This document shows, one piece after another, positions 1 to 64,000 of a DNA stretch of 64,000 nucleotides (within the stretch, counting starts at the first letter, position 1; every line of letters starts with the position of its first letter). Location: assembly GCA_018434355.1 (NCBI GenBank), contig JAHDPL010000027.1, positions 1 through 64,000 on the forward strand, given 5' to 3'. This DNA is from Sporomusaceae bacterium (GTDB lineage Bacteria; Bacillota; Negativicutes; UBA1444). The notes beneath the pieces were generated by a model. The model ran no database searches. It was not told the origin of the DNA and saw only the letters and a program-made list of their open reading frames with translations. A program made the position numbers and the translations under genes.

Positions 1-54
1 AACTCGCGACCCTCGCCTTGGCAAGGCGATGCTCTACCGCTGAGCTACTTCCGC
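1..54 (-). tRNA. tRNA-Gly (GCC), 3' end cut by window edge
   Basis: The reverse complement reads as a tRNA from its 5' acceptor strand GCGGAAG through the D arm (AGCTCAGCGGTAGAGC) and an anticodon stem CGCC/GGCG with loop TTGCCAA, giving anticodon GCC. The T arm is only partly inside the window and the acceptor 3' strand is missing. It is the last gene of a tRNA cluster transcribed leftward after tRNA-Asp and tRNA-Phe. Confidence 0.93.
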
Positions 55-62
55 TTATGAAA

Positions 63-138
63 TGGTGCCGCAGGGCAGAATTGAACTGCCGACACGTGGA
101 TTTTCAGTCCACTGCTCTACCGACTGAGCTACCGCGGC
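63..138 (-). tRNA. tRNA-Phe (GAA)
   Basis: Complete 76-base cloverleaf on the minus strand. The acceptor strand GCCGCGG pairs with CTGCGGC, the CCA end is encoded, the D arm contains AGCTCAGTCGGTAGAGC, the anticodon loop CTGAAAA gives GAA, and the T loop is TTCAATT. It sits between tRNA-Asp and tRNA-Gly in one transcription unit. Confidence 0.97.
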
Positions 139-152
139 ATGCGATTTTTAAA

Positions 153-228
153 TGGCGACCCGGAAGGGACTTGAACCCTCGATCTCCGCCGTGACAGGGC
201 GGCATGTTAACCACTACACCACCGGGCC
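153..228 (-). tRNA. tRNA-Asp (GTC)
   Basis: Complete 76-base tRNA on the minus strand. The acceptor strand GGCCCGG starts at 228, the anticodon stem GCCGC/GCGGC encloses CTGTCAC (anticodon GTC), the T arm has GGTTCAAGTCC, and the encoded 3' end is CCA. It is the first gene after the promoter at 249-277. Confidence 0.97.
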
Positions 229-248
229 AAAACCAGACTGCAAAATAT

Positions 249-277
249 ATTTTAATAGATATCCGGGGTTCTGTCAA
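249..277 (-). promoter_or_regulatory. Promoter of the tRNA-Asp-Phe-Gly cluster
   Basis: On the minus strand a perfect TTGACA (-35, 272-277) lies 17 bases from TAAAAT (-10, 249-254), about 13 bases before the predicted tRNA-Asp 5' end region. This is a near-consensus sigma-A promoter. It fills the gap between the end of the pyr operon and the tRNA cluster. Confidence 0.85.
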
Positions 278-296
278 TCACCAATTGCGAAACTTA

Positions 297-959
297 TCAA
301 ATTCGCGCTCGCAAATCACGCAGCCCACTGTCAAGCGAACCCCGCAGACAGCTCTCCAGTTCTTTCAAATTGGGCGCATCAAACTGCTTGGTTGCTTCCG
401 GAACGCCACGCACCAATAGTTCGGCGAAAAAATCGTCGCGGAACACGTTGAAAAAGAACCGCAAAGAACTTTCTCGGGCGTAATCTGAGTAGTCGATGAT
501 TAAATAGGACCCATTAGTCACCTGCACGCAGTTCGCCGGGCAGACAACTCGGCTGAACCCGTGCAACTGCATCGGCAAAATGCTTTCATAATCCCATTCG
601 TGCAGCTTCTTGTTGCGAAACAGTGTCTCCATCCGTTCAGGAATGCAGCACTGCAACGAATCGAGCAACGGAAACAGTGAAGTTTGCAAGATCGCTTCAA
701 ACCTGTCCCGCTCCGGGTGGATGAACCGGACATCGCAAAATTCGACTAGCCCCACCCGCACCCGTAGCATGAACTCAACCGTGCTGCGGTCGTAAACGAT
801 GCTGACGCTACGATGACTCTCTACGTTGCGGTAGGAAAAAATCCGCTGGATCAGGCCCGACTCGCCCGGCTCGCCGTCAAGAGAAAAGCCAGCGTAAACA
901 GTCGGCAGCGACTGCAGATAAGGCTGCCAGCCCTCCGTCGGGTCTTTGACTTCCGCCAT
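297..959 (-). CDS. Unknown 220-residue protein, last gene of pyr operon
   Basis: I do not recognise the family. The protein is soluble, rich in Arg, Phe and Leu, and has no signal peptide or membrane segment. A four-residue FFFN stretch and several acidic/aromatic segments suggest a compact mixed alpha/beta fold, but I see no catalytic motif. Its ATG follows the carB stop codon directly (TAAATG), so it is probably translated by termination-reinitiation and should be made in proportion to CarB. In many Bacillota this slot of the pyr operon holds pyrK/pyrD, and neither is present here. It should be regulated by the PyrR-type leader at 7553-7632. A role in pyrimidine metabolism is suggested only by its position. 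Confidence 0.8.
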   Translation of the reverse strand: MAEVKDPTEGWQPYLQSLPTVYAGFSLDGEPGESGLIQRIFSYRNVESHRSVSIVYDRSTVEFMLRVRVGLVEFCDVRFIHPERDRFEAILQTSLFPLLDSLQCCIPERMETLFRNKKLHEWDYESILPMQLHGFSRVVCPANCVQVTNGSYLIIDYSDYARESSLRFFFNVFRDDFFAELLVRGVPEATKQFDAPNLKELESCLRGSLDSGLRDLRARI

Positions 960-3900
960 TTAGTTCAGCTCCTTGGCTGGTCTGTTATTGCCTGCGTAGT
1001 CCTGCATCGCCATCGAGTAGATCAGGCGACGACGGCGGGTCACCGTCAGCACGTCCAACACCGCTTTCGCCGTGTCCAGCGAAGTCAGGCAGGGAATCGC
1101 ATGTTCGACTGTGGAACGACGAATCTTAAAGCCGTCGGCCTCTGGCAGCTTGCCGGTCGTCAATGTGCTGATGACCATACGGATCACGCCGCTCTTGATC
1201 AGGTCCAGGATGTGCGGTGAACCTTCGGAAACTTTGCGCACCGACTCCACTTTCAAACCGGCCTCGGAGAACATTTTTGCCGTGCCTTCAGTCGCCACCA
1301 GCGGATAGCCAAGTTCAGCATAGCCACGGGCGATTTCCAGTGCTTCTTGTTTGTCTTTGTCGGCGATGGTCAACAGGATCGCGCCTTCATCGGGAATCTG
1401 GATGCCTGAAGCGATAATCGCCTTATACAAGGCCCGCTCAAAATGATAATCGATGCCGATGACTTCACCGGTCGATTTCATCTCCGGCCCGAGAGCAATG
1501 TCGACTTGGGTGATTTTAGCGAACGAGAATACCGGAGCTTTAACTGCAGTATATTCGACGGGATCAAGCAGCCCAGTCGAATAGCCGAGCGAGGCCAGCG
1601 ACTGTCCCATAGCGGCTCTTGTCGCCAGATTGATCATCGGGACCTTGGTGACCTTGCTAAGAAACGGCACGGTACGGCTGGAACGCGGATTCACTTCGAT
1701 CACGTAAAGCTTGTTTTCGTGCACCACGTACTGGACATTGATGATGCCCTTCACTTTCAACGCCCGGGCCATCCGCACCGTATAATCGACAACGGTGTTG
1801 CGGATTTCCTCAGACAAAGTAATCGGCGGGTAAACGGCGATACTATCGCCGGAGTGAACACCAGCCCGTTCAATATGCTCCATGATGCCGGGAATCAGCA
1901 CGTCATTACCGTCGCTGACCGCGTCCACCTCAACCTCGGTTCCCTGCATATAACGGTCAACCAACACCGGTCGATCCGGCGATGCCTGCACGGCATGCGT
2001 CAGGTAATAACGCAAGTCGCCTTCGTTGTAGACGATCTCCATCGCCCGTCCCCCCAACACATAGGAAGGACGCACAACCACCGGATAACCGATCCGGTTG
2101 GCAGCGGCGATCGCCGCTCCGGCATCGGTGACGCTGACGCCTTTAGGACGCGGAATATAGAGACTTTCCAGGAAGGCATCGAATTTTTCCCGATCCTCGG
2201 CGGTATCGATCGATTCGAGCGAACTGCCCATGATCTGCACCCCGGCCCGCGACAGCGGCCCGGCCAGGTTGATCGCTGTCTGGCCGCCAAATTGGACGAT
2301 GACCCCTTCCGGCATCTCCTTTTCAATGACGTTCATTACGTCTTCCATCGTCAGTGGCTCGAAATACAACCGGTCCGACGTGTCAAAATCCGTGGAGACC
2401 GTTTCCGGGTTGTTGTTGATGATAATCGACTCGACGCCCATTTCCCGTAGCGCCCATACCGAATGCACCGAGCAGTAGTCGAACTCGATCCCCTGTCCGA
2501 TGCGGATCGGTCCGGAGCCCAGCACCAGCACCTTGCGCCGGTCGGTGACCTGCACTTCGTCTTCCTGGGCATAGGTGGAGTAATAGTAGGGAGTCACTGC
2601 CTCAAATTCGGCGGCGCAGGTATCGACCATCTTGTAGCAGGGCAGAATCCCCCAGCGTTTGCGCCGGCTGCGCACTTCCGCCTCGGGGGCCAATGTCAAT
2701 TCGGCGATCGTCCGGTCGGCCAAGCCGCAGCGTTTGGCGGCGCGCATCAGTTGCGGCGTCATTGGCTCACTCACGACCCGTTGTTCCATCGCCACAATGC
2801 GCTGAATTTTGTCGATAAAGAACGGATCAATCGTCGTGATCCGGGAAATTTCAGCCGGATCGATGCCGCGTCGCAATGCCTCGGCGACGACAAACAATCG
2901 CTCGTCGTCGGTCCGCGTCAATCGCTCAAACACCAGTTCATCGGTCAGCGCGGCAATTGCCGGAAGTTGCAGGCGGTGCGCCTTGATTTCCAGCGAACGG
3001 ACTGCTTTCAAGAGTGCAGCTTCAAATGTCCGGTCGATTGCCATTACTTCGCCGGTCGCCTTCATTTGTGTGCTCAGTTCCCGGTCGGCGCCGACAAATT
3101 TGTCAAATGGCCAGCGGGGGAATTTCAGTACGACATAGTCGATCGCCGGCTCAAAGCAGGCCTTGGTCTTGCCGGTCACAGTATTTTGGATCTCGTCCAG
3201 ACGATAGCCGATGGCGATCTTGGTCGCGACCTTGGCGATCGGATAGCCGGTCGCTTTGGACGCCAGGGCGCTGGAACGACTGACCCGCGGATTGACCTCA
3301 ATGACAATATAGTCGGTACTCTTGGTGTCCAGCGCGAACTGCACGTTGCAGCCGCCTTCCACGCCAAGCTTGCGGATGATCGACAGCGAAGCCGAACGCA
3401 GCATCTGATACTCATGGTCGGTCAAGGTCTGCGACGGGGCAACGACGATGCTGTCTCCGGTATGTACGCCGACCGGATCGATGTTTTCCATGTTGCAGAC
3501 CACGATGCAGTTGTTGGCCGCGTCGCGGATGACTTCGTACTCGACTTCTTTCCATCCGGCCACGCTGCGCTCAATCAACACCTGCGAAATCATGCTGTGG
3601 GTCAGGCCGCGGTTGACCACCTCGTCCAGTTCTTCTTCGCAGCTGACGATTCCACCGCCGGTTCCCCCCAAGGTATAAGCCGGTCGGATAATCAGCGGAT
3701 AACCGACTTTACGGGCAAATTCCCGCGCCGCTTCCATCGTCTCCACGATTTCGCTGACCGGAATCGGCTGGTTGATTTCCTGCATCGTCTGCTTGAACAG
3801 GTCCCGGTCCTCGGCCTTCTTGATTGCAGCCAGCGAGGTGCCAAGCAATTCCACATTATATTTTTCCAGTGTGCCCCGCTCAGCGAGTTTTACCGCCAGG

Positions 3901-4190
3901 TTCAGGCCGACCTGGCCGCCCAGCGTGGCCAGCAGACCGTCCGGCCGCTCTTTGGCAATGATTTCTTCCAGATATTCCGGCAACAGCGGTTCTACATAGA
4001 CTCGGTCGGCTATATTGGAGTCGGTCATGATTGTCGCCGGGTTGGAGTTGACCAACACGACCTCCATGCCTTCTTCTTTCAGGGCACGGCAAGCCTGCGT
4101 CCCGGCGTAATCGAATTCGGCCGCCTGCCCGATTACGATCGGACCGGAACCGATAACCATGATTTTCCGTAAATCAGCCCGTTTCGGCAT
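960..4190 (-). CDS. carB: Carbamoyl-phosphate synthase large subunit
   Basis: Full-length CarB (1076 residues, family norm about 1073). It uses ammonia delivered from the CarA glutaminase, bicarbonate and two ATP to make carbamoyl phosphate for pyrimidines and arginine. The two homologous halves are both visible. Each starts with a Rossmann-like segment ([19 protein letters not shown] near residue 13 and [16 protein letters not shown] near 560) and carries an ATP-grasp domain with a GGTGGG or GGRAM loop. The C-terminal MGS-like allosteric domain runs from about residue 935. The start is one base after the carA stop, so the two subunits are translationally coupled. Fourth gene of pyrB-pyrC-carA-carB, which supports a pyrimidine-dedicated enzyme. 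Confidence 0.98.
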
Positions 4191-4191
4191 C

Positions 4192-5274
4192 TCAGCGGCC
4201 TCCTTTCATCAGGGCGGTAAACTGGTCGAACAGATACACATTGTCGTCCGGGCCGGGCGCTGCTTCCGGATGGTACTGCACCGAAAAGATCGGTAGCCGG
4301 TTGTGTTTCATTCCCTCGACTGTGCCATCATTCACGGCGCGGTGGGTCACAGTGGCATCCATTGCAGACATGGTCTTTTCATCAACAACATAGCCATGAT
4401 TCTGCGAAGTGATGTAGACCCGGTCATGGCTGAGATCCTTTACCGGGTGGTTGACACCGCGATGACCGAATTTCAGTTTGTAAGTGTCGCCTCCCAGTGC
4501 AATCGCCAGTAGCTGATGCCCCAGGCAGATGCCAAACATTGGTTTTTTGCCGAGGAGTTGGCGAATCGTCTCGATTGCGTAGGTCACGACCTTGGGGTCG
4601 CCGGGGCCGTTGGACAGGAATATCCCATCCGGATTCAGCGCCAGTATCGTCGCTGCGTCAGTCGAGGCCGGCACTACCGTAAGATCGCAGCCATACAGCG
4701 ACAACGAGCGCAGGATATTTTGCTTGATGCCGAAATCGATTACCACCACGTGCGGCGCTGTCCCTTCATGGGGAATCCGGTAGATTTCCGGCGTGGTGAC
4801 TTCCGCCACCAAGTCTGGCGTCGTGTGGGCGGCAATCTCGGCCACCACCTGGGCTGTGTCGCGTTCAGCCCGGACTATCCGGCCTTGCATCGCACCAAAC
4901 GAGCGAATCTTGCGGGTCACGGCCCGGGTGTCGACGTCGCACAGGCAAGGGATATTGCGTTCTTCCAGATAACAGACGATGCTGCCTTCTTCACACCAGT
5001 TGCTTGGTTTGGCGCATAACTCGGCGGTGATGAAACCGCGCACAAACGACTTCCTTGCCTGGTCAAACTTGGGATTGACCCCATAGTTGCCGATCAGCGG
5101 ATACGTCATCGTCACGATCTGTCCTGCATAGGACGGATCGGTCAGCACTTCCTGATATCCGGTCATGCCGGTGTTGAACACGACTTCGCCATATCCCTCC
5201 AGCCCGTTCAACAATAGCCCGTCAAACGTCGTTCCGTCAGCGAGCACCAATTTTCCTGCTACAAATTCACTCAT
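4192..5274 (-). CDS. carA: Carbamoyl-phosphate synthase small (glutaminase) subunit
   Basis: Full-length CarA (360 residues). It hydrolyses glutamine and channels ammonia to CarB. The N-terminal CPSase small-chain domain (about 1-150, with the typical [14 protein letters not shown] segment) is followed by a class I glutamine amidotransferase domain. That domain has the nucleophile elbow [10 protein letters not shown] and a C-terminal HPE motif that supplies the catalytic His and Glu. The start codon overlaps the pyrC stop by four bases (ATGA), and the stop is one base before the carB start. Confidence 0.98.
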
Positions 5275-6560
5275 GCCGTCACCTGCCCATCCCGCATCAC
5301 AATTTTTCCTTCGACCATCGTCAGCACAGCCTTGCCTTTCAGCGATTTTCCGGCAAATGGACTAGCCTTGCCACGAGTGTAAAACTTATCGGTTTCTACG
5401 GTCCAGCAGTATTCCGGATCAAACACCGTGATATCGGCGACTGCTCCTTCGGCCAGACTGCCGCCGGCAATACCGAGGATTTTCGCCGGTTGCTGCGACA
5501 TCTTGTCGACAATCTCCATCAGGCTGAATTCGCCGGTGTGATACAGTTCGGTCAGAATGACCCCCAGCGAGGTTTCCAGTCCGGTGAAGCCGCTTGGCGC
5601 ATAACGGTATTCGACATCCTTCTCTTCAAATGCATGCGGCGCGTGGTCGCAGGCGATCGCATCGATCGTACCGTCTTTCAGTCCGGCCCGCAGCGCCGCC
5701 ACATGATCCGCGCTGCGCAGCGGCGGATTGACTTTGGTTGCCGTATCATAACCATAGACTGCTTCATCGGTCAACACCAAATGATGCGGCGTGGCTTCCG
5801 CCGTGACCTTCACGCCGCGCTGCTTGGCGGCCCGGATAACCTCGACCGCCCCTTTGCTGCTGACATGGGCGATATGTATCGGCGCTCCGGCGTATTCTGC
5901 CAACATGATGTCGCGCGAAATCGCTATATCTTCGGCGACCGACGGTCGGCCGGGAATCCCCAGCACCGCCGAAACTGTGCCTTCGTGCATATAACCACCG
6001 GACACCAGATCTGCGTCTTCGGCGTGGGTGATGACCGGGCAGTTGAACATGGCCGCATATTCGAGACCGGACAAAAACAGGTTGCTGCGGGTGACATGAT
6101 GCCCGTCTTCCGATATCGCCACCGCGCCGGCCAGTTTCATATCGCCGATCTCCGCCAGTTCTTTGCCTTCCATCCCTTTGGTCATCGCCCCGATCACACC
6201 GACCCGCACAATGCCGTCGCGTCGGGCCCGTTCGCGCAGACCCTCGACCAATATTGAACTATCGACCGGGGGTCGGGTGTTGGCCATGCAGGCCACCATG
6301 GTAAAACCGCCGGCAGCGGCCGCCTGCGTGCCTGACACGATGTCTTCCTTCGCTTCCAGGCCCGGATCGCGCAGATGCACATGCATGTCAATCAAGCCGG
6401 GAGCGACGATTTTGCCACTGCAGTCGACGATTTCTGCATCCATTGCGCTGATTCCTCTGCCCAGTTTGACGATTTTGCCACCGTCGATCAGTACGTCCGC
6501 CAGCATATCAATCCTTGACGCCGGGTCGATGACTCGCCCGCCTTTAAGCAATCGTTTCAA
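5271..6560 (-). CDS. pyrC: Dihydroorotase, type I
   Basis: 429 residues, the usual length for class I dihydroorotase. The enzyme interconverts carbamoyl-aspartate and dihydroorotate. The metal-binding HVHLRDPG motif is near residue 60, further His ligands fall in HAED and IAHVSS segments, and the catalytic Asp is in the ACDHAPH segment near 304. The start overlaps the end of pyrB by 17 bases and the stop overlaps the carA start, so the four biosynthetic genes are read as one coupled block. Confidence 0.97.
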
Positions 6561-7500
6561 CTTCTTCGCCTCCCATCAAAACCAGGTATAGGATCGCCAT
6601 CCGAATCGCCAGCCCGTTCTTGACCTGTTCCTGAATCGCCGATTGATCGCCATAAGCCACATCCGGTGCAATCTCAAGACCGCGGTTCATTGGGCCGGGG
6701 TGCATGACTAACGCATCCGGTTTGGCCAATTTGAGCCGCTTGCTGTTAATGCCGAACAATCTGGCATATTCGCGTGCCGAGGGGAATAAACCCTTGCCCT
6801 GACGTTCCTTCTGGATTCGCAGCACGTTCAGGACATCGGCCCCCTCAATCGCTTCCTCCACCGAAGTGTGCACAGTGATGCCCATACTTTCCATCTCGCG
6901 AGCCAGCAGTGTCGCCGGCCCAGCCACATGCACATCGGCGCCGAGGGTTTTCAGGCCCCAGATATTCGAGCGGGCCACCCGGCTGTGCAGAATATCGCCG
7001 ACGATGACGACCTTTAGTCCTTCGATACGCTGTTTGTATTGCAGGATCGTGAACATGTCGAGCAAGCCTTGGGTGGGATGTTCATGCGCCCCGTCCCCCG
7101 CATTGATGACCACCGGTTTCAAAATCTGTGACGCAAATTGGGCTGATCCTTCGACTTCATGCCGCATCACCACCACGTCAACGCCCATCGCTTCGATCGT
7201 CAGCAGCGTGTCGCGCAGGCTTTCTCCCTTGACCACGCTTGATGCCGAAGTCGTGATATTGACCACATCGGCGCCAAGGTATTTGCCTGCCAGCTCAAAT
7301 GAAGTCCGTGTCCGGGTGCTTGGCTCGTAAAACAGATTGATGATTGACTTGCCGCGCAGTGTCGGCACTTTTTTGATATCACGGTCGATGATGTCCTTCA
7401 TCTGCTTCGCCGTGTCCAGCACCAGTCTGATATGGGCTTCCGACATCCCCTGTAGTTGCAGAATATCTTTGTTCTTCAGTGAAACCGAACTTTTTCCCAT
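6544..7500 (-). CDS. pyrB: Aspartate carbamoyltransferase catalytic subunit
   Basis: 318 residues from the chosen ATG at 7500. That start has a strong GGAGGGGG ribosome binding site about eight bases upstream, and the reading frame continues further upstream only through the leader hairpin, so longer starts are unlikely. It condenses carbamoyl phosphate with aspartate. The carbamoyl-phosphate loop STRTRTSFE lies near residue 60 and HPTQGLLD is in the middle of the protein. No regulatory pyrI chain is adjacent, consistent with the trimeric Bacillota type. It is first gene of the pyr operon and directly follows the attenuator leader. Confidence 0.97.
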
Positions 7501-7552
7501 TGCCGCGCCCCCTCCGTGTTTGTTGACTATCCTCATATCTGCAAATGGAAAC

Positions 7553-7585
7553 AGCCTTCCTCTGTGTGAAGCACAGAAGAAGGCT
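7553..7585 (-). terminator. Attenuator terminator hairpin in pyr leader
   Basis: On the minus strand AGCCTTCtTCTGTG pairs with the later arm ending GAAGGCT, with only a few loop bases, followed by GTTTCC. The stem is strong but the T tract is short. It lies between the PyrR-type loop and the pyrB start, where Bacillota pyr attenuators sit, so conditional termination is the likely role. Confidence 0.6.
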
Positions 7586-7614
7586 GCTGAATACAGCAAA
7601 TTTTCATCCCCTTA

Positions 7615-7632
7615 CCGGCCTCACGGGACCAG
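7615..7632 (-). promoter_or_regulatory. PyrR-type binding loop (anti-antiterminator)
   Basis: The minus strand reads CTGG-TCCCGTGAGG-CCGG. The loop matches the conserved TCCNGNGAGG core recognised by PyrR in Bacillota pyr leaders, and the flanking four bases pair. It lies roughly 20-35 bases after the likely transcription start and upstream of the terminator hairpin. High UMP would stabilise PyrR binding and favour termination before pyrB. Confidence 0.75.
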
Positions 7633-7657
7633 TTTAAAGGTCGTATCATTTACGTAT

Positions 7658-7686
7658 ACTCTATCAATCGCCAACTCAATTGTCAA
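7658..7686 (-). promoter_or_regulatory. Promoter of the pyr operon
   Basis: On the minus strand TTGACA (7681-7686) is separated by exactly 17 bases from TAGAGT (7658-7663). It lies about 150 bases before the pyrB ATG, leaving room for the PyrR loop and terminator in the leader. Confidence 0.75.
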
Positions 7687-7720
7687 GTCTTGCGACAAAC
7701 GCCAGAGAATTGCGGCAATA

Positions 7721-9028
7721 TCAACCTTGCGTCAGCAAGTCGGCTGCTGCGCCGCTCATCAGGGCAATCGCCGGTACAAAAGCATCTTCATTGAAATCGA
7801 AGAATCCGTCATGGTGACCGGCCGCCAGTTCGGTGCCAATCATCACGAACGCCGCCTGCCCGCCATTTTTTTGCACCCGTTCCATGAAATAGGCGCAATC
7901 TTCGCTGCCGCCGATATTGCCGGACGGCAGGATATCAGGCAGCAGTTTTTGCCGCTCGGCGACCTTGCGGATGCGTTCCACCAATGCATCGTCGTTGCCA
8001 CAACCGGCCGCGCCGCCCATCAGTTCCATCTTGACGCTGCAGCCTTGCATCATCGCAGCCGCCTCAATGATCCGAACCGCTTCGTTGTAGACGTATTCAT
8101 TGATTTCGCTGTTGACGCCGCGGGTTTCGACCTTAATCACCGCGTTGGCCGGAATGACGTTGCGTCCGCTGCCGCCCTGGATCACTCCGACATTGACCCG
8201 CGAGATGCCCTGGCTATGCCGCGAGATGGCATGCAGGTTCAGCGTCGCCGTGCAAGCCGCGAGAATCGCGTTCTTGCCGGTTTCCGGCGCCGCGCCGGCA
8301 TGAGCCGGAACCCCGGTGAAGGTAGCATCGACTTTGGTCGTCGCCAGGAAACCTTCGGTACGGCAGGCAACCTGCCCGGTCTTGCGCAGATTGACGCCCA
8401 GGTGCATTCCGACGACATAATTCACATCGTCGACAACGCCTTTCGCCATCATCGCCTTAGCGCCACGCACGCCCTCTTCGGCCGGCTGGAAAATCATTTT
8501 GATCGTACCGGCAAGTTCGTCCTTGAGGCCGGCCAGCACTTCCGCCACCGCCAAGCCAATCGAAGTGTGTCCGTCATGGCCGCAGGCATGCATCGCAGCT
8601 TTGTTGACGCTGGAAAAACCTTCCCGGAACGGACGGTGCTTTTCTTCCGTCGCTTCCGTCAGGTCGTTGGCGTCCATATCGACGCGAAGCGCGACCGTCG
8701 GACCGGGTTTGGCGAATTTCATCACGCCGACAACGCCGGTTTTGCCACCGGCCATCTTGTCGACCCAGGCCTTGTCGGCCCCCTGGTCGATCGCACGCTG
8801 CATCTGCTTTTCCAGTTCCGCCTTGGAGGGCACCCCCATCATCGAAGCTTCGTCATGCACATCGACTCCGGTCGACACCTGATAACCAAGATCGGTCAGC
8901 GTCTGCGCCACATAAGCGGCAGTCCGGAATTCGGTCCAGGCCACTTCGGCATGCTTGTGAAAGTCGCGGCGACGAGCGACAGTCTTGTCTTTGAGCGCTG
9001 TTGCCGCCTGAATGATTTTTGCATCCAT
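7721..9028 (-). CDS. AbgA-like M20 metallo-amidohydrolase
   Basis: 435-residue M20D peptidase/amidohydrolase closely resembling AbgA, a subunit of p-aminobenzoyl-glutamate hydrolase. It has RRDFHKHAE near the N-terminus, the AbgA-type insertion before RVDMDA, the metal site HACGHDGH, the QPAEEG segment with the catalytic Glu, and the dimerisation/lid domain with PAHAGAAPE. The likely reaction is cleavage of an amide bond of an acyl-amino acid. E. coli AbgA works with AbgB and the AbgT transporter. Neither is here, and the upstream gene is a DcuC-type carrier instead, 28 bases away, so the true substrate may differ. The protein is cytosolic, with no signal peptide. Confidence 0.9.
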   Translation of the reverse strand: MDAKIIQAATALKDKTVARRRDFHKHAEVAWTEFRTAAYVAQTLTDLGYQVSTGVDVHDEASMMGVPSKAELEKQMQRAIDQGADKAWVDKMAGGKTGVVGVMKFAKPGPTVALRVDMDANDLTEATEEKHRPFREGFSSVNKAAMHACGHDGHTSIGLAVAEVLAGLKDELAGTIKMIFQPAEEGVRGAKAMMAKGVVDDVNYVVGMHLGVNLRKTGQVACRTEGFLATTKVDATFTGVPAHAGAAPETGKNAILAACTATLNLHAISRHSQGISRVNVGVIQGGSGRNVIPANAVIKVETRGVNSEINEYVYNEAVRIIEAAAMMQGCSVKMELMGGAAGCGNDDALVERIRKVAERQKLLPDILPSGNIGGSEDCAYFMERVQKNGGQAAFVMIGTELAAGHHDGFFDFNEDAFVPAIALMSGAAADLLTQG

Positions 9029-9056
9029 CGTTTCTACTCCCTTTCCCTATCGACAA

Positions 9057-10313
9057 TTACAATAGAATGAACATCGAAATGATCGCGGCAACGATCATCG
9101 GAATCGCATTGCGTTTGGCCATGTCAATCGGATTGACCTGGGCCAGGCCTGCGCAGACGATTGCCACGCCGGCCACCGGCGACATCGAACGGCCCAACGC
9201 ACCGGCGATGAAAGCCTGAGAACCCATCGGCAAAATGCCAAAACCCAATTGCGGCGCATGTGGCGTGATCGCCCCGTTGAACGCCAATGTTGCAGCGTCG
9301 CCCGAACCACCGAGCACGGCAATGATAAACGGACCGAAGGTCGCGGCAATTTTGGCGATGGCTGCAGAACCTTTCATCGCGGTGATCAACGCGCCGGTCA
9401 GGCCAATCAATTGCATACCGGTGGTGAACACTGAGGCGGCCACGATAATACCGATGACGTTGCCATAGGCGTTACCCATGCCGTCAAAAAACTGTTTGGC
9501 TACTTCATCGACCTTGGTCAGTGTCACGGCAAACCCGAGCGCAGCGCCGATCAGCATGGCTGCCGGCACCGATATTTCCGGAATCAGCTTGACCTGCTTA
9601 CTGCCGAGCACTAGTAGCAGTAGCGGAATCACCGGCACCATCGCCTTGAGGAAGTTGACCTTGAAGTCTTCATCTTTCTTCGCAGTGGCGGCAACAGCCG
9701 ATTCACCGGAGCCGTCTTCCTTCAGATAGCGGGCGATGATAGTCAGCAATACGGCAATTGTCAGGATACTAACTACCGCAGCAGTGGTATGACCGGCGAT
9801 AACCGTCATGACATCGGTATTACCGAGCTTGGCAATGAACGGCACGTGAGCTGAACCGGGATTGAACACGCTGCCCCAGGTGCCGGCAAGCACAGCGCAG
9901 GCCGCCATGATCGGATTGACTCCGGCGCCGATCAAGGTCGGGATCATGATCGCACCTACCGCTGCGCCGCAACCGGCTGCGCTCGGCAGTGCAATGTTGA
10001 TCAGGAACGTCACGATGACGGTGCCGGGAATCAGGATGACCCGGAACCGGCCGAGCGCTCCGGCCAGCAGATGTACCAGATGCGCATCGCACTTGGTCAG
10101 TTTCATGACAAACGCAAAACCCATAACGGTACAAATGACCGTAACCAAGCCGGGATTGACCATCGCCTTGCTAAACGCATCCACTGCAGCCATCGGCTTG
10201 CCGGACGCCGCAGCCATGGCCACGCCGGAAACGAACAGAACCAGCCTTGTTTCATACTTCTTGATGATTGCGGCGAATGTTAATACGACAATGATAGCGC
10301 CAACCCAAATCAA
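9057..10313 (-). CDS. DcuC-family anaerobic dicarboxylate/acid carrier
   Basis: About 418 residues with 11-12 hydrophobic segments. It belongs to the DcuC-like C4-dicarboxylate carrier family (Gly/Ser-rich helices, a GGSGDAATLAFNGAITPH segment near the C-terminal half and a central polar loop around residues 205-220). I chose the TTG at 10313 because AGGAGG lies seven bases upstream. A longer frame reaching 10358 would translate through that ribosome binding site. It is transcribed just before the AbgA-like gene, so it probably imports or exchanges the peptide-like substrate of that enzyme. The exact substrate cannot be read from sequence. Confidence 0.88.
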   Translation of the reverse strand: MIWVGAIIVVLTFAAIIKKYETRLVLFVSGVAMAAASGKPMAAVDAFSKAMVNPGLVTVICTVMGFAFVMKLTKCDAHLVHLLAGALGRFRVILIPGTVIVTFLINIALPSAAGCGAAVGAIMIPTLIGAGVNPIMAACAVLAGTWGSVFNPGSAHVPFIAKLGNTDVMTVIAGHTTAAVVSILTIAVLLTIIARYLKEDGSGESAVAATAKKDEDFKVNFLKAMVPVIPLLLLVLGSKQVKLIPEISVPAAMLIGAALGFAVTLTKVDEVAKQFFDGMGNAYGNVIGIIVAASVFTTGMQLIGLTGALITAMKGSAAIAKIAATFGPFIIAVLGGSGDAATLAFNGAITPHAPQLGFGILPMGSQAFIAGALGRSMSPVAGVAIVCAGLAQVNPIDMAKRNAIPMIVAAIISMFILL

Positions 10314-10396
10314 AGAAATCCCTCCTAAAAATATTGTAATATTGTAAATTCGCGACAACCTATCTTTTTTCCTGCGTTGGCGAACAAAAAAAGGTT

Positions 10397-11098
10397 CTAA
10401 AGAACGCGGCGCGCTCCCAGATACCTTTTCGCGTAATAATCTTCCGATAGTCCGCTCAGGGTGACACCGCGGCTTGACGAGGCATGGACGAATTTGTCAT
10501 TCCCCTGATAAATCCCGACATGAGAGGCGCCTTTTTCATAGGTTTCAAAAAACACCAGATCGCCGGGTTTCAGTTCTTTTTTGTTTTTTATCGGCTTACC
10601 GACAGTGAATTGAATATCTGCCGTGCGTGGCAACTTGATGCCATGCTTGTTAAAAACATACATCACAAAGCCGGAACAGTCGAATCCGGCTGGCGTCGCG
10701 CCACCAAACCGATATTTCACCCCTTTGTACGACATCGCGGTTTTCAGAATGCCGGCGGCATTCTTATCCAGCGGCTGATTTTTGCCCGGCGCAATCGCGG
10801 CTGTCTTGGCAGGAATCGGTTTGCCGGTCAGCGCTTTAAAGGTTTTTGCCTCTACAATGCCGTCTGCCTTCAGGCCAACCGCTTTTTGAAAACTAATGAC
10901 CGCCTGGCGGGTCAAGGTAGTGAATTTCCCATCGACCTGCCCGCCGAAAAAACCTGCGTCTTTTAGCCCTTTCTGAATCTGCTCGACGGCCGGACCCGCA
11001 TCGCCTGTCGTATATTGCACTTCGGCAGCCCAAGCAGTCGGACTGAAAACAAGCACCAGGCAGAATAATAGCAGGAACAGGATTTTTTTGCCCAGCAC
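10397..11098 (-). CDS. Exported NlpC/P60 cell-wall endopeptidase with PG-binding domain
   Basis: 233 residues. A signal peptide (about 1-25, ending TAWAA) is followed by a peptidoglycan-binding type 1 domain (about 30-95) and an NlpC/P60 cysteine peptidase domain (about 113-233). The catalytic Cys141 is in FDCSGF, His193 in SHVGIY and His205 in FVHASS, so the enzyme looks active. It should cleave stem peptides in the cell wall, in remodelling or division. It follows uspA by 30 bases. A short GTTC/GAAC stem and a run of T overlap its stop and may be a weak terminator. Confidence 0.93.
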   Translation of the reverse strand: MLGKKILFLLLFCLVLVFSPTAWAAEVQYTTGDAGPAVEQIQKGLKDAGFFGGQVDGKFTTLTRQAVISFQKAVGLKADGIVEAKTFKALTGKPIPAKTAAIAPGKNQPLDKNAAGILKTAMSYKGVKYRFGGATPAGFDCSGFVMYVFNKHGIKLPRTADIQFTVGKPIKNKKELKPGDLVFFETYEKGASHVGIYQGNDKFVHASSSRGVTLSGLSEDYYAKRYLGARRVL

Positions 11099-11128
11099 CG
11101 CTGCATCACCTCGTTTATTGCTATTGCA

Positions 11129-11560
11129 TTATTTCACAACAAGCACAGGAATCTTGGCATGCTGAGTCACCCGCGACACCACGCCACCCATCAAAAATTC
11201 GGCGATTCCGCTCAGACCGCGGTTGCCCATCACCAGCATCCGGTAATCTCCTTCATCGACAACGCTGAGAATCCGTTCCGCCGGATAGCCGAATTCAATC
11301 TTTGTCTCGACCGCAAACGGGTAACCGGACAATTTTTCTTCCGCCTGCTTGAGCAGGGTTCTGCCGGTTTCCTGAATCGCTTCGATATCACGGGGAATGA
11401 ACAATGGCGAGCCGTCAATGCTGGGAATCGTGTTATAGGGCTGTACCACGTGCATTACCGTGATCTCGCTGCCAAACTTCTCCCCCAGTGTACGGGCGTG
11501 CTGCAATGCGTGCCAAGCCATCTCCGAACCATCGATCGGAACCAGAATCTTGCTAAACAT
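11129..11560 (-). CDS. Universal stress protein, UspA family
   Basis: 143 residues from the ATG at 11560, which has GGGAGGGG upstream; the longer frame to 11866 lacks a credible start. Single Usp domain: the N-terminal strand MFSKILVPIDGSE binds nucleotide, and near residue 112 the pattern GNRG-LSG-...GGVVSRV gives the G-2x-G-9x-G ATP-binding loop, so it is the ATP-binding class. Proteins of this family help survival under stress or starvation; no specific partner can be inferred. It lies between a TPR protein and an NlpC/P60 hydrolase in the same direction. Confidence 0.9.
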   Translation of the reverse strand: MFSKILVPIDGSEMAWHALQHARTLGEKFGSEITVMHVVQPYNTIPSIDGSPLFIPRDIEAIQETGRTLLKQAEEKLSGYPFAVETKIEFGYPAERILSVVDEGDYRMLVMGNRGLSGIAEFLMGGVVSRVTQHAKIPVLVVK

Positions 11561-11603
11561 GTGAACCCCTCCCAATTTCATTTTCAAGCGCTCTTGCTGT
11601 GGG

Positions 11604-12251
11604 TCAGGATGCCTCTTCCAACGTCTTGATTCGTTGTTCCACCGAAGGCCGCAGCAAGTCGCTCGGCGGCGCAAGCCGCAGGAACGTGCGAAAATCGGTG
11701 AGTGCGGCAGCTTTGTTGCCAAGTTGCTCATAGGCGATTCCCCGGTTGTGATAGGCGGTATGGTTCTGCGGCGCCAGTTCGATGCCCCGTGAATAATCCA
11801 ACACCGCATCGTTCCATTGGTCCAACTGGGCAAATACCGTACCGCGGCTGAGCCACGCTTCTGCATAGTTCGGGTCGATCTCGATCGCCTTGTTCAGATC
11901 GGCCAGCGCCTGATCGTATTGTTTCAACCGCCGATATACAAGACCGCGATTGCTGAGCGCCTGCACATCGTTTGGATTCAGATTGATCACTACATCAAAA
12001 TCCTTGATGGCTTCCTCGTATTTTCGCGTAGCGACCAATGCCACCCCGCGCCAAAAATAGGCATCGGCGTGCTTGTCATCCAACTTGATCGCCTGACCGC
12101 ACGCAGCAATCGCCTCCGGATATTCGTACGCCACCACATGTTTGCGGCACTGGTCGGTCAGCTCCACTTTCTTTTCCGCTGCCAGAACAGGAAGAACAGA
12201 CAGGTTGGACGACAACGTCAACAACAGGGCAATCATTACAATCCGTTTCAT
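11604..12251 (-). CDS. Exported TPR-repeat protein
   Basis: 215 residues. An N-terminal signal peptide (about 1-24, ending VLAA) is followed by about five 34-residue tetratricopeptide repeats from residue 33 to the C-terminus, each with the usual W/Y-G-A-Y-A-P pattern. TPR arrays are protein-protein scaffolds, and this one should act outside the cytoplasmic membrane. The ATG at 12251 has GGGAGGGG upstream. It lies 73 bases after the HD-GYP response regulator gene and 43 bases before uspA. A link to the signalling genes is possible but unproven. Confidence 0.88.
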   Translation of the reverse strand: MKRIVMIALLLTLSSNLSVLPVLAAEKKVELTDQCRKHVVAYEYPEAIAACGQAIKLDDKHADAYFWRGVALVATRKYEEAIKDFDVVINLNPNDVQALSNRGLVYRRLKQYDQALADLNKAIEIDPNYAEAWLSRGTVFAQLDQWNDAVLDYSRGIELAPQNHTAYHNRGIAYEQLGNKAAALTDFRTFLRLAPPSDLLRPSVEQRIKTLEEAS

Positions 12252-12324
12252 CTTGGCGCCCCTCCCTGAAAAAAACTCACTATCATTACTGAATATATTC
12301 GCCGGGAGTTATGCCATTCCTGCA

Positions 12325-13425
12325 CTAATCTTGCAGCTGCTGACGCAACAAATTGATCTGCTGTTCTGCATTCAAGAACGCCGCGACAATCTGCGGATCA
12401 AAATGTTTGCCGCTGTCCTGCCGAATAATTTGGCAGGCAGCTTCATGCGACAGCGCCTCTTTATAAACCCGCTTGGAGCAGATTGCGTCATAAGCATCGA
12501 CCAGCGCCATAATCCGGGCCGACAAAGGAATCTGTTCCGCAGCCAGCCCTTCGGGATATCCTGACCCATCCCAGCGTTCATGGTGATAGCGCGCGATTTC
12601 GATGCCGATCTTCAATAATTCGTTGGGATGTTCACGGTATACCGCAGCTAAAGTCTCGGCGCCGATCACCGGATGGGTCTTGATGATTTTGAATTCGGCC
12701 TCGGTCAGTTTTCCCGGTTTCAGCAAAATCAAATCAGAAATGCCGACCTTGCCGATATCATGTAGCGGGCTCGCATGATATAGCATCTCGATGAATGATT
12801 CCGTGATCAATTCTGCATCCGACGACAGTTCCTGTTTCAATTGGGTTGTCAGCAGGCGGCACATTTTCTGCACCCGTTCCAGATGCTTGCCTGTCTCATC
12901 ATCCCTGGACTCCGCCAGTTTTGCCAGGGCAAAAATCGTTGCCAGTTGAGCGTCAGAAATTTGCTTCACCTGGGTTTGCACCATCGCTTCCAGGTTTCGG
13001 CTATAATTTTCCAGTTCCTTTTGCATCTGCCGCAATTTCAGATGCGTCGCCACCCTTGCCTGGATCTCCTGAATCTTGAAGGGTTTTGTGATGTAATCGA
13101 CGCCGCCGGTCTCAAAGGCTCTCAGCTTGTCGCCGGTATCGGCCAGTGCACTGATGAAAATGACCGGAATATCCTTGAGTACAACATCCTGTTTCATGAT
13201 TTCACATACTTCATACCCATTCATGTCAGGCATCGTGATATCGAGCAAAATCAGGTCCGGCGGGTTGGCTTTGGCCGTTTTCAGCGCCATGCGGCCACTA
13301 GAGACAGGTCGTACCGAATAACCTTGATCTTTGAGCATCAATGCCAAAATTTGCAGATTTTCCGGCACGTCATCGACGATCAAGATATCGCGACGCGTGT
13401 TTGACAAGATCGACTCATCCATCAT
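12325..13425 (-). CDS. Response regulator with HD-GYP phosphodiesterase domain
   Basis: About 366 residues from the ATG at 13425 (AGGGGGA upstream). The N-terminal receiver domain (about 12-130) has the acidic pair DD18-19, phospho-acceptor Asp62 in LLDITMP, and a late Lys in TKPF. A linker helix leads to an HD-GYP domain (about 175-355) with HDIGK and HHERWDGSGYP intact, so it is probably an active c-di-GMP phosphodiesterase (Rpf G-like). The start overlaps the end of the hybrid histidine kinase by 11 bases, which makes that kinase the likely phosphodonor. Confidence 0.95.
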   Translation of the reverse strand: MMDESILSNTRRDILIVDDVPENLQILALMLKDQGYSVRPVSSGRMALKTAKANPPDLILLDITMPDMNGYEVCEIMKQDVVLKDIPVIFISALADTGDKLRAFETGGVDYITKPFKIQEIQARVATHLKLRQMQKELENYSRNLEAMVQTQVKQISDAQLATIFALAKLAESRDDETGKHLERVQKMCRLLTTQLKQELSSDAELITESFIEMLYHASPLHDIGKVGISDLILLKPGKLTEAEFKIIKTHPVIGAETLAAVYREHPNELLKIGIEIARYHHERWDGSGYPEGLAAEQIPLSARIMALVDAYDAICSKRVYKEALSHEAACQIIRQDSGKHFDPQIVAAFLNAEQQINLLRQQLQD

Positions 13426-16400
13426 GGTTCCCCCTTGATTCCAACAAATTTTCCAGACCTTCATAGTCGTATTTTTCGACCATTTCTCTCATACACTGAA
13501 CCGCTTCCAACAGCGGACCCTTGGCAATGGCGGCGACGTCATCCAGGATTTCCAAAAGTTGATAATAATCGCCGTAGCTTGCCGCTTGCTTAAGCGCCAA
13601 AGCTTGTTCATCGGCAAGCAAGGACAAGTCCGGCGCGACGCAGTCCGCTTCAGTCATTTCCGATTCTGCAGCACCGTGTTCCTCTTCATACAAGAACGTC
13701 ACAGATAACATTTCTCCAATAACATGCAGCAATTCGATTTCTTTGAATGGTTTGCGAACATAGAAATTCATGCCGCACTCGTACGCTTTGCGTTCAGCCT
13801 CCTCAAACACATTGGCCGAGATGCCGACCACTTTGAGTTCCGGCCACTGCCTGCGAATTTTCCGGGTAGTATCATATCCGTCCAACTCGGGCATCATCAC
13901 ATCCATCAGAACCAGATCCGGCCGCCAGGAGGCAATTAGCCGCAACGCCGTTTCGCCGTCCGTTGCTTCCGCAACCTCAAACCCGATCTGCAGCAAAAAA
14001 CTCTGCAGAAATTCCCGGTTCATTTTTTCGTCATCCACAATCAGAATCCGCGGCTGAACATCAGCATCCACCAAACCAACCACACGTTTTTTAAGCGGGC
14101 GCAACTTGGCTGCGACAACCGCGCGGGCGCGGATATGTACCCGGAAACAGCTGCCTTTGCCCGGCTCGCTTTCCACCACGATATCGCCGCCCATCATCCG
14201 CGCCAGTGAACGGCTGATTGAAAGCCCCAGGCCGGTACCGCCGGCCTGCGCCCCTTCGCGGGTTTGACTAAAAACCTGAAAGATCGCTTCCTGATCCGCT
14301 GCGGCAATTCCCATGCCGGTATCAGCAACTTCAAAAAACAGGTAACATTCAGTCGGATCACTTTCAACTAACGGTTCCGCCCACACCCGCAGGTCAATGC
14401 GGCCCGCATCGGTAAATTTCAGGGCATTGCCCAGCAAGTTGATCATGATTTGGCGCAATTTCTGCTGATCGGCAACATAATGGACAAGATCTAGCCTATC
14501 GTCATCTACGCGGAACACCAACGCCTTGTCTTCGATTTTTTGTCGGAACATACTGTCCAGATAATCAAGCATCAACCGGATATCAAACGGCGCGGAATTG
14601 ATTCGCATCTGCCCGGCCTCGATCTTGGAAGTCTCCAGCACGTCATTCAGCAATTCCAGCAGATGTTCGCCGCTGCGACTAACGGTGTTCAGATAATGCC
14701 GTTGCTGGACTGATAATGAATCATCACGCAGCAATAGTTCGGTAAACCCTAAAACCGCATTCATTGGCGTTCGGATTTCATGCGACATATTGGCCAGGAA
14801 TGCACTCTTCATGCGGGTGGCGCTTTCTGCTTCTTCTTTCGCCCGCAGCAAAGCTTGTTGGGAGAATTTTTGCTCGGTGATGTCCTCTTTTACAGCCAAA
14901 TATGCCGAAACTGCCCCCTGCTCGTCGCGAATCGCAGTAATCGAAGCTTTTTCCCAGAATAAACCGCCATTTCGTTTTCGGTTCAAAAACTCGCCCTTCC
15001 ACTCGCGACCTGCTGTGATAGTCTGCCACAAATCCTGGTATACCTCTGGCGGCGTCCTGCCAGATTTAAGAATCCTGGGATTTTTGCCGATCGCTTCAGC
15101 CGCGCTGTAGCCAGTCACGTCGGTAAACCGTGGATTAACATAGGTAATATTGCCGCGCAGATTGGTGATCACTGTCGCAGCCGGGCTCTGTTCCACCGCA
15201 GTCGATAGTTTCCTGAGTTGTTCGCGGGTATTGACGTTTTCGATCGCAATACCTGCCCAGTGAGCGGCTTCGATCATCAGTTCCATCTCGTCCGGACTGA
15301 TTGGTTTTTCCTGTCGCCAGTGAATCACCAGTGCCCCAAGCAACTGCTCATTGCCGGCAACTATCCATTCCGTATGTTGCGTAACAAAACCGGCGTTCTT
15401 CATCAATTGGTGATAGATATCCAGCGAAGGGCGCTGCGAAGTTGTTGGCGGCGAAATATTATCCTGAACCACGCCGCGCTGACTTACGGCGGCAACACCA
15501 GTCGGCAAACCCGAGCGGGCCCCCAGCAATAACTGCCGTTTTTCCGCGTCCACGATCAATATGCTGCAGACTGCTTCCGGCAGTTCTTCGCTAAGGTATT
15601 GGATGATACTTTCAAGAATTTCCCGACGCGAAGCGCCCAGCGCCAATTTTTCGAGGGTCTGGCGCTGACGAGACTGCCGTTTCTCCTGTTTCTTTCGCTC
15701 GGTGATGTCAAACACCGTAGCCCGCGAATGCAGGAACTGCCCTGCTTCATCCATCCGGGCCGTGGCGTTGACCAGCACCGGAAAACACGAACCATCCTTG
15801 CGGACCACTTCATATTCGATCGGTTCGCCATAACCTCGTTTTTGCACTACAGCAAACAACTGATCAAACACTTGTACGCTTTGCGGCGACAATAAAGACC
15901 TGAAACGGACTTTCCCCAGCAACTCCTCGCGTTCGTACCCCAGCCAGTCCAGTTCCGTCTGATTAATCTGAACGAATACACCATCCTTGTCCAGTGAATG
16001 GTAGCCGCAGGGAGCATTGTCATACAGATCGGCGACTTCTGCTGACCGTTCATCGATACGGCATTCTAATTCAGCATTCAAGTTCTTTAGCAGAACCTCG
16101 GTTTGCTTGCGATGAATCGCTACCGCCACCTGATTGGAAATGATGTTCAACATCTCCATTTGCGCTTCGCTGATCACTTTGCCGTGCGCATCAGCCTGAA
16201 CCACCAGCGCGCCCAGCATCTCCCCGTCCGGGCTACGAAGTGGAATTGCCAGATGCTCCGCTGCCGAAATATTGGTCTGGTCTGGGCGTTGCAAAACTTT
16301 ATCTTTTGTCTTTTGCCGATAAATGACCACGCGGTCGCCGCTGCGTATCACCTGGTCAATCAGCTGTTCCACCGACAAATCTTCGTCCGACCGGCAAGCT

Positions 16401-16771
16401 TCTGAGAAATCCGAAATTTCCATTGTCTTTTTCGTTTCATCATACAGAGCGATAAAAATCCGTTTATCCGGCACGATTTCTGCAACAACTTCATGAATCA
16501 AGCGGAACAGTCCCCGCAAGTCGAGCGTCGAACTGGCTGCATCAGAAATCTTATACAAAGATGCTCTAAGGTGCTCAGATGCATCACGCTGCAATGTAGT
16601 GCGAACAAAAAAAATAAAAGCCGTAGCAATCAGCACGCTGATGACTATGGGCATAATTACATCCTCGCTGGCAAAAAAAGTCCCCCAGGCATTGGCGATC
16701 AACAATGCCGAGAACACGGCAACAATGAACAATTCGACCAGACTGGCCTGTTTAAGCTTCAGTTTCAGCAT
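13415..16771 (-). CDS. Hybrid sensor histidine kinase (GAF-PAS-GAF-PAS-HisKA-HATPase-REC)
   Basis: 1118 residues. Two N-terminal transmembrane helices (about 13-30 and 37-56) have almost no extracytoplasmic loop, so sensing is cytoplasmic or in the membrane. Next come a GAF domain (about 70-225), PAS (about 245-360), GAF (about 365-500) and PAS/PAC (about 505-625). HisKA follows with the phospho-His in FLANMSHEIRTPMN near 662, then HATPase_c with N, G1 (DTGMGI) and G2 (GTGLGLSIS) boxes. The receiver has an Asp near 953 in LVLMDVMMPE. The last 95 residues resemble no domain I can name. It sits between an 86-residue gene that overlaps its start and an HD-GYP regulator that overlaps its end. Confidence 0.95.
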   Translation of the reverse strand: MLKLKLKQASLVELFIVAVFSALLIANAWGTFFASEDVIMPIVISVLIATAFIFFVRTTLQRDASEHLRASLYKISDAASSTLDLRGLFRLIHEVVAEIVPDKRIFIALYDETKKTMEISDFSEACRSDEDLSVEQLIDQVIRSGDRVVIYRQKTKDKVLQRPDQTNISAAEHLAIPLRSPDGEMLGALVVQADAHGKVISEAQMEMLNIISNQVAVAIHRKQTEVLLKNLNAELECRIDERSAEVADLYDNAPCGYHSLDKDGVFVQINQTELDWLGYEREELLGKVRFRSLLSPQSVQVFDQLFAVVQKRGYGEPIEYEVVRKDGSCFPVLVNATARMDEAGQFLHSRATVFDITERKKQEKRQSRQRQTLEKLALGASRREILESIIQYLSEELPEAVCSILIVDAEKRQLLLGARSGLPTGVAAVSQRGVVQDNISPPTTSQRPSLDIYHQLMKNAGFVTQHTEWIVAGNEQLLGALVIHWRQEKPISPDEMELMIEAAHWAGIAIENVNTREQLRKLSTAVEQSPAATVITNLRGNITYVNPRFTDVTGYSAAEAIGKNPRILKSGRTPPEVYQDLWQTITAGREWKGEFLNRKRNGGLFWEKASITAIRDEQGAVSAYLAVKEDITEQKFSQQALLRAKEEAESATRMKSAFLANMSHEIRTPMNAVLGFTELLLRDDSLSVQQRHYLNTVSRSGEHLLELLNDVLETSKIEAGQMRINSAPFDIRLMLDYLDSMFRQKIEDKALVFRVDDDRLDLVHYVADQQKLRQIMINLLGNALKFTDAGRIDLRVWAEPLVESDPTECYLFFEVADTGMGIAAADQEAIFQVFSQTREGAQAGGTGLGLSISRSLARMMGGDIVVESEPGKGSCFRVHIRARAVVAAKLRPLKKRVVGLVDADVQPRILIVDDEKMNREFLQSFLLQIGFEVAEATDGETALRLIASWRPDLVLMDVMMPELDGYDTTRKIRRQWPELKVVGISANVFEEAERKAYECGMNFYVRKPFKEIELLHVIGEMLSVTFLYEEEHGAAESEMTEADCVAPDLSLLADEQALALKQAASYGDYYQLLEILDDVAAIAKGPLLEAVQCMREMVEKYDYEGLENLLESRGNHDG

Positions 16772-17012
16772 CTTCAGTCAGTCCCTTGCCCAGCTGTTCC
16801 AGTTGTTCCACTAGGGACAGCTCTTTTCCCAGCGATGTTTCCAGTACACTCAGAATCTCGTCGACATCTTGCTGCGGATCCTTTTCGGACTTTGTCGGCA
16901 AACTGCTCAACACTTTTTTCCGCAACAGATAAATAGCCATTGATCTGGCAGAAAAATGGCTTTTCAAAGTATGACATATTTTCAGAATTTGTTGTTGCTC
17001 GTTTTCCTTCAT
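16752..17012 (-). CDS. Small acidic protein coupled to hybrid kinase
   Basis: 86 residues from the ATG at 17012, which has GGGGAG six bases upstream. Family not recognised. The sequence is helical, charged and free of cysteines except one near the N-terminus, with an acidic C-terminal third (LEQLGKGLTEDAETEA). No signal peptide or membrane segment is visible. Its last 20 bases overlap the kinase start, a strong sign of translational coupling, and a promoter lies just upstream at 17048-17076. It may be a small partner or modulator of the kinase; this is inferred only from coupling. Confidence 0.75.
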   Translation of the reverse strand: MKENEQQQILKICHTLKSHFSARSMAIYLLRKKVLSSLPTKSEKDPQQDVDEILSVLETSLGKELSLVEQLEQLGKGLTEDAETEA

Positions 17013-17047
17013 GTTCTCCCCGCACAACAATTTTCGTTCTATTTCTT

Positions 17048-17076
17048 ATTTTAAGGAAACCCGGCACAGAACGCAA
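17048..17076 (-). promoter_or_regulatory. Promoter of the kinase/HD-GYP operon
   Basis: On the minus strand TTGCGT (17071-17076) and TAAAAT (17048-17053) are 17 bases apart. The -35 box directly abuts the stop codon of the upstream EAL gene. It would drive the 86-residue gene, the hybrid kinase and the HD-GYP regulator. Confidence 0.55.
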
Positions 17077-20000
17077 CTATCCGCGGCCAGGCCTGCCCAG
17101 CAAATAACCCTGGCAGTAGCTGAAGCCTATCTGTTGCAGCACTTGCAATTGCGTACCGCGCTCGACCCCTTCCACCACAACTTCATAACCCATTTTCTGC
17201 GACATGTGCAGCAATGATTCGACCAGTTGGACATTACGACTTTGTTCTTCCCTGTCGATCCCGTCAATCATCGACTTATCGATTTTCAGCGTGGTAATCG
17301 GCAGTTTCGCCAAATAAGTGAAGGACGAATATCCCGTGCCGAAATCGTCCAATGAAACACCGATGCCGTGGTCCCGCAATTGCGCCAGACAGGCGGCATT
17401 TTTCTCAAAATCGGTCATCAACAGGCTCTCGGTCACTTCCAACTGCAAGGCTTCCGTCGGAACACCGGTTCTTGCCAATATCGCCTGCACCTGTCCGACA
17501 AAATCCGGCTGCGTCAGTTGCCGAACCGACAAATTTACCGCAACTTGGGCATACTGCCCTGTAAGTTGATATTCGCGGGCCGAGAAACGGCAAGCCTCTT
17601 CCAACACCCATTGTCCGAGCGGCAATATCAGATTTGTGCTTTCAACGACCGGAATGAATTCGGCCGGCGATACTCTGCCCAGCGCAGCCCCTTCCCAGCG
17701 AAGCAGCGCTTCGTAACCAACAATGGCCGGCGGTTGCTGCCGGATATCGAATACAGGTTGATATTCCAGAAAAAATTCCTGTCGGTTCATTGCATGGTTC
17801 AGTTGTTCACGAATCGCATAACTACGGTCAATCGCCTTGAGCATCGAATTGTCAAATATTCGGCAGCAGGAACCGCTTTCTTCTTTGGCCTGTCTTAGGG
17901 CCATATCCGCCTGCCGGATCAGCTCATCGAGACTGCAGACCCCTTGATTTCCATCGGCGATTCCACATCGCAACTGCACGCAAAACGTCCCGGTTTGTGT
18001 CTGTATACACACCGACTCAATGGTTTCGAACGCAGCTTTCGCCTGGGCCAAACCATCGCCGCCAACAAACAGCAACAAGAATTCTGCCCCGCCCGAACGC
18101 CCGACAATCGCGTTCTGGCTGAACACTTCCCGCAAAAATCCTGCGAACCCGACCAAATATTCATCGCCGGCTATCCGTCCATGAGCTGCGTTGATCAGGG
18201 CAAACTCGCGAATATCGATCAACATCAGGGCTGAACAGCCTTCGCCATTTCCCTGTTCGACAAAAATACTCTCCAACCCTCGCCGATTGTATACTCCGGT
18301 TAATTCGTCGTGCTCCGCCCGAAACTTTTCAGATTCTTCGCGTTGCTTCAGATCGGAGATATCTGCCAGTATCCCCAAAAGTCTCAGCGGCTTGCCCTTC
18401 TCATCCCGCACTGCCCTAAGTCTGGCCAACACCCAGCTCCAACTGCCATTTGCCATGCGCACCCGGTATTCCGGTTCGTACATCGTAGCAGACCCGGCCA
18501 AGTATGCCGCCATCGAATCCTGACGCCGCGGCTCATCGTCCGGATGGATGCGCGACAGGTAGTCGTCCCAGGAATAGGTTCCGTCAATGTCGGTCAAGCC
18601 AATCCGCTGACGCCAGTTTTCTGACATCAGGATCGTGCGTCTTTGCAGGTCGATTTCAAAATGCCCGATACCGGAAAACTCCATGGATTGCCGAAACCGC
18701 TCTTCGCTTTTTTGCAGGGCTTCTGTGGTCCTACGCCGTTCAATCGCCTGTGATACCTGGGCCGCAATAATCGACAAAACTTCCAGGTCTTCCGGTCTTA
18801 GCGCCCGGTCGGCTTGTCGAACCGAGAACACTGCAATCGCGCCAAAAATCTTACCGGTGCTGTCCTGCAGCGGCGCCCCCGCCCAACTTTGATAATTCAG
18901 TTGCCTTACCGTCACCTCGCCGGTTTGTTGCAAATGCGTCAACAAATCCGCTGTGATGAATACTGCACGACGCTGTTGAATCACATAATTGGTAAGTCCT
19001 TGTTCACCCAGCGGTCGTTGCAGCGGAATCGTTGCAGTTTCATCAGCGCAGTAAGGCCGAATAAGCTGACAACGCCCTTCATCAATCAGTGAAACATAAA
19101 AATTCTTTGCCGGCAAAACCCGAACTATCGACTGATGAACGGTGCGATAAAGTTCGTCAAGCGAATGCGAACGAACCGCCGCTTCGGCAATCTCCAGCAG
19201 CACTCCCTGGATGGCAAAATGGCCGCTGGCCTTATCCAGCAACCTGTTAATCGTGCTGGTTACTGCAACGAATTCATCACTGCCGCCGCCCGGCAACCTC
19301 ATCTCAGACAGATTATCGATGTCGATACTGGCGACGCCATCTTTCAGCAGCGCAAGCGGTGCAATGACAAAACGTCGCAGCAGAAACAGAAAAGCAAGCA
19401 GGATCACTACAGAAACCAACAGCACCAGCACAAACGCCATCGTCATCTGTTCTTCCACACGGATGAATTCTTCCAGTGAGATAAAACTGCCCAATTTCCA
19501 AGACGTCCCTGTTATCGGTTGGTAGTCAAGAAATCCTTCGCTGCCTCGCAATGAAACTTTCACTGCGCCGTCAGGATTTGTCGACGCCTGTTGCACCGCA
19601 CGTAGATGGTCGGCATCAAGAGGTGCGCCGGTCAGACGCTCTTGCGGATAATCGGGATGTGCCAGCACATTGTTATTGCCATCGACCAGAAAGGAAAAAC
19701 CATACTGACCGAACTTCTTATCCACGACCAATTTGGTAACCGTATCGACCGACACATCGCCGCCCACCACGCCCAGCAACGTTCCTTCACTATCTCTGAC
19801 CGGCTTGGCGATGGTCACGATCAACGCATCTTTACTGGCATTGACAAATGCCTCGGTAAAAATGAGCCGGTTTTGTACCAGCGCCATCACATACCAAGGC
19901 CTTTTGCGCAAATCAAATCCGGGCGGCGGTTGCCAGCCGCTGGCGTTGAGCATCCGATTATCAACGCTGGCGAAATAAAGCGAGGAAAAAGCAGGATTGG

Positions 20001-20271
20001 CTCGTTTCAGCGATTTCAGGTATTCGAGCGCATCTTCGTCGCGCCACCTTTTTACCCCGATAAATTCTGCAGCGTCATCCACAACTTGCGCCTGCATGGT
20101 CAACCAGCCCTCAATTTGTCGGGCCAAAACAGTAACCGAAGCTCCCGCTAGTCGCTCCGCATTTTCATACACCAGCGCACGTGAGTTCAGATATTGCATA
20201 TATAACCCGCCTGCGATCGTCAAAATCACGGTGAGGGCCAAAATATAAAACTTGCGATAAAGATTACCCAT
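17077..20271 (-). CDS. Membrane sensor: dCache-HAMP-GAF-PAS-GGDEF(degenerate)-EAL
   Basis: About 1064 residues from the ATG at 20271 (GGGAAG upstream; a TTG at 20286 lacks a ribosome binding site). A transmembrane helix (about 8-25) is followed by a large periplasmic dCache domain (about 35-275), a second helix (about 280-305), HAMP, GAF (about 360-510), PAS/PAC (about 525-645), GGDEF (about 660-815) and EAL (about 830-1064). The cyclase signature is GGAEF near 725 instead of GG(D/E)EF, so cyclase activity is probably lost. The EAL core is intact (EALLRW, EVTES, LDDFGTGYSS, KIDKS, VEGVE), predicting c-di-GMP hydrolysis controlled by an external ligand. Confidence 0.94.
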   Translation of the reverse strand: MGNLYRKFYILALTVILTIAGGLYMQYLNSRALVYENAERLAGASVTVLARQIEGWLTMQAQVVDDAAEFIGVKRWRDEDALEYLKSLKRANPAFSSLYFASVDNRMLNASGWQPPPGFDLRKRPWYVMALVQNRLIFTEAFVNASKDALIVTIAKPVRDSEGTLLGVVGGDVSVDTVTKLVVDKKFGQYGFSFLVDGNNNVLAHPDYPQERLTGAPLDADHLRAVQQASTNPDGAVKVSLRGSEGFLDYQPITGTSWKLGSFISLEEFIRVEEQMTMAFVLVLLVSVVILLAFLFLLRRFVIAPLALLKDGVASIDIDNLSEMRLPGGGSDEFVAVTSTINRLLDKASGHFAIQGVLLEIAEAAVRSHSLDELYRTVHQSIVRVLPAKNFYVSLIDEGRCQLIRPYCADETATIPLQRPLGEQGLTNYVIQQRRAVFITADLLTHLQQTGEVTVRQLNYQSWAGAPLQDSTGKIFGAIAVFSVRQADRALRPEDLEVLSIIAAQVSQAIERRRTTEALQKSEERFRQSMEFSGIGHFEIDLQRRTILMSENWRQRIGLTDIDGTYSWDDYLSRIHPDDEPRRQDSMAAYLAGSATMYEPEYRVRMANGSWSWVLARLRAVRDEKGKPLRLLGILADISDLKQREESEKFRAEHDELTGVYNRRGLESIFVEQGNGEGCSALMLIDIREFALINAAHGRIAGDEYLVGFAGFLREVFSQNAIVGRSGGAEFLLLFVGGDGLAQAKAAFETIESVCIQTQTGTFCVQLRCGIADGNQGVCSLDELIRQADMALRQAKEESGSCCRIFDNSMLKAIDRSYAIREQLNHAMNRQEFFLEYQPVFDIRQQPPAIVGYEALLRWEGAALGRVSPAEFIPVVESTNLILPLGQWVLEEACRFSAREYQLTGQYAQVAVNLSVRQLTQPDFVGQVQAILARTGVPTEALQLEVTESLLMTDFEKNAACLAQLRDHGIGVSLDDFGTGYSSFTYLAKLPITTLKIDKSMIDGIDREEQSRNVQLVESLLHMSQKMGYEVVVEGVERGTQLQVLQQIGFSYCQGYLLGRPGRG

Positions 20272-20405
20272 GATAGTACTTCCCAAAACTATTGCATCCC
20301 CGGCGCTTCACACTTTTCCTCTCCCGTCTCTAGTGTTATTCCGGTTTTATCTGCCAAATTAATTCGACATTTGCAACAGCAAACCCTGCGCAAAGCAAAC
20401 AAAAA

Positions 20406-20431
20406 AGACCTATAGATTTCTCTATAAGTCT
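20406..20431 (-). terminator. Terminator of the tRNA-Leu pair
   Basis: On the minus strand AGACTTATAGA and TCTATAGGTCT form an 11-base-pair stem with a four-base loop, followed directly by six T. It lies 14 bases beyond the tRNA-Leu(GAG) 3' end, a classic intrinsic terminator. Confidence 0.9.
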
Positions 20432-20444
20432 TGCTTCACTGCAT

Positions 20445-20530
20445 TGGTGCGGTCGAGTGGATTTGAACCACCACGAGGTTGCCCCCGCCAGCCCCTCAAG
20501 CTGGTGCGTCTGCCGTTCCGCCACGACCGC
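20445..20530 (-). tRNA. tRNA-Leu (GAG)
   Basis: 86-base class II tRNA with a long variable arm. The acceptor strand GCGGTCG pairs with CGACCGC before an encoded CCA. The anticodon stem CCAGC/GCTGG encloses TTGAGGG, giving GAG. It differs from its neighbour at 20559-20644 mainly in the anticodon arm, so the two arose by tandem duplication. Confidence 0.96.
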
Positions 20531-20558
20531 ATCGATATAAAAAATGTCAGTTTTTAAT

Positions 20559-20644
20559 TGGTGCGGTCGAGTGGATTTGAACCACCACGAGGTTGCCCCC
20601 ACTAGCTCCTGAGGCTAGCGCGTCTGCCGTTCCGCCACGACCGC
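20559..20644 (-). tRNA. tRNA-Leu (CAG)
   Basis: 86-base class II tRNA. Acceptor, D, variable and T arms are nearly identical to the adjacent tRNA-Leu(GAG). The anticodon stem CTAGC/GCTAG encloses CTCAGGA, giving CAG, and CCA is encoded. It is first gene after the promoter at 20666-20695. Confidence 0.96.
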
Positions 20645-20665
20645 ACGTTTTTACTGACAAGTGAT

Positions 20666-20695
20666 ATATTACCACACTGACATTGATCACGTCAA
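20666..20695 (-). promoter_or_regulatory. Promoter of the tRNA-Leu pair
   Basis: On the minus strand TTGACG (20690-20695) and TAATAT (20666-20671) are 18 bases apart, about 20 bases before the tRNA-Leu(CAG) 5' end. Confidence 0.65.
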
Positions 20696-20732
20696 GGCGA
20701 TTTTTCGCAGTTTTGTCAGTTTTTCATGTTTT

Positions 20733-22364
20733 TTATCGCAAGCCCCACTCCCAAACATTCCAGAAGTTTCCCGAAAAGGGATTGGGTTTGAAAAATTCAA
20801 CGCTACGCTTGGCTGCTGCGACGTCAGCCCGATAGTAAAGTGGAATCACAGGAACTTCCATGAGCAGCAATTCTTGAAGACGCCGATAGTTTTCACGCTT
20901 AGATTCCAGCTGTCCACCGAGCCGAAGCGAATCAAGCAAAACATCGACTTCAACCGATTTCCAACCGGCATAGTTTTTGCCGCTGAACCGGTTGATTGGT
21001 GAAGGGATTCTGCGTGAATGCCAAAAATCGTAGTTATCCGGTTCCGTACTGTTGACCCAGGCAAAGTTGGCAGCAGCAAACCGGCGGTTAGGCAGCACAT
21101 CGGCAAAAAACTGCTTGCGTTCGACCGGCTGCAAACGCATCTCCACGCCGATTTCACGCAGTTGCCCCGCTAATGCATCCGCGACCTGCTGTCGAAATCG
21201 CTCACCTGCAGGCAGTGTCAGCAAAAACGACATCCTACGGCCTTCCTTCGCCAGAATGCCGTCAGCGGCGGCTCGCCAGCCTGCAGCAGCCAGCAACTCC
21301 CTGGCATGCGGCAGATTTCTGGCCGGAAAGGTCAAATTGGCGCCGTAAGCCCAGGATAAGGGATGGATATCGGTGTAGGCCGGAAATCCGGCATTTTTCA
21401 TTGTTTTTTCAATCAACGCAGTTCGGTCGATGGCAAAAGATATCGCCTGTCGAACCCGGACGTCACTAAACAAAGGATTGTCGATATTGAAGTCCAGATG
21501 CTCCCAAACAACGCCGCGCGTCAGGAAAGTATTGACTCCCGTCACCGAAAGCAACTGTTCCAGTTGATCGAACGCAATATTGTTGACCAAATCGACTTCA
21601 CCGATTTTCAGTTGGCTGAGCACAATCTGTCGGTCCGGTACGATCTTGTAACTGATTTCGTCAAGGTTCGGCTTGCCCCGATGATAAAGTGGATTAGCAA
21701 CAAACAGCAGTGAATCTCCCTGCCGCCATTCTTTCAAAACATAAGGCCCTGCTCCCACCGGCAACCGGTTGAAGTTTTGCTGACGCACATCCGCCAGGTC
21801 CGCGCCGCGGTGAGCCGGCAGAACGAACGGAAATAACTGTATCGCATGCGGATATGGCTCGGCAAACCGAAGAACAACCGTTGCGCTGTCAACGACATTC
21901 ACCGACAATAATTTTTCGTAGCCATCACGCCAGGGAACCAATTGCCGGTTTTTCAGAATAAAATCATAGGTGAAGCGGATGTCCTGCGCTGTTATCGGCT
22001 GACCATCCTGCCATTTCAAATCCCGTTTCAATCGGTACGTCCAAGTCAGTCCATCAGCGCTGATCCCGCCGTTGGTCTGCGTCGGCACTTCCTGCGCCAG
22101 ATCGGGGATCCATTCACCCTTCTCATTCTGCAACACCAGTCCGGCAAACACGAGCCGCCCGACATCCTGCACTGCAGCCAATTCACTGATCAGCGGATTC
22201 CAGGTTTCCGGTTCGATTGCGCTGCCAACGCTGATTTTGCCGCCAGCAGTCAACGTACTTGCTCTGGGTTCAGCTTTGTCAGGCTTTTTTCCGCAGCCGG
22301 AAAGAGCCGTCATCAGCAAAGCAATCAGGGCGATCAGCATCAATTTTGCAAACAGTCTCCGCAC
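20733..22364 (-). CDS. Family 5 extracellular solute-binding lipoprotein (peptide-type)
   Basis: 543 residues. A lipoprotein signal peptide has lipobox LSGC with Cys24. The mature part is a typical SBP_bac_5 protein: GSAIEPETWNPL near the N-terminus, WTYRLKRDLKWQDGQPITA near residue 110, VGAGPYVLKEW, and FAIDRTALI. Such proteins capture oligopeptides, nickel or opines for ABC importers. No permease or ATPase gene is adjacent. The gene starts 23 bases after coaE in the tkt-polA-mutM-coaE run, so it is an orphan binding protein that must share a transporter encoded elsewhere or act as a sensor/chaperone. Substrate unknown. Confidence 0.9.
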   Translation of the reverse strand: MRRLFAKLMLIALIALLMTALSGCGKKPDKAEPRASTLTAGGKISVGSAIEPETWNPLISELAAVQDVGRLVFAGLVLQNEKGEWIPDLAQEVPTQTNGGISADGLTWTYRLKRDLKWQDGQPITAQDIRFTYDFILKNRQLVPWRDGYEKLLSVNVVDSATVVLRFAEPYPHAIQLFPFVLPAHRGADLADVRQQNFNRLPVGAGPYVLKEWRQGDSLLFVANPLYHRGKPNLDEISYKIVPDRQIVLSQLKIGEVDLVNNIAFDQLEQLLSVTGVNTFLTRGVVWEHLDFNIDNPLFSDVRVRQAISFAIDRTALIEKTMKNAGFPAYTDIHPLSWAYGANLTFPARNLPHARELLAAAGWRAAADGILAKEGRRMSFLLTLPAGERFRQQVADALAGQLREIGVEMRLQPVERKQFFADVLPNRRFAAANFAWVNSTEPDNYDFWHSRRIPSPINRFSGKNYAGWKSVEVDVLLDSLRLGGQLESKRENYRRLQELLLMEVPVIPLYYRADVAAAKRSVEFFKPNPFSGNFWNVWEWGLR

Positions 22365-22387
22365 TGCTCTTCGCGCCCCTTATCATT

Positions 22388-23011
22388 CTAATATTTTTCG
22401 CCTGGCGGCCTGACAGCCCGCCAGGCCGCTTCGACCTGTCGCCTGGTTTGGTCCAATGTTCCTGCATTATCAATAACCAGATCAGCCTGTTGCGCCTTTT
22501 TATCAATCGGCCATTGCGCAGCCAATCGCGCCGAAACGGCCGATTCAGAAAAGCCGTCCCGTATAGCGAGTCGCTGCCGCTGCACTGCCGGTGGCACATA
22601 AACGACCCAAACTTGATCGACAAATTTATCCCAGCCGGATTCAAGCAATAGCGGCACATCAAACACCACGACCCCTGCTGCTTGTTCAGAAGCCAGTTGC
22701 GCCAGTTCATCGGCGCGCGCCTTGATCAGTGGGTGCAATAGTTGCTCAAGCCATTTTTTTTCGACCGGACTGGCAAATACGATTTCGCCGAGTTGCTCAC
22801 GGCGCAAGGAGCCATCGTCATGGAAAATTGTTTCGCCATATCGCTCTCGCAAAGACTGCAGCGCCGACGAACCGGGTTGCACGACTTCGCGGGCTATTTT
22901 ATCGGTATCGATGACGACCGCCCCCAGTTGCCGCAACATTTCAGCAACTGTGCTTTTTCCGCTGGCGATACCGCCGGTCAGGCCGACTCGCAACGGTCTA
23001 CCGGCACTCAT
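22388..23011 (-). CDS. coaE: Dephospho-CoA kinase
   Basis: About 207 residues from the ATG at 23011, whose ATGA overlaps the mutM stop; an in-frame extension to 23125 runs back inside mutM and is rejected. It phosphorylates the 3' hydroxyl of dephospho-CoA, the last step of CoA synthesis. The P-loop GLTGGIASGKST is at the N-terminus, the DTDKIAREVV segment binds substrate, and FDVPLLLESG with the lid-region Arg residues follows. The mutM-coaE pairing is common in Bacillota. Confidence 0.96.
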   Translation of the reverse strand: MSAGRPLRVGLTGGIASGKSTVAEMLRQLGAVVIDTDKIAREVVQPGSSALQSLRERYGETIFHDDGSLRREQLGEIVFASPVEKKWLEQLLHPLIKARADELAQLASEQAAGVVVFDVPLLLESGWDKFVDQVWVVYVPPAVQRQRLAIRDGFSESAVSARLAAQWPIDKKAQQADLVIDNAGTLDQTRRQVEAAWRAVRPPGEKY

Positions 23012-23841
23012 TTGCGCTCCGGCTGGCACTGCGGACAAAAATGTGTTCCCCTCCCGCCGACTTCGGTGCGAACGATCAGTGTGCCGCAGGCCGGACAGGG
23101 CAAATTTTTGCGCCCGTAGACGCACAAATCATTCTGGAACTCGCCTTTGTTGCCGATGCCGTCCAGATAATCGCGGAACGTCGTGCCATTGCCGCAGATG
23201 CCTTTGTCTATGACGAAATTGATTGCTTCGTGCAGTCTGATGACTTCCGGTTGCGTAAGTTCATGGGCCCTTTGCTCAGGGTGCAGCCCCGCCCTTGCCA
23301 GACTTTCATCCACATAGATATTGCCAAGCCCACCGATAAAAGCCTGATCCAGCAGCACGCTCTTGATCTTGCCTTTGCGCCTGGCTAGTCCGGTCGACAG
23401 GTACTCGGGCGTAAACTCCGCTGTCAGCGGCTCCGGTCCCAAAGAGCTCAGACCGTAAATCCGGTTCAGTTCATTTTGTCGCAACAGGTACAAAGTGCCG
23501 AGCGTTCTCGTGTCGTAGTACTCCAGCGCATCGCCGCCCGCAAAATGAAATACGACTCGCGGAGAACCGGTTGCGGCAGCGCCGGCGGCGCGATAATACA
23601 GCCTGCCGGTCATCCGCAGATGAACCACCAGTACCCAGTCGCCGCTCAGCTGAAACAGCAGATATTTGCCTCGGCGCTCCAGCGCTTCGATGGTCCGCCC
23701 AGTCATAATAGACCGGAAATCTTCCGGCGTAGGCCATTTAATCAAGCGTGACAATTGAATTTCGACCTCTGCCAATGTTTTTCCGACCACGTGGTCGCGC
23801 AACGAGCGGCAGATTGTCTCAACTTCAGGCAATTCTGGCAT
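23008..23841 (-). CDS. mutM: Formamidopyrimidine-DNA glycosylase
   Basis: 277 residues. It removes 8-oxoguanine and ring-opened purines from DNA and nicks the abasic site. The catalytic N-terminal Pro2-Glu3 is in MPELPEVET, Lys59 is in the RRGKYLLF loop, the H2TH region has GIGNIYVDE-like GGLGNIYVDE, and the C-terminal zinc finger is C-x2-C-x16-C-x2-C. All functional residues are present. It starts 12 bases after polA, so the two repair genes are cotranscribed. Confidence 0.97.
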   Translation of the reverse strand: MPELPEVETICRSLRDHVVGKTLAEVEIQLSRLIKWPTPEDFRSIMTGRTIEALERRGKYLLFQLSGDWVLVVHLRMTGRLYYRAAGAAATGSPRVVFHFAGGDALEYYDTRTLGTLYLLRQNELNRIYGLSSLGPEPLTAEFTPEYLSTGLARRKGKIKSVLLDQAFIGGLGNIYVDESLARAGLHPEQRAHELTQPEVIRLHEAINFVIDKGICGNGTTFRDYLDGIGNKGEFQNDLCVYGRKNLPCPACGTLIVRTEVGGRGTHFCPQCQPERK

Positions 23842-23853
23842 AACTGCAACTCC

Positions 23854-26409
23854 CTATTTTGTCTCGGCCCAATTAGGGCCTTGTTTCACATCGACCGAAA
23901 GCGGCACCGACAATTGTACTGCAGTTTCCATCGCCTCTTTTAATAGCGCAGCAACGACCGGCAATTCCGCCGCGACAACCTCCAGCACCAATTCATCATG
24001 CACCTGCAACAGCATCCTGCTCTTCAGACCTTTTTCCGTCAGTTCGCGTTGCACGGTAATCATCGCTTTTTTGATGATATCGGCAGCCGTCCCCTGCACT
24101 GGCGTGTTCATAGCGGTCCGTTCGGCAAATGAACGCAGGTTGAAATTGTGACTATTGATGTCCGGCAGGTAGCGCCGTCGACCGAACAAAGTGCTGACAT
24201 AACCGGTCATTCGCGCTTCCATAATCGTTGTGTCGATAAAATCCTTCACCGCCGGATATCTGGCAAAGTAGCCGGCGATATACTCGGCCGCCTCTTTGCG
24301 GCTGACACCGATGCCCTGTGACAAGCCGTAATCGCTGATGCCATAGACGATGCCGAAATTGACCGCTTTGGCCCGAGAGCGCAGCTCCGCACTGACCTGA
24401 TCGATCGGCAAGCCAAATACTTCGGCCGCAGTCCGGGTGTGAATGTCTTCCCCTGATAAAAACGAACGGATCATGTTCTGGTCGCCAGCAAGATGGGCTA
24501 GGATACGCAGCTCGATCTGTGAATAGTCGGCAGCTACCAGTAAATCATACCCCTGTCCCGGCACAAACAGGCTGCGGATTTTGCGGCCCAGTTCACTGCG
24601 GATCGGAATGTTTTGCAGATTGGGGTCCGAACTGGAAAGTCGACCCGTCGCAGTGACTGTCTGATTGAAGTGAGTATGAACTCGACCGGTTTCTGGTCGG
24701 ATCAGCGGTCGTAACCCATCCAGATAGGTCGATTTCAGTTTGGTCAACATCCGGTATTCCAGCAGATGATCGATCACCGGGTGAGCGCCGGCCAGTTTTT
24801 CCAGCACTTCCACATCGGTGGAATAGCCGGTTTTCGTCTTTTTCCCCACCGGCAGCCCTAGTTTTTCAAACAGGATCACGCCCAGTTGCTTGGTCGAATT
24901 CACATTGAACGACTCGCCGGCCAGTTCATAGATTTTCCCCAACAGTTCCTGAATCTTGGCGGCGATTTCTGTGTCCATCGCATCGAGTGCCGACCTATCC
25001 AGCTGGATTCCCTGGGTTTCCATCAGCGACAGGGTTTCGATCAACGGGAGTTCGATTGTCTGCCACAGCTCTGTGGCGCCGATTTCGGACAGTTTTGTCT
25101 GTTGCCGGGCAAACAGCTCCGGCAGCACTGCTGCGGACAACTGTTCGAGCGAATAATCGCTGCCGGTCGGATTGATCAGATAGGCGGCAACCATCGTGTC
25201 GAACTGCAGCCCGGCAAAAGCAATGCCTTTGGCATGACAGACATTGAACACTTTCTTGGCGTCGTGAGTGACTTTGGGCAGCGCTGCATCGGCCAATAGA
25301 CCTAGAAATCCATTCCATGCCGGCGTATCCACTGCAATATGGCAATTGTCGCCGCCTACCGCCACTCCCGCGCCGCGAAAAGCATCGACTGGCTTTTCTC
25401 CGGCATAGTCTGCCAAGAAAAACAAAGTGCCCAGTTGACGGATCTGCTTCTCCAAGGCGGCAAATTCAGCTTCGCAGGCAATTTCTCGGCAATGCGGCAA
25501 TTCTGCTGCAGGCGCCGCTGCCGGGCCGGGAATTGCCGAATCGCTGAAAAACCAATTGGCGATCTTGCCCTGCAACGCGCGGAACTCATATTTCTCCGCA
25601 ACCTGGCGGACCTTGTCCATGTCAGGATTGACGCTATATTGCGTAATATCGGTCGGAACCGGTGCATTACATTCGATCGTCGCCAATTGTTTCGACAGAT
25701 AGGCCAGTTCCTTGTTTGCCAGCAGTTTTTCCTTTAGTTTTACCCCGGCAATCTGATCAATATTCGAATACACTCCGTCAATCGAGCCAAAATCATCGAT
25801 CAGTTTCTTTGCCGTTTTTTCGCCCACTCCGGGCACGCCGGGAATATTGTCTGACGCATCGCCCATCAGGCCTTTCATTTCAATCACTTGCTGCGGTGTA
25901 AGACCATAACTGAATGTCAGCGCAGTCGGGTCAACTTCTTCGAATTCGGAAATCCCCCGTTTGGTAAGCAGCACGTGAACCTGCGGACTGACCAATTGCA
26001 AAGCATCTCGGTCACCGGTCACAATCAGGATTTCTTGTCCAGGATCAGCTTTACTGGCCAGCGTGCCGATGATATCGTCCGCTTCGAAGCCGGCGATTTC
26101 CAGCACTGTAATTCCCAGCGCCTCCAGCACTTCGCGGGCGGCGGGGAACTGTTCGGACAGCTCCGACGGGGTCGGTTTGCGTTGCGCTTTGTATTCGGCG
26201 TACTGTTCATTGCGGAAGGTGTGCTTGCCTTTGTCGAACGCCACCACGATGCCGGCCGGTTTCAGATCAGCAATCAGCTTGACGATCATATTGGTAAAGC
26301 CGAACACCGCATTGGTGAACTGCCCGTTTGAAGTCGTCATTGTCGGCAATGCATAGAACGCCCGATGAACCAGGCTGCTGCCATCCACAATGATATATTT
26401 TCCCGCCAT
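23854..26409 (-). CDS. polA: DNA polymerase I
   Basis: About 851 residues from the ATG at 26409 (GGGGAGG six bases upstream; an in-frame TTG at 26415 is closer to that site and less likely). The 5'-3' exonuclease/FLAP domain (about 1-290) has DGSSLVHRAFYAL and FDKGKHTFR. A middle 3'-5' exonuclease-like domain (about 315-470) lacks the expected DxE metal motif, so proofreading is probably absent, as in many Bacillota. The polymerase domain (about 470-851) has AADYSQIELRILAH, the O-helix region and QVHDELVLEV. It fills gaps in repair and removes RNA primers. Confidence 0.97.
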   Translation of the reverse strand: MAGKYIIVDGSSLVHRAFYALPTMTTSNGQFTNAVFGFTNMIVKLIADLKPAGIVVAFDKGKHTFRNEQYAEYKAQRKPTPSELSEQFPAAREVLEALGITVLEIAGFEADDIIGTLASKADPGQEILIVTGDRDALQLVSPQVHVLLTKRGISEFEEVDPTALTFSYGLTPQQVIEMKGLMGDASDNIPGVPGVGEKTAKKLIDDFGSIDGVYSNIDQIAGVKLKEKLLANKELAYLSKQLATIECNAPVPTDITQYSVNPDMDKVRQVAEKYEFRALQGKIANWFFSDSAIPGPAAAPAAELPHCREIACEAEFAALEKQIRQLGTLFFLADYAGEKPVDAFRGAGVAVGGDNCHIAVDTPAWNGFLGLLADAALPKVTHDAKKVFNVCHAKGIAFAGLQFDTMVAAYLINPTGSDYSLEQLSAAVLPELFARQQTKLSEIGATELWQTIELPLIETLSLMETQGIQLDRSALDAMDTEIAAKIQELLGKIYELAGESFNVNSTKQLGVILFEKLGLPVGKKTKTGYSTDVEVLEKLAGAHPVIDHLLEYRMLTKLKSTYLDGLRPLIRPETGRVHTHFNQTVTATGRLSSSDPNLQNIPIRSELGRKIRSLFVPGQGYDLLVAADYSQIELRILAHLAGDQNMIRSFLSGEDIHTRTAAEVFGLPIDQVSAELRSRAKAVNFGIVYGISDYGLSQGIGVSRKEAAEYIAGYFARYPAVKDFIDTTIMEARMTGYVSTLFGRRRYLPDINSHNFNLRSFAERTAMNTPVQGTAADIIKKAMITVQRELTEKGLKSRMLLQVHDELVLEVVAAELPVVAALLKEAMETAVQLSVPLSVDVKQGPNWAETK

Positions 26410-26439
26410 AGGCAACCTCCCCGCTTCTCGGCCCGCAGC

Positions 26440-28425
26440 CTATTTCAGCAACGCCAAGGCCCGTTTCACGATATTCTCAGCAGTGAAACCGAATTTCTCC
26501 ATTACCTGCGGCCCCGGTCCTGAAGCGCCAAAGTGATCGATGCCGAGCGAGTCGCCTTGTGCGCCGGTGTACTTTTGCCACCCCAGCGTAATCCCCGCTT
26601 CGACAGACAGTACCGGCACACCCGCCGGCAATACGCGGCGGCGATAGTCTTCGCTCTGCTCGTCAAACAATTCCCAGGACGGCATCGAAACGACCCGCAC
26701 CCGGATTCCTTGCTGCGTCAGCAATTCTCCGGCTTTCAGACTGATCTCCAGTTCCGAACCGCTGGCCAGCAAAATCAGTTGCGGGTTCTTTTGCGGTGCA
26801 TCTTTGACGATATATGCGCCATATGCCACACCGACGGCAGCTTCGTTGGCGAGCTGATCCAGCGTGGTCAGTTTTTGCCGCGTCAGTACCAACGCCACCG
26901 GCTTTTTGCGTTCGACAGCCGCAATCCAGGCGCCGCGGGTCTCGTTCGCCTCGGCCGGGCGGATGACGGTAAGGCCGGGAATCGCCCGTAGAGAAGCCAA
27001 ATGCTCAATCGGTTGGTGGGTCGGTCCGTCTTCCCCCACGCCAATGCTGTCATGTGTGAACACAAAGATCGAATGGGTCTGCATCAGCGCCGCCATCCGC
27101 AGCGCCGGGCGCATATAGTCGGAAAACACGAAGAAGGTGGCGCCGTAAGGAATCAGGCCCTTGTGCAGCGCCATACCGTTAACGATCGAGCCCATCGCAT
27201 GCTCGCGGATGCCGAAATGAAGGTTGCGACCCTCGGGCTGGGCGACGCCGAACGCGGCAAATCCGTCCAACCAGGTCTTGGTGGAGGGGGCCAGGTCGGC
27301 TGAGCCGCCGACAAGCTGCGGCAAAACGGCAGCCAGTTTGTTCATCACCTTGCCGGACGATTCGCGGGTCGCCATCGCACCGGCGCCGAACAAGGGAATC
27401 TTTTCCTTCCAGTCGCGCGGCAGGATGCCGTTCATCGCATTGTGGAACTGCGCGGCTTCTTCAGGATATTGTTTCTGATATTCAGTGAACATCGCCTGCC
27501 ATTTTTCTTCGCAGTCACCGCCGCGTTCCAGCGCTTTGGCAAAGTGAGCAGCCGCTTCCTCCGGCACATGGAACCGCGCTTCCGGCGGCCACCCTAGCGT
27601 CTGCCGGGTCGCTTCGGCAGCTTCGCTACCGAGCGGTTCGCCATGCGCCGCCGCAGTGCCCTGTTTGGGACTGCCGAAGCCGATCTGGGTCCGCACCGCG
27701 ATCAGAGAAGGACGCTCTTTGTCTTCACGTGCCAACCGGATCGCTTCCTCGATCAGTCCAAGGTCATTGCCGTCCGGCACGGTGATGACCTGCCAGCCAT
27801 ACGCCTGAAATCGCAGGCGCACATTTTCGGTAAAGGCAAGCTCGGTGTTGCCTTCGATCGAAATGTGGTTGTCATCATACAGATAAATCAGTTTTCCCAA
27901 GCCCAGCGTCGCCGCCAAGGAAGCCGCCTCAGCGCAGACGCCTTCCATCAGGTCGCCGTCGGATACCAATGCATAAGTGAAGTGATCGACAATCGGCAGA
28001 CCGGGCTTGTTGAACACTGCTGCCAGTTGCTTCTCGGCGATCGCCATGCCGACTCCCATCGCAAAACCTTGACCGAGCGGGCCGGTGGTCGCCTCCACAC
28101 CGACCGTCATGCCGTATTCCGGGTGACCCGGTGTCAACGACTCCCACTGGCGGAATTTCTTCAGTTCTTCCAGCGGCAGACCATAACCAAACGTATGAAG
28201 CATCGCATAAAGCAGCGCCGAACCATGACCGGCGGAAAGGATGAACCGATCGCGGTCGACCCAGGCCGGCTGAGCCGGATTATGTTTCATGAAACGATCC
28301 CACAACACATAGGCCATTGGCGCCGCACCGAGCGGCAGGCCTGGGTGTCCCGACTTCGCCTTTTCCACGGCGTCCACCGCCAAAAATCGCAACGTGTTCA
28401 CACAAAGTTGATCTGTCTGATTCAT
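26440..28425 (-). CDS. tkt: Transketolase
   Basis: 661 residues, full length. This thiamine-diphosphate enzyme of the non-oxidative pentose phosphate pathway moves two-carbon ketol units. Visible features are [17 protein letters not shown], the TPP/Mg motif SDGDLMEGV-(x)[11 protein letters not shown], the catalytic-loop HGEPLG segment, [13 protein letters not shown] with the activating Glu, and [17 protein letters not shown]. It heads the tkt-polA-mutM-coaE run, with 30 bases to polA. A TATACT -10-like box is at 28478-28483 on the minus strand, but I see no good -35 box. Confidence 0.97.
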
Positions 28426-28508
28426 TCATATCCCGGCCTTTCATCATATATTGTCTGAACATTAATCGCTATAACATAGTATACTCCGGTTCCCGGCAGA
28501 GAACCAGC

Positions 28509-29375
28509 TTAAGAAATCAATCCGGACTGTTGCAAAATTCGTTTGGCCTGCAGCGGTTTATTCATTGTATATAGGTGAATGCCTGCCACTCCCTGGGCGG
28601 CAAGATCGCGGATCTGCTCGCAGGCGTATTCGATTCCGGCTTGCTCCATGTCTGCAGGTTTTCCGCCATATTTAGCCAGTATTCCGGCCAAACGGTCGGG
28701 GATCGTTGCACCGCATAGTTCGGTGATCCGACGAATCTGAGCTGCATTGAGCACAGGCATCACGCCGGCGGCAACCGGACAGACCACGCCGAGCCGTTGC
28801 AACTCCTCCATCATCGCATAAAAAGATCGATTGTCGAAAAACAGTTGGGTAATCAGGAAATCCGCCCCGGCATCGACTTTTTGCTTCAGATGCTGCCGGT
28901 CCAGTTCCAGCGATGTGCAACGCGGATGACCTTCCGGATAGGCGGCTGCCGCAATGCAAAAATCGTATTTCGCTTTAATGTGGGCGATCAGATCTTTGGC
29001 GTATTCATGATAATCTGCGCCGCTACCGCAAGGGATTTCCGGCGGCAAATCGCCGCGTAGCGCCAGCACATTGCCGATATTGTTAGTCTGCAGCTGATCC
29101 AGCACCGCATCAGTCGCCTGCTTGTCAGCACCGACGCAAGTAAGGTGCGCCAGCGTCTCGACCTTGTAATCATTCTTCACTTTCGAAGCAATCTGTACCG
29201 TTCTCGCACAAGAACTGCCGCCAGCCCCGTAGGTCACGCTGATGAAATCTGGTTGCAACGCGCTAAGCGATTCCAGCGTGGCAAAGATCGATTCGATCGG
29301 ATAATCCGGTTTTGGGGGGAATATCTCGCACGATACCACCAGTTTCTTAGTCTGGAACAAACTTTTGATACTCAT
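28509..29375 (-). CDS. metF: Methylenetetrahydrofolate reductase
   Basis: 288 residues from the ATG at 29375, which has AGGAGGG six bases upstream; an in-frame extension to 29423 is rejected. It reduces 5,10-methylene-THF to 5-methyl-THF for methionine synthesis or, in acetogens, the methyl branch of the Wood-Ljungdahl pathway. TIM-barrel features include CEIFPPK with the catalytic Glu, SVTYGAGGS, LTCVGADK, ALRGDLP and TQLFFD. No metV partner gene is adjacent. A strong hairpin in the leader (29416-29446) may control it. Confidence 0.95.
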   Translation of the reverse strand: MSIKSLFQTKKLVVSCEIFPPKPDYPIESIFATLESLSALQPDFISVTYGAGGSSCARTVQIASKVKNDYKVETLAHLTCVGADKQATDAVLDQLQTNNIGNVLALRGDLPPEIPCGSGADYHEYAKDLIAHIKAKYDFCIAAAAYPEGHPRCTSLELDRQHLKQKVDAGADFLITQLFFDNRSFYAMMEELQRLGVVCPVAAGVMPVLNAAQIRRITELCGATIPDRLAGILAKYGGKPADMEQAGIEYACEQIRDLAAQGVAGIHLYTMNKPLQAKRILQQSGLIS

Positions 29376-29415
29376 CAGAACCCTCCTGCACAGTTGATTG
29401 CAAAAATCTGAAAAG

Positions 29416-29446
29416 GCAGCCACCGTGCGGATGCAACGGCGGCTGC
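29416..29446 (-). terminator. Intrinsic terminator or attenuator upstream of metF
   Basis: On the minus strand GCAGCCGCCGT and ACGGTGGCTGC form an 11-base-pair stem with a nine-base loop, followed by CTTTTCAG and five further T. It ends about 40 bases before the metF ATG and begins about 40 bases after the HD-GYP stop. It may terminate the HD-GYP operon or, given the promoter at 29474-29502, attenuate metF. Confidence 0.8.
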
Positions 29447-29473
29447 GCTTGCCTTTGTCATTCTCATTATAAT

Positions 29474-29502
29474 ATAGTATAGCAATCCTAGGCGCTAATC
29501 AA
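29474..29502 (-). promoter_or_regulatory. Possible metF promoter
   Basis: On the minus strand TTGATT (29497-29502) and TACTAT (29474-29479) are 17 bases apart; a TATAAT lies eight bases further on at 29466-29471. It overlaps the end of the HD-GYP gene and lies upstream of the hairpin at 29416-29446. Confidence 0.4.
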
Positions 29503-30561
29503 TCCGTAAATCTTAATATCGCGTTTTTTCTCTAGATTGACGAACTGACCGTCCGCCGTCTCAACAAGCGGCAACCCGTTCGGATAATTGCCGGGATGGA
29601 CGATTTTCGCCTGGCGCCCGTCGCTAAGCAACACAATGTTGCCACTCATGAAATCCTTGACATGATAGAGGAACGTACTGCAGACGACAGGGTCCAGCGT
29701 AGCGGACATCTGGCTAAACAATTCATCGATCACATGGTAGGGCGTCGTGCGCCGCCGGTACACCCGATCGGAAGTCATCGCGTCATACGTATCAGCCACT
29801 GAGATTATCCGGGCAAATTTGTGGATGCCGTCACCTTTCAGTTTAAGCGGATAGCCGCTACCATCCATCCGTTCGTGATGTTGCAGCACCGCCCACATCA
29901 CCACTGTCGGCACCTGAGGCACTTCGCGCAGCAAATAATATCCCTTGGAAGCATGCATTCGCATGACTTCCAGTTCCTGCGGCAGCAGTTTGCCGGGTTT
30001 GTTCAGCACTTCGGCCGGGATTTGGCTCTTGCCGATATCATGCATCAGTCCGGCGAAAATCAGGTCTCGCAGTTCCTGGCCACGAATTCCCATCCATTTT
30101 CCCAGCACGCCGGACAGGATGGCCACATTTACCGAGTGTTCGAAAGTATAATCATTGGTGTGCCGGATCATCAGCAAATGGTTCATGATACCCGGTGCAT
30201 CGACCAATGGGTCGATTTTCTGATTGGCGAGTTCCTGCATACGGGCGACCGGTACCTCACGGAACAGACTGATCGAATTGAACGCCGTCTTGACCAAATC
30301 GACCGTATCTTTGTAATAAGCATTAAAAGCCGCTCGGTCGAACGACCATGGCAGCGTAGGTTCGTAGGTAGGCTTTCGCTCAGGCAGCTGTATGGCTACC
30401 CTTTCGATCCCCCACTGGTTCAGCAGGCGGATTAGACTATTAGTAAGGACGGTTCCCTGGCTTAAAATAGCCTTGCCGTCTTCGGAAGTCATCAGCTCCG
30501 CGACAATCATGCCTGCGTGCAGCTGATTCACATCATACTTTTGAACCTGCCTGCTCAGCAC
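29488..30561 (-). CDS. HD-GYP c-di-GMP phosphodiesterase (second of pair)
   Basis: 357 residues with a GTG start (GGAGG 11 bases upstream). The N-terminal domain of about 60 residues (LHAGMIVAELMTSEDGKAIL...) resembles DUF3391-type input domains. The HD-GYP domain (about 125-300) has HDIGK near 174 and [11 protein letters not shown] near 224, all metal and GYP residues present, so it should hydrolyse c-di-GMP to pGpG/GMP. The C-terminal 55 residues form a small beta segment (IVLLSDGRQAKIVHP). It lies 32 bases after a paralogous HD-GYP gene in an operon with an exported repeat protein. It is cytosolic. Confidence 0.93.
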   Translation of the reverse strand: MLSRQVQKYDVNQLHAGMIVAELMTSEDGKAILSQGTVLTNSLIRLLNQWGIERVAIQLPERKPTYEPTLPWSFDRAAFNAYYKDTVDLVKTAFNSISLFREVPVARMQELANQKIDPLVDAPGIMNHLLMIRHTNDYTFEHSVNVAILSGVLGKWMGIRGQELRDLIFAGLMHDIGKSQIPAEVLNKPGKLLPQELEVMRMHASKGYYLLREVPQVPTVVMWAVLQHHERMDGSGYPLKLKGDGIHKFARIISVADTYDAMTSDRVYRRRTTPYHVIDELFSQMSATLDPVVCSTFLYHVKDFMSGNIVLLSDGRQAKIVHPGNYPNGLPLVETADGQFVNLEKKRDIKIYGLISA

Positions 30562-30593
30562 TTACCGTGATTCCTCCATGAACTCGTCTCCTG

Positions 30594-31781
30594 CTACGAA
30601 TGCAGCATCTTGTTGATTGACAGTTCCCTTAGTTTGTCCAAATCGACAAACTCGCCGTCGCGGGTTCGCACAATCGGCCTTGTGCAGTCATGTGGATTCA
30701 AGAAAACCACTTCACCGCGCTGCCCATTGCTCAGCTGCACGATATCGCCGACAAAGCGCTGAGAGAGCTTGTCAAGAAACACCGAGCAGATTTCATAATC
30801 CAGCTTGCCTACCATTTCCCGTTTCATAATTTCGACCGCTTCGTAGGGAGTGGCGCGTTTGCCATAGCTGCGCAGCGATGTCATCGCGTCAAATACATCA
30901 GCAATCGCAATCAGTTTGGCATAGGGGTGGATCTTGTCCCCTTTGACCGCCATCGGATAGCCGCTGCCATCAATTCGTTCGTGATGTTGTAGAGCACATA
31001 ATAGCACGCTTTGCGAAAAATCGCCATATTGCTTTAGGAATTTGTAGCCCCGCAATGAATGAAAACGCACGAGATGCATCTCTTCATCCGTCAATGATCC
31101 GGGCTTGTTCAGCACTTTTAGCGGGATCAGCGCTTTGCCGATGTCATGCAGCAATGCTCCCAGTATCGTTTCTTCAATCTCATGATAGTTCCGGCCCATC
31201 CAAAAACTCAGGCATCCGGCAATAATACCGACATCAACCGAGTGATGGTACAGATAATCTTCTTCATGCGGCATCATCTGCAGGCAGTCGGTCACTGAGT
31301 GGTCATCAATCAGCGGAATGATGTCCATCGTAACCATGCGGCGAATTTCATCACCATTGAAGTCATCTTTGATGAACCGGACTTTCCCCAGATGCTTTTT
31401 CAAAACTTGCACAGCATTATTGTAGTGCGAGGCAAACTCGTCCGGCACATTCAGCGGAATCTCCGCTTCTTCCACGATAGCCGGTTCTGATTGCGCCTGC
31501 TGGTCAGCGGAAAAATCATCCGGTTGCTGCACCGCCAGATCTGCGACCGGCAATTCCCCTAATTGTTCGTTTTCCGAGATTGTCTGCTGGGTTGTCGTAC
31601 ACTCTTCACGAATATCTACCGAACGAAAACCCCATAGTTGCAATGTCTGAATCGTGCGCAACGTCAGGACGGCGCCCTCATTAAGGAATATCTTGCCGTC
31701 CGAAGTCACGATCATTTTGCCGAGCACCATGCCGGGAACCAGATCGTCAATCGATTGTCGTTTGTAGATATAATCCGCCAC
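30594..31781 (-). CDS. HD-GYP c-di-GMP phosphodiesterase (first of pair)
   Basis: 395 residues with a GTG start (GGAGGG eight bases upstream). Same architecture as the downstream paralogue: N-terminal DUF3391-like domain (about 1-55), an acidic, Gln-rich linker (about 60-115), an HD-GYP domain (about 155-335) with HDIGK near 211 and HHERIDGSGYP near 264, and a C-terminal beta segment ending in VDLDKLRELSI. All catalytic residues are kept. It begins 18 bases after the exported repeat protein and ends 32 bases before its paralogue, so the three genes probably form one operon. Confidence 0.93.
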   Translation of the reverse strand: MADYIYKRQSIDDLVPGMVLGKMIVTSDGKIFLNEGAVLTLRTIQTLQLWGFRSVDIREECTTTQQTISENEQLGELPVADLAVQQPDDFSADQQAQSEPAIVEEAEIPLNVPDEFASHYNNAVQVLKKHLGKVRFIKDDFNGDEIRRMVTMDIIPLIDDHSVTDCLQMMPHEEDYLYHHSVDVGIIAGCLSFWMGRNYHEIEETILGALLHDIGKALIPLKVLNKPGSLTDEEMHLVRFHSLRGYKFLKQYGDFSQSVLLCALQHHERIDGSGYPMAVKGDKIHPYAKLIAIADVFDAMTSLRSYGKRATPYEAVEIMKREMVGKLDYEICSVFLDKLSQRFVGDIVQLSNGQRGEVVFLNPHDCTRPIVRTRDGEFVDLDKLRELSINKMLHS

Positions 31782-31799
31782 GACCGCTTCCCTCCAGGC

Positions 31800-32684
31800 C
31801 TACTTTTTCTTCGCCCGTTCCGGCAATATCACCGAGTCGAACACATATCCACCAAACGCATTTTTATCCAACAACTGCTCCATGGTCAAACGAGCGGTAA
31901 TCACCCTGCTAAACGGCGGATCAACGAATTCAAAGATTACAACTGGTTTATCCACTGTCCTGACCACCGCAACCTTATATTGGTTTGCTGTCGGATGAAG
32001 CAAAAGCATCAATCCGCCCGCCTTGACTTCTGTCGGGTTTTTTGCAACTCGCCAACCCTTGCCGGACGCTTCCTTGGCCCAATCTTTTTCTGAGCCTTGC
32101 CAGTTAAAGCCCGGTTTCGGCGCTATTTTGTCAAACTCCTGCACCGGCCAGGCCGAACCGGTAAAGCCGCGCACGCTTTTATAGTCGCTCATCGGGCTGA
32201 CCGATTTTGCGTTGGGGACGCGTTGCGGCAGGATGCACCCTTTGAAATGAATCAGTTTATCGATTTCTGAGAACTTCATCCAATATCGGGCCGGTTTGCC
32301 TTCACTGCCCATGACGGTTTCAAAGATCAACCCCTGGTCTGTCACTTCACGAGCAACACCCACCCAGGCCAAGCCTTCGTTGTAACCGACGACGATCGAA
32401 CCATTGACCGCTTCAGCCGGTTTGGTCTTTACGACCCATCCTTCACGCTGCGCCCGAGCCAGCCAGTCCTGAGCGTCTTCGACAAACCAGTTCACACCAG
32501 GCGTCGGCGCCACTTTATCAAATTCACGCAATGCATAAGTGCCAAACCAACCATCCGAATAAAAATTCTTGTACTTGCCGTCGGACGGCGCAGGCGGCGC
32601 GGGATTCGCAACCACGGCAGAAATCGCAGCCATGGACGCAAAGAAAACAAGCAACACTAAGCTGAATATACGCAGTATTTTCAT
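31800..32684 (-). CDS. Exported protein with two tandem CHAP-like repeats
   Basis: 294 residues. A signal peptide (about 1-26, ending VVANP) is followed by two similar halves. Each half has EFDK(V/I)AP-x-PG-x-NW, then W-x(2)-A-(x)n-GW-V-x(2)-(K/N)P-x-EV, a glycine turn with strands, and a VA(R/V)-V strand (about 52-125 and 178-260). The order of the W, A, G, P and valine-rich strands resembles CHAP amidase domains, but the catalytic Cys and His are absent, so it would bind rather than cut. The start has AAGGAGG. It leads an operon with two HD-GYP genes. The family is not firmly recognised and the CHAP relation is inferred. Confidence 0.7.
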   Translation of the reverse strand: MKILRIFSLVLLVFFASMAAISAVVANPAPPAPSDGKYKNFYSDGWFGTYALREFDKVAPTPGVNWFVEDAQDWLARAQREGWVVKTKPAEAVNGSIVVGYNEGLAWVGVAREVTDQGLIFETVMGSEGKPARYWMKFSEIDKLIHFKGCILPQRVPNAKSVSPMSDYKSVRGFTGSAWPVQEFDKIAPKPGFNWQGSEKDWAKEASGKGWRVAKNPTEVKAGGLMLLLHPTANQYKVAVVRTVDKPVVIFEFVDPPFSRVITARLTMEQLLDKNAFGGYVFDSVILPERAKKK

Positions 32685-32912
32685 GCACGCTCCTCCTTTG
32701 GCAGCCTTATTATACTATTATAGTGTTATGGGTGTGCTAGAACATTAGTTATATTCTGCCTAACAATTATTTTTTCCTGCTTTCAAGCAAGCAAAACACA
32801 GAAAAATATTAGATTTTCATGACCGCCTTCGTGGAGAAGCTGCTTTCTGCATCGTTATTCGCTGCTACTGGCGATTGAAGTCTTGTTGCAGCAAGCATCA
32901 GGCAAAAAAAAA

Positions 32913-32930
32913 AGAGCCGTTAACGGCTCT
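32913..32930 (-). terminator. Terminator of small gene
   Basis: On the minus strand AGAGCCG-TTAA-CGGCTCT folds into a tight stem followed by at least nine T. It overlaps the stop codon of the 71-residue gene. Confidence 0.93.
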
Positions 32931-33144
32931 ATACCCTGCAATCGATGTGGCTCCCCGACATGATGCAAGTCATGATTCGCTTGGCCATTTCCTGCGGTCG
33001 TTTTTGCTCCCGCTGTTCGGATTGCGCCTGCTGCTCATAAGGACTCTTTTGTTGGTGGCGTTGATCCTGCGCTCCGCTTCGGCGAACCACCAGCGGCAGT
33101 TGAGTCCTTTCAACCGGCGGGATCAGATATGTTCCGACAGCCAC
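32929..33144 (-). CDS. Small Gln/Arg-rich protein of unknown function
   Basis: 71 residues from the GTG at 33144, which has a perfect AAGGAGGTG six bases upstream; a GTG at 33153 lies inside that site and is rejected. The N-terminus AVGTYLIPPVERTQ is hydrophobic. The centre is a Gln/Glu/Arg/Lys-rich helix, and the C-terminus has two cysteines (MTCIMSGSHIDCRV). I do not recognise it. A dedicated ribosome binding site and an immediate strong terminator argue that it is a real gene. The IPPV motif recalls short flagellum-associated proteins, but I cannot support that further. Confidence 0.65.
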   Translation of the reverse strand: MAVGTYLIPPVERTQLPLVVRRSGAQDQRHQQKSPYEQQAQSEQREQKRPQEMAKRIMTCIMSGSHIDCRV

Positions 33145-33263
33145 GGTGTTCACCTCCTTGTAACCCAGGTGTCTTCACCTATATTATCGGAAGTGCCGCC
33201 AAGAAACATAAGTGTTTCGTGAAAAAAGACATAGATTTTTCCGTAAATTCTTTCTACAGTTTG

Positions 33264-33578
33264 CTACTTGGCGTAGGAACAGCAATAATCGACCACAACC
33301 GGCACTTTCAGTTTGAATTTTGCATTGGCGGGCACATGGAAGCTTTCGCCGGCACTGACGGTTCGCCACGCAGTTTCCCCCGGCAGTAGCACTTCCATCG
33401 AGCCAGCCAGCATCTCCATGTCTTCCGCAGCTGCCGTGCCAAACTCATACTCGCCGGGCAGCATGATCCCCAGGGTTTTGTGGCTGCCGTCGGCGAACTG
33501 CACGGTGCGGCTGGTGACTTTTCCTTCAAAATAGACATTGGCTTTCTTGACGATTGTTACATTTGAAAATTGATCCAT
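33264..33578 (-). CDS. ppnP: Pyrimidine/purine nucleoside phosphorylase, PpnP (YaiE) family
   Basis: 104 residues from the ATG at 33578 (GGAGG eight bases upstream). Small cupin-type protein: [15 protein letters not shown]-like start, [27 protein letters not shown] and the [16 protein letters not shown] segment typical of PpnP. It cleaves nucleosides with phosphate to the free base and ribose-1-phosphate. This fits its place near the nucleoside-uptake and purine-oxidation island. It is cytosolic, and probably monocistronic or read with the small gene downstream. Confidence 0.92.
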
Positions 33579-33605
33579 TTGTTTAACCTCCATATTTTGC
33601 GCTTT

Positions 33606-33634
33606 TTGTATTCGTTGACATTTTACGGTACAAT
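33606..33634 (+). promoter_or_regulatory. Possible promoter of 33666-34330 gene pair
   Basis: TTGTAT (33606-33611) and TACAAT (33629-33634) are 17 bases apart, about 32 bases before the GTG start at 33666. A TTGACA at 33615 has no well-placed -10 box. The region is shared with the divergent ppnP gene. Confidence 0.4.
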
Positions 33635-33665
33635 ACAATCAAACTTTGAAAAGCAGGTGGATGAA

Positions 33666-34025
33666 GTGGAAGCAATCAATCCGACAATCCTTGAATTTTT
33701 CAGCAGATTGGATTTTGCCGAGATCCCCATCGAAGAAGGTCTTACCGGTCTGTCGTTTGAAGAAAACCCCGAAGGTGAATATGCGCTGGTCACCAATGAA
33801 GACGGGCTACTGCCGGTTTCGCTGGACGCACCGCTGCTGATCGCCTTTTATTCGCCGGAAGGTGCTTTCCTTTGGAGTACTGGCTTCAAAAATGCCGGAC
33901 AGTTTGAAGAAATCTGGCTGCAAGGTGCGACGTATGCCGAAAAAATGCAGGCAACTGCAAAACATCGCGATCTGATGCTTGCCGCCAGCCCAATGGCCAA
34001 GTTAATGGGGGACGACCTAAAATGA
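33666..34025 (+). CDS. Unknown acidic 119-residue protein
   Basis: 119 residues with a GTG start (AGGTGG five bases upstream); the frame extends further upstream but without another ribosome binding site. It is strongly acidic, has no signal peptide or membrane helix, and contains a strand-rich core (GEYALVTNEDGLLPVSLDAPLLIAFY) and a helical end. Not recognised. Its stop overlaps the start of the next gene, a small membrane protein, by four bases (ATGA), so the two are translationally coupled and may work together. Confidence 0.75.
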   Translation: MEAINPTILEFFSRLDFAEIPIEEGLTGLSFEENPEGEYALVTNEDGLLPVSLDAPLLIAFYSPEGAFLWSTGFKNAGQFEEIWLQGATYAEKMQATAKHRDLMLAASPMAKLMGDDLK

Positions 34026-34330
34026 ACGCAACTGTATTTGAATTCCGTGGCTCAGGACTTGGCTACATCTGGCTGATGGTCTGGACCATCCTCTTGTCGA
34101 TTCTTACTGGCGGACTGTTTTTCCCTTGGGCTTACTCGGCACAGCTGCGCTGGATCAGTTCCAATACCTATCTACACGGACGTCCGCTCAAATTTGTCGG
34201 CACCGGGTTGGGTTTCTTTTTTCAATGGCTACTGATCCTGGTGCTTACCTTCATCACGCTTGGAATATACGCCCCTTGGGGATACTGCCGGCTCAAACGC
34301 TGGGAACTGGAGAACACGATTCTGACATAA
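34022..34330 (+). CDS. Small membrane protein, DUF898-like
   Basis: 102 residues. Two long hydrophobic segments (about 14-38 and 62-88) with FPWAYSAQLRW and APWGYCRLKRWE repeats, each followed by basic and aromatic residues, resemble one unit of the DUF898 (YjgN) membrane family, which normally has several such units. It is therefore a minimal version. It is translated from ATG overlapping the stop of the upstream acidic protein. Its last 38 bases overlap the 3' end of the convergent yqeB gene. Function unknown. Confidence 0.75.
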   Translation: MNATVFEFRGSGLGYIWLMVWTILLSILTGGLFFPWAYSAQLRWISSNTYLHGRPLKFVGTGLGFFFQWLLILVLTFITLGIYAPWGYCRLKRWELENTILT

Positions 34331-35099
34331 GCAAGGCCTCCAGCACGCCGCCACCGATGGCCCGGGCTTTATCGGAAATGCTCCAACAGTGTTCCACTTT
34401 GGCCCGCGGATCGATATCGCCGATTTTCATGCCGACAGTCACACGCAGTCCATCATACAACAACCCTCTCAATACACCGTCAATCTGGCCGGTCACGGCG
34501 GCTTCATCGACATAAGCAATCACCTCACCGGCGCGAACCACATCGCCAATTGACCGTACGGCGCGAAATATCCCGGCACAAGGCGCTTTCACCAGTCGCT
34601 CCAGCGTAAATCCGCCGATATCGCCAGGCACGCCGGTATTGGGATGCGCACTGCCACAAGTGATTACCCTGCCCAAGTCATGCCCCCGCATCGTCTCAAC
34701 GACAAAATGAACATCCTGCCCTGCCGCAAATCCGGGACCGACGCCGACGACCACCTGGGCGTCACTGCGACTGGTCCCGATATTCGTTTTGGCCAGAATT
34801 GCATCGACCAGACCCCAAGGTTTCAGGTTGTGACGGATTTGGCAGGCAGGATCAATCACGACCGGGATTTTTCCGTTCTGCCAACAGGCCTCGATCTGTT
34901 CCGGTTGCGCCAAAGCGGCAGTTACCTCTTCCACTGTCATCTCGCCGGTATAAACGGCATTGGCAAAGGCCACGCTGCGCCGGATGACTGTGGGGCGGTC
35001 GATTTCCGTAATCACTAGCCGAAAACCGCAGCGGTGCAAGCGGTGGGCGATGCCTGTGGCCAGATCGCCGCCGCCTTTGAGAACCACAATTTTGTTCAT
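34293..35099 (-). CDS. yqeB: Selenium-dependent molybdenum hydroxylase maturation protein YqeB
   Basis: 268 residues. Rossmann-type N-terminus (KIVVLKGGGDLATGIAHRLHRCGF) with GVGPGFAAGQDVHFVVET, GSAHPNTG and IGGFTLERLVKAPCAG, characteristic of the EF2563/YqeB family. This family co-occurs with SelD, YqeC and selenium-dependent molybdenum hydroxylases and is thought to help insert labile selenium or mature the cofactor. Neighbours agree: yqeC and mocA diverge from it and the xanthine dehydrogenase is 1.5 kb away. Start ATG at 35099 with AAAGGA upstream. Confidence 0.93.
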   Translation of the reverse strand: MNKIVVLKGGGDLATGIAHRLHRCGFRLVITEIDRPTVIRRSVAFANAVYTGEMTVEEVTAALAQPEQIEACWQNGKIPVVIDPACQIRHNLKPWGLVDAILAKTNIGTSRSDAQVVVGVGPGFAAGQDVHFVVETMRGHDLGRVITCGSAHPNTGVPGDIGGFTLERLVKAPCAGIFRAVRSIGDVVRAGEVIAYVDEAAVTGQIDGVLRGLLYDGLRVTVGMKIGDIDPRAKVEHCWSISDKARAIGGGVLEALLMSESCSPVPSV

Positions 35100-35177
35100 A
35101 ATACAGGTTCCTTTCCAGACTATTACTATTGCGATAGGAAAGCAAAATAATTATCCGACAAGGCTGGGTGAACGCAG

Positions 35178-35990
35178 TTGAATAGCAACTCCCAAAACCT
35201 CACATTGGAACAGTTGACCACGCAACTGCCTTTGACCGGAGCTCGCTGCCGCGTCATCAGCCTGACCGGCGGCGGCGGCAAAACCAGCCTGATGTATCGC
35301 TGGGCCGCTTGTCTAAAGGACAGTGGACTGACGGTCATCACGACCACGACCACCAAACTGGCGGCTTCACCACGCGCTGACAGCCGCTTCGTGGAAGTAT
35401 CAACCTTGGAAACGGCAATGGCGGTTGTTGAGAAAACCGTCAGTGCAGGCGCGCATTCGTCCTGCCCCACGCTTACACTGGTAAGCGACCGACCTGCGCC
35501 AACCGGAAAAGTAGCAGGCATCGAGCCGCAGTGGATCGATCGGCTTGCAGAACGGTTTCCTGCCGTATTTTTCATCGTAGAAGCTGACGGTTCGGCTGGA
35601 AAATCGTTAAAGGGCTATCAGGACGATGAACCGGTTGTTCCAGCCAGTACGGCCCTGCTGATTCCGCTGGTCGGGTTAGATGCGCTCGGCTGTCCCGCCA
35701 ACAGCATGCATGTGCATCGTTCGGAAATTTTTCGTCGCATTGCCGGACTTGCTGCTGACGAGTTGATTTCGCCGCAAGCCGTCTGTGGCGCACTACTGCA
35801 TCCGGACGGCTATTTGCGCGCCGCACCGCCGCAAGCGATGATCTTGCCGCTATTGAACAAGGCGGAAACCCCGCAGCTACAGCAAATGGGCCGAGAACTG
35901 GCCGGTTGCATTCTGACTGCCAAACATCGGCAAATCAGCGCGGTGCTGGTTGGCAGCGTAAAATCGAATCGTTTTGCGAGGTTCCCATGA
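35178..35990 (+). CDS. yqeC: Selenium cofactor biosynthesis protein YqeC
   Basis: 270 residues with a TTG start whose ribosome binding site is weak (GGTGAA). A P-loop at about residue 32-39 (GGGGKTSL), TTTTTKL, and VEADGSAGKSLKGY mark the YqeC family. That family occurs with YqeB in genomes with selenium-dependent molybdenum hydroxylases and is a putative ATPase in cofactor maturation. It overlaps mocA by four bases. It is divergent from yqeB across 78 bases that must hold both promoters; I could not assign clear boxes there. Confidence 0.92.
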   Translation: MNSNSQNLTLEQLTTQLPLTGARCRVISLTGGGGKTSLMYRWAACLKDSGLTVITTTTTKLAASPRADSRFVEVSTLETAMAVVEKTVSAGAHSSCPTLTLVSDRPAPTGKVAGIEPQWIDRLAERFPAVFFIVEADGSAGKSLKGYQDDEPVVPASTALLIPLVGLDALGCPANSMHVHRSEIFRRIAGLAADELISPQAVCGALLHPDGYLRAAPPQAMILPLLNKAETPQLQQMGRELAGCILTAKHRQISAVLVGSVKSNRFARFP

Positions 35991-36583
35991 TTGTCGGAAT
36001 TATCCTGGCTGCCGGCTCCGCCAGCCGGATGGGACAAGCCAAACAATTGTTGCCGCTCGGTTCGCGTCCGATGCTCTGGCATGTTGCTCAGGCCGCCTGT
36101 CAGTCTAGCCTGGACGAAGTCATCGTCGTCACAGGCGCGACTGCCGGACCGGTTTCTCTTTGCGTCGCCGATCTGCCGCTGCGGATCGTGCACAACCCCG
36201 ACTGGCAACAAGGGCAGGCCGGCAGTATCCTAACTGCACTGCGATCACTGCCGCCAAATTGCGATGCCGTGTTGTTCCTGCTGGCCGACCAACCGCTGAT
36301 TACGCCGCAGTTAATCAACGAGCTGATTTTGCATTGGCAACGTTGCGGCAAAACCATCGTCCGCCCTTACCATGCAAATAAGCCCGGCAACCCAGTTCTG
36401 TTTTCGCTGGCAGTTTGGCGGGAGGAGCTGACGAAACTGTCGGGCGACCAAGGGGCCCGGCAACTGATCGTCGACCACCCCGAAGCCATCGGCTATCTGC
36501 CGGTTGCAAGCGATGAAATATTCCACGATATCGATACAATCGAAGACTACGAAAAGATGCAGCAACGGTTCGCGAAGTTATGA
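35987..36583 (+). CDS. mocA: Molybdenum cofactor cytidylyltransferase-like protein
   Basis: 198 residues from the ATG at 35987, overlapping the yqeC stop (ATGA). MobA-like NTP transferase fold: N-terminal LAAGSASRMGQAKQLLPL with the nucleotide-binding Gly/Arg/Lys, VTGA, GQAGSI, and the metal-binding LADQP motif. It should transfer CMP to molybdopterin to make MCD, the cofactor form used by xanthine-oxidase-family enzymes. It is placed with yqeC and ends 10 bases before the convergent xanthine dehydrogenase stop, which fits maturation of that enzyme. Confidence 0.93.
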   Translation: MIVGIILAAGSASRMGQAKQLLPLGSRPMLWHVAQAACQSSLDEVIVVTGATAGPVSLCVADLPLRIVHNPDWQQGQAGSILTALRSLPPNCDAVLFLLADQPLITPQLINELILHWQRCGKTIVRPYHANKPGNPVLFSLAVWREELTKLSGDQGARQLIVDHPEAIGYLPVASDEIFHDIDTIEDYEKMQQRFAKL

Positions 36584-36593
36584 CCTGAAACGG

Positions 36594-39143
36594 CTACACC
36601 GTATACTGCGTGTTCGACAGCGGCAACTGCGTGCGGAATATCCGGTCAAACCTATAATAAGCCCCCGCCACCGCCGGAGCGGTCGGAATGGTGGCGATCT
36701 CACCGATTCCCTTGGCGCCGTAAGCAAGCGCCGAGGGATTTTTTTCGACCAATTGGATCGCGATCTCCGGCATATCGGTGGAACGCATCAAACCGAGGGT
36801 GCCGAATTTTGCCGTCGGCACGCCGCGCTTGAGCGGAAAATCTTCCTGCAGCGCATAGCCGAGTCCCATAGCAATCGCCCCTTCGATCTGTCCTTCGATC
36901 GTGGCCGGATTGATCGCTCGCCCCACATCATGAGCGGCAACCACTTTTTGCAACCAACCGGTGTCGTTCAGCATCACGACCTGGGTCGCATAACCGAACG
37001 CCACATGGTTCACCGGATGCGGCTTGTCCGAAGTCAGTGGATCGGTCTCGCCGCGGTATTGTCCAGCAAACTCCTGACCGGCAAGTTCTTCCAGCGTTTT
37101 TGTTTTCATCGCCTCGGCCAGAGACAGTGCTGCCTGACGCACCGCCTCGCCGGTGAACATCGTTTGCCGCGATGCGGTCGTCGTGCCGGCATCCGGCGTT
37201 ACATCTGTGTCCGGTTCATGCATCAACACCTGTGAAGGGCCAATGCCAAGCGTCTCGCAGATAATCTGCCGCAACACGGTCGCCAGTCCCTGACCGACGC
37301 AGGCGGCGCCGGTCAGAATCTCGACCGCCCCTGCTCCGACCCGCAAAACAGCGCGACCGGTATCCGGCACCCCGACCCCGAGACCGGTATTTTTCATCGC
37401 ACAGGCGATTCCTGCAAAGCGTGCGGCTTCATATTCGTGTTTCACCGCCAGCAAGGTTTCTTTGATTCCCGTACTGGCATCGGCAATCTGTCCGGTAGCC
37501 ATCACCGCGCCCGGTTCGAGCGCATTGCGGTAACGAATCTCCCAGTGACTGATGCCAACCAAATCTGCCAACAGGTTCAGGTTCATCTCACAGGCAAACG
37601 CCGACTGCGGCACGCCAAATCCGCGGAATGCACCGGCCGGCGGATTGTTGGTGTACACCGCCATGCCGTTGATTTCAACGTTGGGAATCTGATAAGGCCC
37701 GGAAACATGGGTACAGGCCCGTTGCACCACCGGACCGCCGAGCGATGCGTACGCCCCGGTATCGGCGACGATGCGCGCCCGCATGCCGACCAGCTGTCCG
37801 TCCGCGTCACAGGCGGTGGTCAGTTCGATTTCCATCGAATGGCGCTTAGGATGCACCCGCATGCTTTCCTTGCGGGACAGCGTCAGTTTCACCGGCTGGC
37901 CTGTCTTGTGGGCCAACAGCGCCGCATGATGCTGCACAGACAGATCTTCCTTGCCGCCGAACGCGCCGCCGACCAGTTTGCCAATCACTCGCACCTGCTC
38001 ACCAGGCAGGCCGAGAATCGCTGCAATCCCATGATGGTCGTCAAACACACTCTGGCTACCCACATAGACCGTCAGCTTGCCGTCAGAACCGGGAACCGCC
38101 AGTGCGCTTTCCGGTTCAAGAAAGGCATGCTCGGTGAAGGGGGTATGATAACTGCGGGTCACGACATGCGCCGCCGTCTCGATCGCCTGGTTTGCGTCGC
38201 CTCTGGCAAAGGCGACCCGGCTCAGCACGTTGCCGTCCGGATGCAGTTTCGGCGCTGTGTCGGCCAGCGACTCCTGCGGCGACAGCAATGGTGACAATTC
38301 TTCATATTCCAGCCGGATCGAGCGAACGGCCTCCTGGGCGATTTTTTTTGTCCGGGCCGCGACAATTGCCAGCGCATCACCGATGTAGCGAGTTTCCTCT
38401 CCCTCGGCGATCATTGCCGGCCAGTCCCGCTTTAGGTGGCCCCATTTCTGCTGACCGGGGATATCGGCCGCAGTCATCACCGCCGCCACTCCCGCCAGTC
38501 CAGCGGCAACCGAAGTGTCAATCGACAGAATCCGCGCCCGCGGCACCGGCGTCCTGAGCACAGCGGCATACAACATTCCGGGCACCTTCAGGTCGTCGAC
38601 ATACTCACCGGTTCCGAGCGTCTTCGCAGCAGCATCCAGCCGGGCCGCCCGCGCCCCCACGCCGGACGCAACTTCTGCCGGCGCCGGCAATCCTTCGCGC
38701 AAAGCCCGCGCCGCCATCATGATCGCCTGTTCGATCTTAACATAGCCGGTGCAGCGGCAAATGTTGCCGCGCAGCGCTTCCTTGATCCGGGCGGCGGACG
38801 GCTCGGGATCGCGATCGAGCAAGCCTTTGGCGCTGATCACCATCCCGGGCGTGCAGAATCCGCACTGCACCGCACCGGCTTCGGCAAACGCCCAGGCATA
38901 TACTGCTTTTTCCCGCTCAGACAGCCCTTCCACCGTAATCACCGTCTTGTCCTGCAAACGGCTGAGCGACAGCAGGCAGGCGCGCATCGACAGCCCGTTG
39001 ACCAGCACCATGCAGGCGCCGCAGGCCCCTTCACCGCAACCGTTCTTCACCGCAGTCAGCCGCAAGGTTTCGCGCAGATATTCCATCAGGTTCTCATCTT
39101 CCGTTTCCTGGTATACGACGCCATTTATCGTGAATTGGTACAT
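36594..39143 (-). CDS. Selenium-dependent xanthine dehydrogenase, fused Fe-S/Mo subunit
   Basis: 849 residues from the ATG at 39143 (GGGGGAGG seven bases upstream). Fusion of a 2x[2Fe-2S] subunit (about 1-165; Cys36/41/44/56 and Cys94/97/129/131) with the molybdopterin subunit (about 175-849). The Mo part has GGAFGGKED, RGFGVPQ and the catalytic Glu in AKGIGEIATIP. Length and fusion match the selenium-dependent XDH family, in which selenium is a labile ligand rather than selenocysteine; no in-frame TGA is present. It should oxidise xanthine/hypoxanthine. No FAD subunit is encoded in the window. Last gene of the nup-preA-hydA-xdh operon, overlapping hydA by 19 bases. Confidence 0.93.
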   Translation of the reverse strand: MYQFTINGVVYQETEDENLMEYLRETLRLTAVKNGCGEGACGACMVLVNGLSMRACLLSLSRLQDKTVITVEGLSEREKAVYAWAFAEAGAVQCGFCTPGMVISAKGLLDRDPEPSAARIKEALRGNICRCTGYVKIEQAIMMAARALREGLPAPAEVASGVGARAARLDAAAKTLGTGEYVDDLKVPGMLYAAVLRTPVPRARILSIDTSVAAGLAGVAAVMTAADIPGQQKWGHLKRDWPAMIAEGEETRYIGDALAIVAARTKKIAQEAVRSIRLEYEELSPLLSPQESLADTAPKLHPDGNVLSRVAFARGDANQAIETAAHVVTRSYHTPFTEHAFLEPESALAVPGSDGKLTVYVGSQSVFDDHHGIAAILGLPGEQVRVIGKLVGGAFGGKEDLSVQHHAALLAHKTGQPVKLTLSRKESMRVHPKRHSMEIELTTACDADGQLVGMRARIVADTGAYASLGGPVVQRACTHVSGPYQIPNVEINGMAVYTNNPPAGAFRGFGVPQSAFACEMNLNLLADLVGISHWEIRYRNALEPGAVMATGQIADASTGIKETLLAVKHEYEAARFAGIACAMKNTGLGVGVPDTGRAVLRVGAGAVEILTGAACVGQGLATVLRQIICETLGIGPSQVLMHEPDTDVTPDAGTTTASRQTMFTGEAVRQAALSLAEAMKTKTLEELAGQEFAGQYRGETDPLTSDKPHPVNHVAFGYATQVVMLNDTGWLQKVVAAHDVGRAINPATIEGQIEGAIAMGLGYALQEDFPLKRGVPTAKFGTLGLMRSTDMPEIAIQLVEKNPSALAYGAKGIGEIATIPTAPAVAGAYYRFDRIFRTQLPLSNTQYTV

Positions 39144-40534
39144 GCCGTATCCTCCCCCTGTTGCCGTTTTTTTCGCATCAGATAGCAACCGGTCGGTCCT
39201 GTGGCGATCCGACCCGCTTGCACCGCATGCAGCCCCCGCAAAAACACTTCACGCACCCGGCCCTGCTGTTCGATGCCTTCATAAGCGTTGTAGTCAACCC
39301 GCTGCGTCTGCGAGGCCGCCGTGATAAGGCAGCTCTGGCCGGGGTCCCAGACCACGATATCGGCATCGCTGCCGACCGCCAGCACTCCTTTTCGCGGATA
39401 CAGGCCAAACTGCTTCGCCGGCCCGGTCGAAATGCAGGCGACAAATTGCGACAAACTGATTTTTCCGGTTGCCACGCCACAGCTATATAACAGACCGAAA
39501 CGATTTTCGACGCCGGGAATCCCATTGGGAATCCGCGAAAAATCGCCCCGACCGATTTCTTTCTGCCCTACAAAGTCGAATGAACAGTGGTCTGACCCGA
39601 CACAGGCGATTGCGCCATCCTGCAGTCCCTGCCAGAGGGGTTCCTGGTTGTGTTTTTCGCGCAATGGCGGCGACATGACGTACTTTGCCGCTGAAAAACC
39701 CTGCGTGTCATATCGCATCGCATCCAGAACCAAATACTGCGGACAGGTCTCCGCCGCCACCGGCAGTCCCTGCTGCTGCGCCTGCCGGATCAGCGACAGC
39801 GCCCGGGCGCTGCTGACATGAACGATGTAAATCGGGCAACCGGACAGTTCGGCAATCGCCACTGCCCGCGCCACGGCTTCCGCCTCGACGACTTCCGGCC
39901 GGGTCGCTGCATGCTGGGCCGGTTCCAACCGTCCCGCCGCTTTTGCTTCTGTAACGAGAGCCGCAATCAGCTCGCCATTTTCGCAATGCAGGCAAACCAG
40001 CATCCCCTGATCGCGACAGATCTGCATAACACGAAGCAGGTCAGCGTCGCCAACCTGCATCACATCCTTGTAAGCCATGTAGAGTTTTACGGAAACCACT
40101 CCGTCGCGTTCCGCCACTGCCGCTAGTTCCGCCAATGCCTGCGGCGTGCAGTCGCACAGAGCCAGGTGAAAGCCGAAATCCACATAGGATTTACCGGCGG
40201 CCTTGGCATGCCAGGTCGCCAGCGCATCGGCCAGGGACCCGCCGCGGCTTTGCGTCGCATAATCAATGACCGTCGTCGTGCCGCCAAGAATCGCCGCCAG
40301 CGAACCGGAGGCAAAATCATCGGCGGTTGTCGTGCTGCCGACGTCCAGATCAAAGTGGGTATGCGGGTCAATTCCGCCGGGAAATAGGAAACAACCGGAC
40401 ACATCGATCTGTTGATCGCCCGGTTGCACTAAATTTTTTCCGATCGACGCGATCATCTCGCCAGCGATCCGCAGATCTTCTTGCGCAACCGAATCGGCGT
40501 TGACTATCGTCCCGCCGCAAAGAACGGTTCCCAT
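39125..40534 (-). CDS. hydA: Dihydropyrimidinase (cyclic amide hydrolase)
   Basis: About 469 residues, the family norm, from the ATG at 40534, four bases after the preA stop; the longer frame runs into preA. It opens the ring of dihydrouracil/dihydrothymine or related hydantoin-type substrates. Amidohydrolase features: metal ligands in GIDPHTHFD, the carboxylated Lys in VSVKLYMAYKD, His in CLHCENGE and IVHVSSA, and Asp in VGSDHCSF. With PreA directly upstream it gives two consecutive steps of reductive pyrimidine breakdown. In selenium-XDH clusters the same protein is sometimes proposed to act on purine breakdown products. Confidence 0.94.
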   Translation of the reverse strand: MGTVLCGGTIVNADSVAQEDLRIAGEMIASIGKNLVQPGDQQIDVSGCFLFPGGIDPHTHFDLDVGSTTTADDFASGSLAAILGGTTTVIDYATQSRGGSLADALATWHAKAAGKSYVDFGFHLALCDCTPQALAELAAVAERDGVVSVKLYMAYKDVMQVGDADLLRVMQICRDQGMLVCLHCENGELIAALVTEAKAAGRLEPAQHAATRPEVVEAEAVARAVAIAELSGCPIYIVHVSSARALSLIRQAQQQGLPVAAETCPQYLVLDAMRYDTQGFSAAKYVMSPPLREKHNQEPLWQGLQDGAIACVGSDHCSFDFVGQKEIGRGDFSRIPNGIPGVENRFGLLYSCGVATGKISLSQFVACISTGPAKQFGLYPRKGVLAVGSDADIVVWDPGQSCLITAASQTQRVDYNAYEGIEQQGRVREVFLRGLHAVQAGRIATGPTGCYLMRKKRQQGEDTACTNSR

Positions 40535-40538
40535 CGGT

Positions 40539-41627
40539 TTAGCCGCCCCAGCCGATCGCGCCAACCGGACAACGGCTGAGGCAAAGCCCGCAGCCAAAAC
40601 AGAGCGTCTGGTCAATGACCGCTTTCGTATCCACCAGTTGAATCGCTTGGTAAGGACAGCTCTTCACACAGTTGCCGCAGGAAATGCAGCGCAGTTTCGT
40701 GACGCTTGGCGCAGTCGCTTCGGTAGAGAACTGCCGTTGCTGCATTTTGCGCCGGGTCAGTCCTTTCAGCTCGTTCACCGACTGGTATCCGTGCGAATCG
40801 AGGAATGCAGACAATTCCGCCGCAATCTTGCCATACACGGCCGGTCCCTTGAGGATCGCTTCCGTGCAAAGCTGGACAGCCGACGCGCCGGCCATGAACA
40901 TCTCGGCGACATCCTTGCCTGTCGATACGCCGCCCACGCCAAAGATCGGAATCTTCACCGCATTCGCAGCATCAAAGATGCAGCGCACCGCCAAGGACTT
41001 GATTGCACGCCCGGACAACCATCCGTACCCCGACTGGCTTCCCATCAGCGGCAGACCGGTTTCCACGTCGATTCCCATACAAGGGCCGAACGAATTGATC
41101 ATCACCAGGGCATCAGCGCCGGCAGCTTCCACCGCCAGGGCGATCTCCTGAATGTTGGGATGGGGGCTCATCTTGACGAACACCGGAACGTCGACGGCCC
41201 GTTTGGCTGCTTTGACCGTATCGGTGATCGGCGTCAGATCATTGCCGATATAATGGCAGGATAGCTCCAGCGCATCGGCGAACGGACGCACCATCGGCGC
41301 CAGTTCGGCAATCAGCGCTGCTGTATAGCCAAGTCCGACAATCAGCGGCACGCCGGCCGATTTTGCGATGGCGTACTCGCGGTCCAACCACTGCTCCTTG
41401 GTCAGTTCCGACCATAGCTCCGTATTCAGCATGCCAATCTTTACGTCCGACATGCAGGGACGCGGCACCTCGGCCGGTTGCTGGGAAATCGTCTTGCTGA
41501 CGATCGCCGCCGCGCCTCCGGCCACTGCCGCAAGACAAGCCGCGCCGTCACGCGTGGGCGGTCCTGCCGCCGGCATTAAGGGAGACGAAAATCGCAGTCC
41601 ACAAATCTCAACCGATAAATCAGCCAT
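40539..41627 (-). CDS. preA: Dihydropyrimidine dehydrogenase subunit PreA
   Basis: 362 residues. FMN-binding TIM barrel of the dihydroorotate-dehydrogenase type (about 1-300) with substrate-loop and FMN residues in PVFVKMSPH and GVGGVSTGKD. A C-terminal 2[4Fe-4S] ferredoxin domain follows (CISCGNCVKSCP and CFGCGLCLSRCP). It reduces uracil/thymine with electrons normally delivered by PreT, which is not in the window, so another electron donor or a distant preT is implied. The ATG at 41627 has GAGGAGG upstream. It lies between the nucleoside transporter ATPase and hydA. Confidence 0.94.
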   Translation of the reverse strand: MADLSVEICGLRFSSPLMPAAGPPTRDGAACLAAVAGGAAAIVSKTISQQPAEVPRPCMSDVKIGMLNTELWSELTKEQWLDREYAIAKSAGVPLIVGLGYTAALIAELAPMVRPFADALELSCHYIGNDLTPITDTVKAAKRAVDVPVFVKMSPHPNIQEIALAVEAAGADALVMINSFGPCMGIDVETGLPLMGSQSGYGWLSGRAIKSLAVRCIFDAANAVKIPIFGVGGVSTGKDVAEMFMAGASAVQLCTEAILKGPAVYGKIAAELSAFLDSHGYQSVNELKGLTRRKMQQRQFSTEATAPSVTKLRCISCGNCVKSCPYQAIQLVDTKAVIDQTLCFGCGLCLSRCPVGAIGWGG

Positions 41628-41650
41628 CTGCCCAGCCTCCTCTTCTCGCT

Positions 41651-43189
41651 CTACCCTGCCGTTGCCTGGTTATCCGGCGTCAGTCCCGCCATCAGCAAGC
41701 CCAGTGTCTTTTCATCGGCCTGCGCCACCGGCAGCACCTGCATGATCCGCCCGTCAAAAAACACCGCGATCCGGTCGCTGAGTTTCTGCACTTCATCCAG
41801 TTCCTCTGAGATCAGGATGACTCCCATCCCTTCCCGGCTTGCCTGAACCAGCATTTCATGCACATATTCGGCCGCGCCGATATCGAGGCCGCGGGTGGGA
41901 TACGCCGCCACCAGCACTTTGGGTTGCCGGGTGATCTCGCGGGCCAGGATCAGGCGCTGGATATTACCGCCGGACAATTTGCCGGTCTGTGTTTCCAGGT
42001 CGGGAGTTTTGATTCCATAGTCTGCGACCAGTTTTTCGCTATGGGCGCGGATCGTTTTCTCGCTCAGCAGCACGCCCCGGGCGAACGGCTTTTCCGCGTG
42101 GTCCTTCAGCAGCAGGTTTTCCCAGATCTGGAACGAGGGAATCGTGCCCACATGCAGCCGGTCCTCGGGGATGAAACCCAATCCTTTGTCAATGATTTGT
42201 TTCGGCGTGCAATGGGTAATTTCCTGTCCGCTTAGCAGAACTTTGCCGGACTCGACCGTCCGCAAGCCGCTGATCGCTTCGGCGAACTCTTTCTGTCCAT
42301 TGCCGGATACCCCGGCAATGCCGAGGATTTCACCAGGATGAACGCCGAGCGAGATTCCCCGCAGCGCCGGCGTTCCCATATTATTGTTTACACAGAGTTC
42401 TTCCACGCAAAGCACGCAGTCGCCGTCGAACTGTCTGGCTTCACGGCTGAACGGCCGGGCATCGCGTCCCACCATCATCCGAGCCAGTTCTTCCGGGTTG
42501 GTGTCGCCTGTCGCGACTTCGCCGGCTTTCTTGCCGTCACGCAGCACCACGACCCGGTCGCTCACCGCCATCACTTCGTGCAGCTTGTGGCTGATGATGA
42601 TGACAGAACGGCCTTGCGCGACCATCGTCCTCAGCAACACGATCAGGTCTTGCGCTTCCTGAGGCGTCAAGACCGCTGTCGGTTCGTCCATGACCAACAG
42701 GTCGGCGCCGCGATACAGCGCCTTGATGATTTCCACCCGCTGCTGTTCGCCGACGCTTAGCTGCCAGACATAAGCATCCGGATTCACCGACACGCCGTAC
42801 GTCGCTCCGATTTCGACAATCCGCCGGGACACCGGCTCCAGATCGAGCAAGGCGCCTTTTTCCGACGGCAGGCCGAGCGCAACATTCTCACTGACCGTCA
42901 ACGTAGGCACAAGCATAAAATGCTGGTGCACCATGCCGATCCCGCAGTCGATCGCCATCCGCGGCGAGTCGATCTGCACCGGTTCTCCGTTGATCAGGAT
43001 TTCTCCCGCATCGGCCTGATACAGCCCATACAGGATGTTCATCAAAGTGGTCTTGCCGGCCCCGTTCTCGCCAAGCAGCGCCAGCACTTCCCCGGCCGAC
43101 ACTTCAATATTCACATGGTCGTTGCTGAGAACGCCGGGGAATCGTTTGACGATTCCCCTCATCTCCAGCTTCTGGATTCTGGCGCTCAT
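41651..43189 (-). CDS. Nucleoside ABC transporter ATPase (NupO/YufO type)
   Basis: 512 residues with two ABC domains in one chain (about 8-240 and 255-505). The first has Walker A GENGAGKTT, signature LSVGEQQRVEI and Walker B LLVMDEPTA. The second has a degenerate Walker A (GVSGNGQKEF), as usual for sugar/nucleoside-type importers, and signature LSGGNIQ. It powers the two permeases and the BMP lipoprotein encoded just upstream. The start is one base after the BMP stop. Given the neighbours, purine or pyrimidine nucleosides are the likely cargo. Confidence 0.95.
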   Translation of the reverse strand: MSARIQKLEMRGIVKRFPGVLSNDHVNIEVSAGEVLALLGENGAGKTTLMNILYGLYQADAGEILINGEPVQIDSPRMAIDCGIGMVHQHFMLVPTLTVSENVALGLPSEKGALLDLEPVSRRIVEIGATYGVSVNPDAYVWQLSVGEQQRVEIIKALYRGADLLVMDEPTAVLTPQEAQDLIVLLRTMVAQGRSVIIISHKLHEVMAVSDRVVVLRDGKKAGEVATGDTNPEELARMMVGRDARPFSREARQFDGDCVLCVEELCVNNNMGTPALRGISLGVHPGEILGIAGVSGNGQKEFAEAISGLRTVESGKVLLSGQEITHCTPKQIIDKGLGFIPEDRLHVGTIPSFQIWENLLLKDHAEKPFARGVLLSEKTIRAHSEKLVADYGIKTPDLETQTGKLSGGNIQRLILAREITRQPKVLVAAYPTRGLDIGAAEYVHEMLVQASREGMGVILISEELDEVQKLSDRIAVFFDGRIMQVLPVAQADEKTLGLLMAGLTPDNQATAG

Positions 43190-43190
43190 T

Positions 43191-44222
43191 TTATTTCAGC
43201 TCGATTTTCAGGGTTCCAGCCGCGATATCTTTCTTGGCCTTTTCCACCGCCGCTTTCACATCAGCCGGAATCTTCGCTTCCAGTTTCGGGTTGTACTTCA
43301 GTTCCAGCATGCCGTCAGCAAACGACAGGGTCAGGTGCTGGCCGCCGAGGGTGCCTTTTTTGCGCAATTCAAGGATTTTGCCGAGGACCTTTTCCCAGTT
43401 GTAGACTTGTGAAGCCAGTACTGCATCCGGAGAAACTTTGCTTTGGTCCATGTCGGTCGACAACCAGTAAGTTCCCGGTTTTCCGGCGACCGCTTTGATC
43501 GCGCCTACTGCCTGTTGGCTGGAGCCGGTCAGGAAGTCTGCGCCTGCATCCATGTGAGTCTTGGCAATTTCACCAGCCTTAACGATTTCGTTGAACGAAC
43601 CGGTGTAGGCAATACGGGTTTTTACGTCGCCACCGGCGGCTGCCACGCCCTGCATGAAGCCTTTGTTGTATTTGATGGCGTCACCGGCTTCAACCGGTCC
43701 GACAATGCCGACAATCTTGGATTTGGACATCTTGGCGGCCAAAATCCCCATGACATAGGCGCCTTCCTGGGCCTGGGGGTCATAGGCGAAGATGTTGGGG
43801 CCTGTCTGGAATCCGGTGCCATAGGCGAACGTGATCTTGGGGAATTCGGGGGCGATTTCCTTGACTACGCTCTGGTATTGGGCGCCATGGGCGATGATGA
43901 TGTCAAAGCCCTGGGTCGCGTACTGACGGATGGCAGCACCGGCGTCAACCGGCTTACCCATCCGTTCGCTGACTGCCAGTTCGATTTCGCCCTTGGAGTC
44001 GGTCTGGATTTTTTTCACGGCCTCATACATCGACTGGGCCCAGGCCATATCATCGACGGTGCTCGGCAGGACAAGGGCGATTTTGATTTTGTTTGACTGG
44101 GCTTTCAGCGCTTCGGTTTTGGCCGGAGCCGGCTTGCTGTCGCCGCCGCAGCCGGCAAGCAGCAGCGAAGCGGTCAATAACATGGCGATGAGCAATAGAA
44201 TCTGTTTTTTCAGGTTTTTCAT
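43191..44222 (-). CDS. BMP-family nucleoside-binding lipoprotein
   Basis: 343 residues. Lipoprotein signal peptide with lipobox LLAGC, Cys25. The mature part is a Bmp/PnrA-type binding protein: KIALVLPSTVDDMAWAQSMYEAV, IIAHGAQYQSVV, FAYGTGFQTGPN, GILAAKMSKS and WLSTDMDQS. Homologues bind purine or pyrimidine nucleosides at the membrane surface. Third gene of the transporter set, 53 bases after the second permease. Confidence 0.95.
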   Translation of the reverse strand: MKNLKKQILLLIAMLLTASLLLAGCGGDSKPAPAKTEALKAQSNKIKIALVLPSTVDDMAWAQSMYEAVKKIQTDSKGEIELAVSERMGKPVDAGAAIRQYATQGFDIIIAHGAQYQSVVKEIAPEFPKITFAYGTGFQTGPNIFAYDPQAQEGAYVMGILAAKMSKSKIVGIVGPVEAGDAIKYNKGFMQGVAAAGGDVKTRIAYTGSFNEIVKAGEIAKTHMDAGADFLTGSSQQAVGAIKAVAGKPGTYWLSTDMDQSKVSPDAVLASQVYNWEKVLGKILELRKKGTLGGQHLTLSFADGMLELKYNPKLEAKIPADVKAAVEKAKKDIAAGTLKIELK

Positions 44223-44275
44223 GGTTGGTTTGCCTCCTCATGTTTCATTCTTTGCATCTGCGGATCACATTGCGG

Positions 44276-45211
44276 CTAGCCCCGGACGCCCCGTTCATAG
44301 GGTTTTCCCAGCGCCGCCGGCGGCCATACCCGGCCAAAGGATATCATCAGGGCGATGATCGTGACAATGTAGGGCAGCATGACGGCCATTTCATAGGGGA
44401 AGTTGATCCCTAGCACCTGCACCCACAATTGGAACGAATCGGCCATGCTGAACAATAAGGAACCAGCCAGAATCCCCCAGGGACTCCAGCGACCGAAATA
44501 TACCAGCGCGATCGCGATAAAACCGCGGCCGGCCGTAATATTATCGGCAAACATATGAGTATTTGCCACCGTCAGGGTGGCGCCGGCCAAACCGGCCAGC
44601 ATACCGCCCAAGATCAAGCACTGGTAGCGCAGACCGCTGACACTGACCCCCATGGTGTCTACCGCCTGCGGCGTCATGCCGACTGCGCGGACGCTGAGAC
44701 CCCAGGTGGTGCGAAACAATACGAACCAGAGCAATGGCACCAGCAAAAAAGCAAAGTAAACAATAAAATGATGGCTGAAAAACATCGGGCCGATGATTGG
44801 AATGTCGCCCAGTCCTGGTATTTTCCATGCCTTCAGTCCGGCAATCGACTGGATGCCGTCCACATACAATCGAAAGAACAGTCCGGACAGGCCCCAGCCC
44901 AGCATCGACAGTCCGATGCCGCTGATCCCCTGTTCCGCCTGCAGAGTCACGCTGACAAAAGCCATCAACATACCCATCAAGCCGCCGGTAACGATGGCAG
45001 CCAACAAGCCGAGCAGCGGCGACTGGCTGACATAAGTAATGTAGAAGCCGGAAAACGCACCCATCAGCATGATGCCTTCCAATCCCAGGTTGAACACGCC
45101 GGAGCGCTGGCTGAGCATCTCACCGAGAGCCGCCAGCAGATAGGGAGTCGCCAGTCGGATGCCTGTGGCGATCATCCCGATCAGAATTCCCTGTTCCAAG
45201 CCTTCCGTCAT
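44276..45211 (-). CDS. Nucleoside ABC transporter permease (NupQ/YufQ type)
   Basis: 311 residues from the ATG at 45211 (GGGGAGG upstream, two bases after the preceding stop); the in-frame extension to 45292 lies inside the previous gene. About eight to nine hydrophobic helices with SGVFNLGLEGIMLMGAFSGF and the C-terminal coupling segment typical of BPD_transp_2 permeases. It is the shorter member of the permease pair and forms the channel with the protein from 45213-46289. Confidence 0.93.
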   Translation of the reverse strand: MTEGLEQGILIGMIATGIRLATPYLLAALGEMLSQRSGVFNLGLEGIMLMGAFSGFYITYVSQSPLLGLLAAIVTGGLMGMLMAFVSVTLQAEQGISGIGLSMLGWGLSGLFFRLYVDGIQSIAGLKAWKIPGLGDIPIIGPMFFSHHFIVYFAFLLVPLLWFVLFRTTWGLSVRAVGMTPQAVDTMGVSVSGLRYQCLILGGMLAGLAGATLTVANTHMFADNITAGRGFIAIALVYFGRWSPWGILAGSLLFSMADSFQLWVQVLGINFPYEMAVMLPYIVTIIALMISFGRVWPPAALGKPYERGVRG

Positions 45212-45212
45212 A

Positions 45213-46289
45213 TCAGGACACCTCCCCGGAGCGCCGGCTCCATTTGCTCTTCCACTGTCCGAACAACTCCGGCCGACGGATGAATACGTCACTGGCTACG
45301 ACAAACAAAATCACAAATCCTTGGATAACCATCACAATTGCTGCCGGGATGCTGACAGCCCGCTGCATCATGTCAGCGCCGAGAATCAGTGCGCCAAACA
45401 ACATCGAGGCCGGAATGATGCCGATCGGGTGCAACCGGCCGAACAACGCCGCCACGATCGCACTGAAGCCGTAGCCGGCCGAAATATCCTCAAGCGCCCG
45501 GTGATGCACGCCCAGCACCTCCACCGTGCCTGCCAGACCGGCTAGCGCTCCGGCCAGAAACATCGACAGCGCCATGTAAAACGGCACATTGATTCCGGCG
45601 TAGCGCGCCGCTTGCGGACCGGCCCCCACCGCGCGCAGCCGGTAACCGATCGTCGTGTGCATCAGCAGATAATATACCGCAATTGCCAGTACAATCGCCA
45701 GGATGAATCCGGTACTGAGACGCGAACCGGGAATCAACCGGGTCATCCAGACTACGTCCGTCACGAGAGCCGTTTGCGGCACGCCGGTGCCATAAGTGAC
45801 TTCCTGCGGATCGATCAAAATGCCGCGAATCAGCAGCAGATAAAGTTGGGCTGCGATCTGGTTCAGCATCACGGTGCTGAGGATTTCGTTCACGTTCAGC
45901 CGTGCTTTCAGCACCCCGGCGATGGCGCCCCACAGCCCGCCGGCCAACGCGCCTGCCAAAAGTACAAGTGGAAACAGCACAACGCCAGGCAGGTTCGGCA
46001 TCGCCAGCGCTACGCCGGCCGAAGCGATCGCACCGATCAGAATCTGCCCCTCACCGCCGATATTCAGCACGCCGCAACGGAACGAAATGATGATACCCAG
46101 TCCCGTCAACAGCAGCGGCGTCGTCCGGACCAACGTCTCGGTAAAGCCAAAACTGCTGGAAAACGGCCCTGTCAGCATGACTTTGTAGGCCCGGATCGGG
46201 TCCGATTTCGCCAACAGGATGAATAATGCGCCGATTGCCAGAGCCCCGACCAGTGCCGCCAATAATACGAAAAAAGTCCTGCCTTTCAA
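45213..46289 (-). CDS. Nucleoside ABC transporter permease (NupP/YufP type)
   Basis: 358 residues from the TTG at 46289, which has GGAGG 10 bases upstream; the longer frame to 46370 would translate through the leader hairpin. BPD_transp_2 permease with about nine to ten helices, GVLNIGGEGQILIGAI near residue 90 and VNEILSTVMLNQIAAQ. It is the first gene of the nup-preA-hydA-xdh operon and follows a leader with promoter and strong hairpin. Confidence 0.92.
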   Translation of the reverse strand: MKGRTFFVLLAALVGALAIGALFILLAKSDPIRAYKVMLTGPFSSSFGFTETLVRTTPLLLTGLGIIISFRCGVLNIGGEGQILIGAIASAGVALAMPNLPGVVLFPLVLLAGALAGGLWGAIAGVLKARLNVNEILSTVMLNQIAAQLYLLLIRGILIDPQEVTYGTGVPQTALVTDVVWMTRLIPGSRLSTGFILAIVLAIAVYYLLMHTTIGYRLRAVGAGPQAARYAGINVPFYMALSMFLAGALAGLAGTVEVLGVHHRALEDISAGYGFSAIVAALFGRLHPIGIIPASMLFGALILGADMMQRAVSIPAAIVMVIQGFVILFVVASDVFIRRPELFGQWKSKWSRRSGEVS

Positions 46290-46312
46290 GCTTTGCCTGC
46301 CTCCTACACAAA

Positions 46313-46344
46313 ACGCCCTGCGGCGATTCCCCCCCGCAGAGCGT
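46313..46344 (-). terminator. Leader hairpin (attenuator candidate) before nucleoside transporter
   Basis: On the minus strand ACGCTCTGCGG and CCGCAGGGCGT form 11 consecutive pairs with a ten-base loop, followed by TTTTG. It sits between the promoter at 46396-46424 and the ribosome binding site at about 46300, so it can hardly be only a terminator for ssnA. Confidence 0.75.
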
Positions 46345-46395
46345 CTTCGCTCCAATGCACAAATGTCCATATTTCTATGTTATTTCCCTGCAATA

Positions 46396-46424
46396 GTTTA
46401 CCCTATTTTGCCGCTCTCGTCCAG
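46396..46424 (-). promoter_or_regulatory. Promoter of nucleoside transport/catabolism operon
   Basis: On the minus strand TGGACG (46419-46424) and TAAACT (46396-46401) are 17 bases apart. It lies just after the ssnA stop and gives a leader of roughly 100 bases that contains the hairpin at 46313-46344. Confidence 0.5.
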
Positions 46425-46444
46425 CAAAAAATGCGGAAACAACA

Positions 46445-47773
46445 TCAAAAACGCTGCCAGAGTTTTGTAGCCTGTTGTCTTGCTGCAGCAGTAATTTTAG
46501 CGCTATCGGCCACCAGGATTTGCCGGTCCTGCATCAGCACCCGGCCGTTGACCACCGTCGTGCGCACCGCCCGACCCATGCATCCGAACAGGATATGCGC
46601 GCCGAGGTTATCAGCAGTTAGCGGCGTAGGAGGCTCATAGTCAAGCACAATCACATCGGCTGGCGCACCAGGGACCAGTCGTCCTAACGTTTCGCCATAA
46701 CAGGCCGAAGCAAATGCCGCGTTCTGACCAAACAACATTTCATGCGGCTCGGCCCAGGCAACCGAAGCATCACGCTGTGCATGCTTATGCAACAGGTTGG
46801 CGACTTTCAGCGATTCAAGCATATCGGCGGTATATCCATCCGTCCCCAGACCGACCCGCACTCCCTGACGCAACATCGCCAACACCGGGGCGCAACCGAC
46901 GGCATTGCCCATGTTGGATTCCGGATTGTGCACGACCAACGACTGCTGTTGTTGCAGTATTTCCATCTCGTAAGGATCGACATGAACGCAGTGGGCGGCT
47001 ATCGATGATGGTCCGAGCACGCCGAAATCCCGCAGTCGCTCCACCACCCGCTTGCCGTAACGACGCCGGCAGTCATCGGCATCGGACAGTGCTTCCGACG
47101 TATGGATGTGGCAACCTGCGCCAAGTTCCGCCGCTTGCTCGGCGCTGCGCCGCAACAAATCGTCATTTAGGGTAAACGAAGCATGCAGTCCGAACAAGGC
47201 GCGCCGCATCGGATCATTCGCCTGCTGACAATCGCGGATGTATGCGGCGTTTTCCGCAATGCCCTGCGCGGCCACCACTTCGCCGTCACGGTCCGACACT
47301 TCGTAGCACAGGCATGTGCGCAAGCCTAGTTGTTTTGCCGCATCGGCAACCTGGAACAGACTGCCTTCAACGCAACCGGGACTGGCATGGTGATCAAACA
47401 CCGTGGTCACGCCGTTGCGAATGCAGTCCAGCATCGCCACCGCCGCGCTATAATAGACATCCTCGGACTTCAACACCTTGTCGAGTCGCCACCACAGCCG
47501 TTCCAGAATCTGGCCGAACTCTTGCGGCGACTGCGCCTTAAGATCCATGCCGCGAGCAAAACTACTGTAAAAATGCATATGTGTATTGATCAGACCCGGC
47601 ATGATCAGGCCGCCAGCCGCATCGACAAACGTCGCGCCGTGATATTTTCCTCGCAACATCGTCGTATCGTCGATTTCTACGATCCGGCCTGAATTGATCG
47701 CCACGCAGCCTGATTCAATCATCGGATTTTGGGGTTCCCGCGTTATAACACAACCATTGCCAATCAAAAGCAT
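46445..47773 (-). CDS. ssnA: Putative aminohydrolase SsnA
   Basis: 442 residues. Amidohydrolase-superfamily enzyme: LIMPGLINTHMHFYSSFARGM with the metal HxH, later His residues in HIHTSE and AAHCVHVD, and Asp in GLGTDGYT. This pattern and length match SsnA, a family found with selenium-dependent xanthine dehydrogenase and thought to deaminate or hydrolyse a purine-derived substrate. The metal-binding residues look intact. It starts four bases after the xdhC-type gene, so these two form a separate small operon upstream of the transporter promoter. Confidence 0.92.
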   Translation of the reverse strand: MLLIGNGCVITREPQNPMIESGCVAINSGRIVEIDDTTMLRGKYHGATFVDAAGGLIMPGLINTHMHFYSSFARGMDLKAQSPQEFGQILERLWWRLDKVLKSEDVYYSAAVAMLDCIRNGVTTVFDHHASPGCVEGSLFQVADAAKQLGLRTCLCYEVSDRDGEVVAAQGIAENAAYIRDCQQANDPMRRALFGLHASFTLNDDLLRRSAEQAAELGAGCHIHTSEALSDADDCRRRYGKRVVERLRDFGVLGPSSIAAHCVHVDPYEMEILQQQQSLVVHNPESNMGNAVGCAPVLAMLRQGVRVGLGTDGYTADMLESLKVANLLHKHAQRDASVAWAEPHEMLFGQNAAFASACYGETLGRLVPGAPADVIVLDYEPPTPLTADNLGAHILFGCMGRAVRTTVVNGRVLMQDRQILVADSAKITAAARQQATKLWQRF

Positions 47774-47777
47774 TCTG

Positions 47778-48830
47778 TCAGCCTCCCCTTACTCTTTGTT
47801 CGGCCGCCCGCACCTGAATCAGCTCGCCGACGATGCTTACCGCCAGTTCTTCCGGCGTCTCCGCCCCGATATCCAGCCCGATCGGCGAATGCACCCGCTC
47901 GATTTGTTCTTGCGTAATTCCCTCGTCCCGCAGCGCCTGGTAAATTTTATCCCGTTTGCGTCGGCTGCCGATCATGCCGATATAACCGGCCGAAGTTTGC
48001 AGCGCCTGTGCCAGCACCGTCTTGTCGTGAATGTGGCCGCGGGTCAGGATAACGATATAACAACCGGCGTCAATCGGCAGGCCCGCCCAGTCGGCAAATG
48101 AATCGATCACCCTAATCTCCGTATTCGCCGTGAACCTACTACGATTCGCGTACTCAGCCCGGTCATCCAGCACCACGACCCGAAAGCCCACCCGTTCACA
48201 AAGCGGCGCCACTTGCTGCGAAACATGACCGGCGCCAAAAATCAACACAGTTCGCAGCGGCCGGATCTGCTCCACCAAAAAGCGAGAACCGCCGTATTCT
48301 TCGGTAAATATCGCCGCCGAAGCTTTTTGTCCGGCCCACTCCCTTACCAACGCCGGCGAAAGTTGCAGCGACCCGTGAACTGCATCCGATTCGTCCAACA
48401 AGGCAATTTGCCTGCCCGTTGCATCCGGCAGCCTGCTGATTTCGGTAACCAGCCAGGCTTTCTGCCGACTTGCCAACGCCGATAAGACTGCCTGACAAAC
48501 TGACTGTTCCTGTGCGTTGCCTGTGAAATAGTGCAGCCAGACTTCGCCTTTGCCGCCACAGATCATATCCATCCCGGCCACATCGCTGCCAGTCAGGTCA
48601 AACGTATATATCACCGACTCCGCTTTATCATACAGTGTTCTTGCCAGTTGAACCGCATCATGCTCCAACCGGCCGCCACCGATGGTCCCGCAGATAGAAC
48701 CATCCAGACGTACCAGCATCCTTGCCCCGGCAACCCGCGGCGCCGAACCCTTTGCTTCGAACACCGTCGCAAGCACGACAGGCTGTCCTGCTTGCAACAG
48801 CTTACAACACTCTTGGTAGATTTCGATCAT
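47778..48830 (-). CDS. XdhC/CoxI-family molybdenum cofactor insertion protein
   Basis: 350 residues from the ATG at 48830 (GGAGG six bases upstream; the ATG directly before it is an alternative). N-terminal XdhC/CoxI domain (about 1-90; VLATVFEAKGSAPRVAGARMLV and GTIGGGRLE), then a C-terminal Rossmann domain (about 195-325; VLIFGAGHVSQQVAPL and GMIGSRRKR). Family members bind the molybdenum cofactor and help load it into xanthine dehydrogenase. The context with xdh, mocA, yqeB and yqeC agrees. It is divergent from an HD-GYP gene. Confidence 0.94.
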   Translation of the reverse strand: MIEIYQECCKLLQAGQPVVLATVFEAKGSAPRVAGARMLVRLDGSICGTIGGGRLEHDAVQLARTLYDKAESVIYTFDLTGSDVAGMDMICGGKGEVWLHYFTGNAQEQSVCQAVLSALASRQKAWLVTEISRLPDATGRQIALLDESDAVHGSLQLSPALVREWAGQKASAAIFTEEYGGSRFLVEQIRPLRTVLIFGAGHVSQQVAPLCERVGFRVVVLDDRAEYANRSRFTANTEIRVIDSFADWAGLPIDAGCYIVILTRGHIHDKTVLAQALQTSAGYIGMIGSRRKRDKIYQALRDEGITQEQIERVHSPIGLDIGAETPEELAVSIVGELIQVRAAEQRVRGG

Positions 48831-48945
48831 CATTACCCTCCGTCTTACTAAAACCATTTCGCACTGAATGCCTTTTATATTTTACCACTCTGGCGGCGGA
48901 ACACAGAACCTTTTTTGCAAAACCAACGCTATCTGCGTTGCTATC

Positions 48946-48974
48946 TTGACATTCTAATCGCCGGGCTCTATGAT
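48946..48974 (+). promoter_or_regulatory. Promoter of HD-GYP gene 49041-50087
   Basis: TTGACA (48946-48951), 17-base spacer, TATGAT (48969-48974). A six-base inverted repeat CAACGC/GCGTTG (48924-48940) lies just upstream of the -35 box. The 5' untranslated region would be about 60 bases. Confidence 0.85.
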
Positions 48975-49040
48975 TAATTCTGTTTAGTTTTGCGTTTTCA
49001 GAAAAAATCGATGTTTTCCAATTAAGGGGGGCAATGATCG

Positions 49041-50087
49041 TTGGCCAAAAAGAAACGCATCGACCTGCGCCACGCCAAATCGGGCATGGTGCTGGCAGCG
49101 CCGGTGCTGTCCGAAAACGGACGGGTAATCATCAATGAAGACGTCGCTCTCACCGAAGCAATGCTGCAAAACCTGGCAACCTGGCAAATCCCCGCCATCA
49201 GCATTTGGGACGAGTCAGAGCTGCCTCGTCAATTTTCCGTCACTCACTTCACTGACGAATATGACAGCACGGTGCAACTAGTCGACAGCGCCTTTGCCAG
49301 CATGCGGTTCTGCGGCGAACTGCCGCTGGCCGAAATGCAACAAAATGTCATCAATTCTGTGCTGCAAATGACGGATACAATCGGCGCACTACATCACCTT
49401 CAGGCGATGCGACGTCTCGGCGAATATACGATCCATCATTCGGTCGGCGTCAGCGTAATTTGCGGTGTGCTTGGCAAATGGTTGGGGTATGACGGAACTG
49501 CGCTTCGCGATCTCGTGTTGGCCGGTTTGCTTCATGATATCGGTAAAACGCAAGTGCCGGAGGAACTACTTGGCAAGCCGGAAAAACTGACTGATGAAGA
49601 AATGTCCCAGATGAGACAACACAGCGCCTTGGCAATCCAACTGCTGCGCAAAACTGAAACCGCGACCATGGATGTGGTGTTGGCGATTTTGCAGCATCAC
49701 GAACGGATGGATGGCAGCGGCTACCCGAATGGGTTGCGCGGCGACCAGATTCACCCCTATGCACGTATTCTGGCCGTCGCCGATTTGTACGACGCTGTAA
49801 CCAACGACCGCCCTTTCCAGCAGAAAATGAGTCCTTTTGGCGCCGCCCGACTGATCGCCGGCGATATGTACGACAAGCTCGACACCGCCACCAGCGCAAC
49901 CTTTCTTGAGCATCTTCGCGATTATTTCACCGGAATCCAGGTTCAGCTCAGCGATGGCAGATTAGCGGAAGTCGTAATGATTGGCAGCGACTACACCTTT
50001 CAGCCGGTGGTAAAGACCCAGGATGGAAAATTCATCGATATCGGTCGCACGCCGAGCTTGAAGATTTCTCAATTGGCCGGATCCTGA
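49041..50087 (+). CDS. HD-GYP c-di-GMP phosphodiesterase
   Basis: 348 residues with a TTG start (AAGGGGGG upstream). Same domain plan as the two HD-GYP proteins at 29488-31781: N-terminal DUF3391-like domain (about 1-55), HD-GYP domain (about 115-295) with HDIGK near 165 and [11 protein letters not shown] near 222, and a C-terminal beta segment. All catalytic residues are present. It is monocistronic, with its own near-consensus promoter and terminator, between the purine island and the NikABCDE-like operon. Cytosolic. Confidence 0.93.
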
Positions 50088-50118
50088 TATTCTAAACAAA
50101 AAACACCAAACGAAAGCA

Positions 50119-50168
50119 AGCAGTTGCCTGGTCCGGGTCCAATCCCGCGCCAGACAACTGCTTTTTTC
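50119..50168 (+). terminator. Terminator of HD-GYP gene
   Basis: AGCAGTTG-(C)-CTGG pairs with CCAG-(A)-CAACTGCT across a GC-rich loop, followed by six T. It lies 30 bases after the HD-GYP stop and separates it from the convergent ABC operon. Confidence 0.85.
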
Positions 50169-50185
50169 AAAGCTTTGTCATCATA

Positions 50186-50893
50186 TTACCGGGCCGTCAG
50201 TTTCTCCAATCGGAGCATTTGTCCGGGCAGACACTCCTCGATAATGCGTCCAGCATGCATCACGGCGATCCGGTCGGCGACTTCGGCCAGCGCCTTCAAA
50301 TCATGGGAAATCATTAGAAACGAGGCGCCACTACCTCTTTGCAGCTCACGCAACAATTGCAATATCTGTCGCTGCACCGCTGCATCAAGCGCTGAAGTCG
50401 GTTCGTCCAGAATCACAAAACGTGGCCGACAGATCAGAGCACGAGCCAGATTGACCCGTTGCGCCTGACCGCCGCTCAGGTTGCGCGGCGACTCGTTAAG
50501 CAGCGAAGCCGGAAGGTGAACCGAGTCAAGCGCCTCGGCGATTCGCTCGTTCCGAACAACGGTCGGGACTTCACTCAGATTTCGCAGCGGTTCTTCTAGA
50601 ATGCTCCTTACGGTCCAGCGACTGTTCATCGCTTCGCCAGGATGCTGAAACACCATCTGGACCTGGCGATAAAATGCCTTTCGGTCTGGGTATTCCGCAT
50701 AGTTTCGTCCGTCGAACAACAACGCCCCTGCATCAGGCCGCTCCATCCGCATAGCGATCCGGGCTAGCGTTGTTTTTCCACAACCGCTCTCGCCAACCAG
50801 ACCGACGATTTCATTCTCGCCCACCGCCAGGCACAGTCCGGACAATACCGCATGACGATAAGACTTTTCAATTTGTTCCGCCTGCCAGATCAT
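50186..50893 (-). CDS. Nickel/peptide-type ABC transporter ATPase (NikE-like)
   Basis: 235 residues. Single ABC domain with Walker A GESGCGKTT, signature NLSGGQAQRVNLAR, Walker B FVILDEPTSALD and the switch His in MISHDL. It lacks the long C-terminal oligopeptide-specific extension. It is the last gene of the five-gene operon and overlaps the preceding ATPase by four bases (ATGA). With that protein it would form the ATPase pair of a nickel, metallophore or dipeptide importer. Confidence 0.93.
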   Translation of the reverse strand: MIWQAEQIEKSYRHAVLSGLCLAVGENEIVGLVGESGCGKTTLARIAMRMERPDAGALLFDGRNYAEYPDRKAFYRQVQMVFQHPGEAMNSRWTVRSILEEPLRNLSEVPTVVRNERIAEALDSVHLPASLLNESPRNLSGGQAQRVNLARALICRPRFVILDEPTSALDAAVQRQILQLLRELQRGSGASFLMISHDLKALAEVADRIAVMHAGRIIEECLPGQMLRLEKLTAR

Positions 50894-51618
50894 CGTCGAT
50901 CCCCCGTCATCGCCATCCGGCCGCCTTGCAACATCGCCAGCCGGTCGGCGTAGCGCTCCACCAGATCAAGGTCGTGCGACACGAACAAAACCGCCAGATT
51001 GCGCCGGCGCTGCTGAATCCGGATCTCATCCAGCAAGTCAAGCCTCAGACCAGCATCCAGAGAAGATGTTGGTTCATCAGCCAACAGAAGCTGCGGCTCC
51101 AGCGCCATGGCCATGGCCAGCACCACCCGTTGGCACATGCCGCCGCTCAACTGGTGCGGGTAGGATTCGAAAACCCGCAGAGAGTCGGGCAGATGAAACC
51201 TTTCGAGTAGTTCCAGACTGCGCAGTCGGGCAGCAGTAGCAGCAAGTCCGAGTCGCAATCGGAATAGTTCAGCGACCTGCGAACCGACCGTCCGCACCGG
51301 ATTGAGCGCCGCCACAGCCTGCTGCGGCATGAATCCGATCGAGCCACCTCGTAGCCGGGTCAATCCCGGCTCGTCAAGCGTCGCCACATCTCTGCCCTGA
51401 AAGCAGACCCTACCGGATTGAAGGCTCGTCGGCGGCAGCATCCGCAGAATCGCTCGCAACAAAGTGCTTTTGCCACTGCCGCTCTCGCCAATCAGGCCGA
51501 GCCACTCGCCGGCTTGCATCGCCAAGGAAACATCGGTCAGCGCCGCTACGCTACGGGCCACCGATTCATGGCGAACAGTCAACGAGTCGACTTTCAGCAA
51601 CGCTTCATGGTTTGACAT
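50890..51618 (-). CDS. Nickel/peptide-type ABC transporter ATPase (NikD-like)
   Basis: 242 residues. ABC domain with Walker A GESGSGKST, the GGSIGFMPQQAVAALNP segment typical of the Opp/Nik family, signature LSGGMCQRVVLAMA, Walker B LLLADEPTSSLD and LFVSHDL. The start overlaps the end of the binding-protein gene by 14 bases and the stop overlaps the next ATPase. Confidence 0.93.
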   Translation of the reverse strand: MSNHEALLKVDSLTVRHESVARSVAALTDVSLAMQAGEWLGLIGESGSGKSTLLRAILRMLPPTSLQSGRVCFQGRDVATLDEPGLTRLRGGSIGFMPQQAVAALNPVRTVGSQVAELFRLRLGLAATAARLRSLELLERFHLPDSLRVFESYPHQLSGGMCQRVVLAMAMALEPQLLLADEPTSSLDAGLRLDLLDEIRIQQRRRNLAVLFVSHDLDLVERYADRLAMLQGGRMAMTGDRR

Positions 51619-53110
51619 GAGCCTCTGTCAACCCCCGATACAATTGCCATGTCCCGACCGAAACCTTGTACCCCATTACCTGTTGCTTCATCGCCACGAT
51701 ATTGTTGCGATGAAACAACACGATCACCGGCATCGCCCCGGCTATCGTTTCCTGGATACGGTGATGCAGGCGCAGCCGCTCGGCCGGTTCGGCCGTTGCA
51801 AACAACTGATCGACCAAAACAGTCAATTCCGGCGTCCGGTAAACGTCGAAGGTGGATGTCGGATGGTAATAGCCGCGCCGGTAATGTGAAGACGGTTCAT
51901 CATGCGGGATGAAAGACTGTCCGAGCATGATCAGATCGTAATTTTTCTTTTTCAGCGCGTCCATCAATGCCGCATCTTCCAGAGGCTCCAGAACCGCCGT
52001 CACGCCGACCGCTTTCAGTTCTCCCTGGATCGCGCCGGCCAACAGACTATCCTCGGCATTCTTGGCGCCAAACGCCAGCCGCAGCCGCAGCGGTCGACCC
52101 GCCAACAACTGCTTTGCCCGATCGGGATCGTAAGGAAGCGCAGTATCGCTTTTCATCACGTAATCGCCGTAGGCCGGTGAAAAGAAGGTTTTTCCTGCTT
52201 CTGCATTAGCCCCCAGCAACGAGGGGACAAGTTTGGCGATGTTCAGGCTGTGGCCGATCGCCTGCCGGACCTTAATATCCTGGAGCGCCGGGCTGCTTAC
52301 ATTAAGAAACATGATTTCCGAAGTCTGGCCCAGCCGTTTTTCCATTTTCAATTTCGGATTGCCGCCCAGCCTGGTGGCGGCAGTAAGCGATTGCCGCAGA
52401 CTGATCAGATCGACCGTTCCTGCTTCTAGAGCCATCGCCCGCGAATCGGGATCGCGAATCACCTTGAACACCAATTTTTCATTCTTCGCGCTGCCGCCCC
52501 AATAACTTGAGTTGCGCTTCAATACAAACTCCTGGTCTTTTTGCCAGCTTTCCAGACTGTAAGGACCGGTGCCGATCGCCTTGACCACTTTTCCTGCGGC
52601 ATCGACGCCACTTGTCCCTACGATTGACAGAAACGGAACGGCCAAGTCGGAAGCAAAAGTAAAGGAAGGTTTGTTCATCAAGACCTTGACGATATACTCA
52701 CTGCTCGCTTCAACCGAAGCCACATCCATCAACCAGACCTTGCCGGAACCTTGCCGCAGCCGTTCCAGGTTCTGCTTCACCACTGTTGCTGTCAGCGGCG
52801 AGCCGTCATGGAACTTAACCCCTTGGCGCAGCGTAAACGTCCACGTCTTGCCGTCCGGCGACATCGTCCAGCGTTCCGCCAGCGCGGGAACCAGCTTGAA
52901 GTCGGCGTCCAACTCAACCAGACTGTTGAAAATGAGCGTGCGGAGAAACGGCGACATCGTAGTCCCCGGATCGTAGCCGCCTAGATCGGTGTTTTCGCCG
53001 ATCACTATCTGCTGCGGCGGTGCAGCCGGCGCTGCGCCGCAACCGGCGATTAGCAGGCCGATGAGCAGGCAAGCGATCAGCCACAACGCTTTGTTGTTTT
53101 GTTTCTGCAT
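51605..53110 (-). CDS. NikA-like solute-binding lipoprotein
   Basis: 501 residues from the ATG at 53110 (AAGGGAG upstream). Lipoprotein signal with lipobox IAGC, Cys24. SBP_bac_5 family with LVPALAERWTMSPDGKTWTFTLRQGVKFHDG, AIGTGPYSLESW and FKVIRDPDSRAMALEAGTVDL, closest in feel to nickel-binding NikA-type proteins. Nickel (often as a chelate) or a peptide/opine could be the ligand; binding residues cannot be decided by eye. It lies between the second permease and the first ATPase, an order different from nikABCDE. Confidence 0.9.
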   Translation of the reverse strand: MQKQNNKALWLIACLLIGLLIAGCGAAPAAPPQQIVIGENTDLGGYDPGTTMSPFLRTLIFNSLVELDADFKLVPALAERWTMSPDGKTWTFTLRQGVKFHDGSPLTATVVKQNLERLRQGSGKVWLMDVASVEASSEYIVKVLMNKPSFTFASDLAVPFLSIVGTSGVDAAGKVVKAIGTGPYSLESWQKDQEFVLKRNSSYWGGSAKNEKLVFKVIRDPDSRAMALEAGTVDLISLRQSLTAATRLGGNPKLKMEKRLGQTSEIMFLNVSSPALQDIKVRQAIGHSLNIAKLVPSLLGANAEAGKTFFSPAYGDYVMKSDTALPYDPDRAKQLLAGRPLRLRLAFGAKNAEDSLLAGAIQGELKAVGVTAVLEPLEDAALMDALKKKNYDLIMLGQSFIPHDEPSSHYRRGYYHPTSTFDVYRTPELTVLVDQLFATAEPAERLRLHHRIQETIAGAMPVIVLFHRNNIVAMKQQVMGYKVSVGTWQLYRGLTEAHVKP

Positions 53111-53140
53111 GAATAAAACTCCCTTCACGACTGTTGCTTT

Positions 53141-53983
53141 CTATGGTTGCCGGGTTGTCGACTCGGATAATAGTTGCAATGCCAGCACAACGCCGGCAAT
53201 CATCACGCCCGGCCAGAGGATCAGTTGCGGCGCGACCTGCATATAGGCCTTGCCTTCGCTCAGCATCGCGCCCCACTCCGGGGCTGGCGGCTGGGCGCCA
53301 AGACCCAGAAAAGACAACCCGGCAATGCTGATGATAATCCGTCCGTAATCGAGCGTAGCAATCACCGCCACCGCCGGCGCGACTTCAGGCAGGATATGTC
53401 GGCGCAAGAGGTCGAACGGCGATGCTCCGGCGATACGGGAGGCCTGGACATAGGTGCGCTCACGCAGACTCAGCGTCATGTTGCGGACGATCCGGGCGTA
53501 GCCGACCCAATGCACCAGGCAGAGAGCCAATACGGCATTTTCCAGTCCCGGCCCCAGCACGCCGGCAATTGCCAAAGCCAAAATCAGGCCGGGAAACGCC
53601 ATCACACCCTCCAACAGCCGTTGCACCAGGTAATCGCAGCGACCGCCAAAAAAACCCGCCACCAGGCCGATCGTTGCGCCGACCGACACAGTGACAACCA
53701 ACACTACCGCCGCCGACAACAGCGAATTGCGAGCCCCGTGAATAATACGTGAAAACACGCAGCGTCCCAGTGAATCTGTCCCCAGCGGATATTCAACGGA
53801 TGCCGGCTGCAGACGATTTGTCACATCGACCTGCAACGGATCATGTGGCGCCAACGCGCCGGCAAAAATTGCCATGCCGATATAGAGGAGCAGAATCAAC
53901 AGGCTACCCTTACGCAGCAACGACGTTTTTCCGCATAGCGTCCTGCCCCAAATCTCGATCAGACCATTCGTCTGGCAGCTCAT
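53141..53983 (-). CDS. Nickel/peptide-type ABC transporter permease (NikC-like)
   Basis: 280 residues, about six helices. BPD_transp_1 domain with HPLGTDSLGRCVFSRIIHGARNSL-like start and the coupling loop ASRIAGASPFDLLRRHILPEVAP. The C-terminus (LALQLLSESTTRQP) diverges from the usual LGDGLRD ending of this family. It is coupled to the other permease by an ATGA overlap. Confidence 0.93.
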   Translation of the reverse strand: MSCQTNGLIEIWGRTLCGKTSLLRKGSLLILLLYIGMAIFAGALAPHDPLQVDVTNRLQPASVEYPLGTDSLGRCVFSRIIHGARNSLLSAAVVLVVTVSVGATIGLVAGFFGGRCDYLVQRLLEGVMAFPGLILALAIAGVLGPGLENAVLALCLVHWVGYARIVRNMTLSLRERTYVQASRIAGASPFDLLRRHILPEVAPAVAVIATLDYGRIIISIAGLSFLGLGAQPPAPEWGAMLSEGKAYMQVAPQLILWPGVMIAGVVLALQLLSESTTRQP

Positions 53984-54924
53984 CGGTCACGCCCCTCTCC
54001 CAGGCGCAGTCGTGGGTCCAGCCAAGCACAAACCAGATCAGTCGACAAGTTCACCAGCGTATATAAGACGGCCATTACCAAAACATAGCCTTGGATCAGC
54101 GGGTAATCACGGTTAAAAATTGCATCCACCAGCAACTTCCCCAGACCGGGCCAGGCAAATACCGTCTCGATCAGCACTGCTCCGCCCAGCATATGACCGA
54201 ACGTCGAGCCAAGCGAAGTGACGACAGGCAACAGACTGACAGGCAGGCTGTGGCGCAGCAGAACCTGCCAGGCCGTCAATCCTTTGGCAAGGGCAAATTC
54301 GGCGCAAGGGCTGCGTCCGCTCTCCAAAAGCCCGCTGCATAACAGTCGAGCATGCACGGCTGCCGCCGTAAAACCGAGTGAAATCGCCGGCAACAACAGT
54401 TGTGGCAAGCTGCCCCTTCCCACGGCAGGCAACCACTGCAGCTGGACGGCAAACACAAACATCAGCACCAGTCCCAGCCAATAGGCCGGCAGCGAAATTG
54501 CCACCAGCGCATAGGCTTTGCTGAACCGGTCGACCCAACCGCCCGGTCGATACGCCGCTGACAACCCTAATGCCAGGGCCACCGTCAGGGCTACCAGCAT
54601 CGCCGCCAGCGTCAGTTCCAACGTAGCCGGCAATCGCAGCAGAATCTCAGCGAGCACAGGCTCTTCGCTGTAGTAGGAGCGACCGAGATCACCGATGCAT
54701 AACCGTTGAAACCAATGCAGATATTGCATGGCCAGCGGCTGGTCCAGACCGAGTTCCTGGCGAATCTGGCTGATCGCATCTCCGGTCGGGTCCTGGCCGC
54801 GTTGCTGCAACAGAAGCATGGCCGGATCGCCGGGCGTCAGTTGCGTAATGGCAAAACTGACCAGGCTGATGACCAGCAAGGTCGGCAACAAACCGAGAAA
54901 ACGGGCAGCGATGTATCTTGCCAA
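53980..54924 (-). CDS. Nickel/peptide-type ABC transporter permease (NikB-like)
   Basis: 314 residues with a TTG start (AAGGGAG nine bases upstream). N-terminal membrane-insertion segment MARYIAARFLGLLPTLLVISLVSF and LTPGDPA, then a BPD_transp_1 domain with the coupling loop AKGLTAWQVLLRHSLPVSLLP. It is the first gene of the operon. The 188 bases upstream hold a terminator and a cluster of small hairpins (54967-55085). Confidence 0.92.
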   Translation of the reverse strand: MARYIAARFLGLLPTLLVISLVSFAITQLTPGDPAMLLLQQRGQDPTGDAISQIRQELGLDQPLAMQYLHWFQRLCIGDLGRSYYSEEPVLAEILLRLPATLELTLAAMLVALTVALALGLSAAYRPGGWVDRFSKAYALVAISLPAYWLGLVLMFVFAVQLQWLPAVGRGSLPQLLLPAISLGFTAAAVHARLLCSGLLESGRSPCAEFALAKGLTAWQVLLRHSLPVSLLPVVTSLGSTFGHMLGGAVLIETVFAWPGLGKLLVDAIFNRDYPLIQGYVLVMAVLYTLVNLSTDLVCAWLDPRLRLGEGRDR

Positions 54925-54966
54925 ACGTTTCAGGCTCCCTTCTGATGTTGCCGGACGGTTCCGGAG

Positions 54967-55023
54967 AAAACAAAAACGGTATAAAACAATGAAGACTTCA
55001 TGTCTCCAGCGGTTTCATACCGT
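54967..55023 (-). terminator. Terminator with nested hairpin before NikB-like gene
   Basis: On the minus strand ACGGTATGAAAC and GTTTTATACCGT pair over 12 bases, enclosing the small hairpin AGAC-ATGAA-GTCT, and are followed by TTTTTGTTTT. It lies between the SH3-like gene and the ABC operon. It may terminate the former or attenuate the latter. Confidence 0.85.
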
Positions 55024-55085
55024 ACTTCACGCGAAATAGATTACCGGCGTTCACGCCGTGCTTCGGCTAACCTTCATGGTTCGCC
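54993..55085 (-). promoter_or_regulatory. Cluster of small hairpins with (A/G)TGAA loops
   Basis: Four hairpins in tandem on the minus strand: GGCGAACC-ATGAA-GGTTAGCC (55065-55085, one G-A mismatch), CGGCG-TGAA-CGCCG (55045-55058), CGGT-ATGAA-ACCG (55010-55022) and AGAC-ATGAA-GTCT (54993-55005). The stems differ while the loops stay the same, a sign of selected RNA structure. The third hairpin competes with the terminator stem. No known riboswitch consensus fits by eye. Confidence 0.55.
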
Positions 55086-55112
55086 AACTGGTGATTCTGC
55101 CAATCCAGTTTG

Positions 55113-55823
55113 TCAGGGCAGCTCGACCGTCATCTCGCAGGGGCCATAGACAAACCCTTTGAAATTGGAATCGTAAAACACTTCATAAACGCCGCCGGTT
55201 TCACTGGTCCAACGCCATTCATCCGGTTCCGGCGTCACTTTGTCGTTTTCGTCCCGCCACCAATAGCCATAGGCGTGAGGAACGCCCTTTTGCCGTTTGG
55301 CGATATCCGGTCCGATTACCCCGCTCGGCCAGTACACCCGCCGGGGTTCTTCGATGAGTCGCTGCGGCCTTAGCACCAATGTCTGACCCGGTTGCACTGT
55401 CACTATGTATTTGTGCGAACCGGTGCCGATGAACTTTCCCTGCAAAACAACCGGTGGTTGCACCGGTTCTGCGAACAGATTGCAACTGTACTCTGTCCGG
55501 TTGGCAGCAATCCAGCCGTTTTTTTGCGGCGCCTGCTTACTGCGTAGCGCAACCTCGAACCAACCGTCCTGCTCGCGTAAAATCAGGTCGGTCCAGCCAT
55601 TGGGCAAGCTGGAAATAATGTTGCCGGCAACCTGCTCCGGCGCTGAACGAACAGCCAGCGGCAATTCTGCGGCATTGACCCGGTAATGGTAAATCCGGCA
55701 ATCCGCTTGACGCGGCATAGGCAGTCCCGCCGCCGGGAAGCCGAATGTGGGCGATGCCAGCACCATTGGCAGGGCTGTCAAGCAAAGCAACACCATCAGT
55801 AAAACAGAAAAAAGCCTTCGCAT
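55113..55823 (-). CDS. Exported SH3-like protein of unknown function
   Basis: 236 residues from the ATG at 55823 (GGAGG seven bases upstream); the longer frame lacks a start signal. Signal peptide (about 1-23, ending VLAS). The mature part has a central region resembling a bacterial SH3 domain (DGWFEVALRSKQAPQKNGWIAANRTEYSCNLF) and a C-terminal strand-rich region with many Trp and Tyr (YGYWWRDEN, EWRWTSETGG). Cysteines near 42, 113 and at the C-terminus may form disulfides. No enzyme motif is seen. It lies 68 bases after the dipeptidase. A cell-wall or surface role is only an inference. Confidence 0.75.
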   Translation of the reverse strand: MRRLFSVLLMVLLCLTALPMVLASPTFGFPAAGLPMPRQADCRIYHYRVNAAELPLAVRSAPEQVAGNIISSLPNGWTDLILREQDGWFEVALRSKQAPQKNGWIAANRTEYSCNLFAEPVQPPVVLQGKFIGTGSHKYIVTVQPGQTLVLRPQRLIEEPRRVYWPSGVIGPDIAKRQKGVPHAYGYWWRDENDKVTPEPDEWRWTSETGGVYEVFYDSNFKGFVYGPCEMTVELP

Positions 55824-55890
55824 TATGAAACCTCCGGCAATTTCCTTGATATTCCTTATCTTGCTATTCCTTATTATATTGGACCGGACG

Positions 55891-56952
55891 TCAGTTCGCA
55901 ACCCTGTCGCCGACCACGGCCCGATGAAGCTGCAGCAGGTTGCCGCCAAAGAATCCAGCCAGATCCGCCGGTGAAAAGCCGCCGGCGAGCAGCGCCGCGC
56001 CTACGTCCGGCAACGCCGTCGACCGCCGGAACCAGACCGGCAGGCCGGCATCGATCTGGTCGGTTGCCCAGGCGACATGTTCCGGCCCCACCCAGTCTGC
56101 CAGTCGCAGCACGCTCTCGCTATATTCGGCAAGCGATCCGAAAGCATAGGGCGGCGCCACCACCCAGGTGCCGATCACGCCGCCGGTATCCGCAATGACC
56201 CGGGCATGGTCGCGGCTGATAAAGCGCAAATGTTCGTCCGTGTCGCTACTGCGCATCATCGTGTGCGACAAAACCAGCGGAATGTCTGCCTGTTCCGCCA
56301 TCGCGACCGTTGCGGCAAACGAGGCGTGGGCCACGTCGAGCAGCATCCCCAGACGGCCGACTTCCCTTACCATCTCGCGACCCAATCCGCTTAACCCGCC
56401 CCAACGCGGCGGATCGGTCTGGTTGTCGCAAAATGCGCTTGGCAAATAATGCGCCGGAGCAAACTTCGTATGACCGTCTTGCTTCAGCACTGCCAGTCGC
56501 CCCAGATCCTCCTCCACCATGTAACCGCCTTCGACCGACAAGAACAGCGCCTGCCTGCCGCTTTCGACAATCGGCGCAATATCGCCCGCATGACGAGCCA
56601 GCACGACCGGCAGTGATTGCAGCATTTCCGCCAGCAGCGCCATCTGTCGCCGGTATTCCTGCCATGCCTCGCCAGCTTCGAAATCACGTATTTTATTGCC
56701 GGGCGCGCCCAGCTGAATCAGCGGCAAATCAACCGGCAATCCAAGAAAACTACATTTCAGCCCAACCGACAAGTTATCGAGGATATTTTGTTTCAGTTTC
56801 TCATCGCCTGGATAACCGGCAATCTCGTTGGCAAAAGACCCCCGGTTCAGCCCCTTGGCCTCCCACAACCCCAAATGGCTATGCAGGTCTACCGTCAGTT
56901 CTTGTCTTAGGATCGTTGCCGCGATCTGCCGATTGTCTGTTGTGGTGCACAT
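55891..56952 (-). CDS. M19-family (renal-type) dipeptidase with variant metal site
   Basis: About 353 residues from the ATG at 56952, which has AGGGAG nine bases upstream; the two earlier in-frame ATGs lack a site. Peptidase family M19 features: bridging Glu141 in LSVEGGYM, His209 in LDVAHAS, His230 in LSHTMMR and Asp298 in ATDQID. The first metal motif is HSH (His24, His26) where the family usually has His-x-Asp. No signal peptide, so cytosolic. It should hydrolyse dipeptides or related amides. Upstream neighbour of the SH3-like gene and the ABC importer, so it may process imported peptides. Confidence 0.88.
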   Translation of the reverse strand: MCTTTDNRQIAATILRQELTVDLHSHLGLWEAKGLNRGSFANEIAGYPGDEKLKQNILDNLSVGLKCSFLGLPVDLPLIQLGAPGNKIRDFEAGEAWQEYRRQMALLAEMLQSLPVVLARHAGDIAPIVESGRQALFLSVEGGYMVEEDLGRLAVLKQDGHTKFAPAHYLPSAFCDNQTDPPRWGGLSGLGREMVREVGRLGMLLDVAHASFAATVAMAEQADIPLVLSHTMMRSSDTDEHLRFISRDHARVIADTGGVIGTWVVAPPYAFGSLAEYSESVLRLADWVGPEHVAWATDQIDAGLPVWFRRSTALPDVGAALLAGGFSPADLAGFFGGNLLQLHRAVVGDRVAN

Positions 56953-56987
56953 GTTCGTTTTCTCCCTCATGCCGTTCATGTTGACGA

Positions 56988-57026
56988 ATATTTGACGGGT
57001 TCGATTGAATCGAAGACGTCAAATAT
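56988..57026. repeat. 39-bp nested perfect palindrome in divergent promoter region
   Basis: Arms ATATTTGACG and CGTCAAATAT (10 bases each) enclose a second palindrome TTCGATT-G-AATCGAA, separated by GG and GA. Two further TTGACG-type half-sites lie outside: GTTGACG at 56980-56986 and CGTCAAC at 57077-57083. It lies between the dipeptidase start and the flavoprotein start. Operator for a dimeric regulator is the likely role; a plus-strand T tract follows at about 57030. Confidence 0.7.
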
Positions 57027-57156
57027 CTGATTTTTTTGCTGCTCATCCCAGTATGTAAAGCCGACAACATTTTTCCGTCGTCAACTTTGTTATATTGTAT
57101 ATCAGCAGTATCTCCCCGCGATACCAATGTCCGAAAAGAATACAGGAGGGATGTAT

Positions 57157-58857
57157 TTGAACCTGGAAAGAAAGCCTGATCTGCAGGCCGATCTGTTGAT
57201 CATCGGCGGCGGCACCGCCGGTCCGATGGCGGCGCTGAAAGCCAAGCGGAAAAATCCCGCGTTGGATGTGCTGATCGTCGACAAGGCGACAGTGCGACGC
57301 GGCGGTTCGATCTGTCGCGGCATGGATGCCTTCAATAACGTGACGATACCCAGCAAGGCCACTGCGGCGGAATATGTCGACTCGATCCAGTTGATGAGCG
57401 ATGGGATCATCGACCCCAACCTCAGCCGGATCATCGCCGAAAAAAGCTTCGCTATCCTGCAGGAATTGGAATCGCTGGGTGTGGCGACATTTCCCCGCTA
57501 TGCCAACGGCGAGTACATGGTGCAGCAGTTTCATCCCCGCGGTGCGTTTCTGGCCGAAATGCGCGGCGACATCAAACCGGTAATGGAAAAACTGATTCGC
57601 GAGGCTGGCGTACGGATTCTGAACCGCACGATGGCCAGCCGCATCCTGACGGAAAACGGCCGCGCCGTCGGCGCCACGCTGCTGAACATCCGCACCGGCG
57701 AATTTCAGGTCTGCCGGGCCAAGTCGATCATTCTTTGCACCGGCGGCCAGGGCCGCTTCGCCCTGCCAGACACCGGCTACCTGTTCGGCACCTTCGACTG
57801 TCCCTACAATGCCGGCGAAGGGCATTCGATGATCTACCACGCGGGCGGCGAACTGGTCAATATGGAATATAATGATGTGTCGCCGATGCTGAAGGACTAT
57901 GAAGGTCCCGGCCATTCCACCTTCATCCGCCATGGCGGCCATCTGGTCAACTCGCTCGGCGAGCGGTTCATGGCGAAATATGCGCCGGAAATGTTGGAAC
58001 GCGCTCCATCAGGCATCCGCGAGCAAGCCATGCGCACTGAAGTCCGCGAAGGACGCGGCCCCATTTATTATGACCTGCGCCATCTTGCCAAAGAGACGAT
58101 TCAAATTATCAAAGAAGGCATCTTTGCGGCGGAACGCCCAACCGAAAAACAGTTCTTCGAGATGCGTGGCATTGATATCGGCAACGATCTGATCGAAATC
58201 ACCTTGTCCGGCCCGAATATGTGCGGCGGTCATGGACCGACCGGAGCGCTGGTCGATGAAAACGCCGAAACCACGGTTAAAAACCTGTTTGCGGCCGGCG
58301 ATATCGCCTCCACCGGCTGGGGCTTCGTCGGCGCTGCCTGGGTTTTCGGCATGATTGCCGCCGAAACAGCTGCGGAACTTAACGCAAAAATCGCCTGGGG
58401 CAGCATTGATGATACAGCGGTGCAGGCTGAGTATCAGCGCTTGCTGGCGCCGACTTTGCTTGAGGATGGATTTGATCCCGCAGAAATGGAATATAAAGTC
58501 CGCCGCATCATCAAACCGCATCTGACTTCGCCAAAAAGTCAAGCCCGTCTGGAGTCGGCCCTTGGCCAGATCGAAACTTTCCGCCGCGATATGGCGAAGG
58601 TAAAGGTCACCGACAGCCACGAACTGATGAAGTTCGCCGAGGTCGACGCGATCATCGACACGCTGGAAATGGCCGTGCGCACTTCGCTGACCCGCAAGGA
58701 ATCCCGTTGGGGCTATGGACATTATCGAATCGATTACCCGCAGAAGGACCCGGCCTGGGATAAACACTACGTTGTTGCCGCCAAAAATCAGCGCTCCGGC
58801 TGCATGACCACCTATCCAAAAGCGGTGCCGGAAATGCGAATGCAGGAGGGAGTATAA
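57157..58857 (+). CDS. FAD-dependent oxidoreductase, fumarate reductase/AprA-like flavoprotein
   Basis: About 566 residues from the TTG at 57157, chosen because AGGAGG lies seven bases upstream; an ATG at 57127 has no ribosome binding site. N-terminal FAD-binding motif LLIIGGGTAGPMAALKAK, RRGGSICRGMDAFN, and a C-terminal GPNMCGGHGPTG-(x)n-NLFAAGDIAS-(x)n-GAAWVFGM FAD segment, as in the fumarate reductase/APS reductase alpha family. It is shorter than classical AprA, and no sulfate-activation gene is near. It is followed two bases later by a ferredoxin that is probably its electron partner, then an NhaC-type antiporter. Substrate unknown. Confidence 0.9.
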   Translation: MNLERKPDLQADLLIIGGGTAGPMAALKAKRKNPALDVLIVDKATVRRGGSICRGMDAFNNVTIPSKATAAEYVDSIQLMSDGIIDPNLSRIIAEKSFAILQELESLGVATFPRYANGEYMVQQFHPRGAFLAEMRGDIKPVMEKLIREAGVRILNRTMASRILTENGRAVGATLLNIRTGEFQVCRAKSIILCTGGQGRFALPDTGYLFGTFDCPYNAGEGHSMIYHAGGELVNMEYNDVSPMLKDYEGPGHSTFIRHGGHLVNSLGERFMAKYAPEMLERAPSGIREQAMRTEVREGRGPIYYDLRHLAKETIQIIKEGIFAAERPTEKQFFEMRGIDIGNDLIEITLSGPNMCGGHGPTGALVDENAETTVKNLFAAGDIASTGWGFVGAAWVFGMIAAETAAELNAKIAWGSIDDTAVQAEYQRLLAPTLLEDGFDPAEMEYKVRRIIKPHLTSPKSQARLESALGQIETFRRDMAKVKVTDSHELMKFAEVDAIIDTLEMAVRTSLTRKESRWGYGHYRIDYPQKDPAWDKHYVVAAKNQRSGCMTTYPKAVPEMRMQEGV

Positions 58858-58859
58858 CG

Positions 58860-59060
58860 ATGGGAATCCGCGTTGACAAAAGCAAATGCACCGGCTGCGG
58901 CCGCTGCGCCGAGGAATGCCCCGGCGATGTCATTCACATGAACCCGGATACTCATCTACCGTTCAACAAATACAAGAACGACTGCTGGTACTGCGGCGTA
59001 TGCGAGGTGGAATGTCCCTGCGGCGCCGCAACGATGGAATTTCCCTGTCTGATCGTATAA
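58860..59060 (+). CDS. 2[4Fe-4S] ferredoxin, flavoprotein partner
   Basis: 66 residues. Two CxxCxxCxxxC clusters (Cys10/13/16/20 and Cys42/45/48/52) with two extra Cys at 54 and 63. The pattern resembles the iron-sulfur half of AprB without its C-terminal tail. It should shuttle electrons to or from the flavoprotein whose stop lies two bases upstream. A GGAGGGAG ribosome binding site is inside the end of that gene. Cytosolic. Confidence 0.95.
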   Translation: MGIRVDKSKCTGCGRCAEECPGDVIHMNPDTHLPFNKYKNDCWYCGVCEVECPCGAATMEFPCLIV

Positions 59061-59083
59061 TGTAGAAATGGAGGATTTAGCTG

Positions 59084-60484
59084 ATGAATGACGCTGCACG
59101 CAAACCATCCACGCTCTATGCCTTGATCTCGTTTATCATTCCGGTGTCGATCATTCTCTACGGAACCGCAATTCTCAAAGTCGGAGCGATTTTGCCGCTG
59201 GTGGTCGCCACCATCATCGCCTGTCTGTTCGCCCTGAAACTTGGCTATACTTGGGATGAGATGCAAAAAGGCATGTTCGAGTCGATCTCCAGGGTGATGA
59301 TCGCGATCCTGATTCTGATTGTCGTCGGTATGCTGATCGGTGTCTGGATTCTGGCGGGTACGATCCCGACCATTATCTATTGGGGCCTGAAGCTGATTTC
59401 GCCGACCAGTTTTCTGATGACTACCTTCCTGATTTGCGTGGTTGCCTCCACCGCCACCGGGACCTCCTTCGGCACCATGGGTACCGTCGGCGTCGCCTTG
59501 CTGGGCGTGGGCCAGGCGCTTGGTTTTCCGCTGCCTATGGTGGTCGGGGCGATCGTCTCCGGCGCCTACTTCGGTGACAAGATGTCGCCGGTTTCCGATT
59601 CCACCAACATCGCCGCATCGGTTTGCGAAGTGGATTTATTCTCTCATATCGCCTCGATGATGTGGACCACGATACCTGCCGCAGTAGTTTCCGCCCTGAT
59701 CTATCTTTTTCTTGGCATGCAGCACGGTGTGGAAGGCGCCGCAGCCGGCAACATCCCGCTCATTCTTAAAACGCTCGAAGGGCAGTTCAACCTATCGCTG
59801 TTGACACTGATCCCACCACTCGTCCTGATGGTGTTTGCCTATCGCCGGATGCCGGCGGTCCCGCTCTTGATCATGTGCGTTGGCGTTGGAATCCTGACCG
59901 CAGCCCTGCTTCAAGGCGCCGGCGTCAAACCCATCGCCCAGTCGTTGATGGGTGGCTATGCGTCAAAAAGCGGCGTAAAGCAAATTGATGTATTGCTGTC
60001 ACGCGGCGGAATCAGCAGTATTATGGGAACACTGGTTCTGCTCATATCCGGCGTAGCTTTCGGCGGTGTTCTGGAAAAGATGCGCACGCTGGAAACCCTG
60101 ATCGACGCTACCCTGCGCTGGGCACAAACAACAGGCCGATTGATTTTATCGGTCATCGTGTCCTGTTATATCATCCTATTCGGCACCGGCAGCCAGATGG
60201 TCGCCGTCATCATCCCCGGTCGCGCTTTTGCCCAGGCGTTCAAAGACCGTAATATCCATCTGCGGGTTTTGTCGCGCACCTGTGAAGACGGTGGCACGAT
60301 CGGATGTCCGTTGATCCCCTGGAGTGTGCACGCGTTCTACATTCTCGGCGTTCTAGGTGTCAGCGCTTACGAATATGCACCATACGCCCTGCTTAACTGG
60401 ATCGTGCCACTATTCTCTGTCGCTTTCGGCTATACCGGATTTGCGATCTGGAAAGCAGACGGTTCCTCCATGCGTAACGGCTAA
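59084..60484 (+). CDS. NhaC-family Na+/H+ antiporter or organic-anion exchanger
   Basis: 466 residues, about 11-12 helices. NhaC-family features: TTFLICVVASTATGTSFGTMGTVG and GAYFGDKMSPVSDSTNIAAS, the conserved Asp-containing core, and CEDGGTIGCPLIPWSVHAFY near the end. Some family members exchange malate/lactate with Na+/H+, so it may move the substrate or product of the flavoprotein. It follows the ferredoxin by 23 bases (GGAGG site). Its last 75 bases overlap the 3' end of the convergent crp gene. Confidence 0.92.
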   Translation: MNDAARKPSTLYALISFIIPVSIILYGTAILKVGAILPLVVATIIACLFALKLGYTWDEMQKGMFESISRVMIAILILIVVGMLIGVWILAGTIPTIIYWGLKLISPTSFLMTTFLICVVASTATGTSFGTMGTVGVALLGVGQALGFPLPMVVGAIVSGAYFGDKMSPVSDSTNIAASVCEVDLFSHIASMMWTTIPAAVVSALIYLFLGMQHGVEGAAAGNIPLILKTLEGQFNLSLLTLIPPLVLMVFAYRRMPAVPLLIMCVGVGILTAALLQGAGVKPIAQSLMGGYASKSGVKQIDVLLSRGGISSIMGTLVLLISGVAFGGVLEKMRTLETLIDATLRWAQTTGRLILSVIVSCYIILFGTGSQMVAVIIPGRAFAQAFKDRNIHLRVLSRTCEDGGTIGCPLIPWSVHAFYILGVLGVSAYEYAPYALLNWIVPLFSVAFGYTGFAIWKADGSSMRNG

Positions 60485-61180
60485 CTCTTGGCTTGCCGCA
60501 CGCCGGAGCAACTCCAGGTCGCGGACGATGATCCGATGGGTATTGTTTTCCAACACCCCTTGGATTCGCAAGTTCTGCAATGCCTGGTTGACAGTCACCC
60601 GGTGCAGTCCTAGCAAATTGGCGATCTCTTCTTGGGAAACAGGCAACGAAGGATATTCTTTCCAGCCTGTTTCTTTTTTGTTGCCATAAAACAGATAGAT
60701 CACCTTTGCCACCCTGACCAGCGGCTTCAGAAACGCCTGCTCTTCAGTCTGAGTAGACAAAATATGAATTTTTCGGGCCATGATCGAAAGCAGGGCTTTG
60801 GTAATCTCCGGATACTTCGGCAAAATCATTCCAAACAAAACATCTTTACTGAACCAATAGACCTGACAACGCTCCACCGCCTGAAAATAATAGGCGCAGG
60901 GCTTTTCATTCAACAGTGGCGTTTCGCCGAGAACGCAGCCTGACTCCATAAACCAGATAATTTTCTCATGTCCGGCAGTATCGACCGCAACCGTCTTGGC
61001 AATGCCGCTTTTCAACAATCCCAAGGCTTCCAACGTTTGTCCCGCTTGAATGATGTTTTCATTTTTCCGGTATTCTCGCAGCGTCGCCAGAGGCAGAACC
61101 GTCTCCCAACAAACTTCTGTCCCCCTGCAAATCCAGGGAGAAGACAGCAGTTCCTGCACACCGTCCGCCTTGTTGTTCAT
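60410..61180 (-). CDS. Crp/Fnr-family transcriptional regulator
   Basis: 256 residues. Cyclic-nucleotide-binding-like effector domain (about 25-140) with glycine-rich turns (NENIIQAGQ, WFMESGCVLGETPLLN), a long dimerisation helix, and a C-terminal winged helix with recognition motif SQEEIANLLGLHRVTVNQALQNLRIQGVL (about 190-220). There is no N-terminal Cys cluster for an Fe-S sensor. The about 35-residue C-terminal tail is longer than usual. It starts four bases after ilvD and is convergent with the antiporter. A candidate regulator of the flavoprotein operon and the palindrome at 56988-57026. Confidence 0.93.
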   Translation of the reverse strand: MNNKADGVQELLSSPWICRGTEVCWETVLPLATLREYRKNENIIQAGQTLEALGLLKSGIAKTVAVDTAGHEKIIWFMESGCVLGETPLLNEKPCAYYFQAVERCQVYWFSKDVLFGMILPKYPEITKALLSIMARKIHILSTQTEEQAFLKPLVRVAKVIYLFYGNKKETGWKEYPSLPVSQEEIANLLGLHRVTVNQALQNLRIQGVLENNTHRIIVRDLELLRRAASQELAVTHGGTVCFPDRKSGIAESDRE

Positions 61181-61184
61181 CGAT

Positions 61185-62855
61185 TCAGTTCCCCCAATCG
61201 TCCCTGTATAGCCACGGTGCTCCCTGTTCCGCCCCGCCGACGCCGGCCCGGTAAGCCGCCAGCGCTCCCTTTAGCTTGCGCTGTGGTCGTTGCCAGTTTT
61301 CGCGCCGCCGCTGCAATTCCTCCGCCGGCACCCGCAGTTCCAGTTTTTTCTGTTCCAGATCGATCTCGATGATATCGCCGTTTTCCACCAGCGCCAGCGG
61401 CCCACCTTCCCAAGCTTCCGGGCAGACATGTCCGACGCAAGGTCCACGTGTCGCACCGGAAAAACGACCGTCGGTCACCATCGCCACCGAAGTGTGCAGA
61501 CCCATGCCGACAAGCATCGCAGCCGGAATCGACAGCTCGCGCATGCCCGGGCCGCCTTTGGGACCCTCGTAGCGGATCACCAGCACCGAGCCCGGCCTGA
61601 CATCGGCGTTCAACAGATAGTCCCGCACCGCCTCTTCTGAATCAAACACCACCGCCGGACCGACATGACGATACATGCCCGGCTCCACGCCGCTCTTCTT
61701 CACGACCGCGCCCAGTGGCGCCAGATTGCCGGCAAGGATCGAAAAGCAACCACCAGGCAGCAATGGTTCTTCTAATGACCGAATCACAGACCGGTAGACC
61801 GGTTTGCGATAATTCGCCAGATACTCCGCCAGCGTTCCGCCCATCACCAGTTTGGCACCGAGATCAATGTATTGCCGGATCGTTGACAGCACCGCGGGCA
61901 CGCCTCCGGCACGGTGAAAGTCGTTGATGTTCAGTTCGGCTGACGGTTTGAATCTGGCAATGACCGGCACCGAAGCCTGAATCGCGTCAAAGTCCTGCAA
62001 ACTGAGCTTCAGTCCCATCACTCCGGCCAGGGCCAGCAAGTGCAGCACGGCGTTGGTCGAACCGCCGGTGGCGGAAACGTGCAAAATCCCATTGGTCAGC
62101 GAAGTTTGATTGAGGAAGTCCGAAAACTTCAAGTTCTGTCGCACCAGTTCGACGACTCGTTCGCCTACATCACGCGACTGCCGGACTTTGGCGGCTTCGC
62201 AAAACAGCATGGTGGAGGAACCGAAGGGCGCAACGCCACTGGCCTCCAAAAACGCTCCCATCGTATTGGCTGTGCCATACATCGAACAGGTTCCAGCCGA
62301 CGCGCAAAAATGGGTTCGCCAGGAATCAAAGGTTTCGTCATCGATTTCTGCTTTTTTGCGTTTACCGATCGCTTCCTTCAAGTCGGAGGTGACATACTCG
62401 CGTCCTTCCTCCAGATGCGGCAGCATCGCTCCCGCTGTCAGGAAGATCGCCGGCAGGTCCAGGCGCGCTGCCGCCATCAGCATACCAGGGATGATCTTGT
62501 CGCAGGAAGCGAGGAAAACCACTCCGTCAAAACCGTGCGCCTCTACCATCGTTTCAATCGAGGCAGCGATCAGGTCGCGCTGCGGCAGAATATAGTGCAT
62601 TCCCTCCCCTTGCGCCATGCCGTCGCAAGGCGCCGGCACCGTAAACTCGGCCGGTGTCCCGCCTGCTGCCCAGATTCCTTCTTTCACATAACCGGCCAAT
62701 TGAGCAAACGGCTTGTGACCAGGGTTCACGTCATTCCAGGAGTTGACGATGCCGATCACCGGCTTGGCCAAATCTTTGTTCCGATAGCCCACTGAGTTCA
62801 TCAGGCCGATAAAATAAGCTTCCGTCAAATCTTGGGGATTGCCGCGCCGCGTCAT
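61185..62855 (-). CDS. IlvD/Edd-family dehydratase
   Basis: 556 residues, full length for the family. Fe-S/Mg dehydratase with [19 protein letters not shown] and [12 protein letters not shown] supplying cluster cysteines, and [20 protein letters not shown] near the C-terminus. Members make 2-keto acids from dihydroxy acids: dihydroxyisovalerate (IlvD), phosphogluconate (Edd), or sugar acids. It lies between a c-di-GMP gene and a crp-type regulator, opposite a redox/transport operon and without other ilv genes. A catabolic sugar-acid or hydroxy-acid dehydratase is therefore as likely as valine/isoleucine synthesis. Confidence 0.92.
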
Positions 62856-62861
62856 AAAAAA

Positions 62862-64000
62862 TCAACTCCCTATTGACGGATACTGTTCCCGCACTGCTTC
62901 CGCCGACATGGGCTTGCCCAGCAGATATCCCTGGCAGGCGCCGCAACCGATCTGACGCAACAACACCAGTTGATCCGAATTTTCGATGCCTTCGGCGACG
63001 ATACGGTAGCCAAGCAGCCGCGACATCTGCACCAACGACTCCATCAACAACAACGCATTGCGATCCGGCTGGGCGATTTCATCGATCAGCGATTTATCGA
63101 CCTTAAGAACGTCGATCGGCAATTTCTGCAGATAAGTAAAGGAGGAATAGCCGGTACCAAAATCGTCGAGCGAAATGGACACGCCCATAGCGCGCAGTTC
63201 GTTCAGAACGGCGATGTTATGTTGTTCGTCCGTCATCATGATGCTTTCCGTCACTTCGATTCCCAGCTGGCCCGGCGGCAAATCGCACTGTTGCAAAATC
63301 GACCGGACCCGGTTAGAAAATCCTGGCGACAATAGTTGCCTTACCGAAACATTGACGGAAACCGTTGCTGCAGAACCTTTTTGTGCATCGAGGCCCGAAA
63401 AGAACTGACAAGCCTCCTGCATCACCCATTCGCCGATCGGCAATATCAAATTGGTTTCTTCGGCAACAGGAATGAATTCGGCGGGCGACACCATGCCGAG
63501 CGAAGGGCTACGCCAACGCAGCAGGGCTTCAAAGCCGATGACCCGTTCCGTAATCGCTTCAATCGCATAAATCGGCTGATACTGCAGGAAAAATTCCTGA
63601 TTTTGCAAAGCCTGGCTTAGGCCTTCGCGTATCGCATGTCGTCGCACCGCCACTGCCTGCATCAAAGGTTCATAAATATAACAGGCCGATTTTTCGACGA
63701 TCTTTGCATGATGCATGGCGAGAACCGCCTTTTGCAAATACGATTCTGGTGTGCCTTCCTGCCCACCGCACAGGAAAAATCCGCCGCTGGACCGGGCTGC
63801 AAAAGAGCCGGCCGATGTCTGCAATAAGACAACGGCCAGCGGTTGAAACAGATTGATGGCAGCCGCCGCATCCATCAGTTCTGGGAAAAAAGCCAGGTAT
63901 TCGTCGGCGCCGAATCTGGCCAAGACAGTGTCCTGCGGAAAACTGTCCTTTAAATGCCTGGCAAACGCCTGCAAGAATTCGTCGCCGACCTCCTGCCCAT
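62862..64000 (-). CDS. GGDEF-EAL protein, 5' end outside window
   Basis: At least 378 residues; the frame is open to the window edge, where GQEVGDEFLQAF continues a GGDEF domain. The cyclase signature is RFGADEY rather than RxGGDEF, so synthesis is probably reduced or lost. The EAL domain (about the last 250 residues) is intact: EALLRW, EVTES, LDDFGTGYSSF, KVDKS and AEGIE, predicting c-di-GMP hydrolysis. It ends six bases before ilvD, so EAL, ilvD and crp are likely cotranscribed. Closely resembles the EAL half of the protein at 17077-20271. Confidence 0.92.
   Translation of the reverse strand, partial: GQEVGDEFLQAFARHLKDSFPQDTVLARFGADEYLAFFPELMDAAAAINLFQPLAVVLLQTSAGSFAARSSGGFFLCGGQEGTPESYLQKAVLAMHHAKIVEKSACYIYEPLMQAVAVRRHAIREGLSQALQNQEFFLQYQPIYAIEAITERVIGFEALLRWRSPSLGMVSPAEFIPVAEETNLILPIGEWVMQEACQFFSGLDAQKGSAATVSVNVSVRQLLSPGFSNRVRSILQQCDLPPGQLGIEVTESIMMTDEQHNIAVLNELRAMGVSISLDDFGTGYSSFTYLQKLPIDVLKVDKSLIDEIAQPDRNALLLMESLVQMSRLLGYRIVAEGIENSDQLVLLRQIGCGACQGYLLGKPMSAEAVREQYPSIGS

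Follow-up and report, generated by a model that had tools for sequence, protein, structure and literature searches.

The window analysed here is the whole 64,000-nucleotide stretch of a Sporomusaceae contig. On its minus strand, a run of small hairpins and an intrinsic terminator, together referred to below as the element, lie between a gene for an SH3-like protein and an operon for a nickel/peptide-type importer. The features are as follows, in the order in which the minus strand is read.

55113 to 55949, minus strand: SH3-like protein gene (stop codon 55115-55113), immediately upstream of the conserved element and outside it
55069 to 55081, minus strand: P1 hairpin, AACC-ATGAA-GGTT, whose counterparts in relatives covary
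55045 to 55058, minus strand: extra linker hairpin, CGGCG-TGAA-CGCCG, 5 pairs
55023 to 55038, minus strand: fifth stem, in the linker, TATTTC-GCGT-GAAGTA
55010 to 55022, minus strand: P2 mini-hairpin, CGGT-ATGAA-ACCG, a putative antiterminator whose outer pair covaries in relatives
54993 to 55005, minus strand: P3 hairpin, AGAC-ATGAA-GTCT, inside the terminator loop
54967 to 55023, minus strand: intrinsic terminator, 12-pair stem and U tract, with covariation (match to covariance model R2, described below, at 54973-55024, 59.5 bits)
53980 to 54924, minus strand: NikB/Opp2B-type permease (NF045470, 361 bits, cut-off 350), with a predicted TTG start
53141 to 53983, minus strand: NikC/Opp2C-type permease (NF045474, 306 bits, cut-off 300)
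51605 to 53128, minus strand: family 5 solute-binding protein, NikA-like (PF00496; TIGR02294 at 211 bits, below the NikA cut-off of 393)
50890 to 51618, minus strand: NikD-type ATPase
50186 to 50893, minus strand: NikE-type ATPase

The element begins directly after the stop codon of the SH3-like gene, and the NikB/Opp2B-type permease gene is the first after the terminator. The original prediction described four minus-strand stems with unlike arms and a shared loop (ATGAA three times, TGAA once), followed by a 12-bp terminator stem with a T tract that excludes one of the small hairpins, and both observations held. The four hairpins occupy 55081-54991. P1 is lengthened by outer GGC/GCC pairs to 55085-55065, and P3 comprises six pairs if a G-U is counted (GGAGAC-ATGAA-GTCTTC, 55007-54991). 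The extra TGAA hairpin of the linker is not seen in the closest relative; the fifth stem shares its final base with the start of the terminator 5' arm, and a linker stem is predicted in the related leader of genome G295 as well. In the terminator stem, ACGGTATGAAAC (55023-55012) pairs with GTTTTATACCGT (54987-54976), and TTTTTGTTTT follows. Because the 5' arm and loop of P2 are common to the terminator, the two structures are mutually exclusive.

To assess the clustering of these hairpins, the whole window was shuffled with its dinucleotides preserved. Hairpins counted if they had four or more Watson-Crick pairs and a loop of 4-6 nt, and they made up a cluster if they fell in a span of 100 nt, agreed in the final four letters of the loop and differed in their stems. 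Among 2869 shuffles there were 35 clusters of three or more hairpins and none of four, and in the window itself 54967-55112 is the sole place with four such hairpins in 100 nt. The 201-nt region also folds more stably than its shuffles by 3.3 standard deviations (z = -3.3). As the cluster test was devised after the pattern had been seen, the relatives of the element provide the stronger evidence.

No promoter could be recognized between the SH3-like gene and nikB, the best site matching 8 of 12 positions. Lacking a good promoter of its own, the window copy is probably fed by read-through from upstream, and the switch, placed between the SH3-like gene and nikBCADE, would here serve as an intra-operon attenuator.

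A DNA similarity search of the leader against 380 genomes of the class returned nothing convincing, only short chance-like matches. With the SH3-like protein as a guide, only the sister genome was reached, and the element is absent there. Entry was gained via the NikB permease, which has a 61% identical homologue in G295. This homologue lies downstream of genes for an FmdE-like protein and a methyltransferase, upstream of which is a leader that contains ACGGTATGAAACCG, a hairpin GGAACT-ATGAA-GGTTCC and the terminator found in the window. A covariance model made from these two leaders (R1) found more members in the class, mostly from one family of large genomes, and a core model (R2) was then built on 21 members. 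With R2, about 60 places in 40 genomes were convincing, single genomes having up to about a dozen; for the leader-based covariance models as a whole, the tally stands at about 60 relatives, from about 20 genomes that all belong to this class. Gene content suggests that this class is probably the Negativicutes and that the richest family is Sporomusa-like. The window's genome has one copy only. A second, weak match in it (C16:159278) falls within a coding frame and was discarded, and neither R1 nor R2 found a copy in the sister genome of the genus, which is 73% complete.

Outside the class, no element was found at 80 loci of NikB relatives, and a phylum-wide R2 search of 388 genomes gave two weak out-of-class matches, both ordinary terminators; the filters of that search were stricter, at the cost of weak matches. 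Neither the window nor the tested relatives matched any Rfam 15 family at curated or loose thresholds, including the NiCo, cobalamin, c-di-GMP and guanidine riboswitches, none of which the original prediction had been able to match. No description of the element was found in the open-access literature searched. We conclude that the element was previously uncatalogued and that its loop code, regulon and taxonomic spread appear new, transcription attenuation itself being of a known kind.

The relatives share a common layout, in which P1 with an NTGAA loop is followed by a linker, P2 and the terminator. P1 is a hairpin of 4-9 bp and P2 is a mini-hairpin of the form NGGY-ATGAA-RCCN, the 5' arm and loop of which constitute the 5' arm of the terminator. 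The linker ranges from about 6 to 70 nt. It is 6-7 nt long in one subgroup (eight elements), while most other elements have about 28-67 nt. The terminator loop often contains a third hairpin, frequently GGAY-GTGAA-RTCC. When all 1024 pentaloops were tallied in upstream hairpins with a stem of 5 bp or more, ATGAA proved the commonest, occurring in 16 of 60 elements where shuffles gave 0.2, followed by GTGAA in 5 elements and TTGAA in 4. Only 21 of the 60 elements have a P1 whose stem reaches 5 bp and whose loop is ATGAA or GTGAA. In a second subgroup the P1 loop is AGAA (ATATGGC-AGAA-GTCATAT), and in a third no clear P1 can be made out.

Covariation supports all three parts of this layout. In P1, represented by 15 distinct sequences, 96.7% of cells are paired, with 21 double-change cells against 6.5 in shuffles (0 of 500 as high), and in the terminator with its inner hairpin P3 the corresponding values are 83.9% and 24 double-sided changes against 10.7 (again 0 of 500). 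P2 calls for evidence of its own, as the terminator uses the same 5' arm. The outer pair of P2 is A-T in 19 cases, T-A in 14, C-G in 8 and T-G in 5, that is, 46 of 64 paired where 29 are expected, and in 15 of 55 cases it forms although the terminator is unable to pair there. This indicates selection on P2 as an independent hairpin. These counts are uncorrected for kinship, and related sequences inflate them.

The ATG of the P2 loop raises the possibility of a leader peptide attenuator, in which it would open a short reading frame ATG-AAR-CCN (Met-Lys-Pro), and the variable positions R and N do fall on third codon positions. However, of 65 such ATGs only 2 have a Shine-Dalgarno-like sequence ahead of them, the reading frames vary from 3 to more than 40 codons, P1 loops include GTGAA, AAGAA and ACGAA, and the variable base pairs with its partner in P2. 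On account of the rare Shine-Dalgarno sequences, the uneven reading frames and the non-ATG P1 loops we rejected this explanation, which is very improbable.

A promoter-like site matching at least 10 of 12 positions occurs within 180 nt upstream of 36 of the 60 elements, against 4.3 in shuffles, usually just before P1. We infer from sequence alone that most relatives are likely to be 5' leaders of transcripts with their own promoters. The 78 downstream proteins include 16 family 5 binding proteins, 10 FmdE proteins, 10 methyltransferases, 6 TonB receptors and 2 CbiM. Four binding proteins (in G306, G297, G298 and G305) are NikA equivalogs, scoring 594-732 bits against a cut-off of 393. NikBCDE-type transporters and CbiMQO are also found downstream, as are, by sequence inspection, CDF efflux proteins, CbiK-like proteins and ECF components. 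A few elements precede genes without an obvious metal link. Judging from gene content, nickel and cobalt handling is what the downstream genes have in common.

The original prediction allowed that the structure might merely be the 3' end of the SH3-like gene. Under this explanation the element would be only that gene's terminator with chance hairpins, as suggested by its start right after the stop codon and by the terminator that closes the stretch. It is largely refuted and very unlikely, since the sister-genome homologue has no such structure and the relatives lie behind promoters and ahead of metal genes, with covariation. The SH3-like protein itself (window 55113-55949; L010:1453-2202 in the sister genome) is of a secreted type with no Pfam or NCBIfam match, and among the 380 class genomes is present only in these two, at 52% identity; the transporter does not follow the gene in the sister genome.

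Comparison of the sequences shows a family of leaders in which P1 precedes P2, and P2 excludes a terminator just upstream of metal-uptake genes. The proposed link to the importer operon thus held, with relatives upstream of nickel and cobalt importers, and the proposal of an RNA with covarying stems and constant loops recognized by a protein or ligand is supported by compensatory stem changes under retained ATGAA loops, the recognizing factor remaining unidentified. Of the outcomes named as refuting it, a lack of covariation and a lack of any link to the importer operon were checked by sequence comparison, and both checks favored the proposal.

In the interpretation that we favor, the element acts in cis to attenuate transcription of a nickel/cobalt uptake regulon; we put the probability of this reading at roughly 0.65 in the absence of expression or metal-response data. 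The criterion for an attenuator, a leader terminator with a conserved and mutually exclusive alternative structure, is met. In folding of growing transcripts, P1 and P2 appear first and then the terminator, which is about 10 kcal/mol more stable, so that off would be the default state and P2 would need something to hold it. We therefore picture the switch only by inference: P2 would form first as RNA polymerase transcribes the leader and would then refold into the far more stable terminator, unless an unidentified factor recognizing both NTGAA loops held P2 and allowed read-through. This would presumably occur under nickel or cobalt scarcity, the metal being inferred as the signal from the genes only. 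Against the attenuator reading, the window copy has no recognizable promoter and its binding protein falls below the NikA cut-off, elements other than the 21 with an ATGAA or GTGAA P1 have AGAA-type loops or no clear P1, the metal link is not obvious for a few elements, and the sister genome has no copy. As to the factor, a dimeric RNA-binding protein fits better than a compact aptamer because the linker is variable and unconserved and identical loops are repeated; we regard the former as an evenly balanced proposition and the latter as possible but less likely.

One possible alternative is a protein-free riboswitch, with the two ATGAA-loop hairpins themselves binding Ni2+, Co2+ or a metal complex. 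It is in keeping with the identical loops, the nickel/cobalt gene context and the lack of any co-occurring regulator found, and the variable linker is no bar to it. Conversely, the hairpins are all short with five conserved loop bases, some elements have no P1 or have other loops, and P2 is equally explicable by protein recognition. A bolder version is likewise tentative: the element would then represent another class of RNA that senses nickel or cobalt, the second after NiCo and not related to it, and would control termination across the whole uptake regulon. The NiCo (czcD) riboswitch, a compact four-way junction, resembles the element in its nickel/cobalt transport genes, but its Rfam model is unmatched in the window and tested relatives, and the element is a string of separate hairpins. 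The guanidine-II (mini-ykkC) riboswitch likewise consists of two hairpins whose short loops are identical and whose linker varies. Its loops are ACGR and its gene context is guanidine export, both of which differ from those of the element, and there was no Rfam match.

A further rival, alike in layout, is a divergent ANTAR system, in which an ANTAR response regulator would bind the dual hairpins and prevent termination, like EutV, NasR and AmiR. The ANTAR antiterminators of the eut, nasF and amiE leaders have the same two small conserved-loop hairpins, the second overlapping the terminator, and likewise serve several operons per genome (PMC3369931); in this respect the criterion is met, and ANTAR proteins are present in 38 of the 40 genomes. 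However, the loops of ANTAR targets are hexaloops with A1 and G4, and their linkers are short, at 2-25 nt (PMC3369931, PMC8164766), whereas P1 and P2 have the pentaloop ATGAA with G at position 3, and the linkers of the element reach about 70 nt. The genes downstream of the element also differ, being those for nickel and cobalt. Co-occurrence is uninformative because the ANTAR protein is nearly everywhere, and its presence is independent of that of the element; G295 (88% complete) has elements and no ANTAR match. With an ANTAR-like layout, the wrong loops and linkers, and ANTAR genes present regardless, the element would work like an ANTAR target without being one, and we consider this alternative unlikely. 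The window's genome itself encodes an ANTAR response regulator (L247, G000:C51:132017) after a histidine-kinase-like gene and upstream of groEL. Lambda boxB-type hairpins resemble the element in their short stem and purine-rich pentaloop, which in lambda is recognized by an antitermination protein. An N-like protein is not known for the element, which differs in having two hairpins proposed to act together, one of them overlapping the terminator.

Hydrogenases, CO dehydrogenase and B12 enzymes need nickel and cobalt, and the carriers of the element appear likely to be acetogen-like bacteria. If confirmed, an RNA attenuator shared by as many as about a dozen uptake operons in one genome would delimit the nickel/cobalt regulon of these bacteria. 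It would also bring to light a new metal riboswitch or else an antitermination protein that is new and reads a new loop code. The leaders of nikA in G297, G306, G305 and G298 are concrete candidates for testing.

Several further observations concern individual loci. In G304, a cobalamin riboswitch (L142:551-731, 113 bits) is located downstream of an element, placing both kinds of control in one cobalt locus. In G302:C2, the matches between 86963 and 135813 repeat exactly 701,564 bases further on, which may reflect duplication of a segment or an artefact of the assembly. At L211:10411-11088 and L227:6254-6943, the protein encoded after the element has a CoA-binding domain and a Rex-like N-terminus of the DNA-binding kind (domains confirmed for the L211 protein), and it is possible that these proteins regulate the same regulon. 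Within this regulon, a class II tRNA-synthetase-like protein adjoins a radical-SAM-like protein in G302 (L205:15029-16324 and 13913-14935; also L162 and L219), a pair that might belong to a metallophore pathway.
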